From: a virus
Reading direction: 5' to 3' (one strand)
Virus record (IMG/VR): IMGVR_UViG_3300030117_003765
Span: 1-32,899 of that record
DNA: 32,899 bases
Shown here: piece by piece, positions 1-32,899 of the stretch
Position numbering within the stretch: the first letter of the stretch is position 1
Layout: every line of letters starts with the position of its first letter
The notes under the pieces: model-generated
Database searches by the model: none
What the model was told of the DNA's origin: nothing
Seen by the model: the letters and a program-made list of their open reading frames with translations, nothing else
Translations under genes and position numbers: made by a program

Positions 1-1137
1 AACCCTATAGCCGCCGGTTTCATCAACTGCAGTATAGTAACTATAATTTGAATTACGCCCGCCCGGTATTTCCATACTATCTGGTACAGGCATATAATGA
101 GTAACTGTAGCAAAAGAACCTGCTTTTCTATTAGCACTACCTATCCCTTGCATAGTATTAACTTCAACTAAATGGCCAGAAGTATCATCAATTTTTCTAT
201 AGATTTGATTAGGTTTTATATCTTCGCCTACTATTTCAGATACTCTTGAGATTTGGTCTGACTCAATTGCACCAGTAGGAATATCACCACCCCCAAAAGC
301 TGGTTCTCTTGGGCCAGGGGTTGGTGCAGGAGTCTGGTCGTCAGCTAAAATAGTATCTACTTCAGAGCTATCAGGAGCATTAGTTGTGTTTACCATCATG
401 TCAAAACCTTGACTAGCTGAAGGGCTAAGACCAGCAGCAGTTTGTTTATTAAAGAATCCTTCTTTAATCATATTGTCATATTGATTTGTAGTTAACTTTA
501 TAATATTAGATTCTACATCTTGCATGTTTCCGCCTGCAGCTAAATCTACTATAGGAACTCCTCCTACAGTAGCAGCACCTATAGTGCCTTCTGCTGTTTG
601 TATCATAGGAATAAACTCCCAAGCTCCAAGGCCTGTATTCCACTGGGGTTTTACGTTAACTATATTAGATTCAGGGTTGATACCCATTTTTTGTTTGTTT
701 ATGGGGTCATTTAATTCATCTACATACTTTTGAGATATTCGGTTGTTATTAGAAGAAAAAATAGTAAAAAACGAAGGGTTATTACTTAAAGGGTCACCTT
801 CTACACTAGCCATAAAAGCTTGAAAATTAGTCATATTTTCACCGGGTAAACCAAAAGCTGGCATGTTGTTATATAAATAATTAGCAGCGGCTCCTTCATT
901 TTCTTTTGGATTACTTCTTTCTGCTTGGTACACGTTATTAAACTCTTTTAGCATACCTACAACATACTCTGCATTTATAGTATCTTGATTGTTATTTATC
1001 TCAGCCTGAATAGCATTATTATTATCCTGTTGCATTTGCATAAAGGTTATAGCTGCTAAATTATTAGGAGCAGGCGAAGTAGGACGACTAGGAGTAAAAG
1101 TATCAACTATATTAGAAAGAATGTTTCTTTCAGCCAT
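1..1137 (-). CDS. Virion-associated protein of unknown function, C-terminus cut by window edge
   Basis: The frame is open from an ATG at 1137 to the left edge, giving 379 residues with no stop, so the C-terminus is missing. The product begins MAERNILSNIVDTFTPSRP. It is polar, rich in Asn, Gln, Pro and Gly, and has no transmembrane segment or signal peptide. A Pro-rich stretch near residues 265-280 looks like a linker. The ATG directly follows the stop of the preceding minus-strand gene, so it belongs to the virion operon. Position after the connector genes and a small internal-virion-like gene suggests an internal virion (ejection) or tail protein. No family is recognised; the gene call is firm and the role is inferred from context. 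Confidence 0.75.
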   Translation of the reverse strand, partial: MAERNILSNIVDTFTPSRPTSPAPNNLAAITFMQMQQDNNNAIQAEINNNQDTINAEYVVGMLKEFNNVYQAERSNPKENEGAAANYLYNNMPAFGLPGENMTNFQAFMASVEGDPLSNNPSFFTIFSSNNNRISQKYVDELNDPINKQKMGINPESNIVNVKPQWNTGLGAWEFIPMIQTAEGTIGAATVGGVPIVDLAAGGNMQDVESNIIKLTTNQYDNMIKEGFFNKQTAAGLSPSASQGFDMMVNTTNAPDSSEVDTILADDQTPAPTPGPREPAFGGGDIPTGAIESDQISRVSEIVGEDIKPNQIYRKIDDTSGHLVEVNTMQGIGSANRKAGSFATVTHYMPVPDSMEIPGGRNSNYSYYTAVDETGGYRV

Positions 1138-1644
1138 TTATATACTCCCTAGTAAAGAACCAATGCCTCCAGCAATTTTGCCAAAAAACCCTGATTTTTG
1201 TTGTTTAGCTTTGCCTCTCATTTGTTGATATTGGTTGTATCTATTAGTAGCTAAAGTACCAAGAGAAGTAAGGCCTGTTTGCCCTACATCCATTAACGCT
1301 GTTCTTACAGCATCTAAACCTTGTAGCCTAAATAAATTTAACTCTTGGTCACTTCTTCTAGCAACATTACCTGCTCCTGCAACATTAGCTTGCAAAGCTC
1401 TTTGGTTTAACTTACCCATTTCGTTACGTTCTGCAGCTGTAAGATTTACATTATATCTAGACCTGTTTCTTGCTGCTCTTTGTTGTGCTCGTAACGTTGC
1501 TTTTTTTGCTTGTGCTTGAGTACCAGCTACAGTATCTATGTTTACAGAAAGAGCATCTATAGCATCTTGCACCCCAGCAGTGTTTTCGTAGTATTGTTCA
1601 ATACTTGCTCTATACGCGCTATCTTGTTCTTGTTGTCTTGCCAT
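1138..1644 (-). CDS. Small internal virion-like protein
   Basis: A 168-residue protein. The first 110 residues are Ala-, Arg- and Gln-rich and predicted helical or coiled-coil. The C-terminus is a Gly/Ile/Leu-rich amphipathic tail (GGIGSLLGSI), a pattern common in small internal or ejection proteins of podoviruses. Its ATG overlaps the previous stop by one base (TAATG), and the next gene starts immediately after its stop, so translation is probably coupled. The ejection or membrane-interaction role is inferred from composition and position. No specific family is recognised. Confidence 0.7.
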   Translation of the reverse strand: MARQQEQDSAYRASIEQYYENTAGVQDAIDALSVNIDTVAGTQAQAKKATLRAQQRAARNRSRYNVNLTAAERNEMGKLNQRALQANVAGAGNVARRSDQELNLFRLQGLDAVRTALMDVGQTGLTSLGTLATNRYNQYQQMRGKAKQQKSGFFGKIAGGIGSLLGSI

Positions 1645-2372
1645 TAGTTTTTTACCAATTTAACGTTTCCTATTTTTCTTCTATCTACATTAGCCGTATA
1701 AGGAGAATAGCCTTGTACACCAAACATACCACCCGTCCCTAAAAAGTATTGGTCTGTTGCAAGTGTCTTCCCAGTTGTTGGGTTAATCTCTCCTGCTTTA
1801 AATAATTTAGCTTGTTCTTGTAGAAAAGGTCTGCCAGTAGTTTGAATATTTTGTTTCATTTGCCCTATTACACCACCTGCTACGCCTCCAACAAAAGACT
1901 GTAGAACACTCGTGTCTGCCATATCTTTTGTAAAGTTAAGAGTTTCATCAGCCATTTTAACGCCTTCTAAATTAGCAATGTTTTTTAAATTAGTTTTAAC
2001 AGTATTAGCTGTTTTCTTTATATCTCCTTGGGCTAACTTTACTTCATCAGCTAAGATACTTCTTTCAGCAGCATTAGATATACCAGTGCTAATTTTGACA
2101 GCTTCTGTTGCTTCTGCGGCAGCAGATTGATAATCTTTCGAAGCGCCATAAGTCAGAGGGCCTTTACTTATTTCATAATCGGCATTTACTATACCAGACA
2201 TTTGCCCTTTTAAACCTTCGTTTCTTTTTCTTATTGCGTTTTTGTAAAGGTCTCTAGGTATTTGCTGTACTTGGTCTAGTAAACTATTCATTAAAGTACT
2301 AAAAATATTAGCTTCGTCTGTACCTTGATAAACAGATTCGCTTACTTTTGTGCTTAAACTTAATCTAGACAT
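1644..2372 (-). CDS. Virion protein of unknown function, internal-virion-like
   Basis: A 242-residue, mostly helical soluble protein beginning MSRLSLSTKVSESVYQG, with many Ala, Lys and Asn residues. It has a small Gly/Val hydrophobic patch near residues 160-175 (SFVGGVAGGVIGQM), similar in flavour to the hydrophobic tail of the next gene. It lies between a connector-type gene and the 168-residue internal-virion-like gene and overlaps both by single bases (TAATG), so the three are translated as a set. A tail or ejection role is likely from position only; no family is recognised. Confidence 0.7.
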   Translation of the reverse strand: MSRLSLSTKVSESVYQGTDEANIFSTLMNSLLDQVQQIPRDLYKNAIRKRNEGLKGQMSGIVNADYEISKGPLTYGASKDYQSAAAEATEAVKISTGISNAAERSILADEVKLAQGDIKKTANTVKTNLKNIANLEGVKMADETLNFTKDMADTSVLQSFVGGVAGGVIGQMKQNIQTTGRPFLQEQAKLFKAGEINPTTGKTLATDQYFLGTGGMFGVQGYSPYTANVDRRKIGNVKLVKN

Positions 2373-3055
2373 TAGTAATCTATCTCCTTGCCATATCTTC
2401 TATATCTTTTTCTTGGGTTTAACCCAACGCCTTTGTAATGAACTTTTCTAGGCACACCTAAATCTCCACCTCTGCCTTTAAGTTCTGCTTGTCTAACTTC
2501 TTCACTAAACAAACTAAAATAATTATTAGCCGAACCAATATCAGTCCAGTCTCTATTTGGTATTCTTAATAACCTATGTAGAGCTCCATAGATAATACCA
2601 TCTCTATAGGAGTCAGAAAACTTAGTATCTATATTATTAGAAGTTCTTTTAGGTTTTAAAGCTACACTAGCTAAAACACCATTGGAAAGAGTTGAATTAG
2701 GAACCGGTACAAGCCAAAAACTATTAACATCTTTTTGTAAGTAAACTTGAGGAATAGCACTTCTGTCTCTCCAATCTGGATAATTTAACTCTAAACTACG
2801 CGGTGTTATAGGGTCTAAATCATTTCCGTCATAAGTCATCCATAAAACTTGATGTACATCGGTGCCTGTAGGCTGGTCAAATTCATACTCATAAACACCA
2901 GACACTGTAGTTATAGCGTCTAAATCGCAAACATAAGCTTTTGATTTTTCGCACAAATCAATAGTTGCAGAACGTAAGTTGTTTAACACTAACGAGTCTG
3001 GACAACCAGGCACGTAAGGTAGAACTTCTTTAACTAACCCATCAAACGTAGCCAT
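2372..3055 (-). CDS. Putative head-tail connector / tail-tube-type protein
   Basis: A 227-residue protein beginning MATFDGLVKEVLPYVPGCPD. It opens with a helical segment typical of phage adaptor proteins, where a helix in which residues contact the portal is followed by a beta-rich part (VYEYEFDQPTGTDVHQVLWM). It ends in a basic tail (RKRYRRYGKEIDY). The same overall design, N-terminal helices, a beta core, then a second helical block (YRDGIIYGALHRLLR), occurs in phage adaptor and tail-completion proteins. It follows the DUF6682-like gene with a 3-nt gap. The connector role is an inference from architecture and gene order. Confidence 0.6.
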   Translation of the reverse strand: MATFDGLVKEVLPYVPGCPDSLVLNNLRSATIDLCEKSKAYVCDLDAITTVSGVYEYEFDQPTGTDVHQVLWMTYDGNDLDPITPRSLELNYPDWRDRSAIPQVYLQKDVNSFWLVPVPNSTLSNGVLASVALKPKRTSNNIDTKFSDSYRDGIIYGALHRLLRIPNRDWTDIGSANNYFSLFSEEVRQAELKGRGGDLGVPRKVHYKGVGLNPRKRYRRYGKEIDY

Positions 3056-3058
3056 AAT

Positions 3059-3763
3059 TTACCTCGTTATTCCTGCTGGCGGCATAGCTGCTACGTCCGG
3101 ATTTGGACTTAGTAACTGTTGGGCCTGTCCTCCTTGACCGACGCTTGCAGCAAAAAGTTGATAATGAGCAGCTGCTCTTTGAGCATTGCCCGCATATTCT
3201 GCATCTTTCATATAAGCTCTATATAAAACAAAATCTATAATTGCGTTAGCAAAAATGTCGTCTATATCGATAGTCGCTGATGTACTTCCTAAATCATCAG
3301 GAGACTTAGAATAAACAATTTCTACGTACGCAGTCCCAGAGACCCCAGGATAAATGTAATATTTTTTAGGGTCATCTTCGTCAAAAATATAATGTTTGGG
3401 TACAGTACCATGAGCGGCATCTCCGGTAACAGTAGGGTCATGCCAATCAGGTTCTAATGTATTAAGAATATCAGAATCTACTATTCTTATGGCTCTTAGG
3501 CCAGTCGCACTAGAAGAAGTACCATTCATACCTCTAACTACGTTAATTAGCCGTAAACCACCAGAAGGCAAACTTTGTTCTGTACCAGTAGCTAATTGTA
3601 CATTTGCATGTATAGCAGAAGCTTCAGGCCTAAGATTTACAATCTCTCTTTGTGCATCATTTATGTATCTAAGCAATTCAGCTTCAGACCACCTAACACT
3701 AGTAGTATCTTGTAAAGTATCTTGCACTCTAGAAATTACATTGGCACCTGTAAGTGTTCCCAT
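3059..3763 (-). CDS. Head-tail adaptor protein, DUF6682-like
   Basis: A 234-residue protein. Its N-terminus (VISRVQDTLQDTTSVRWSEA, then ELLRYINDAQREIV) is the helical signature I associate with DUF6682-type phage adaptors, which bind below the portal in the connector. A beta-rich middle with aromatic strands (KKYYIYPGVSGTAYVEIVYS) and a late helical segment (IIDFVLYRAYMKDAEYAG) complete the family-like layout. The C-terminus is Gln/Gly/Pro-rich. It lies in the usual place after capsid genes. The family assignment is from memory of the motif rather than a search. Confidence 0.7.
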   Translation of the reverse strand: MGTLTGANVISRVQDTLQDTTSVRWSEAELLRYINDAQREIVNLRPEASAIHANVQLATGTEQSLPSGGLRLINVVRGMNGTSSSATGLRAIRIVDSDILNTLEPDWHDPTVTGDAAHGTVPKHYIFDEDDPKKYYIYPGVSGTAYVEIVYSKSPDDLGSTSATIDIDDIFANAIIDFVLYRAYMKDAEYAGNAQRAAAHYQLFAASVGQGGQAQQLLSPNPDVAAMPPAGITR

Positions 3764-3771
3764 AATTTACC

Positions 3772-4125
3772 TTACTGTGCAGCTTGTAGTTCTTCTATTA
3801 AAGTTGCTTTCTTTTTTCTTCTATCAAGTTCTATACCCATTGTACGACCATGTTCTTCTAACTGAATTTTAGTCATACTATGTAAATCTACAGTTTCAGG
3901 TTCTTCAGTTGGAACTTCTTCAGCTGCTCCCCCGGAATCTTCATCTATTACTGGTGTGTCTTCTACAACAGGACTTGGCATTTCTCCTGTATATTCAGCA
4001 CATCCTTCTTGTAAACAAAGTAACCCTAGTTCATGTGAAACTTCTTTTGGTTCACCTGCTTTTAAAAAAATACTTGCGCCCCAAGTAGAGGCTACATATT
4101 TGTCTTCATTAGAAATAATTTTCAC
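3772..4125 (-). CDS. Small capsid-associated protein with C-terminal HeH/SAP-like helices
   Basis: A 117-residue protein in three parts. A compact N-terminal region (residues 1-45) contains SHELGLLCLQEGCAEYTGE. A low-complexity acidic, Pro/Glu-rich linker covers about residues 46-80. A C-terminal helix-turn-helix-like pair (MTKIQLEEHGRTMGIELD then RRKKKATLIEELQAA) resembles HeH/LEM or SAP motifs found in phage head proteins. It lies just downstream of the major capsid gene across a strong hairpin that may reduce its transcription. A decoration, head-completion or nucleic-acid-contact role is plausible but inferred. Confidence 0.65.
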   Translation of the reverse strand: MKIISNEDKYVASTWGASIFLKAGEPKEVSHELGLLCLQEGCAEYTGEMPSPVVEDTPVIDEDSGGAAEEVPTEEPETVDLHSMTKIQLEEHGRTMGIELDRRKKKATLIEELQAAQ

Positions 4126-4144
4126 TTTTTAACTCCTTATTAAA

Positions 4145-4172
4145 TATGGGTGGTTGTTAATAACCACCCATA
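4145..4172 (-). terminator. Strong hairpin after major capsid gene (partial terminator or attenuator)
   Basis: An 11-bp perfect inverted repeat (TATGGGTGGTT with AACCACCCATA) around a 6-nt loop lies between the capsid stop and the next gene. In the transcribed direction it is followed by TTTAATAAG, not a real U-run. It therefore looks more like an attenuator or RNA-stabilising hairpin than a full terminator. It would favour high capsid expression over downstream genes. Confidence 0.6.
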
Positions 4173-4185
4173 AAATATATCACAA

Positions 4186-5331
4186 TTAGTATGATACATC
4201 TAATCTAATTACACCAAAGTCTTCAACTTGACCTGTGTGGTCAGAGTTATACTTAGGCTTCTTAAGACCAAATATTTTACCAATTGAAATACCGTTCTGG
4301 TTTCCATAATCAAATGTGTCTTCAACTATTTCAGGAATACCAATGTCGGCCATAGCTAATGCTTGAGCACCGCAGAATAAACATGCAGAACCGTTAACAT
4401 CAGCGTCAGCACCCCATTTGTACCCAGCTGCACCAGCATTTGAGGACGTACCAGTTGTAGCACCTGAAGTATTAAACACATGTCTAAACTCATGTACCAT
4501 GATTCCGTCAACCATTAGGCTGGAAGAACCAGAGAATAAGCTTGACTGAGGCCCTCTTACACCAGCTTGTCTTACGTTAGCAAGAAAGTCTGAGTCTAAT
4601 TTAAGGTCAGCCATAACTTGTGGAGTTACGAAGAGATGGAATGTCTCGTCATTACCCGCACCTCTAAGACCTCTAATATATTGGTCTTTAGCATAGGCTT
4701 TTAAGTCTACAATAGCGCTATAGCTTAGTTTGTCAGCTGCAGCAACTGCAGTAACATCACCAGCTACGATACCATTTGTAGCATCAAATCTTCTATGTCT
4801 ATTTGAGGTAGGAGCAGTTACATCAGATGAGAACGCAAGGTCACCAAGGTTCTGTCCAGAATTTTGAACAGGTCTTAATGCACCGTTGTTCTTAAGTGTG
4901 TAAGCAATACCACTTAGAGTTAAGAATGCCAACTGGTCCATTCTGTCAGCCATTGCGTAAGCAAGAGCATCTCTTGAATGTTCCCTAAAGTTAACAACAG
5001 ATTTCTGGTCATTCATTCTACCTGAAAGTCTGTTTGCAAATCTTAGTTGGTCAAGTTGTACAACTATGTCGAAAGCTCTTAATGCCTCTTCATTACCTTC
5101 TAAGGTGTTGTCTCCAACAATACCGTCACCAGTCATGTCAGCTAAAAGTGTTAAAACAGCTCTAGCTCCTTTTTCTGATTGGGTAAGTTCAGATATAGTC
5201 TGAACCATAGCATTGGACCCGCTACCCGCGAATTGGTTGATGAAGGACATATTTCTAGCGACACGCCAAAAATCACGCGACCAGATAGTTAATTGTTCAC
5301 TGGTCAACGCGGCAAAGTTAGTATTTGCCAT
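4186..5331 (-). CDS. Major capsid protein, N4-gp56 family
   Basis: HK97-fold major capsid protein of the N4-gp56 type, forming the icosahedral head shell. The N-terminus (FWRVARNMSFINQFAG, then GARAVLTLLADMTGDGI, then DNTLEGNEEALRAFDI) is highly characteristic of that family. The start used is ATG at 5331 (MANTNFAAL, 381 residues), because an AAGGAG sequence lies 7 nt upstream. In-frame starts at 5337 and a TTG at 5349 sit on or before this ribosome-binding site and are unlikely. A long structured leader precedes it and a strong hairpin follows it, as expected for the most highly expressed virion gene. Confidence 0.93.
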   Translation of the reverse strand: MANTNFAALTSEQLTIWSRDFWRVARNMSFINQFAGSGSNAMVQTISELTQSEKGARAVLTLLADMTGDGIVGDNTLEGNEEALRAFDIVVQLDQLRFANRLSGRMNDQKSVVNFREHSRDALAYAMADRMDQLAFLTLSGIAYTLKNNGALRPVQNSGQNLGDLAFSSDVTAPTSNRHRRFDATNGIVAGDVTAVAAADKLSYSAIVDLKAYAKDQYIRGLRGAGNDETFHLFVTPQVMADLKLDSDFLANVRQAGVRGPQSSLFSGSSSLMVDGIMVHEFRHVFNTSGATTGTSSNAGAAGYKWGADADVNGSACLFCGAQALAMADIGIPEIVEDTFDYGNQNGISIGKIFGLKKPKYNSDHTGQVEDFGVIRLDVSY

Positions 5332-5349
5332 AATCATTCTCCTTATCAA

Positions 5350-5544
5350 GAATTGTTAAAACCAGTCGTCTTTTGGAGCGACTACCTATCCGTATACCCA
5401 CTATCGTAGGGGAAACGCTCTCGTTAATTACGGAGTACGACTCCGGTTAGATTAACGCCATAACAGGCGAAAAACGAGTTTTATACTGCACGACCAGTAC
5501 TAATTATCGTATTAGCGGACGAACTTTTTATTTTATACCACAGT
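5350..5544 (-). ncRNA. Structured leader RNA upstream of the major capsid gene
   Basis: The 195-nt gap between scaffold and capsid genes encodes no protein but forms a chain of perfect hairpins. They are CTAAT/ATTAG with a 6-nt loop (5500-5515), TACTG/CAGTA with a 6-nt loop (5484-5499), AAAAC/GTTTT (5471-5482), CGCC/GGCG with a 6-nt loop (5456-5469), a two-part stem GTTAAT/ATTAAC around CGGAGT/ACTCCG (5423-5456), and AGTCG/CGACT (5364-5383). The first two are directly adjacent. Loop sequence GTCGT can pair with ACGAC near the 3' end. No known riboswitch class was recognised. It may stabilise capsid mRNA, be processed, or control translation. Confidence 0.6.
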
Positions 5545-6588
5545 TTATCCAAAATCTCCACGCATTCTTTTTAAAGTTTCTTCGGGAAGAGCATTAAATT
5601 CGTCTGTAGATAACGTACTAATGTCTAATTTAGTGTCTTTTTTAGAGTTAACTCCTTCTCCTTGTAAAGTAGGTGGCTGTGATTTAGACGCCTCTATCTT
5701 CTTAGACACTTGAGCTTTTTGTTTTGCTTCTTTTACTTTCTTATTTTCAGTAGGTGCAGGGGCTGGGTCCGGAGCATTTATGCCCATAACGTAGTTTGTA
5801 GCTTTTGTAAGCGCATCTACTGGCACATAACCCTTAGTAACAAAGGCATCTCGCAATTCTAGCACTTCATTTTGCAATTCTTGGTTGTAATCGGCGCTAT
5901 TTTCATTTAATGACGGATATTTTTCCATTAATTCTTCAGCTTTTACCTGTAAATCTACTAAATCTTGATTTTGTTGCACTGTAGAGCCCATTTCTTGCCT
6001 AACTTCTTGCATTAATTGGGCTTTTTCAGCAGCTCTCATCTCATTTCGTAGTTCTGCAGCCTTTTCAGTCTCGCCATTTAGCACAAGTTCCTGATATTCG
6101 GTCTCTTTTTCATCAAAATTGTAGTCTGGAACAGCTTCTTGCTCTTCTTGCACAGCTGTAGCCTCTGCTAATTGTTTTTGTAGTGCTTTTTGTTTAGCTA
6201 AAACTTCATCAAACCTAGATTTTGGTATCATTGGCTCTTTATTTTCTTCAGAAGCTGTTGTTTCAGGTTCTTGTGTATCTCCTGCATCGCTTTCCAATAC
6301 TGTTTCTTCTGTTCCTGCTTCCTCACTACTTTCTGGTACTTCAGATTCTTCAGTTTCTCCTTCCTCAGGTTCGCTTTCCTGCGTCTCTTCTGTATCAGTA
6401 GTAGGTTCTTGCTCTTCTTCGACTTCTTCACTTTCTTCTCCCTCCTTGGAAGTATCTGGTTCTTCTTCAAAGTTCATGTCAACTTTGAATCCTTCTTTGT
6501 CTTCGTCTGGTATTGGGTCTGCTCCAGGCATTGCCTCAAACTCCAACTTGTCTATATCTTGAGATTCAGTTTTTTTAGATTTAGCCAT
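5545..6588 (-). CDS. Capsid scaffolding protein
   Basis: A 347-residue protein with classic scaffold composition. Residues 1-120 form an extremely acidic, Glu/Thr/Ser-rich disordered region. A long charged coiled coil follows (about residues 120-240, for example SRFDEVLAKQKALQKQLAEA). The Lys-rich, Pro-containing C-terminal third resembles the basic coat-binding end of scaffold proteins. It lies between portal and major capsid genes, the standard scaffold position, with the portal stop only 2 nt away from its start. It should nucleate head assembly and be absent from mature particles. No protease domain or protease gene was seen. Confidence 0.8.
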   Translation of the reverse strand: MAKSKKTESQDIDKLEFEAMPGADPIPDEDKEGFKVDMNFEEEPDTSKEGEESEEVEEEQEPTTDTEETQESEPEEGETEESEVPESSEEAGTEETVLESDAGDTQEPETTASEENKEPMIPKSRFDEVLAKQKALQKQLAEATAVQEEQEAVPDYNFDEKETEYQELVLNGETEKAAELRNEMRAAEKAQLMQEVRQEMGSTVQQNQDLVDLQVKAEELMEKYPSLNENSADYNQELQNEVLELRDAFVTKGYVPVDALTKATNYVMGINAPDPAPAPTENKKVKEAKQKAQVSKKIEASKSQPPTLQGEGVNSKKDTKLDISTLSTDEFNALPEETLKRMRGDFG

Positions 6589-6590
6589 TT

Positions 6591-8699
6591 TTAATTACCT
6601 CCTGTAGGTTTCATAGCTGCAGTAGCAATCTTTGCTGCCGCTTGTGTGTCACTTTGACGTTCCCTCATTTGGTTAGTCAAAGCAGATAATTCTCTTCTGA
6701 GGTTTAACTCCTCTCGTTTGCCCTCTAGTTTAGTCTGTAACTCAGCAACTTTCAATTGTGGGTCCATTGCAGTACCTTGTGCTTTTGCCACATTAAGTTG
6801 AGCAGCAGATTGTAAGTTTGCAACTTCTGCTTCCATTTTAGCAATTTCTAATTGTATCTTCTGCATTTCTGCCTGCATTCTAAAGTTTTGTACTTGCATT
6901 TCTGCTTCGCTTGGTGGCTCCATACCCTGCAGAACTCTAATACGTTTTGCTATATCTTCCTTACGTGATAAATGTGAATACTCTACAATTAAATCATCAG
7001 GAACTGGTACACCAGCACTACGTAACGCAATAGCCTCAGCAAATTGCATTTCATCAAAGCTATCTCTAGCTGGAGCTGTGCCAACTATAACATCATATTC
7101 ACCAACAGTTAAATCATTTATTATTCTACCTTCTGGTGTCATTTCATTTACCCTTACCGGCACCCTAGTTTTGTATGGGTCTTCTTCATCTGTAATTTGC
7201 ATTAATCTTTCTTCAGTATAAAAAGATTGAATTAATTGTAAAACTTTATGCGCTAAATATAATCTAGATTTTTGTAGATTATCTAAAGGCACTTGTATTT
7301 GCATAACGCCTCTACTTTGTTTTGCTTGAATAGCAACGCCTGATACTTCGGGAGAATCTGTACCAAGCATTGCATCTGAAATGCCACTAATGGCTTTTAT
7401 ATTACCAGCTGCTTTTGCAGCAATTCTATCTAGACCTGTAGGTATTTGGTTGGGTTGTATTTTTTGCGGTGGGGTAGAACCTCTATTAAACTCTAAAACT
7501 AACCCTGTTTCTGCTCCGTGTTCTTCTAAATCATCTGCAGTCATACCAGCTAAAGAACCACCCTCAACAATCCATCCACTGTTTGCAGTTGTATTAACTA
7601 TGTGTAATTCCTGGCTAGAAATTTTATTAAGTTGTTCTTGTGGAGATAATAAATTACGTACCATACCGAATGGTCGTCCCCTTCTCCAGTACGGAAAATA
7701 AGGAACTAAAGTAAAAGTGTCATACGGCGACCAGTCATCAAACAAAACTACTACATCAGCAGTTACAGTCCAACGCACTTTTCTTTGTTTCTTAGTAGCC
7801 ATTATTAGACCATACTTTTCAGCAAATTCTTTTTTCTTCTTTTCGCTCCAATTGTTTGGTATAGGTCTTTCGTCTCCAGCAACAGGGTCAACATATATTT
7901 GACAGTCTTTTAATCTATACTGTTGCCTTTCTATAACTCTTATAGCTCTTAAAGTTCTAGCATTTTCTGGGTCAGAAGAATACTCTTGTCCAAGATACCC
8001 ATCATCAGAATCTCCATAAGTGTTGTCATCATGCTCAAACTCCATAGAATCTTTACCTAAAGTAGAGCCAGAATCAGCAACTATTCTTAAACGGTCTGCT
8101 TTATCTTGACCATAAGCTTCTTCTATTTCATCTATACTCATCCACTTAGTTTCATAGATTTCATTCCAAGTTTTTGGGTCGTAGTCTTTTGCGTCTGGGT
8201 CTATAAGAATATCTAATGGGTCTTTTGCAGTAACCCGAATCTCACCTTGTATGTGGTCAGAAAAATCTATACGTACATCGAACCAACCTCGGTCTTGTAT
8301 TATGCCATCAGAAAAAACTTGAGATTCTACCCAGTCTAATTTGTTGTTATCAGAAATTTGCATGTAGACTTGAGTCAACACGTTTGCTATTTGTTCTTGG
8401 CCATTCCCTCTTGGTTTAAATTTTATATCGGCTCTTCGTGTGCTTTGTTCACCGAGTACAGCATTAATAGTTGGTAAAATTGTATTTATAGTTAGAGCAG
8501 GTCGGCCTTGGTCATCTAACGTAGCAACATCGGCCGCGTCCCATTGCGCACCTCTGTAAAAAGCATCACATCTTTTTGCTATTTCTATATAATCTTCATG
8601 GCCACTATCTCTAGCTCTAACGTAGCCTTGAAATTGTTTTTTAGCTAAATCTGCTTCTTCTGCTTTGTTTAATTTTTTCTTTGCTTTGTATGTTGCCAT
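6591..8699 (-). CDS. Portal protein, P22-like
   Basis: A 702-residue dodecameric portal through which DNA is packaged and ejected. The N-terminal region (ARDSGHEDYIEIAKRCDAFY, then GRPALTINTILPTINAVLGE) and the region KDPLDILIDPDAKDYDP are typical of P22-like portals. A long helical, Gln/Glu/Ala-rich C-terminal section (about residues 600-690) matches the barrel region. Its length fits the family. Its ATG overlaps the terL stop by one base (TAATG), and the scaffold gene follows 2 nt after its stop. Confidence 0.92.
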   Translation of the reverse strand: MATYKAKKKLNKAEEADLAKKQFQGYVRARDSGHEDYIEIAKRCDAFYRGAQWDAADVATLDDQGRPALTINTILPTINAVLGEQSTRRADIKFKPRGNGQEQIANVLTQVYMQISDNNKLDWVESQVFSDGIIQDRGWFDVRIDFSDHIQGEIRVTAKDPLDILIDPDAKDYDPKTWNEIYETKWMSIDEIEEAYGQDKADRLRIVADSGSTLGKDSMEFEHDDNTYGDSDDGYLGQEYSSDPENARTLRAIRVIERQQYRLKDCQIYVDPVAGDERPIPNNWSEKKKKEFAEKYGLIMATKKQRKVRWTVTADVVVLFDDWSPYDTFTLVPYFPYWRRGRPFGMVRNLLSPQEQLNKISSQELHIVNTTANSGWIVEGGSLAGMTADDLEEHGAETGLVLEFNRGSTPPQKIQPNQIPTGLDRIAAKAAGNIKAISGISDAMLGTDSPEVSGVAIQAKQSRGVMQIQVPLDNLQKSRLYLAHKVLQLIQSFYTEERLMQITDEEDPYKTRVPVRVNEMTPEGRIINDLTVGEYDVIVGTAPARDSFDEMQFAEAIALRSAGVPVPDDLIVEYSHLSRKEDIAKRIRVLQGMEPPSEAEMQVQNFRMQAEMQKIQLEIAKMEAEVANLQSAAQLNVAKAQGTAMDPQLKVAELQTKLEGKREELNLRRELSALTNQMRERQSDTQAAAKIATAAMKPTGGN

Positions 8700-10336
8700 T
8701 ATGCGCTCATTGAAGTTTTGTGTTTAGTTTCACTACTTTTAACACGCAACCTATCTCTCCACGAAGGAACGTGAACAGGGGCTTCGTAAAATGTAGCAAA
8801 CTCTGTCATCATTAATCCTATCCAGGCTAAAGCATCAACTTGGTCATCAAAAGTACCATTCGGGAAACGTAAAAGTTCAGCTATCATGGTACCAGTCCAG
8901 ACTGCATCTTGTGGAAAGTATACCATGCCTTGCTGCATTCTACCCTGAATCGCTCTTGCTCTTGCTTCCTTATCTCTTCTTCCTACTTTCAGGTCCTTAA
9001 AGTATGCTTCATGAAGGCCCCTTTCGGCAACCCTTTTTTGTAAAAAAGGACCAATCGCCATTTCTATGTGACCCTTCTCTATACCTACAATTCCAGGCCG
9101 CCATTGTTCATATAAGTCTAATATTTTTTCTACTAACTCAAAACCGTCATACTTTCCGCGCACAACATCTACTACGTACATGTTATCGTACTCATCTACC
9201 CCTACTACAATACCAACAGAAAAATCGTTTCTGTCTTTTTGTCCTATAGCCAAGTCCCACGCACAGTAGTAACGCAACCGGTCATACTCTACTTCTTCTG
9301 GCTCATAGTATCTAACCATTTCTCTTGTAAAATAATCACCTTCATCTGATACAGGATTCTGTTGATATAACGCCGTCCAGTCTCTAGGCCCAATAGCTTT
9401 TTGTATCATTTCTAAAGATTCTGTATTGTAACGTTCAGGGTGAAGTGGCTCGCCTTGTTCTCTAAACTCTTCGTCGTGTTCTGCTATAGCTGGGTACTTA
9501 ACTACTTCCCATTGGTCCGCCCCATCGTCACTGGCCGTCAACAATCGGCCGGCTAAATCATCATCATGCCATCTTGTAAGAATAACTAATATTCCGCCGC
9601 CAGGAGCTAAACGAGTATAAGCTGTAGATGTATACCAATCCCATGTTGACTCTCTATTGTTTTCTGATTCTGCGTCTTCTCTGTTTTTTACCGGGTCATC
9701 GATAACCAACACGTGCGCACCTTTACCAGTAATACCACCACCTACACCAGCTGCTACATAACCACCACCTTGAGTAGTTAACCAAGATTCGATTGATTGA
9801 GAGTCAGGGTCTAACCGAGCTTTTTCAAATATTTTTTTATAATTTGGCTCTCTTAGTAATTGACGTACTTTTCTAGAAAAGCTCATCGATAAAGAACCGG
9901 AATACGAACAACTTATAAATTCTTGGTGTGGGTGCCTACCAATATGCCAAGCCGGAAACGCAATACTAGCTAAAGTAGATTTACCATGACGCGGTGGCAT
10001 AAATAACATTAACCTTGGAGATTTTTTATTGGCTACATCGTCGCTAAATTTTTCTAAACGTTTACATATGTCTTTATGAACCCAACCTGCTTGATAATCT
10101 GGATTAAATTTTTCTACAAAAGGTAATAGTCTTTTTCTGGACAAAATACGGTTTGCCAGTTCTTGTTCTGCACGGACAGCCATATCTACTTCTGGCTGTT
10201 GTTTTTTCTCTTTTGGTTTTGTAGCAGGAAGTTGGTCGGCTTCATCAGCTGCGCAGTAAACGCAAAGGCCTTTTGGCAATACTAAATTATCTGCTAAAAG
10301 TTTTAGGCATTTATAACATTCAATCTTTTTTGTCAT
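8699..10336 (-). CDS. terL: Terminase large subunit with N-terminal zinc ribbon
   Basis: The 545-residue packaging motor: ATPase plus nuclease. Walker A-like PPRHGKST is at about residues 114-121, Walker B VLVIDD at 209-214, and coupling motif ILVILTRWHDDDL at about 249-261. The RNase H-like nuclease begins at CAWDLAIG, with likely metal ligands Asp361 and Asp371 and a late DDQVDALAW motif. Unusually, the first 30 residues hold two CxxC pairs (Cys7, Cys10, Cys25, Cys28), an extra zinc ribbon before the ATPase. The start overlaps terS by 17 nt. No intein or frameshift is visible. Confidence 0.96.
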   Translation of the reverse strand: MTKKIECYKCLKLLADNLVLPKGLCVYCAADEADQLPATKPKEKKQQPEVDMAVRAEQELANRILSRKRLLPFVEKFNPDYQAGWVHKDICKRLEKFSDDVANKKSPRLMLFMPPRHGKSTLASIAFPAWHIGRHPHQEFISCSYSGSLSMSFSRKVRQLLREPNYKKIFEKARLDPDSQSIESWLTTQGGGYVAAGVGGGITGKGAHVLVIDDPVKNREDAESENNRESTWDWYTSTAYTRLAPGGGILVILTRWHDDDLAGRLLTASDDGADQWEVVKYPAIAEHDEEFREQGEPLHPERYNTESLEMIQKAIGPRDWTALYQQNPVSDEGDYFTREMVRYYEPEEVEYDRLRYYCAWDLAIGQKDRNDFSVGIVVGVDEYDNMYVVDVVRGKYDGFELVEKILDLYEQWRPGIVGIEKGHIEMAIGPFLQKRVAERGLHEAYFKDLKVGRRDKEARARAIQGRMQQGMVYFPQDAVWTGTMIAELLRFPNGTFDDQVDALAWIGLMMTEFATFYEAPVHVPSWRDRLRVKSSETKHKTSMSA

Positions 10337-10841
10337 TGCTAGGCTCTAGATAATCTTTATCTACTCCTGCCATTTTTAAAAGTTCGTCATCAGACAACTG
10401 TTCTAATTGTCTTATGTTATCTACGTTTATATTTATTTGGGTTGCGTTATCTGGGGTAAACAAACCATGAAGCTTACATAAAGAATCTACTACATTTTTT
10501 TCTTCTGTAGAAGTTGCAGATTTTCTATGCGCTTCTAGATACATAACTGTAGCAGTAGACTTATCGAAGTTAACTTCTTCTCGCATTTCTTTACGTAAAT
10601 ATTCTACTGCTTTTGCAATCTTTGGTCGTTTAAAAGCCTCGTACACCGCATCGACGTTACTGTACCCCGCTGCACGGCCGGCGGCTGCCTTACTCATACC
10701 ACGCACATGGAACAAAACTAATCTTTCTTCTTGTACGGAAAGCTCATTTAGTTTGATTCCAGCATATGGAAAGTGAGATTGCAGTTGTGCACGGTCCTCG
10801 GCGGTTACTTCCGTAGGTATCTCTTCTTTTAATAATGACAT
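10320..10841 (-). CDS. terS: Terminase small subunit
   Basis: A 173-residue DNA-recognition subunit of the packaging motor. A helix-turn-helix-like segment (EERLVLFHVRGMSKAAAGRA, then AGYSNVDAVYEAFKRP) at about residues 38-75 fits small terminases. A central helical oligomerisation region and an acidic C-terminus that may contact TerL follow. It is first in the minus-strand virion operon and overlaps terL by 17 nt. The promoter sits so close that the predicted transcript starts only about 4 nt before the ATG, and no Shine-Dalgarno sequence is visible. Translation may therefore be leaderless. Confidence 0.88.
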   Translation of the reverse strand: MSLLKEEIPTEVTAEDRAQLQSHFPYAGIKLNELSVQEERLVLFHVRGMSKAAAGRAAGYSNVDAVYEAFKRPKIAKAVEYLRKEMREEVNFDKSTATVMYLEAHRKSATSTEEKNVVDSLCKLHGLFTPDNATQININVDNIRQLEQLSDDELLKMAGVDKDYLEPSNDKKD

Positions 10842-10851
10842 ATAAATTAGG

Positions 10852-10881
10852 ATTATATTAGCAAAAGGTAACGTTTGTCTA
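10852..10881 (-). promoter_or_regulatory. Sigma70-type promoter of the virion operon
   Basis: On the minus strand, -35 TAGACA (10881-10876) and -10 TATAAT (10857-10852) are separated by 18 nt. Just upstream, at 10889-10914, the run AAATTTTTTTAT occurs twice with a 14-bp period, a good candidate UP element. The predicted start near 10845 is only about 4 nt from the terS ATG. Confidence 0.65.
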
Positions 10882-10934
10882 ATATTAGAAATTTTTTTAT
10901 GAAAATTTTTTTATAAATCGCTGAGGCATCGGGT

Positions 10935-10965
10935 CCCACCTAGTCCCAGCTCCACCCCCTTCCCC
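10935..10965 (-). other. G-quadruplex-capable tract in the divergent control region
   Basis: Read on the minus strand, four G-runs (4, 5, 3 and 3 G) are separated by loops of 2, 7 and 7 nt. This is embedded in otherwise AT-rich sequence between the divergent terS operon and the 11144 operon. It includes two copies of TGGGAC ten bases apart. A role in packaging recognition, replication or transcription is possible but unproven. Confidence 0.5.
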
Positions 10966-11012
10966 TTTTTCACTTTTACAGTTTATAGTTTCGCGATTCT
11001 AACATTGGAACC

Positions 11013-11042
11013 TTGTATTGAATTTTATCGTAGCATTATAAG
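11013..11042 (+). promoter_or_regulatory. Possible promoter for the 11144-11942 operon
   Basis: TTGTAT (11013-11018) and TATAAG (11037-11042) are separated by 18 nt upstream of the first plus-strand gene. The match to sigma70 consensus is moderate. About 100 nt of untranslated leader would precede the ATG at 11144. The rest of the 10842-11143 gap holds the terS promoter, the A/T repeats and the G-rich tract, and no gene. Confidence 0.4.
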
Positions 11043-11143
11043 ATGTATAGGCTCGTTACCTCGCAAGTTTATTTATTTGTGTATAGGGCTTGGGCATTCT
11101 GTTCAAGTTCGGAATACGCTAATTTAATTACTTGGAGAAAAAT

Positions 11144-11512
11144 ATGAGTAATGAGATTAATTACGGAGATTTCGATTACGCCGAAATCGTAATCCAGCCT
11201 TTACTAGCTGGAGATACTTACACACAGGCAGGTAAAACTGTCTATAGCAAAGGCAGAAGTGTCACCCTTGCGCGCTTTAACTTTCAGAACAAATCTGACA
11301 GGTCTAAAGGCATGATTGGTGGCATACCTGACGGATTTGCAGACATGATTGCTAAACAGCAATTGTTACACAGAGCTGTAAAGCCTCTTGTAGGAAAAGA
11401 TAAAACTCCTACAGCTACAATGCCTTTCTATCTCAATCTTTGCAGAGCCGATAGTGACGAAAAAGTTACTATTAACCCAGAGACTGGAGATACCATGGAG
11501 GAGGGAATCTAA
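11144..11512 (+). CDS. Small protein of unknown function, first gene of plus-strand operon
   Basis: A 122-residue soluble protein beginning MSNEINYGDFDYAEIVIQPL. The start is ATG at 11144 with GGAG 6 nt upstream; an in-frame TTG at 11132 lies within the ribosome-binding site itself. The product mixes predicted beta strands with a basic middle (SKGRSVTLARFNFQNKSDRS) and a helical segment (GFADMIAKQQLLHRAVKPL). No family is recognised. The next gene's ATG directly follows its stop. A position beside the divergent control region suggests early expression, perhaps host takeover or DNA binding, which is inference only. Confidence 0.7.
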   Translation: MSNEINYGDFDYAEIVIQPLLAGDTYTQAGKTVYSKGRSVTLARFNFQNKSDRSKGMIGGIPDGFADMIAKQQLLHRAVKPLVGKDKTPTATMPFYLNLCRADSDEKVTINPETGDTMEEGI

Positions 11513-11761
11513 ATGGCTAACGATAACCACTCCAATCCTACAGCTTTCGGCATCATTCGTGATGTCGGAAGCGTTACTAGTAAAGTAGTAAAACTTGGCT
11601 TCAAAGCTGTTGGTTTTACTGCTAGACAAGCTAACAATGTATTATCATATGCATTAGACGCTACTAAAGAGGGCTATCAAGCACCTGAAAACAACCAACC
11701 CAAAGAGTATACTCAAGCAGAGTTTGACTTTGAGGGAGTTGAAAATGACAGGAACTCATGA
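11513..11761 (+). CDS. Small protein of unknown function
   Basis: An 82-residue protein whose ATG directly follows the previous stop, with GGAGG about 7 nt upstream inside the preceding gene. The N-terminal two thirds are moderately hydrophobic and basic (VTSKVVKLGFKAVGFTARQA), possibly an amphipathic helix. The C-terminus is acidic (YTQAEFDFEGVENDR). There is no clear transmembrane segment. The next gene overlaps its end by 17 nt. No family is recognised. Confidence 0.65.
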   Translation: MANDNHSNPTAFGIIRDVGSVTSKVVKLGFKAVGFTARQANNVLSYALDATKEGYQAPENNQPKEYTQAEFDFEGVENDRNS

Positions 11762-11942
11762 AACCCGAAACATCAAACAGCTACATAAAGATTTAGCACA
11801 CTACCAACATTTGTTTGCTAAATATACTAGCTACTGTATGAAGTCTAAAACTGGAAGTAAAGACTATAGAAATTATAAACGACTTGCTTTCAGATACTAC
11901 GACTTGCAATCAGCCATTTTGCGTAGGTTAGAAAACCTATAG
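11745..11942 (+). CDS. Small basic helical protein of unknown function
   Basis: A 65-residue protein beginning MTGTHETRNIKQLHKDLAHY. The start is ATG at 11745 with GAGGGAG about 6 nt upstream; an in-frame TTG at 11724 lacks such a site. It is rich in Lys, Arg and Tyr and predicted largely helical (KDYRNYKRLAFRYYDLQSAI), so nucleic-acid binding is possible. It is the last gene before a strong terminator. No family is recognised. Confidence 0.65.
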   Translation: MTGTHETRNIKQLHKDLAHYQHLFAKYTSYCMKSKTGSKDYRNYKRLAFRYYDLQSAILRRLENL

Positions 11943-11949
11943 CATCATA

Positions 11950-12019
11950 GATACCGAGATACTCAACGAAAATTGCTATTAATTGCTATGGGGAGTATTT
12001 CGGTATCACCCCTTTTTTT
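11950..12019 (+). terminator. Rho-independent terminator of the 11144-11942 operon
   Basis: A 15-bp stem (11950-11964 with 11993-12007) has a single G-U pair and is followed, after five bases, by seven T residues (12013-12019). The loop contains AATTGCTAT twice in tandem with a 10-bp period. A second possible terminator, CAGCGC-GA-GCGCTG followed by TTTTTCT, lies at 12034-12053. Confidence 0.85.
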
Positions 12020-12033
12020 AACCTATTATATGT

Positions 12034-12098
12034 CAGCGCGAGCGCTGTTTTTCTATTCGCGCGAAAGCGCGCAGGGGGGACACCCCCCTTGACCCCCC
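12034..12098. repeat. Cluster of three perfect GC-rich hairpins
   Basis: Three short palindromes occur in succession: CAGCGC-GA-GCGCTG (12034-12047), CGCGC-GAAA-GCGCG with a GNRA-type loop (12058-12071), and AGGGGGG-ACA-CCCCCCT (12073-12089). Another C6 run follows at 12093-12098. Such packing is unlike the surrounding AT-rich genome and opens the gene-free region. Confidence 0.75.
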
Positions 12099-12108
12099 TA
12101 TAGCCCCT

Positions 12109-12213
12109 GGTGTGCCATCTACTATCACCAGGCCCGGTGTGCCCTGGTGTGCCCTGGTGTGCCTGTGCCGGGTGTGCACTACTATCATCAACTACTATCA
12201 TCGCGAAGCGATG
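12109..12213. repeat. GGTGTGC and CTACTATCA tandem repeats with adjoining hairpin
   Basis: GGTGTGC occurs at 12109, 12136, 12146, 12156 and 12171, with three copies exactly 10 bp apart. A 13-bp unit ACTACTATCATCA is repeated in tandem at 12178-12190 and 12191-12202, with a related copy near 12119. CATCGC-GAA-GCGATG (12199-12213) forms a perfect 6-bp hairpin. No credible gene covers this stretch. Confidence 0.75.
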
Positions 12214-12244
12214 TGGATTTTGCGTTTGAAAGCAGCTAGCTTTC

Positions 12245-12530
12245 TGTGTACCACGTGTACCGGGTGTTTGCCCCCATCCGGTACACACTGCTGGTACACA
12301 AATTATTGCCGTCAGGCTGGGCTCTCGAGCACAGTTTCATACGCAGTGGTACCGCGGTACCGGTTATTTCATAAGCGAAGTAATTTATTACCGACCGTCG
12401 GCCGTTGTTCGTTAACCATTTTTAAATGTTAATTTAAGTGGTACCACGGTACACAGTCCTATATCCCTTATTCTTACTCGCTTTTTTGTGTACCACTATA
12501 CCGGTACACAAGCGGTACCACTGGTACACA
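12245..12530. repeat. Array of twelve GGTAC-core sites (origin or operator candidate)
   Basis: Sites with the core GGTAC or its complement GTACC, mostly TGTGTACC, GGTACACA or GGTACC, begin near 12246, 12255, 12280, 12293, 12348, 12356, 12440, 12448, 12488, 12503, 12514 and 12523. Many are paired 8-9 bp apart. GTGTACCGG (12255-12263) and CCGGTACAC (12278-12286) form a 9-bp stem, and GGTACCGCGGTACC (12348-12361) is a perfect palindrome. The pattern suggests repeated binding of a dimeric protein, as at a phage replication origin or master operator. No gene is seen in 11943-12625; a further hairpin, GCGCC/GGCGC, lies at 12559-12573. Confidence 0.8.
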
Positions 12531-12625
12531 ATCTAGACGTATCACGTTTAATGTAGTGGCGCCTCTACGGCGCAAGCGTAAGTATTTGTGTATTTTATTA
12601 TTATGTTATACTTAAGGAGACCATT

Positions 12626-12877
12626 ATGACAAAGTTCAAAAGAGATAAAAGATATGACGGCACAATCCTTCACGGGTTACACAATACTGCAAGTCCTGCT
12701 TTTAAAGCTAAACAAAACAAACCATTAATTAGAAACAAAGGTAGAAATGCAAAGAATGCACTTGAAAGTAATATTCATCAATATAAACCATCAGCTAACA
12801 TACCTAGACACAAAATAGCTGATAACATATGGAATAGATGTACCATTTCAAACATGAGGAGTAGTAATGGCTTATAA
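12626..12877 (+). CDS. Small very basic protein of unknown function
   Basis: An 83-residue protein with AAGGAG 6-7 nt before the ATG. It is rich in Lys, Arg, Asn and His (MTKFKRDKRYDGTILHGLHN; IRNKGRNAKNALESN), probably disordered and nucleic-acid-binding in character. It is the first gene after the repeat array, so it is a candidate for binding that array, though this is inference. The following gene overlaps its end by 11 nt. No family is recognised. Confidence 0.65.
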   Translation: MTKFKRDKRYDGTILHGLHNTASPAFKAKQNKPLIRNKGRNAKNALESNIHQYKPSANIPRHKIADNIWNRCTISNMRSSNGL

Positions 12878-13154
12878 AAACAAACAGATTGAATTGCCTG
12901 ATTTTATGTCAGATAAAGATATTGAAGAATTCAAAAAAGTAGCAGGTATCGTAGCTCAGATAGGTGAGCAGTATCCTGCAATCAGCATTGATATACTAGC
13001 TAGAGTCATCATCATTTCTGCTATTCAGTATGAAATGACAAAAGATGACCTTCGAGAGTTTATTAAATGTCTAACACAATATGTTGATGTTACCGAGGCC
13101 CTCTCGGATAAGTTCAACGAACTATACAAAGAAACACCAAAAACTATTCATTGA
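12867..13154 (+). CDS. Small helical protein of unknown function
   Basis: A 95-residue protein beginning MAYKNKQIELPDFMSDKDIE. Its ATG has GAGG about 7 nt upstream inside the preceding gene. It is predicted all-helical, with a hydrophobic central helix (ISIDILARVIIISAIQYEM) that is probably a buried core and not a membrane segment, followed by an acidic amphipathic helix. No family is recognised. The 197-nt gap after it holds no gene, but TTTACCAAG (13249-13257) and CTTGGTAAA (13272-13280) form a 9-bp hairpin. Confidence 0.65.
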   Translation: MAYKNKQIELPDFMSDKDIEEFKKVAGIVAQIGEQYPAISIDILARVIIISAIQYEMTKDDLREFIKCLTQYVDVTEALSDKFNELYKETPKTIH

Positions 13155-13351
13155 TTTTCCTCTTGTGGATGAATCCAACAGCTGTTTATCTAGTGACGGC
13201 GGAATCGAGTTAGATGTGCGTGACGCTTCCTTTTCACAACACAGAGGTTTTACCAAGTTTTGTTACAAGTGCTTGGTAAAGATTATTCATAAACGGAGCT
13301 AATCTAACACACTAGATATTTCTATTAATTTGCATTTACAGGAGAATTATT

Positions 13352-14368
13352 ATGCATACTATTAGTCCAACTGTCCTTAAGGACGAAATCAAAACCAACA
13401 TGCGTGCTGGTTTGAATACCATGATTTGGGGTGCCCCAGGTATTGGTAAATCTGAAATACCACAACAAGTAGCTAACGAACTTAACATAGCTCTGCTAGA
13501 CTTTCGTGCTAACTTGTTCGACCCTGTCGATGTGCGTGGTATTCCATATCTTAAACAACCAAGTCCAGACTCTCAAAAGTTTACGTCTTGGGCTGTGCCA
13601 GATGTGTTCCCGATTGCAGAACGCGACGGCGAGCGTGGTATCTTGTTTATTGACGAGTTGCCAACTGCACCACCAGCAACACAAAATGCATTCTTGCAGT
13701 TGTTGCTAACAAGACAGATTGGCGATTACAAAATGCCAATGGGCTGGTCAATTATTAGCGCAGGTAACGAGCTAACTGATTCAGCATCTGTCTATCAAAT
13801 GCCTAGTCCTGTTAAAAACAGACTATCGCATTACAAACTAGAACCAACTTTGTCTGACTGGGTTGACTGGGCTCACCAGAACAATATTGATTCTAATGTT
13901 ATTGCATTTGTTCAATACAGACCTAACTTACTAAATAGTTTTAGTGCTGATGAATATGCATTTCCAACACCTCGTTCTTGGGCTTTTGTTAGTAAGAAAC
14001 TAGCAATGCAACCTGACAACGACAATGAAGTTATATTTTATGGCGTATCTTCATTGGTTGGCGACGGTCCAGCTGGCGAGTTCATTGCATTCAAAGAGAT
14101 TGCAGACGAACTACCAGATATTGACAAAATTGTTCAAACTCCTAGCGAGTATAAAAAGAACGATAATCCAGCTTTATTGTATGCATTGGCTACTGCTGTT
14201 GCTACAAGAGCTGAAGACTCGACCATAAAAAACATCATGAAACTTGCAAACAGAATACCTGTAGAGTTTCAAGTAATACTAATGAAAGGTATTTTCTCTC
14301 GTGACGCCAGCTTGCGTAAGCATGAAGATGTGCGTAACTGGATTAAAGAAAATGCTGATATAGCTTAA
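13352..14368 (+). CDS. MoxR-type AAA+ ATPase
   Basis: A 338-residue AAA+ ATPase of the MoxR/AAA_5 (dynein-related) type, which usually acts as a chaperone or remodeller with a VWA-domain partner. Walker A GAPGIGKS is at residues 27-34, and Walker B GILFIDE at 96-102 is followed by the characteristic LPTAPPATQNAFLQLLL stretch. A sensor-like NELTDSASVYQMPSPV segment lies near residues 137-155. It has an AGGAG ribosome-binding site. The likely partner is the metallopeptidase-like/VWA-like protein encoded at 15602-16687 in the same operon. In phages its target is unknown; virion assembly or host remodelling are possibilities. Confidence 0.88.
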   Translation: MHTISPTVLKDEIKTNMRAGLNTMIWGAPGIGKSEIPQQVANELNIALLDFRANLFDPVDVRGIPYLKQPSPDSQKFTSWAVPDVFPIAERDGERGILFIDELPTAPPATQNAFLQLLLTRQIGDYKMPMGWSIISAGNELTDSASVYQMPSPVKNRLSHYKLEPTLSDWVDWAHQNNIDSNVIAFVQYRPNLLNSFSADEYAFPTPRSWAFVSKKLAMQPDNDNEVIFYGVSSLVGDGPAGEFIAFKEIADELPDIDKIVQTPSEYKKNDNPALLYALATAVATRAEDSTIKNIMKLANRIPVEFQVILMKGIFSRDASLRKHEDVRNWIKENADIA

Positions 14369-14379
14369 GGAGGCTAATT

Positions 14380-14454
14380 ATGTCTAGTATAAAAATAGAA
14401 GTAATTGTTGACCCTGAAACAGGTCAAGAAACTATAACCATTATTAAGGAGTAA
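14380..14454 (+). CDS. Micropeptide of 24 residues
   Basis: The short frame has a near-ideal ribosome-binding site (AAGGAGG, 6 nt before the ATG). It encodes 24 residues beginning MSSIKIEVIVDPETGQETI, an apparent beta hairpin. It sits between the MoxR gene and the 241-residue gene, with its own AAGGAG end serving the next start. Function unknown; it could also simply be a leader aiding translation of the next gene. Confidence 0.55.
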   Translation: MSSIKIEVIVDPETGQETITIIKE

Positions 14455-14457
14455 ATT

Positions 14458-15183
14458 ATGGCTACTGTTAGAATGTCGCAAAAACTTATTGATAAAATGG
14501 TCAGCAATGCTGGTCAGAAGTTTTCTAAACAAAACCCTGAAAAAGATTATCCAACCACTGGTGGCGATAATATTATTTCAGAACTAGGTATTATGGAGAA
14601 AGCTACTCTTACTAAAGAGTTTGTAGATAAAACTTGGCTTGTAGAATCTGATATAAGAGCTAACTATAGTTCTTCTACTATAACTACTGTTGAAATCTGT
14701 TCTTCTGTTGACACTTACGATGAAGACGGTAATGCAGATGAAAATGGAAGTTATGACGCAGGTGGTAATTACATAAGTAGTTATGACAAAAACAAGTCTT
14801 ACGCTCTTGAGCTTTCTACTCCTATAGAAATGCCAGATTGTGTAAACACTGGTTATTCAACCATTCAGGTAGATGTGCAAAACACGCATCCAACTTTTGT
14901 TGCATGTGCCGAGATTGACTCGCATAACTCTAAAGTTCGTAACGAGCTTTATGAGTTTAAAAATACATTGCGTGAAACTTTGGGTAAATTTACTACCTTA
15001 AATCAAGCACTTAAGGCTAGCAAGAACAAATATTCTGCTCTTGTGCCAGAAGATGTTATGCAACGCGTAATGGAAAAAGATAACAGAAAGAAAAAAGACC
15101 AAGAACTTGCAGATATAGCTAGTAAGGACATGGATGTGCTTTCTGAAGTTTTACTTACTGATTCATTGTTAGGAGACGAATAA
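14458..15183 (+). CDS. Unknown protein, paralogue of the 17480-18304 gene
   Basis: A 241-residue soluble protein, 33 residues shorter than the product of the gene at 17480. Both share an N-terminus (MATVRMSQKLIDKM versus MASVQMSQTLREQI), a central beta-rich part, a helical region with a Thr-Leu pair, a VP motif (LVPEDVMQRV versus FVPQEYLDRL) and the C-terminal signature DSLLGDE versus DKLMGD. The middle has an acidic Asp/Asn/Ser stretch. It lies between the MoxR and VWA-like genes, so it may be a substrate or adaptor of that pair (inference). No named family is recognised. Its stop overlaps the next ATG (TAATG). Confidence 0.75.
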   Translation: MATVRMSQKLIDKMVSNAGQKFSKQNPEKDYPTTGGDNIISELGIMEKATLTKEFVDKTWLVESDIRANYSSSTITTVEICSSVDTYDEDGNADENGSYDAGGNYISSYDKNKSYALELSTPIEMPDCVNTGYSTIQVDVQNTHPTFVACAEIDSHNSKVRNELYEFKNTLRETLGKFTTLNQALKASKNKYSALVPEDVMQRVMEKDNRKKKDQELADIASKDMDVLSEVLLTDSLLGDE

Positions 15184-15593
15184 TGCACCATTTAGTACTT
15201 ATAGACGGAGTAGAAATACCAAAGCGTGGCAGAGAAAGACTTCAAAGGTATTCTTATGTGCGTTTAGGCAACCCTGATAGACCAAATGATTTACCCCTAG
15301 AAATTAAACTTGGAGACATATTTAAAATATGGTTTGGCAGTGGACAAGGTGGTTTTCTTGTTAATGAAATAATTGAACGTGACGGTTATATTATCCCAAA
15401 CGGCTGTCGTTGGTTTAGGATTAACTCTCCAGAAGATAAACGCTGGTGGGGAGATAACAAATTTATTTCTGAATGGCCCCATCCTGGTTGGGAGTTGTTG
15501 TCTTATTCTAATGATTACAAATTAGAAAATATGCGCGCCCAACTTTCAAGCGACGCTTGGGATTTCTTACTCCATAGTTTTTTACCGAGGTAA
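15183..15593 (+). CDS. Unknown protein between MoxR and VWA-like genes
   Basis: A 136-residue soluble protein rich in Trp, Arg and Gly, beginning MHHLVLIDGVEIPKRGRERL. Predicted beta strands with many aromatics (DIFKIWFGSGQGGFLVNEI; RWFRINSPEDKRWWG) suggest a small beta-barrel. Its ATG overlaps the previous stop by one base and the next gene starts 8 nt after its stop, so it is translated together with the MoxR/VWA set. No family is recognised. Confidence 0.7.
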   Translation: MHHLVLIDGVEIPKRGRERLQRYSYVRLGNPDRPNDLPLEIKLGDIFKIWFGSGQGGFLVNEIIERDGYIIPNGCRWFRINSPEDKRWWGDNKFISEWPHPGWELLSYSNDYKLENMRAQLSSDAWDFLLHSFLPR

Positions 15594-15601
15594 ACTTATA
15601 C

Positions 15602-16687
15602 ATGAGTGATATATTTATAAAAGCAAGAGCCAAACTTGTTCTAGATAATCCTTTCTTTGGCACTTTATGTTTACGACTTAAACCAGTTCAATGGGAACAA
15701 CCTACCGGTGCTACCGACGGTGTTCATTTGTTTTACAACTTAAAATGGTTTGAGAAACTAAACGAATTACAAAGAGTAGGTTTTCTTGCTCACGAAGTTA
15801 TGCATGTAGTTCTAATGCATCATACGCGTAGACAAGAACGACAACCTGAACGCTGGAATGTCGCAGCTGACTATGTAATTAACAACCACTTACTAAAAGA
15901 AAACTTCTTTTTGCCTGACGGTGGTCTTGTTGATTCTCAGTATGATGACATGACAACAGAACATGTTTACTCTTTGTTGCCAGAACAAGATACTAAACAT
16001 CCTGACCCTGGCAAATGTGGTGGTGTCCTTGACCACCCAACAGCCAACAGTATTGATTCAAAAGGTGCTGTCGAAGCCCAACTTGCTGTTGCTGTTAACC
16101 AAGCTGCTGAAGCTGCCCGCGCTTGCGGTAAGCTTTCAGCAAACCTTGAAGAACTTGTTGGCGAAGTTGTTCAACCAAAAATAAATTGGAAAGCAGTTCT
16201 TGCTAGATTCTTGCGTTCCAATAATAATTCTGACTTTACTTGGCAACGCCCAAACAGGCGTTTCATAGGTAGAGGCATCTATCTTCCTTCTATGCATAAT
16301 CCATGCCTAGACGAAATTGCTGTCGTATCAGATACCTCTGGTTCTCGTACAGCTGAAGAACTAAATCAAGACCTTTCAGAAGTATCTTCTATACTTCGGG
16401 ACTTGAACCCAAATCGTGTGCATTTTATACAATGCGACGCAGATGTAACTGATTACAAAGAATACACTCGTGAATCTTTGCCTTTACAAGTTGCATTTGT
16501 AGGTCGCGGAGGGACTAGGTTTTCCCCTGCTATAGAATACATTAATGAAAACTTTCCTACAGTCCAAGCTTGCATTTATCTTACTGATTTGTGCTCTGAC
16601 GACTTTGGAAAAGCACCTGGTTACCCAGTTATATGGATAACTACACACACAGGAGACGCACCTTATGGCGAAATTATTGAAATGTAA
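15602..16687 (+). CDS. DUF2201-like metallopeptidase/VWA-like protein, partner of MoxR
   Basis: A 361-residue protein with two parts. The N-terminal part has a zinc-protease-type HEVMH motif at residues 64-68, followed by HH and by the ERWNVAADYVINNHL segment typical of DUF2201 N-terminal domains. The C-terminal VWA-like fold begins at EIAVVSDTSGS, with a MIDAS-like DTSGS at residues 244-248. It continues through DLNPNRVHFIQCDADV and GRGGTRFSPAIEYI, which match the strand order of this family. Such proteins are usually encoded beside MoxR ATPases, as here. The metal-binding residues look intact. Whether it is an active protease is unknown. Confidence 0.87.
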   Translation: MSDIFIKARAKLVLDNPFFGTLCLRLKPVQWEQPTGATDGVHLFYNLKWFEKLNELQRVGFLAHEVMHVVLMHHTRRQERQPERWNVAADYVINNHLLKENFFLPDGGLVDSQYDDMTTEHVYSLLPEQDTKHPDPGKCGGVLDHPTANSIDSKGAVEAQLAVAVNQAAEAARACGKLSANLEELVGEVVQPKINWKAVLARFLRSNNNSDFTWQRPNRRFIGRGIYLPSMHNPCLDEIAVVSDTSGSRTAEELNQDLSEVSSILRDLNPNRVHFIQCDADVTDYKEYTRESLPLQVAFVGRGGTRFSPAIEYINENFPTVQACIYLTDLCSDDFGKAPGYPVIWITTHTGDAPYGEIIEM

Positions 16688-16841
16688 ATCTTTGTTTAAA
16701 GATTACATCAAATCGATATTGACAGGTGGTGCTGTATTACTAGCAATGATTGGTTTCGCTGCTAGTTTACACGCATCTGTCGTGGTGGCTTTGGTTGTAC
16801 TAACCATGGCTTTAATTTTTTACATTTTATTTAGGAGTTGA
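16665..16841 (+). CDS. Small membrane protein, 58 residues
   Basis: The frame overlaps the end of the VWA-like gene by 23 nt and starts at ATG 16665 with AGGAG about 9 nt upstream. It encodes 58 residues: a basic N-terminus (MAKLLKCKSLFKDYIKS), then two hydrophobic segments at about residues 18-35 and 38-56 that form a helical hairpin. Two short transmembrane helices in a small phage protein would fit a holin-like or other inner-membrane role, but no lysis enzyme is seen nearby. Function unknown. Confidence 0.6.
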   Translation: MAKLLKCKSLFKDYIKSILTGGAVLLAMIGFAASLHASVVVALVVLTMALIFYILFRS

Positions 16842-16842
16842 T

Positions 16843-17001
16843 ATGCAACCACATAGTATTGTCGCTGGTTTAACAACCGCACTTTGGATTTTAATCGAGC
16901 TTATTCAGTTTGGATACATGGCTTATTTATATTGGAGGAACCAACAAAATGATATTGATAGGAATATTCAGCGCGCTAGGTCTGCTACTACTTGCGCTTA
17001 A
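16843..17001 (+). CDS. Small membrane protein, 52 residues
   Basis: ATG at 16843 has TAGGAG about 6 nt upstream and follows the previous stop by one base. The 52-residue product has one hydrophobic helix (ALWILIELIQFGYMAYLYW) with a short polar N-terminus and a basic, Arg/Asn-rich C-terminal tail likely to be cytoplasmic. It overlaps the next gene by 53 nt. Together with its neighbours it makes a set of three consecutive small membrane proteins. Function unknown. Confidence 0.55.
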   Translation: MQPHSIVAGLTTALWILIELIQFGYMAYLYWRNQQNDIDRNIQRARSATTCA

Positions 17002-17266
17002 AGCAGGCGGACGAAAAGCTATTGGACACGATGTATTTGTAGATGTACTTATTACAGCTACTTTACTAGTTTGTTTTTACGGCACTTTTGCAGGTATGGC
17101 TGCTGCCATGGTTGGCGGTCTAACTGCATCATTGATTTTATTCATCATGAAAAAATTGATGTGGCACGAACGACTTACAGTTTCTAAACAAAAAACTAGA
17201 CTGTGGCGTTTTAATATTAATCGACCTGTTGCCAAATGGGAGCGGGTCTATCCAAGAGGTAGATAA
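16949..17266 (+). CDS. Membrane protein with about three transmembrane segments
   Basis: A 105-residue protein. The start is ATG at 16949 with GGAGG about 10 nt upstream; an earlier in-frame start at 16910 lies inside the preceding gene without a site. Hydrophobic segments are at about residues 2-16, 29-47 and 50-65, separated by a short basic loop (KAGGRKAIGHD). A basic, Trp/Arg-rich cytoplasmic tail follows (RLWRFNINRPVAKWERVY). The last base of its stop is the first base of the next ATG (TAATG). Length and layout are holin-compatible but not diagnostic. Confidence 0.68.
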   Translation: MILIGIFSALGLLLLALKAGGRKAIGHDVFVDVLITATLLVCFYGTFAGMAAAMVGGLTASLILFIMKKLMWHERLTVSKQKTRLWRFNINRPVAKWERVYPRGR

Positions 17267-17487
17267 TGGCTAGTGAAATAGAAAAAGAGAAAGCACATTA
17301 CAATTTGCAAGACAATTTAGAAAATGCAACTGAAGTGGCTTCTCAACACTTAGACATAGTTCATATCATAGCAACTGGGTTAGATTATTATCTAACCCAA
17401 GCTTATAGCTCTGCTCCTTCATCAGAAAGAGCAGAATATTTAATTAATGAATCTGTAAAACGAGCAAAGGAGGAAAACAATGGCTAG
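17266..17487 (+). CDS. Small acidic helical protein of unknown function
   Basis: A 73-residue protein beginning MASEIEKEKAHYNLQDNLEN, predicted nearly all helical with a less polar centre (DIVHIIATGLDYYL). It overlaps both neighbours: one base upstream (TAATG) and 8 nt downstream. The AGGAGG near its end is the ribosome-binding site for the next gene. No family is recognised. Confidence 0.65.
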   Translation: MASEIEKEKAHYNLQDNLENATEVASQHLDIVHIIATGLDYYLTQAYSSAPSSERAEYLINESVKRAKEENNG

Positions 17488-18304
17488 TGTACAAATGTCG
17501 CAAACATTACGAGAACAAATATTAGATTTGTATCGTAAAAAGGTAGATAAAACATTAAGAGATGAAGCTAATGTTACTGAAGCAGTTCAGTTTATTATTG
17601 ATTCTTTTCATAATGATGACCCTGATTTTAAAGCTTTTGTAGCTTTAAATGAACAAGTATCTGAGTTGTATCAAAAAATAGAGCAAAGATACGGTACGGG
17701 AGGCCAATACGGTTATTATCATAATATACAAAGTACTATTATCAACCCTGCTACAGAAATGGGAGTCATTTGTAATCCAAATAGACCTATATCAGAAAAC
17801 CTTACTTTCATAAGTGATTGGCAATATCCTTATGCTGACTCGGACTATGAGGGAAATGAGCAAACAAAATGTAGTGATAACTATGTAGAGGGAGATATAG
17901 CTGTAAAGTTACAAAATCTAGAACCTTTTTATTTGCCTATAAATACTTCTGTAGACTACACAAGTTGGAGGTCAAAACAATATGCGCCTTATGCTAATAG
18001 AGCCGTAATTATTACAGACCCAGGTTTGTGTGAATCTCTTTCTCCTGTAGGTACTATAGAAAAACAAGTAGACGAAGCAGTCAAAGAATTTGGAATTTGG
18101 TTGCAAGATATAACTACTCTTAAGAAATTTCTAGATGAAGTCTCTGGTGGCACAGCTTTTGTGCCTCAAGAATATTTAGATAGATTAAATAGGAAAGTTG
18201 TAAAAAAGGCTACAGTAAAGCCTTTACCAACAGCTGCTATGCCAGACGCATTGAAAAAATCTATCAATGAGGTTATCCTAGAAGACAAACTTATGGGGGA
18301 CTAA
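17480..18304 (+). CDS. Unknown protein, paralogue of the 14458-15183 gene
   Basis: A 274-residue soluble protein with a strong AGGAGG ribosome-binding site. It shares the MSQ-containing N-terminus, the VP motif near residue 235 and the acidic C-terminal KLMGD signature with the 241-residue product. The two copies sit at either end of a MoxR/VWA-like and membrane-protein segment. The middle is rich in Tyr, Asn and Asp. Duplication followed by divergence is apparent, and the region between shared ends is poorly conserved. Function unknown. Confidence 0.75.
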   Translation: MASVQMSQTLREQILDLYRKKVDKTLRDEANVTEAVQFIIDSFHNDDPDFKAFVALNEQVSELYQKIEQRYGTGGQYGYYHNIQSTIINPATEMGVICNPNRPISENLTFISDWQYPYADSDYEGNEQTKCSDNYVEGDIAVKLQNLEPFYLPINTSVDYTSWRSKQYAPYANRAVIITDPGLCESLSPVGTIEKQVDEAVKEFGIWLQDITTLKKFLDEVSGGTAFVPQEYLDRLNRKVVKKATVKPLPTAAMPDALKKSINEVILEDKLMGD

Positions 18305-18306
18305 TT

Positions 18307-18492
18307 ATGTCTATTGAATCTGTTAAAGAATGGAAATACAACCCAGAATATTCATATGAAGCAAATATGGCTAACTGGATTGACGCTGTTCATTTTGAAC
18401 GCAATGTTAATAATGAAACTCAATTAACGCAAGAACAAGCGATAATGAAGTTTCAAGAAATGTACCCAAGGAGTGAATATGGGAGCTCTTAA
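18307..18492 (+). CDS. Small protein of unknown function
   Basis: A 61-residue protein beginning MSIESVKEWKYNPEYSYEAN, two bases after the previous stop, acidic and aromatic with predicted helices. It contains the ribosome-binding site for the following gene near its end (AAGGAG) and overlaps it by 14 nt. No family is recognised. Confidence 0.6.
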   Translation: MSIESVKEWKYNPEYSYEANMANWIDAVHFERNVNNETQLTQEQAIMKFQEMYPRSEYGSS

Positions 18493-18685
18493 ATCTGTAA
18501 TGATGGATATTGGTTACTTTGTTCTAGACCAAGGAGACTTATACACTGGTATAACTTTGGCTGAACAAAAGTATTCAATGTCAGAAGATGATGTAAAAAT
18601 GTGTGTTTTATTTGTAGAAGCTTACGACGGTTCGTGGGACGATTACATAAAAGAATGCTCTAAAAACATGCCTTCTGTCCATTAA
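18479..18685 (+). CDS. Small acidic protein, last gene of the block E operon
   Basis: A 68-residue protein. The start is ATG at 18479 with AAGGAG 5 nt upstream; an in-frame GTG at 18473 lies on that site. It begins MGALKSVMMDIGYFVLDQGD and is acidic and helical (SMSEDDVKMCVLFVEAYDGS), suggesting a small globular or mimic-type protein. The structured RNA and terminator follow its stop. No family is recognised. Confidence 0.62.
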   Translation: MGALKSVMMDIGYFVLDQGDLYTGITLAEQKYSMSEDDVKMCVLFVEAYDGSWDDYIKECSKNMPSVH

Positions 18686-18689
18686 AAGT

Positions 18690-18814
18690 TTAACTCTCTT
18701 GACGAAAAGCCCACCAATTGAGCCTAGCTATAGCAAAATCGGTTTAAACCTTGCCAGGCTACCGACAAACGAGAGGGAGATAGAGAGTTAATTTAACATG
18801 CCAAGGAGTGGCAT
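18690..18814 (+). ncRNA. Structured RNA with H-type pseudoknot and GGA-loop hairpin
   Basis: An outer 9-bp stem (TTAACTCTC 18690-18698 with GAGAGTTAA 18783-18791) encloses a hairpin, AGCCT/AGGCT (18721-18725 with 18756-18760) plus GCAA/TTGC. Its loop sequence TCGGT (18739-18743) can pair with ACCGA just downstream (18761-18765), giving an H-type pseudoknot. A second hairpin, ATGCCA/TGGCAT (18798-18814), presents AGGAG in its 5-nt loop, the arrangement CsrA-type proteins bind. No open frame with a start and ribosome-binding site is seen. No riboswitch class was recognised. A 3'-UTR-derived regulatory RNA or phage decoy is possible. Confidence 0.55.
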
Positions 18815-18818
18815 TAGT

Positions 18819-18861
18819 ATAGCCCAAGTTTACAGTCTCCTGTCTTGGGCTATGCGTTTTT
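18819..18861 (+). terminator. Rho-independent terminator of the block E operon
   Basis: ATAGCCCAAG (18819-18828) pairs perfectly with CTTGGGCTAT (18844-18853), with a further ACAG/CTGT pairing inside the loop, and is followed by five T residues at 18857-18861. It lies between the plus-strand operon and the convergent gene ending at 18865, and the T-run marks it as acting on plus-strand transcripts. Confidence 0.82.
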
Positions 18862-18864
18862 AAC

Positions 18865-19275
18865 TTAAGATATGTATATCCAAAGTTCAAGTGTACCAGT
18901 TGCAACGTCTGACCCTGGAGCTACTTGGCAAGTGACATCAATTGTGTCATCTGCTGTATACTCTTTAGGTATGACATTTGCATCGGTTTCATCACCAACA
19001 CCGGTTTGTCCACATGTTGAACCATCGATGTAGTAATCTGCATCAGAACCATCACCGACATCCCAAACAAGAGCTGTACCGCCATCTAGGTCACTAGACT
19101 TAAGGAATACTCCATGGACTGTCTCACCAGCAAAAACATCTACCATTTGGTAAACATCATTTGCGTTAGGTGCTGCGCTTATTGTGATTTTTCCCTTTCT
19201 TACACCCATATTTCCACTTGGGAAGGGCTTGAAAGCTTGGTTACCACTGACCATATCGCTTGTAAATGTTGCCAT
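18865..19275 (-). CDS. Virion-like protein, isolated reverse gene
   Basis: A 136-residue beta-rich, acidic protein beginning MATFTSDMVSGNQAFKPFPS, with Gly/Asp/Thr repeats and no signal or membrane segment, which fits a capsid decoration or minor structural protein. The start is ATG at 19275 with AAAGGTG about 6 nt upstream; an upstream in-frame start at 19419 would run through the promoter and is rejected. It is the only minus-strand gene between two plus-strand operons and has its own promoter. The structural role is inferred from composition. Confidence 0.7.
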   Translation of the reverse strand: MATFTSDMVSGNQAFKPFPSGNMGVRKGKITISAAPNANDVYQMVDVFAGETVHGVFLKSSDLDGGTALVWDVGDGSDADYYIDGSTCGQTGVGDETDANVIPKEYTADDTIDVTCQVAPGSDVATGTLELWIYIS

Positions 19276-19323
19276 TTTTTCACCTTTAGTTGTTATGTCA
19301 CCCAAAATTAGGTAACATCTATA

Positions 19324-19352
19324 GTCATAAAGACAGAAACAGATTTTGTCAA
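19324..19352 (-). promoter_or_regulatory. Strong promoter for the isolated reverse gene
   Basis: On the minus strand a perfect TTGACA (19352-19347) is followed after 17 nt by TATGAC (19329-19324), giving a predicted start near 19317, about 42 nt upstream of the ATG at 19275. It overlaps the control region of the divergent replication operon. Confidence 0.65.
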
Positions 19353-19374
19353 GTTTAATTAACGGAGTAATTAA

Positions 19375-19590
19375 ATGACCCCACCTAAATATGTATATGT
19401 TAAGCGCAACCCTGTGCACCCTTATACTTACAACAACCCAGATGATTTACCATTTATACAATGGAAACTAGTTAAAATATCAACTGCTTATTCAATGTAC
19501 ACCAGCAAACAGATTGGTTGGGAACGTGCAAAACGTTCTGAATATGAAGACTGGTGTACCAAAATGAAACAATTCAAGGAGGAATTGTAA
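19375..19590 (+). CDS. Small basic protein ahead of DNA polymerase
   Basis: A 71-residue protein with CGGAG about 8 nt before the ATG, beginning MTPPKYVYVKRNPVHPYTYN. It is Pro/Tyr/Lys-rich in the first third and helical afterwards (SKQIGWERAKRSEYEDW). Its stop overlaps the DNA polymerase ATG by one base (TAATG), so translation is coupled to the replication operon. No family is recognised. Confidence 0.65.
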   Translation: MTPPKYVYVKRNPVHPYTYNNPDDLPFIQWKLVKISTAYSMYTSKQIGWERAKRSEYEDWCTKMKQFKEEL

Positions 19591-21398
19591 TGCAAAAAAT
19601 TTATTTAGATTTCGAAACTTACTACGATGTTGAAGTAACTTTATCAAAAATGTCTACAGTACAATATATCAATCACCCAGATTTCAAAGTGTGGGGCGTG
19701 GGAATAAAAGTAGATGACGGAGAAACAGAATGGTTTTCAGAAGATGAAACCCCTTCGGTTTTGGAGCAAATTAATTGGGCTAATACAGCCTTGGTTTGCC
19801 ACAACACTCTGTTTGACGCTTATATTCTTACACAATACTTCGGGCACAGGCCAGCGTATTATTACGACACTGCGGCGATGAGCCGTGGTCTGTACCCGAA
19901 TTCGTCTGCACGCTTAAAAGATTGTTGTAAACGGGAGTTTCCTAATGATGAAACTATGCGTAAGGGAGAAGAACTTGTAAATGCCAAAGGCATACGAGAC
20001 CTTGACCCAGAGCTTGACGCACAAATTGGAGGCTACTGTATACAAGATGTAGATTTAACTTGTGCCCTGTTTAAATCTTATACACAATCTTATCCTAAGT
20101 CAGAATTAGATTTAATTGATTTAACTGTACGTATGTTTGTAGAGCCTAAATTAATTTTAGATAGAGCTAAGTTAATTTCTTATAAAAATAAAATAGCAAC
20201 TCGTACAAAAGAAGCTATTAGCTCATCAGGTTGTACAAGAGAAATACTTGCGTCATCACAAAAATTTGCTAATCATTTAGAAAGTCTTGGTATTACAGTT
20301 CCTACAAAAAAAAGCCCAACAACTGGTAAGCAAATACCTGCATTTGGTAAAAACGACAGTGCTTACATACAAATGTGTGCTATGTACCCTGAGCATAATA
20401 ATTTGTGGGAAGCGCGTAAATTAGTAAAATCACGCATTGAAGAAACTAGAGCGCAACGTTTTATTGATTCGTGCAACCCTGACGGTACTTTTAGTATACC
20501 TTTGCGTTATTACGCTGCACATACTGGGCGATTTGGTGGCTCTGATAAACTTAACTTACAAAATTTACCCAGGGGCTCTGAATTACGTACAGCAATACAG
20601 GCACCAGAGGGACAAAAGTTGTTTATTGCAGATTTATCTAACATTGAAGCACGTATGCTTGCATGGTTAGCAAAAGAATCTGATTTACTTGACGCTTTTG
20701 CAACTGGCAGAGATGTATATTGTGAATTTGCTAGTCAAATATATGGTCGTACAATTACCAAAGATGACAAACTTGAAAGGTATGTAGGTAAAACTGCTAT
20801 ATTAGGTTTGGGTTATGGTATGGGACACCAAAGATTCCAAGACACTTTAAAAACAGGCTCACCTTCAGTTGAAGTATCTGAAATGGTAGCTAAAAATATT
20901 GTTTTACAGTACAGAGGCATGTACCCGAACATACCAATGTTGTGGTCAAAAATGAAAGACGCTTTATTTCTTATGTTACACAACAACAGGGTTCAATATG
21001 GCCCTTTGTCTATTGAAAAAAGTAAAATTGTTTTGCCTAATCAAATGTCATTGAAGTATCCTACTTTAAGTTTTGACTCAAACGAATTTACATACCAACA
21101 ACAATATGGAACTAGTTACTTTCCAAAAAGAACGCGTACTCATGGGCCTATGCTTACAGAAAATGTAGTGCAAGCTCTTGCTAGAATTGTAATTACTGAC
21201 CAAATGTTAGACATACAAACTCTACCACAGGTAGATATTGTAATGCAGGTACACGATGAAATTATTGCAATTGGAACTGACATTGATTCAAATGGTACAA
21301 TGGAACAGATACTAAACATTATGCGTACGCCACCAGAATGGTGTAGTGATTTACCACTCGATGCAGAGGGAGGCATAAGTCAAATATATGACAAATAA
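19590..21398 (+). CDS. DNA polymerase, family A with 3'-5' exonuclease
   Basis: A 602-residue replicative polymerase with no 5'-nuclease domain, short for a Pol I relative and typical of phages. Exonuclease motifs: Asp7-Phe-Glu9, Asn72 to Asp76 (NTLFD) and YCIQD at 149-153. Polymerase motif A (IADLSNIEAR, Asp348), motif B (KTAILGLGYG, Lys401) and motif C (QVHDE, 553-557) are intact. The start is ATG at 19590 with AAGGAGG about 7 nt upstream; an in-frame start at 19554 lies inside the preceding gene and is rejected. It is the core of the replication operon. The csrA-like gene overlaps its 3' end by 11 nt. Confidence 0.96.
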   Translation: MQKIYLDFETYYDVEVTLSKMSTVQYINHPDFKVWGVGIKVDDGETEWFSEDETPSVLEQINWANTALVCHNTLFDAYILTQYFGHRPAYYYDTAAMSRGLYPNSSARLKDCCKREFPNDETMRKGEELVNAKGIRDLDPELDAQIGGYCIQDVDLTCALFKSYTQSYPKSELDLIDLTVRMFVEPKLILDRAKLISYKNKIATRTKEAISSSGCTREILASSQKFANHLESLGITVPTKKSPTTGKQIPAFGKNDSAYIQMCAMYPEHNNLWEARKLVKSRIEETRAQRFIDSCNPDGTFSIPLRYYAAHTGRFGGSDKLNLQNLPRGSELRTAIQAPEGQKLFIADLSNIEARMLAWLAKESDLLDAFATGRDVYCEFASQIYGRTITKDDKLERYVGKTAILGLGYGMGHQRFQDTLKTGSPSVEVSEMVAKNIVLQYRGMYPNIPMLWSKMKDALFLMLHNNRVQYGPLSIEKSKIVLPNQMSLKYPTLSFDSNEFTYQQQYGTSYFPKRTRTHGPMLTENVVQALARIVITDQMLDIQTLPQVDIVMQVHDEIIAIGTDIDSNGTMEQILNIMRTPPEWCSDLPLDAEGGISQIYDK

Positions 21399-21567
21399 AA
21401 ATTTAGTCCTTACTCGAAAAAAAGGCACAAAAATAATTATATATAATGACAAAGGAACTATATGTAACATTACAGTAGTTGAAACTTCTTCAGCTCAATG
21501 TAAGTTAGCTTTTCAAGCTGACGCAAACATTCGTATCGATAGAGAAGAAATATTTAACGAGGAATAA
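21388..21567 (+). CDS. csrA: CsrA-family RNA-binding regulator
   Basis: A 59-residue protein beginning MTNKNLVLTRKKGTKIII and ending with IRIDREEIFNEE. The pairs LTR.G near the N-terminus and REEI near the C-terminus, with alternating hydrophobic strands between, are the signature of CsrA/RsmA, a dimeric regulator that binds GGA in mRNA hairpin loops. Length matches the family (about 55-65 residues). The key Arg of the REEI motif and the LTR Arg are present. It overlaps the polymerase by 11 nt and precedes the primase by 2 nt. Phage CsrA could alter host carbon metabolism or regulate phage messages. Confidence 0.8.
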   Translation: MTNKNLVLTRKKGTKIIIYNDKGTICNITVVETSSAQCKLAFQADANIRIDREEIFNEE

Positions 21568-21569
21568 AC

Positions 21570-24029
21570 ATGGAAATAACATTCTTACAAGCTAAATGTC
21601 CTTTAGCAAAAGAAATAACTAAAGACGGCACTAAACCTTACCCTTTAGTAAAAAAGTTTACATCTAAACACTATGAAGTAGATACTGACAAAAAAGGTTT
21701 TAATAAATTTTATAAATTACTTACAGACCAAGCTGCAGCTGGAGCTTGTTTGCACAAAGGTTTATTAAAACAACCTTTACATAATGAGTCTAGAGCTCTT
21801 ATGTCCGACAGAAATGCTCCTACAGAGTTACTTGTAATAGACATAGACGGACTTCCGTACAAAGCTGGAAATGTTGGAATAGACACTGTAGCAGAACAAA
21901 TAGTTTTACAATTACCTGATGTATTTCAGGGAGTTTCGTATGTAGCCCAAGCCTCTGCGTCTTTAGGATTTAAAAAAGATACAGTATCTTTACACCTATT
22001 CTTTTTTATGGACATGCCTGTGCACCCTAAAACATTAAAAGATTGGTTGCGTTTACTTAATTTTGACACAACTTTTTTGGCAGAAAATATTAAACTTTCT
22101 GCTAATGGTCACAGCTTATCTTATGTTTTAGACCCTAGTGTCGCTGACAATAGTAAACTTATTTATATAGCGCCACCTACTTTTACTGACGTACAAGACC
22201 CTTTATCAGGTTCAAGATTTGTAAAAGTCGAGCGTAGTTCGCCAACCCTTGAAATCTCTTCATGTTTACATAATGTTAACCCAGAAAGAATTCATGCATT
22301 AAGCCTTACAATTAAAAATAATTTAAGAAAAAAAGCAGACTTACCAAAGCGTAATGAAAAACTTTCTACAGTTAACGTAGCTGGAGAGTTACAAGAAGTA
22401 TTACAAAACCCTGATAAAATGACTATACAAATTAGTAGAGTTGCATCGCCATATGTAAATTGTAATATCAATGGAGGCGATAGCGGAGCTTACTTCTTTT
22501 TATTAACCAACCCTCATTACATGTACAACTTCAAAGGAGAACCTATTTGGGAAATAGAAAAAGCAGACCCTGACTTTTACAAAAGCATTTTTGAAATATT
22601 TGCTGACCAAATAGATTCTAAAGCTAAAACTAAACCTATAGCTTTAAGAGATTTTACAACTGACACATATTTTAATGGTATTTATGATGAAACAATTAAT
22701 CAATTCACAGAAGAATTTCCACTTACCCCCACAACTAAAAACTCTGTTAATGACTTTATGCGTTCTCATGGGCGTCCTAATATGGACTATATTCCTGACG
22801 CTAGGGTTGTTTTTGACCCTACTAATGACAAAGGTGTTCAACTTGAAGAAGTACCTTACTACGTAAATCTGTTTAGAAAAACAGAATACATGTTAGACGC
22901 TAATAAAAATGTAAAAGAATTAGAATATGGCACTGCTATAGAAATGCAAAAAATTGTGCCTAACTTCTATAAATTAGTTATGCATGTGCTCGGTAATGGA
23001 AAACCAGAGTTTGAGCATTTTGTAAATTGGTTAGCTTATATATACCAAAACAAACGAAAAGCTATGACTGCTTGGATATTTACAGGCATTCCAGGCACTG
23101 GTAAAGGTTTGTTTGTACACAAAGTCCTTAAACCTCTATTTGGAGAACAACAAACACCAATGCGAGCACTAGAAAATATAGAAGAACAATTTAACTTGTA
23201 CATGAGACAAGCTTTGTTTCTTGTAGTTGACGAGTTTCGCATGGCTGATTCTGGTAATACACTTAGAATGGCTGACAAGCTTAAACATCAAATAACAGAA
23301 CCAACTCTTACTGTACGTGCTATGCGTTCAAATCAGATTGAAATGCCTTCATTTACTAACTTTTTATTCCTTACAAACAGAGGAGACGCAGTCAAGATAG
23401 AAGACAGCGATAGAAGATATAATGTGGCACCTAGACAAGAAGTTAAGATAGAGGAGGCACACAAAGACTTATTGGAAGATTTGAGTGTGTTACAAGCCGA
23501 ACTTTACATTCTTGCAGGGATATTAGAAAAATTTCAGGTGAATGAACGTATGGCACACACAGCATTAGAAAACGACGCGAAGAAAGAAATGAAAGAAGTT
23601 TCTATGTCTGTGTTAGAAGAATTTGCAAATGCAGTTCGTATGCGTAATTTAGAATATTTTACAGAAATATTAGATATACCACTTACAAATACTTTTGACG
23701 CTGGTGGCATAAGTACGGCTCAAAGATATATAAAAGATTGGCTTTCTACTGTAGGACAAGAAATTGTTATACCAATGACACATCTTAAAATGATATATGA
23801 TGTTATGACAGACAGTAGAAATAAATTATCTAATAGAGATTTTGCAAAAGCTATGTCTAGATTAAACGTCAAAACTTCTCGTAAACGCGTAAGCAAAGAC
23901 AGAACAGCTAGCGCTCCTCGTGGAGTTGTATTAGTTTGGAAACTAGATAATAATATTAAAGACGATTTAATAAAAGAACACTTTAATGACCGAGACTTTG
24001 AACTCTTTAACACAAGAAAAGCGACCTGA
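21570..24029 (+). CDS. Primase-helicase: AEP-type primase plus SF3 helicase
   Basis: An 819-residue two-domain replication protein. The N-terminal archaeo-eukaryotic-primase-like domain shows VIDIDG (Asp91, Asp93) and a later SLHLFFFMD (His142), fitting the catalytic DxD and sxH motifs. The C-terminal helicase has Walker A GIPGTGKG at about residues 505-512, Walker B LFLVVDE at about 549-555 and an SF3-type FLFLTNRGDAVKI segment. The layout resembles NrS-1-like phage primase-polymerases. It should prime and unwind at the origin for the family A polymerase. It overlaps the nuclease gene by 44 nt. Confidence 0.88.
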   Translation: MEITFLQAKCPLAKEITKDGTKPYPLVKKFTSKHYEVDTDKKGFNKFYKLLTDQAAAGACLHKGLLKQPLHNESRALMSDRNAPTELLVIDIDGLPYKAGNVGIDTVAEQIVLQLPDVFQGVSYVAQASASLGFKKDTVSLHLFFFMDMPVHPKTLKDWLRLLNFDTTFLAENIKLSANGHSLSYVLDPSVADNSKLIYIAPPTFTDVQDPLSGSRFVKVERSSPTLEISSCLHNVNPERIHALSLTIKNNLRKKADLPKRNEKLSTVNVAGELQEVLQNPDKMTIQISRVASPYVNCNINGGDSGAYFFLLTNPHYMYNFKGEPIWEIEKADPDFYKSIFEIFADQIDSKAKTKPIALRDFTTDTYFNGIYDETINQFTEEFPLTPTTKNSVNDFMRSHGRPNMDYIPDARVVFDPTNDKGVQLEEVPYYVNLFRKTEYMLDANKNVKELEYGTAIEMQKIVPNFYKLVMHVLGNGKPEFEHFVNWLAYIYQNKRKAMTAWIFTGIPGTGKGLFVHKVLKPLFGEQQTPMRALENIEEQFNLYMRQALFLVVDEFRMADSGNTLRMADKLKHQITEPTLTVRAMRSNQIEMPSFTNFLFLTNRGDAVKIEDSDRRYNVAPRQEVKIEEAHKDLLEDLSVLQAELYILAGILEKFQVNERMAHTALENDAKKEMKEVSMSVLEEFANAVRMRNLEYFTEILDIPLTNTFDAGGISTAQRYIKDWLSTVGQEIVIPMTHLKMIYDVMTDSRNKLSNRDFAKAMSRLNVKTSRKRVSKDRTASAPRGVVLVWKLDNNIKDDLIKEHFNDRDFELFNTRKAT

Positions 24030-24753
24030 TTTAATAGACGCTATCGAAGTAAATGATGACACCGAGCTTGGTCATGTACCAGCTTGGTCTCATTCTGCTC
24101 TTAAAGTCTTTGAAACTTGCGCATACAAAACTTATCTTGCAAAAGTAAAACGTATCAAAGAAGATTATGGACCTGCTGCTGCACGCGGTAGCGACATACA
24201 CCAACAAGCTGAAGATTATGTTTCTGGTAAACTAGGCGAACTACCCGATACCTTACAAAAATTTAAAAAACAATTCGAAGTATTACGAGAAGAGTTTATA
24301 AATGGTGTTGTAGAACTAGAGGGAGATTGGGGCTTTACAAGACAATGGGAAACATGTGGTTGGATGGCTCCAAATGTGTGGGCTAGAGTAAAACTAGACG
24401 CACTAATGCATGAATCAGAAACATCAGCTCGTGTAATAGATTACAAAACAGGTAAATATTTTGGTAATGAAATAAGCCATAGCCAACAAGCACTTACCTA
24501 TGCAATTGCTAGTTTTTTTAGATACCCAAAACTAGAAATTGTAAAAACAGAACTATGGTATTTAGACCATGGTAAAACAACAGAACAAATATATACTCGT
24601 GATGAAGCTATGGTATTTATGCCAAACTTACATCAAAGAGCTACAGTAATGACTACTGCAACTAAATTTCCACCAAACCCTTCTAATGTAAATTGTAGGT
24701 GGTGTTCATTTGGTAAAGGAGAAAATCCCTATTGCGAATGGGGCATTACATAG
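23986..24753 (+). CDS. Cas4/RecB-like PD-(D/E)XK nuclease with Fe-S cysteines
   Basis: A 255-residue nuclease. The core motifs RGSDIHQQAEDYV, VIDYKTGKY (Asp and Lys of PD-(D/E)XK) and QALTYAIA are in the order seen in Cas4, AddB and related exonucleases. Cys45 in the N-terminal helix and Cys237, Cys240 and Cys250 at the C-terminus (NCRWCSFGKG then NPYC) form the four-cysteine iron-sulphur pattern of that clade. It is translated with the primase by overlap. No CRISPR genes are nearby, so recombination or DNA processing is likely. Confidence 0.9.
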   Translation: MTETLNSLTQEKRPDLIDAIEVNDDTELGHVPAWSHSALKVFETCAYKTYLAKVKRIKEDYGPAAARGSDIHQQAEDYVSGKLGELPDTLQKFKKQFEVLREEFINGVVELEGDWGFTRQWETCGWMAPNVWARVKLDALMHESETSARVIDYKTGKYFGNEISHSQQALTYAIASFFRYPKLEIVKTELWYLDHGKTTEQIYTRDEAMVFMPNLHQRATVMTTATKFPPNPSNVNCRWCSFGKGENPYCEWGIT

Positions 24754-24761
24754 GTTATAAT
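24732..24761 (+). promoter_or_regulatory. Possible internal promoter ahead of the SNF2-type helicase gene
   Basis: TTGCGA (24732-24737) and TATAAT (24756-24761) are separated by 18 nt. Just downstream AGTATTC (24770-24776) and GAATACT (24791-24797) form a 7-bp hairpin shortly before the ribosome-binding site. Confidence 0.4.
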
Positions 24762-24815
24762 TAACTTTTAGTATTCAACCAATAAACACAGAATACTACC
24801 AACGGAGAATGAAAA

Positions 24816-26180
24816 ATGGAAGATGTATCTATCCCAGCGCCTTACGCGCATCAACAAAAAACCACAGATTTTATAGTTGACACTAAACAGTGTTTAATTA
24901 CTTCTGACCCTGGCACAGGTAAAACTCGTGCATGTTTAGACGCTCATGTTATACTTGGGGGCAAGACATTAGTCTTAGCGCCACTTTCAATATTGGAAGC
25001 AGCGTGGGGGGAAGACATTAAAAAGTTCCAACCCGATATAAAATATGGAGTAGCATATGCTAAAAACAGGGAAAAAATATTTAAACAAACTGACCTCGAT
25101 ATGGTCATTACTAACTTCGAAGCTGTTAAGTTTTTATCAAAAAATACACAGTATTGTAAGCAATTCAATACAATTATTATTGACGAGTTTACCGCTTTTA
25201 AAAATCGCACAGCCCAACGTAGTAAAAATCTCAAAAATATCATCTCACATTTTACTAATAGGATTGCCATGTCTGGTACTCCTAATAGTAATACTATTCT
25301 AGATATTTGGCATCCAACGTTGCTCATAGACAATGGGCAACGATTAGGTGCACGCTTTTATGCTTTTCGTCATCAAGTTTGTACGCCACGTTTCAATGGC
25401 TTTGCTAATGAATGGATAGACAAACCTGGTGCAGAAGACGCAGTTGCAAAACAATTATCAGATATATCTATACGTTATGAACTAAAAGATTGTATTGATT
25501 TACCCGATAACATAAAACGAACAGTCGTTACAAAACTTACACCCCAGGTGCAGAAAATGTACAACACATTAGCTGAAGAATCTGTGCTCTACACAAAACT
25601 AGGCACAGTAAACGCTGTACATGCGGGAGCTCGTGTTAAAAAGTTATTACAACTAGTTACAGGCGCTGTGTATGATGAAGATAAATTAGTACAATTTATA
25701 CATCAAGAACGTTATGACATAGTCATGACACTTGTAGAACAACGTAAACATTCTTTAGTAGCATTTAATTGGCGACACGAACGTGACGCACTAATTAAGC
25801 TAGCAGAACAACAAGGTATTACATACGAAGTTATCGACGGCACAGTTAAAGCTGAAAAAAGAAAAGACATTGTAGCAAGATTTCAAGCTGGTCAAATACA
25901 AGTATTGTTTTGCCACCCACAATCTGCATCACATGGTCTTACATTAACAAAAGCTAATACAGTTATATGGTGTTCGCCAACTTACAATGCAGAACACTTT
26001 CAACAATTTAACCAACGTATATATAGAGCAGGTCAAACTCAAAAAACCGAAACTATATTAATACAAGCTAAAAATACTTGGGAGCCCGAAGTATATAAAA
26101 AGCTAAATACTAAACTAGGGCGAATGGAAAATTTATTACATATATTAAGCGAGGTAAAAAACCATGGAAAAACTGACTGA
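24816..26180 (+). CDS. SNF2-type DNA helicase/translocase
   Basis: A 454-residue superfamily 2 ATPase. Motif I DPGTGKT is near residue 31, motif II IIDEF near residue 122, motif III MSGTP near residue 152, and the C-terminal RecA-like fold carries the helicase motif VI-type QFNQRIYRAGQTQKT. The QRIYRAGQ form is characteristic of SNF2-like phage helicases. It has a GGAG ribosome-binding site and ends overlapping the next gene by 17 nt. It likely remodels recombination or replication intermediates alongside the polymerase. Confidence 0.9.
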   Translation: MEDVSIPAPYAHQQKTTDFIVDTKQCLITSDPGTGKTRACLDAHVILGGKTLVLAPLSILEAAWGEDIKKFQPDIKYGVAYAKNREKIFKQTDLDMVITNFEAVKFLSKNTQYCKQFNTIIIDEFTAFKNRTAQRSKNLKNIISHFTNRIAMSGTPNSNTILDIWHPTLLIDNGQRLGARFYAFRHQVCTPRFNGFANEWIDKPGAEDAVAKQLSDISIRYELKDCIDLPDNIKRTVVTKLTPQVQKMYNTLAEESVLYTKLGTVNAVHAGARVKKLLQLVTGAVYDEDKLVQFIHQERYDIVMTLVEQRKHSLVAFNWRHERDALIKLAEQQGITYEVIDGTVKAEKRKDIVARFQAGQIQVLFCHPQSASHGLTLTKANTVIWCSPTYNAEHFQQFNQRIYRAGQTQKTETILIQAKNTWEPEVYKKLNTKLGRMENLLHILSEVKNHGKTD

Positions 26181-26532
26181 TTTACTAGCAGAACTAGCCA
26201 CAACTAGAAATGCTATAAAAGATTTACAAGCTCAAGAAAAAGTCTTTACACAACAAAAGAAAGAGCTTGAACACAAGATTGCCATTAGATTACAAGAGCA
26301 AGGGCTCGATAAAATATCTAATGACATATGCACTGTTTCAATTAAAACTGAAGTAGTGCCAACTGTAGAAAATTGGGACGATGTATTTGAGCATATAAGC
26401 CAAACTAACCAGTTTGAATTATTGCACAAACGCATGTCATCAACAGCCTACAGAGAGCTTATAGCATCTGGTACGAATGTACCTGGTGTTAAAAGCACAG
26501 AGCTGACCCGTATTAATTACAGGTCTTTATAA
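26164..26532 (+). CDS. Coiled-coil protein of replication operon
   Basis: A 122-residue protein. Residues 1-45 form a charged coiled coil (ATTRNAIKDLQAQEKVFTQQ). The rest contains a compact part with VPTVENWDDVFEHI and AYRELIASGTNVPGV, a pattern I have seen in phage proteins between a helicase and an ssDNA-binding-type gene, without a firm function. It overlaps the helicase gene by 17 nt. It may be an assembly or loading factor, but this is inference. Confidence 0.7.
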   Translation: MEKLTDLLAELATTRNAIKDLQAQEKVFTQQKKELEHKIAIRLQEQGLDKISNDICTVSIKTEVVPTVENWDDVFEHISQTNQFELLHKRMSSTAYRELIASGTNVPGVKSTELTRINYRSL

Positions 26533-26533
26533 T
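26503..26533 (+). promoter_or_regulatory. Weak promoter candidate before the 26563 gene
   Basis: TATAAT at 26528-26533 is preceded 19 nt upstream by CTGACC (26503-26508). A perfect 10-bp palindrome TATCATGATA (26538-26547 region) follows. Expression of the abundant-type ssDNA-binding gene would benefit from it. Confidence 0.3.
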
Positions 26534-26562
26534 AACGTATCATGATATAAGGAGAATGAAAT

Positions 26563-27258
26563 ATGTCGAATGATATAAGTATAGTGAGCAAGGCAATGCC
26601 TGCCCACGCAAAAGCAAGTGCTGGTTTAGGGAATGAAAACATTTCCTCTGAGCACATGATGGTCCCCCGAGTTAAACAACTCCAAAGAGTTAGTAACGAG
26701 GTAGACGAAAACCACAGTGAATATATTGAGGGAGCCAAAGTTGGCGACTTTATAAACACTGTAACTAGAGAAAACTACGGTAAATCTATATACGTTATAA
26801 ACGTATACTTTAAAGAAGAATACGTAGTTTGGGGAAAAAGAGAGAAAGGCGGAGGCTTAATTGGTGCATATGCATCAAGAGATGAAGCTATCTCTGGCGT
26901 AGAAGAAGCCGATAAGAAACTAGAGGATTGTGAAATTACACAAACACAAACTCATACGCTTCTTAAGGTTGACGAAACAACAGGAGAAGTATCTGATATA
27001 CCTTTCTTGTTTGATTGCGCATCTTCTAAGCTAAGAGTATCTAGAGAATGGAACACTCAAATTGCAAAATTGGGTGGCGATAGATTCTCTTCTCTTTGGA
27101 AAATGGAATCAGTTGAAACAGCTAACAAAGTAGGACAGAAATTTATGAACATTTCTGTTACTAATGTAGGTTGGGTCAAAGATGACACACACGCAAGTGT
27201 AAAAACTTTTTATGATAAAACATTTAATGCAAAAGCATTAGAGTCTGTTGGTTCATAA
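26563..27258 (+). CDS. Putative ssDNA-binding or replication-associated protein
   Basis: A 231-residue soluble protein with an AAGGAG ribosome-binding site. Blocks such as NENISSEHMMVPRVKQLQRV, YIEGAKVGDFINTVTRENYG and IYVINVYFKEEYVVWGKRE belong to a protein found in phage replication blocks next to helicase and nuclease genes. A beta-rich, single-strand-binding role is my best guess from context; no OB-fold motif can be confirmed by eye. Placement between the coiled-coil gene and the nuclease supports replication function. Confidence 0.7.
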   Translation: MSNDISIVSKAMPAHAKASAGLGNENISSEHMMVPRVKQLQRVSNEVDENHSEYIEGAKVGDFINTVTRENYGKSIYVINVYFKEEYVVWGKREKGGGLIGAYASRDEAISGVEEADKKLEDCEITQTQTHTLLKVDETTGEVSDIPFLFDCASSKLRVSREWNTQIAKLGGDRFSSLWKMESVETANKVGQKFMNISVTNVGWVKDDTHASVKTFYDKTFNAKALESVGS

Positions 27259-27273
27259 TTCTTTTATACACTC

Positions 27274-27312
27274 ACGTACGGGTGCGACGTATCCTGTCGC
27301 ACCTATGTACGT
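27274..27312 (+). promoter_or_regulatory. Long hairpin across the nuclease gene start
   Basis: ACGTAC (27274-27279) pairs with GTACGT (27307-27312), and GGTGCGAC (27281-27288) with GTCGCACC (27296-27303). This gives a 14-bp interrupted stem that buries the proposed ATG at 27305. An extended -10-like TGCTATACT lies at 27314-27322. The hairpin may regulate translation or mark a transcript end with restart. Confidence 0.45.
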
Positions 27313-27730
27313 ATGCTATACTCCTTGTGTGAAAGAAAAGGAGTTCATCAATAAAGTGCACAAGCATTTATCTAAATCTATCTATCGTTGGAAAATTAAC
27401 GACGCATATCACGGCGGCGTACCTGACGCTTTCTATTCTGGTCCACAAGGTCATTGTTTTATAGAATACAAATATATAAATACTTTACCTAAAAAAGACG
27501 AATCTAAAATAGAAATTAATTTATCACTCCAACAACGCCTTTGGCTAACAAAACAACAAGAACATAATATTTTTACATATGCAGTACTTGGTACACCAGA
27601 ACTAATATATGTAACAGAAGATTTTAATCTTAAATTTATTACTTTAAAAAACTTAAAAGCCAATGGTGTGCCATTTAATACGTTTGTCGAAGCACTTACA
27701 AAACATTGTTTAGGAGAAAAAGATGATTGA
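27305..27730 (+). CDS. PD-(D/E)XK nuclease (VRR-NUC or resolvase-like)
   Basis: A small nuclease with GGVPDAFYSG followed by HCFIEYKY, giving the PD...ExK catalytic pattern, and a downstream LSLQQRLWLTKQQ helix with the Gln typical of VRR-NUC and resolvase-like folds. It probably cuts branched DNA or host DNA. The start is uncertain: ATG at 27305 (141 residues) lacks a good ribosome-binding site and lies in a hairpin. A TTG at 27248 would extend it by 19 residues, while a GTG at 27356 has AAAGGAG 12 nt upstream but would trim the N-terminus. It overlaps the next gene by 8 nt. Confidence 0.78.
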   Translation: MYVCYTPCVKEKEFINKVHKHLSKSIYRWKINDAYHGGVPDAFYSGPQGHCFIEYKYINTLPKKDESKIEINLSLQQRLWLTKQQEHNIFTYAVLGTPELIYVTEDFNLKFITLKNLKANGVPFNTFVEALTKHCLGEKDD

Positions 27731-27803
27731 TTTATTAATTTTTGCAGGTATGTATACAGTATTAACAGCAATTGCCATAATATGGTGGCAATATATTAAA
27801 TAA
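27723..27803 (+). CDS. Membrane micropeptide of 26 residues
   Basis: ATG at 27723 has AGGAG 5-6 nt upstream and overlaps the nuclease end by 8 nt. The 26-residue product beginning MIDLLIFAGMYTVLTAIAII is a single hydrophobic helix with a Trp-Trp interface and a basic end. The next gene's ribosome-binding site (AAGGAG) begins at its stop. Function unknown; a tiny membrane peptide like this could modify host membrane proteins. Confidence 0.55.
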   Translation: MIDLLIFAGMYTVLTAIAIIWWQYIK

Positions 27804-27812
27804 GGAGTATTA

Positions 27813-28040
27813 ATGAAAGACATGGTCAACTCACCTCCACATTACAACACAGGAAACGTAGAATGTATTGTGGCAATTCAAGAAAGTATGACACCCGAGG
27901 CATTTAGAGGTTACTTAAAAGGTAACATTCAAAAGTATATTTGGCGTTATGAAAACAAAAAAGGCCTTGAAGACCTAAAAAAAGCTCAATGGTACCTAAA
28001 TAAACTCATAAAAACCCTAGAAAAAACTAAAATTGTATAA
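27813..28040 (+). CDS. DUF3310 family protein
   Basis: A 75-residue protein. NSPPHYNTGNVECIVAIQE and GYLKGNIQKYIWRYENKKG are the hallmark motifs of DUF3310, sometimes labelled nucleotide kinase-like in phages, though the biochemical role is not settled. The ribosome-binding site is AAGGAG 6 nt upstream. It is the last gene of the replication operon, before a convergent gene-free gap. Confidence 0.85.
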   Translation: MKDMVNSPPHYNTGNVECIVAIQESMTPEAFRGYLKGNIQKYIWRYENKKGLEDLKKAQWYLNKLIKTLEKTKIV

Positions 28041-28150
28041 AACGCACGGAGACGCTCTGTGTTGCATTTTAAGTGTTTTTGATATCAGCACAAGGACTAT
28101 GCCTTAAAAATGCATTAGATTAAACGCTGTAAGGTCAATTTTTTAAAAAA
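28041..28150. terminator. Hairpins between convergent operons
   Basis: ACGGAG/CTCTGT (with one G-U pair) around 28046-28060 is followed by a longer stem TGCATTTTAAG (28063-28073) with CTTAAAAATGCA (28103-28114), carrying one bulged base. A T6A6-type palindrome follows near 28140-28151. No gene is seen in this gap. The hairpins are likely to end or stabilise transcripts of the replication operon and the opposing operon. Confidence 0.55.
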
Positions 28151-28450
28151 CTAACATTTCCAACGTCTTCTTGCTTGACGTATTCTAGAGTTAGGATTAT
28201 TCCTAGTTTTTGCTGAACTTCTCTTTAATTGTCCTAGTGACCTAGCACAATATGACTTTCTTCTCTTTGCAGCCTTGCTACCTTTTTTAACTTTACCTGT
28301 TACGGCAGTTTTTAATTTTGACCCAGGGTTAGCTCTTCTATACGCAGCAACACCTTTTTTGGTCATACCAGCACCAGATTTAGTAGGCCTATAATTAGCA
28401 CCTTTGCCTTTAGTTGTTCTTCTTATGTTTTTAGCTTTTTTTCTTGGCAC
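28151..28450 (-). CDS. Small basic protein, DUF6321-like
   Basis: A 99-residue, very basic protein. The segment GMTKKGVAAYRRANPGSKLK, then GSKAAKRRKSYCARS and NPNSRIRQARRRWKC, matches what I know as DUF6321, a small protein of marine phages and some other viruses. Cysteines near its centre and end are conserved in that family. It overlaps the upstream gene by 20 nt. DNA compaction or virion association is inferred from charge. Confidence 0.75.
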   Translation of the reverse strand: MPRKKAKNIRRTTKGKGANYRPTKSGAGMTKKGVAAYRRANPGSKLKTAVTGKVKKGSKAAKRRKSYCARSLGQLKRSSAKTRNNPNSRIRQARRRWKC

Positions 28451-28757
28451 GAGTTCTCCTTTTCTTTCTTACTGTAGGTTTTCGTTTCCTAACAATAGTT
28501 TTTACATTACGCGGCTTCCCTCCTGGATTACCAGCTGCACGTTTTCTTTTTACTGCACTTCTTTTTTGCGCTGCAGTCATACTACGAGCTTTTGACCTTG
28601 GTACACATTTAGGGTATTTACGTTTGCTTTTTCCTTTTGCAGACTTTCTACCACAAGGTTGATACTTACCTTTTTTCTTTGGGGCGCCTATGTCAACCCA
28701 ATCTCCTTTAGGCCCTTTACCAAACCATGCGGTTAGGCCACCAGTAGGTTTAGCCAT
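28431..28757 (-). CDS. Small basic phage protein with Cys pair
   Basis: A 108-residue protein. The start is ATG at 28757, which overlaps the preceding stop by one base (TAATG); a longer start at 28802 lies within the neighbouring gene. TAWFGKGPKGDWVDIGAPKK, then KYQPCGRKSAKGKSKRKYP and KCVPRSKARSMTAAQKRS, forms a recurrent small-protein module of phages and large viruses whose function is unknown. The C-terminal third is almost entirely Arg/Lys. Nucleic-acid binding is likely. Confidence 0.75.
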   Translation of the reverse strand: MAKPTGGLTAWFGKGPKGDWVDIGAPKKKGKYQPCGRKSAKGKSKRKYPKCVPRSKARSMTAAQKRSAVKRKRAAGNPGGKPRNVKTIVRKRKPTVRKKRRTRAKKKS

Positions 28758-28939
28758 TATCTGTAGCCGCCACCACGCTTCTTGTAAGTTCTTACTAACC
28801 ACCCATTAGCATATGCGCTGGGGTAGACTTTAAACTTTCGTTTAGCTTCGGCTTTTACCCTTGCATATAAAGCTTTATTAGTAGGAGTAGCTCCTTTTCT
28901 CTTACTAGTTTTCTTTTTAGTAGTTTTTTTCCTAGGCAT
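28757..28939 (-). CDS. Small basic protein, DUF5872-like
   Basis: A 60-residue protein with a Lys/Thr/Arg-rich N-terminus (residues 1-18) and a compact C-terminal domain (ALYARVKAEAKRKFKVYPSA then YANGWLVRTYKKRGGGYR). I associate that domain with DUF5872-type proteins of phages and other viruses. Both ends overlap neighbours by one base (TAATG). Function unknown; the clustering with similar basic proteins suggests a shared role. Confidence 0.72.
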   Translation of the reverse strand: MPRKKTTKKKTSKRKGATPTNKALYARVKAEAKRKFKVYPSAYANGWLVRTYKKRGGGYR

Positions 28940-29034
28940 TATTTTTTCCCTTTTTTCTTTTTAGTATAGCCTTTATTTTTCTTGCCTTTTTTCATAGACA
29001 TTTTTTTTACTGGTGCATTAATACAATGACTCAT
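28939..29034 (-). CDS. Lysine-rich micropeptide of 31 residues
   Basis: The 31-residue frame starts at ATG 29034, overlapping the preceding stop by one base, and its own stop overlaps the next ATG by one base. It begins MSHCINAPVKKMSMKKGKKN and is half lysine. Exact TAATG coupling on both sides supports a real gene. The sequence looks disordered and DNA-binding in character. No family is recognised. Confidence 0.6.
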   Translation of the reverse strand: MSHCINAPVKKMSMKKGKKNKGYTKKKKGKK

Positions 29035-29279
29035 TATTTTCTCCTAGCTTTTTTTGTACGCGCAAAAGAACGGTTCGAAGAAGCGCTTTGTACGCGTAAG
29101 TTACTTCTTTTTATGTTTTTAGTATTGTTATCTCGGTGTGCTACATCTTTGCCATCACCCTTTCTAACTTTACCTAGCCTCATCATAAGCCTTCTTGCAG
29201 CGTTACGTCTAGCTCTAGCTTTTTTCTGTTTAGCAGTGCCTTGATACCTGTCATACTCTTGCCTATAGTTTCTGGCCAT
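29034..29279 (-). CDS. Small basic HNH-like protein
   Basis: An 81-residue protein. RAARRNAARR-type Arg-rich sequence is followed by GKVRKGDGKDVAHRDNNTKN and SNLRVQSASSNRSF. This resembles small phage HNH-fold proteins whose core reads D-V-x-H-x-D and N-L-R-V. His48, Asp50 and Asn60 occupy the expected places, although the first His of the HNH ββα motif is not obvious, so activity is uncertain. Its ATG immediately follows the stop of the CHASE2 cyclase gene, placing the cyclase within the phage operon. Confidence 0.7.
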   Translation of the reverse strand: MARNYRQEYDRYQGTAKQKKARARRNAARRLMMRLGKVRKGDGKDVAHRDNNTKNIKRSNLRVQSASSNRSFARTKKARRK

Positions 29280-31031
29280 TTATATAGTATACACTTTTAG
29301 GGCTTTTTGTTTACCTTTTACCTTAATTTTTCCGTGCAAAGAACATTTGTCCACTTTTTGAGCTGTACGTTCTCCAACTAATATATCTACACCAGCTTCT
29401 TTAGTTGCTGATTCTAATCTTGCAGCAGTATTAACAGCGTCTCCTATAGCAGAATAATCAAACCTCGTGTCACTTCCCATATTACCGACTACTGCCTCAC
29501 CTGTATTTACACCTATGCCTATTGCTATTGGTTCGGGAAGTTCTTTTTGTAACATGTGAATAGCTGTACGCATATCTTCGGCACAGGCGACAGCACGTTG
29601 CTCATGTTCATCTACTAATAGGGGGGAATTAAAGATGGCCATACATGCGTCGCCTATGAACTTATCAACCATACCTCCATGGGCTTGTATACATTTAACT
29701 TGTTCAGTCAACACTTTATTCATTATATCTGTAACTTGCTCAGGTTCTAGTTTTTCAGATAAATTTGTAAATCCTCTTACATCAGTAAACAAAAAAGTAC
29801 ACGTACGTTTTTCTCCACCTAATTTTAATAAACTAGGGTCTTTTTGTAGTTGAGCCACTTGTCTTGGGTCAAGGTAGTGTTCAAACTGTTTTTTAATTTG
29901 CTGTCTAAGTTTATATTGTTCTCTAAAACGCAACCATAGTTCGGGTATAGATATAAATATGGTTGATAATATACTATAACTAACATCTATAAGCATGTTG
30001 TTTATAACAAAGTAATAACCGCTACCTGCTGTTATTGCAAGTACACTAGGTATGCTAACGGCCGTAACAGTCACCGTACATGTACGTATTAACAAAACTG
30101 TAATTGTAAGAACAGATATTAAAATTAAAAATTCATAAAAAATAGCAGGCCCAGGTACTTGTGGTACATCAACCGTCATACTTTCTGCAAGAGCTGCTTG
30201 CACCTGATGTGGGTATTTTAAACCGTCAGGCGTAGCTATTTGCGGCATAACTCCTTTTGCACTTACCCCAATAAATACAAACCTATCTTTTACATCCATT
30301 TCTTGTAAAGTAGTGGTAGGGGTATCAATCCACGATACCCATCTTCTTCCTAATGTATCTACTGGAATTTGTGCATAGTTAGGTAGAGTAAGTTCTACTA
30401 TTTGGCCCTGTTCTGATTTAATAATATAAGTATCAGAGCTAGATACTATTTTCATTACTTCTATACCAAAAGAAGGTGTCCAACCATTTGGTGTTTGTAA
30501 TAATAAAGGTAGTCTTCTTACTAACTTATCTACTTCGGTACGTGCTACTGCTAAACCTTCACTAGTTGCATTTGCAAGTTTAGGTGTATTTTGCACCACC
30601 CCATTAGATTCTATAGCTTGTATAGGTATTCCATCACCTAATATAACAGTGCCTGTTGTAGGAGGATAATTAGCGCTGTCATTTTCAAACATTGCAATAA
30701 CGCTTGGTGTGCCCGATAGCACGTATGCAAAATCATCATCTCCTCCAAATCTATCTTTTTGAGGAAAGGCGACCACCCATCCAACTCCCCAAGCCCCTGC
30801 ATCTATGAGGTCTAAGTGAAGTTGCGCAAGGTCTTGGCGTGGAAATGGCCAGCCGCCTGACATGGAAACATCTTCTTCTGTAATGTCTAATGTAACAAAC
30901 ATGCCACTTGGTTCTGGTGTTTGTACAAGAGCATCAAAAGTTTTTAATTTAAGGGTTTCAACTACTTCCCAGTTAAATAACAAGGGTACACATAGTATAG
31001 GTATACTAAGCAATGAAATCCATTTCTTCAT
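29280..31031 (-). CDS. CHASE2-domain class III adenylate cyclase
   Basis: A 583-residue membrane enzyme that would make cAMP. An N-terminal membrane helix (about residues 4-20), a large extracytoplasmic CHASE2 sensor (about 25-290), three helices (about 298-365) and a C-terminal cyclase domain. Metal Asp417 (FTDVRGFTN) and Asp461 (KFIGDA), adenine-type determinants Lys457 and Asp525 (FDYSAIGD), and Asn534/Arg538 (NTAARLE) are all present, so it looks catalytically competent. Its ATG overlaps the FecR-like stop by 4 nt and its stop abuts the 81-residue phage gene. Confidence 0.92.
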   Translation of the reverse strand: MKKWISLLSIPILCVPLLFNWEVVETLKLKTFDALVQTPEPSGMFVTLDITEEDVSMSGGWPFPRQDLAQLHLDLIDAGAWGVGWVVAFPQKDRFGGDDDFAYVLSGTPSVIAMFENDSANYPPTTGTVILGDGIPIQAIESNGVVQNTPKLANATSEGLAVARTEVDKLVRRLPLLLQTPNGWTPSFGIEVMKIVSSSDTYIIKSEQGQIVELTLPNYAQIPVDTLGRRWVSWIDTPTTTLQEMDVKDRFVFIGVSAKGVMPQIATPDGLKYPHQVQAALAESMTVDVPQVPGPAIFYEFLILISVLTITVLLIRTCTVTVTAVSIPSVLAITAGSGYYFVINNMLIDVSYSILSTIFISIPELWLRFREQYKLRQQIKKQFEHYLDPRQVAQLQKDPSLLKLGGEKRTCTFLFTDVRGFTNLSEKLEPEQVTDIMNKVLTEQVKCIQAHGGMVDKFIGDACMAIFNSPLLVDEHEQRAVACAEDMRTAIHMLQKELPEPIAIGIGVNTGEAVVGNMGSDTRFDYSAIGDAVNTAARLESATKEAGVDILVGERTAQKVDKCSLHGKIKVKGKQKALKVYTI

Positions 31032-32212
31032 CCTGACCCCTGTGTAATTGTTATGGTAGAGTTTCCTCCACCGTTTACTACAATCTGTTGGTATTTACCG
31101 TCCTGTATTAAAATAATAGTGTAACCTTGGGCACTATTAACCGTCAACTGAGCGTTCTGGTTAACTTTTCTTTGAAAAGCTATTTGTTCTCCTTGTAGTA
31201 AAGTTATTATCTGTGTTTCTAAATCTTGTCCTATTTCTGTGCCTTGTATTGAAGTGCCTACAGTCAATTTTTTAGTATCTAATTCATCTATTTCTTCTAT
31301 TATTGCTAGTAAATCTTCAAAGAAATTTACATCTAAAAAGTTTATATCAAGCTCTGTAAACTCCAAAGTATCTTCAGCTAAATAATCTTGTTCTAGCTCA
31401 TTAAACTCTAAATAATCAATATCTAATATTGCTCCACTATCTGCTACAGACGTTGTGGATGATTCTGTGGATAACTTTTGTTCGTCTGGAGGCGTAACAA
31501 TAAGCATGTTATCTATTACATCTAAAGTTAAATCAAGTATTACGGGTTTAGTAGGCGCAGTTTCCCATACTTCTACAGTAGTAGCTTGATAAGGTTTATT
31601 AAGAGTAACACTACCTGTTGCAGTAGTTACAAGTATCTCTCCACTAGATATACCGTTTTCGTCTGGCAATAATATTATTAGACTACGACCTAACTCATCT
31701 ACGGTGCAAGTAAAATCTGTTCCCCTAATCGCTATATCAGCTGTAGGTGTAGATAGCCGTATCCTACTTTTATCTATTCGATTAAATTTACTACTAACAA
31801 ATCTAGCTGTGCCACTAGCAAACTGTAAAGCCATTTCTCCTTTTGAAGGGTCAGGGTCAAATACATATTTAGTAATTACAAGTTTAGAGTGTTCAGTTAG
31901 TCGTACGATAGAGTCGTCTAAAAAAGTAATACCTACACGGCCCGTAGTAGTACGAACATCGTCCATTTGTTGGATACCAAAGTCTAACTCAGCCCCATAG
32001 GGCTTATCTCGTATTACTTCAGCAGAGCCGTTTAGCTCAGATATGTCTCCAATATTAGCAGCTTGTGCTTGTACCGCCGTCGTTTTGAACAACGCACACA
32101 GTACCATTGTTGCCGCTAGACATAATCTTAAGCCAATCCCTAGCCAATGTAGATGATTGCGTAATGTTAAAAGTCCTGCTGTTGCCTGTTTGGTCAAGAT
32201 AGAAATATCCAT
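31028..32212 (-). CDS. Exported FecR-domain protein
   Basis: A protein of about 394 residues with a hydrophobic export segment (LRLCLAATMVLCALF, cleavage probably after VQAQA). A FecR-type domain follows (AEVIRDKPYGAELDFG; GRVGITFLDDSIVRLTEHSK; LQFASGTARFVSSKF; TPTADIAIRGTDF), as in periplasmic proteins paired with CHASE2 cyclases. An acidic linker rich in Leu/Glu/Asp and a C-terminal Gln/Asn/Gly-rich part with curlin-like flavour end it. The start is uncertain: ATG 32212 overlaps the curlin-like gene by 158 nt, and ATG 32107 would shorten the signal and overlap by 53 nt; a TTG at 32233 is less likely. Confidence 0.85.
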   Translation of the reverse strand: MDISILTKQATAGLLTLRNHLHWLGIGLRLCLAATMVLCALFKTTAVQAQAANIGDISELNGSAEVIRDKPYGAELDFGIQQMDDVRTTTGRVGITFLDDSIVRLTEHSKLVITKYVFDPDPSKGEMALQFASGTARFVSSKFNRIDKSRIRLSTPTADIAIRGTDFTCTVDELGRSLIILLPDENGISSGEILVTTATGSVTLNKPYQATTVEVWETAPTKPVILDLTLDVIDNMLIVTPPDEQKLSTESSTTSVADSGAILDIDYLEFNELEQDYLAEDTLEFTELDINFLDVNFFEDLLAIIEEIDELDTKKLTVGTSIQGTEIGQDLETQIITLLQGEQIAFQRKVNQNAQLTVNSAQGYTIILIQDGKYQQIVVNGGGNSTITITQGSG

Positions 32213-32753
32213 TTTGATATCCACTTCCGTCAAATGTTATTGAGTTAGAGTCCCCATCGACATCTACATAAGATGTTCCTAGGTCATAATCAATGTCAAA
32301 ATCAAACGAGTTGCTATCTCCATTAATTATCCAGTCTAAGTCAAGTGTCGAAGCTAAAGCATTAGTACCGACGTTTAAATTAAAGTCGTTACTAGAACCA
32401 GTTACGTCTACATTGTAGTTACCTGAATCTGCACCATATGTATTAGTTGGGTCTACTTGTATATCAAATACGTTGCTATCTCCATCAAATTCAAAAAAAC
32501 CTGTAATGCTATCTCCATAAATATCACCTAAGAATTTGTTTGAACTACCTATTTGATTTATATCTAAAGTAAGATTTAAACCGTCAAGGTCAAGCGCGGT
32601 CATAGTACCACTAACAGCGTTTAGTCCACCAATAATGTTAGACGAACCTAACTGTTCTATGTCTATGTTTGCGTTATTACCGGATTGGTCAATGTAAACT
32701 TCGTTATCAGCATACAAAAAACCAACTAATAGTAAGGGTAAAAGTTTTCTCAT
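32055..32753 (-). CDS. Exported curlin-repeat protein (CsgA/CsgB-like)
   Basis: A 232-residue secreted protein with a short Sec signal (MRKLLPLLLVGFLYA) and about eight repeats built round G-S/D-S-N followed by a hydrophobic strand. Examples are YIDQSGNNANIDIEQLGSSN, DINQIGSSNKF, GDSNVFDI, GSSNDFNL, GDSNSFDF, GDSNSITF and DQTGNSRTFNITQ. The Q-x-G-x-x-N spacing fits the curlin repeat, the amyloid-fibre unit of curli. The C-terminus has two Cys. It starts in the 4-nt overlap with the CsgG-like stop and overlaps the FecR gene, so the module is translated together. Confidence 0.85.
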   Translation of the reverse strand: MRKLLPLLLVGFLYADNEVYIDQSGNNANIDIEQLGSSNIIGGLNAVSGTMTALDLDGLNLTLDINQIGSSNKFLGDIYGDSITGFFEFDGDSNVFDIQVDPTNTYGADSGNYNVDVTGSSNDFNLNVGTNALASTLDLDWIINGDSNSFDFDIDYDLGTSYVDVDGDSNSITFDGSGYQNGYFYLDQTGNSRTFNITQSSTLARDWLKIMSSGNNGTVCVVQNDGGTSTSC

Positions 32754-32899
32754 TTATAACTCCAATAGTCAGCTTGTTCACCCTCCCTGATTATTTCTAA
32801 TACGGCTGTTTCTATAGCAGAGCGCAAAGCAAGTCCTCCAGACTCATTTCGCACTACGCCACTTTCTATCTCTACTAATTCAGTACCAGCTTCGATAAA
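32750..32899 (-). CDS. csgG: CsgG-like curli secretion pore, C-terminal fragment
   Basis: The frame is open from the right edge to a stop at 32750-32752 and gives the last 49 residues of a larger protein. The segment ALRSAIETAVLEIIREGEQA closely matches the C-terminal helix of CsgG, the outer-membrane lipoprotein pore that exports curli subunits. The preceding FIEAGTELVEIESGVVRNES matches its late strand region. The lipoprotein signal would lie outside the window. ATGA overlap with the curlin-like gene indicates coupled translation. Identification rests on a short fragment but on a distinctive motif. Confidence 0.8.
   Translation of the reverse strand, partial: FIEAGTELVEIESGVVRNESGGLALRSAIETAVLEIIREGEQADYWSYK

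Follow-up and report, generated by a model that had tools for sequence, protein, structure and literature searches.

A CsrA-like gene in the replication operon of a marine phage lineage and CsrA-type hairpins at the phages' own translation starts

The window analysed here is a 32.9-kb virus record from IMG/VR (32,899 nucleotides), whose full-size relatives are about 57-64 kb long. Its genes for a portal, a terminase, a major head protein and an SU10-type adaptor identify it as a tailed phage. The plus strand carries a family A DNA polymerase gene (19590-21398; PF00476, E 4.5e-28; phrog_17), for which the alignment of relatives gives a conserved ATG at 19590 as the start, the longest ORF opening at 19554. 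Directly 5' of it lies a gene for a protein of 71 aa (19375-19590, plus strand), which belongs to a family with 29 distinct start regions among the relatives. The original prediction placed a 59-codon CsrA gene between polymerase and primase, overlapping the former, and the ORF is exactly as claimed: 59 codons and a stop at 21388-21567 on the plus strand (translation MTNKNLVLTRKKGTKIIIYNDKGTICNITVVETSSAQCKLAFQADANIRIDREEIFNEE), whose 5' end shares 11 nt (21388-21398) with the 3' end of the polymerase gene. Two nucleotides past its stop the operon continues with a primase/helicase-like gene (21570-24029, plus strand; phrog_24712, E 8.5e-162; phrog_1156 DNA primase, E 4e-21; DUF5906). The claimed location inside a replication operon is thus borne out, with the polymerase gene on the 5' side and the primase-like gene on the 3' side. 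The csrA start was also considered as a site of autoregulation: its Shine-Dalgarno (SD) sequence falls within the polymerase codons for a conserved DAEGG, and hairpins there are inconsistent (5/50), giving no regular operator.

The protein matches the Pfam CsrA profile (PF02599; E 2.6e-11; 43.7 bits, gathering threshold 27), a significant hit that bears out the proposed homology, and PHROG 9500, 'CsrA-like regulator' (E 2.1e-9). Its scores against the NCBIfam csrA equivalogs (NF002469/TIGR00202) are far under the cut-offs, at 33.7 versus 73 and 29.1 versus 70.1, which marks it as a diverged member of the family rather than an orthologue-grade host CsrA. When the lineage profile was searched, full-length CsrA/RsmE chains were matched at E 7e-11 to 2e-8. 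Across 61 distinct sequences L6, L8, T9, R10, K/R11, K39, A44, I50, D51, R52 and E54 are invariant or conservative; they align with the RNA-contacting positions of CsrA, the equivalents of L4, T5, R6, R7 (K), A36, V42 (I), R44 and E46 being kept in this way. In E. coli numbering, L4, T5, R6, R7, V42, R44 and E46 are the RNA-contacting positions of CsrA strands 1 and 5. C26 of the window protein is a lineage-specific cysteine, present in 60/61 sequences and absent from the bacterial CsrA proteins aligned here; a structural or redox role is possible.

The AlphaFold2 monomer (pLDDT 86.6, pTM 0.66) is confident in its central strands. Foldseek against the PDB ranked CsrA, RsmA or RsmE chains in all of places 1-14 (TMq 0.59-0.70; E just 0.03-0.3, the chain being very short), so that the CsrA fold named in the original prediction is recovered at the level of a predicted monomer. 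A structure search of BFVD was topped by phage CsrA models. In the predicted monomer, strands 1 and 5 find no partner within the chain, which is what one would expect if the protein dimerises.

We evaluated how firmly the gene is tied to this position. A polymerase search gave 80 loci, and in 78/78 with an intact 3' flank the csrA ORF comes straight after the polymerase gene; the remaining two loci, cut at the relevant end, were left out of this count, and in one of them csrA is present at the record's other end. The overlap of the two genes is 11 nt in 50 cases, 4 nt in 22 and 1 nt in 7, with the window counted. As a check free of polymerase bias, 12 longer records were selected by their terminase; csrA was found in 5/5 with a complete polymerase end, the other seven being without that stretch. 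Divergence of csrA follows that of the polymerase, with a Mantel rho of 0.80 where 500 permutations reached at most 0.13; dN/dS has a median of 0.30 and exceeds 1 in no pair. Given this position in 78/78 loci, the co-divergence with the polymerase and the low dN/dS, csrA is not a chance ORF. It belongs to the stable core of one large lineage and is not a recent acquisition from a host. The lineage consists of abundant marine phages, with 420 terminase relatives confirmed in IMG/VR.

Outside this lineage csrA was absent from the remoter phages with a related polymerase (KPP25, RHph_TM3_14A, Rollin and phiA008). A degenerate csrA in the polymerase-primase interval of phiA008 was considered and rejected, as the interval holds a 62-aa cysteine-containing ORF and no CsrA. 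One record, L142 (G021:34402-36225), has a single in-frame TAA inside its polymerase match, which is either a sequencing error or a broken gene. A separate CsrA gene, with 50% identity to that of the window, lies at L086:379-633, one gene 5' of a single-strand DNA-binding protein gene and near an integrase on a Granulosicoccaceae MAG contig; this is probably a prophage with csrA in its replication/recombination module.

To look for apparent targets, start regions were folded and scored for a GGA in a hairpin loop of the minimum free energy structure, against conditional shuffles in which the GGA and the start codon were fixed. In the lineage, 30.3% (231/763) and 25.2% (115/456) of GGA-containing starts have the GGA in such a loop, 2.1-2.2 times the shuffles. 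In contrast, the csrA-lacking marine controls gave 7.9% (HTVC023P-like phages, GC 35%) and 7.5% (S-CBS2-like phages), 0.60 times the shuffles, one of these two groups being similar in GC to the lineage. No csrA was found in any of the 11 full control records checked. For mid-gene GGAs, the lineage and the control groups did not differ.

The excess is specific in its geometry. Among perfect stems, loops of 5 nt (86 versus 21 expected) and 6 nt (89 versus 22) are four-fold enriched, and other lengths less than two-fold. With Watson-Crick stems of at least 5 bp, AGGAX loops (one nucleotide before the GGA and one after) number 34 versus 1.7 expected, and ANGGAX loops (two before, one after) 25 versus 1.2. 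Smaller rises were seen for ANGGA pentaloops (13 versus 2.2) and for loops with four nucleotides before and one after (10 versus 1.2); only the AGGAX and ANGGAX registers rise about 20-fold, the others not or much less. When these two registers are pooled as A(N)GGAX at the same minimum stem length, lineage starts carry 59 sites versus 3.1 expected (18.7-fold), whereas the controls are flat (2 versus 1.0, 0 versus 1.2 and 0 versus 0.2). An A precedes the GGA in 32/34 AGGAX loops, and C-G is the closing pair in 37/70. The enriched loop and closing pair are those defined for RsmE, which recognises an A(N)GGAX loop above a C-G closing pair and ranks the ANGGAX hexaloop best, with the pentaloop that lacks N weaker and loops with two extra nucleotides weaker too (PMC4005645).

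De-duplicated to one start per protein family, 37.3/262 starts have a site versus 8.35 expected (sd 1.9); gene calling was by a simple script, and related phages are only partly independent even after this step. Stem sequence varies while the loop is kept, with 31 different 5-bp stems in 106 starts. Starts of the Gp157-like gene, for example, read UUUUAC[AGGAG]GUAAAA, UUCUAC[AGGAG]GUAGGA and AAAAU[AAGGAG]AUUUU (loops bracketed here and below). By strand, sites occur at 67/623 starts on the polymerase strand versus 7/249 on the structural strand. The original prediction had counted the AAGGAG/GGAG ribosome-binding sites of phage mRNAs among the possible targets; on the A(N)GGAX excess, this appears to be the best-supported role, for this lineage. 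Eight unrelated csrA-bearing phages (F116, YMC11/07/P54, Vibrio phages D279 and 1.232.O, Pavtok, LASTA, Parlo and PhiXhv-12) show no such excess, so start hairpins are not a rule for all csrA-bearing phages, and the self-repressor role set out below is proposed for this lineage only.

One hairpin, CACAC[AGGAG]GUGUG, recurs at the SDs of various small genes and looks as though an operator had been copied as a module. It is found at starts of one gene family of about 100 aa (L101, L131, L149, L167, L168, L170, L173 and L185), and similar hairpins occur in L146, L152 and L187.

Of the two strongest start sites in the window, both putative CsrA operators, the first covers the polymerase SD (19569-19588, plus strand) as ACAAUUC[AAGGAG]GAAUUGU, with 7 bp and an ANGGAX hexaloop. 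We rejected this hairpin as a lineage-wide feature, since it is confined to a subclade. The second, at the 71-aa gene, spans both SD and start codon (19353-19376, plus strand; GUUUAAUUA[ACGGAG]UAAUUAAAU), again with an ANGGAX hexaloop, and part of the start codon lies in its stem; it is conserved in relatives, where two pairs are changed on both sides. Upstream of the homologue of this gene, L060 and L062 keep the stem of GCAUUC[AGGAU]GAAUGU and have lost the GGA from the loop (AAGAA, AUGAA); they are natural loss-of-site variants, useful as binding controls. Putative weaker operators lie on the plus strand at the SD of the gene starting at 16949 (16932-16944; UUGG[AGGAA]CCAA) and at that of the DUF3310 gene at 27813-28040 (27799-27811; AAUA[AGGAG]UAUU), whose relatives have stronger start hairpins than the window. 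On the minus strand a possible weak operator (4128-4144; UUUAAU[AAGGA]GUUAAA) precedes the late-side gene 3772-4125 and shows the weaker ANGGA pentaloop register. With automatic gene calls, two starts in the window have a hairpin whose stem reaches 5 bp or longer, versus 1.0 expected, a third being added by hand. Given so few in the window alone, the case for targets is a statistical one over the lineage; individual operators are evolutionarily unstable.

Upstream of these genes lies a conserved non-coding element of 64 nt (18798-18861, plus strand), aligned in 45 sequences including the window. Its first part (18798-18814) is a hairpin, AUGCCA[AGGAG]UGGCAU, which is a strong A(N)GGAX motif away from any plausible start; this is followed by a terminator-like hairpin of 12 bp (18817-18855) and a T run (18857-18861). 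The element covaries: 98.3% of cells are paired, six pairs show changes in both partners, and 0/500 shuffles do as well. In L024 three stem pairs are changed together and the AGGAG loop is retained. The loop is not absolutely kept, as L008, L013 and L028 carry AAGAG in place of AGGAG. No Rfam family was found in the window or in two relatives. The CsrB/RsmZ sponge RNAs offer a partial parallel, as the phage element likewise has a CsrA-type loop outside any SD, but with one GGA hairpin, not many. A CsrB-like sponge was also sought by GGA density and rejected: no dense GGA cluster was found, and instead of multiple GGA stem-loops per RNA there were 2-7 GGAs per region, mostly without a hairpin. 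The element, lying 5' of the polymerase gene, may adjust the level of free CsrA, either as a decoy or as a target at the operon end. Farther 5' is another conserved non-coding module (18686-18785, plus strand; AAGUUU..ACUCUCUUGA ... GAGAGGGAGAUAGAGAGUU). In relatives such as L014, L020, L025 and L027 variable inserts split the two modules, and the insert of L027 contains a 128-codon open frame.

The original prediction also suggested that csrA may be connected to curli and cAMP genes of the window, and this link is not supported. The cyclase is real: on the minus strand, 29280-31031 encodes a class III adenylate/guanylate cyclase with a CHASE2 sensor (PF05226, E 4.5e-25; PF00211, E 3.6e-22), adjoining a gene for a FecR-domain protein (31028-32233); such a membrane-sensor cyclase is unusual on a phage. 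The curlin-repeat match, in the nearby 32055-32753, is weak and below its cut-off (E 0.0062; 16.9 versus 20.7 bits). No A(N)GGAX hairpin is present at the start of either gene, and we therefore rejected a connection with csrA.

These data allow us to propose a function for the gene. Since many of the phage's own early genes begin with a CsrA-type hairpin, the protein most likely lowers phage genes rather than (only) those of the host. We consider it probable that the CsrA of this lineage is a self-directed translational repressor of its own, mostly early genes, comparable in role to RegA. In this model CsrA would be made from the replication operon along with the polymerase and would accumulate. 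The presumed dimer would bind A(N)GGAX loops that present the SD of mostly early, non-structural genes, with the polymerase and its upstream neighbour among the targets in the window. Bound CsrA would then block access of the ribosome, and early expression would be limited or shut off as infection proceeds. A full phage-owned Csr circuit, with a polymerase-locked CsrA, fast-turnover SD operators and a titrating non-coding RNA that together time the early-to-late switch, is a more tentative extension, which we think rather more likely to be wrong than right. As the apparent targets are legible in the genome, in vitro work with short RNAs and the 59-aa protein could test the function directly.

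Phage csrA is not new in itself. It was already known on 30 phages (PMC7366521), on many in another survey (PMC8450108) and on Vibrio phage J26 (PMC12038007). In coliphage PTXU04 knock-down of a csrA homologue gave smaller plaques; until that study, as described there, the part played by CsrA in phage life cycles had gone untested (PMC11879866). The gene is usually read as a tool of host manipulation or as an anti-CRISPR; what is new here is that the SD GGAs of a lineage sit in CsrA-type hairpins. The usual reading, proposed for phage CsrA homologues generally (PMC8450108, PMC7366521), would have the protein act mainly on host mRNAs for carbon metabolism, motility and biofilm, or on cas transcripts. 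The conserved RNA-contact residues would permit binding to host GGA hairpins, but host-directed action gives no reason to expect A(N)GGAX hairpins at the starts of phage genes in this lineage alone, and as the main function we consider it unlikely, although it can coexist with self-repression. The redirection of host carbon metabolism raised in the original prediction is not required to account for the data.

The hairpins might instead serve the CsrA of the host, through which the phage would sense host physiology, its own csrA adding to or competing with that signal. The loop is the general CsrA/RsmE motif, so host CsrA could bind it. Pseudomonas and Aeromonas are genera that have CsrA/RsmA. 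Nevertheless, no sites were found in KPP25 (Pseudomonas) or phiA008 (Aeromonas), csrA-lacking phages that we scanned, nor was there an excess in the csrA-bearing F116 and YMC11/07/P54, whose hosts also come from CsrA-bearing genera. This makes host CsrA as the sole user unlikely, and with the sites going along with the phage's own conserved csrA, we regard the explanation as very improbable. An origin of the hairpins unrelated to csrA (loop presentation of the SD, the operator of another protein, or translational coupling) gains something from the correlation resting on one lineage but is hardly tenable, given that only AGGAX and ANGGAX rise about 20-fold when every register would expose the SD, that csrA-lacking marine phages avoid GGA loops, and that coupling hairpins normally hold the SD in the stem, not the loop.

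Self-repression by the phage CsrA thus remains our preferred reading, and it can be set against known systems. The protein resembles CsrA, RsmA and RsmE (PF02599; 2jpp, 1vpz, 5dmb, 2bti) in its whole-domain profile match and predicted beta fold, in its LTR(R/K) and (V/I)xREE motifs, and in its apparent targets, A(N)GGAX hairpins closed by C-G. It differs in having about four extra residues in the loop ahead of the third strand, A(D/N/K/S) in place of APK and an invariant D before the R44 equivalent, and in that its apparent targets are the starts of phage genes instead of host genes. CsrA-family genes of other phages (PHROG 9500; F116, H66, Vibrio phages, Parlo/Pavtok/LASTA, PTXU04 and vB_VneS_J26) are in many cases close to host CsrA, unlike the one described here, and in none of the neighbourhoods inspected does csrA overlap a DNA polymerase gene. 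In the literature searched, which covered few subscription journals, we found no account of a phage whose CsrA has operators at the phage's own genes.

For the arrangement of the sites, a close bacterial parallel is the flaA leader of Campylobacter jejuni, where CsrA is matched with ANGGA stem-loops, one of them over the ribosome-binding site, with compensatory changes, and where an mRNA leader can titrate CsrA (PMC4894983). That system is a bacterial flagellin circuit with FliW, unlike the phage case; no FliW was found among the window proteins scanned. A global bacterial regulator has apparently been recruited here as a phage's own repressor, with targets readable from the genome as dozens of recognisable operators, and the lineage offers a natural collection of evolved CsrA sites. 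In this respect a close phage counterpart is RegA of T4-like phages, likewise a small repressor encoded in the core replication cluster, which acts at the initiation regions of about 30 mRNAs, many of them early (PMC3014915). As in the RegA class, csrA lies in the replication cluster beside the DNA polymerase gene, at 78/78 loci, and many early-gene starts carry operators, as defined by sequence and structure. The two proteins have unrelated folds, however, and whereas RegA sites are unstructured A+U-rich stretches around the AUG, those proposed here are GGA hairpin loops over the SD.
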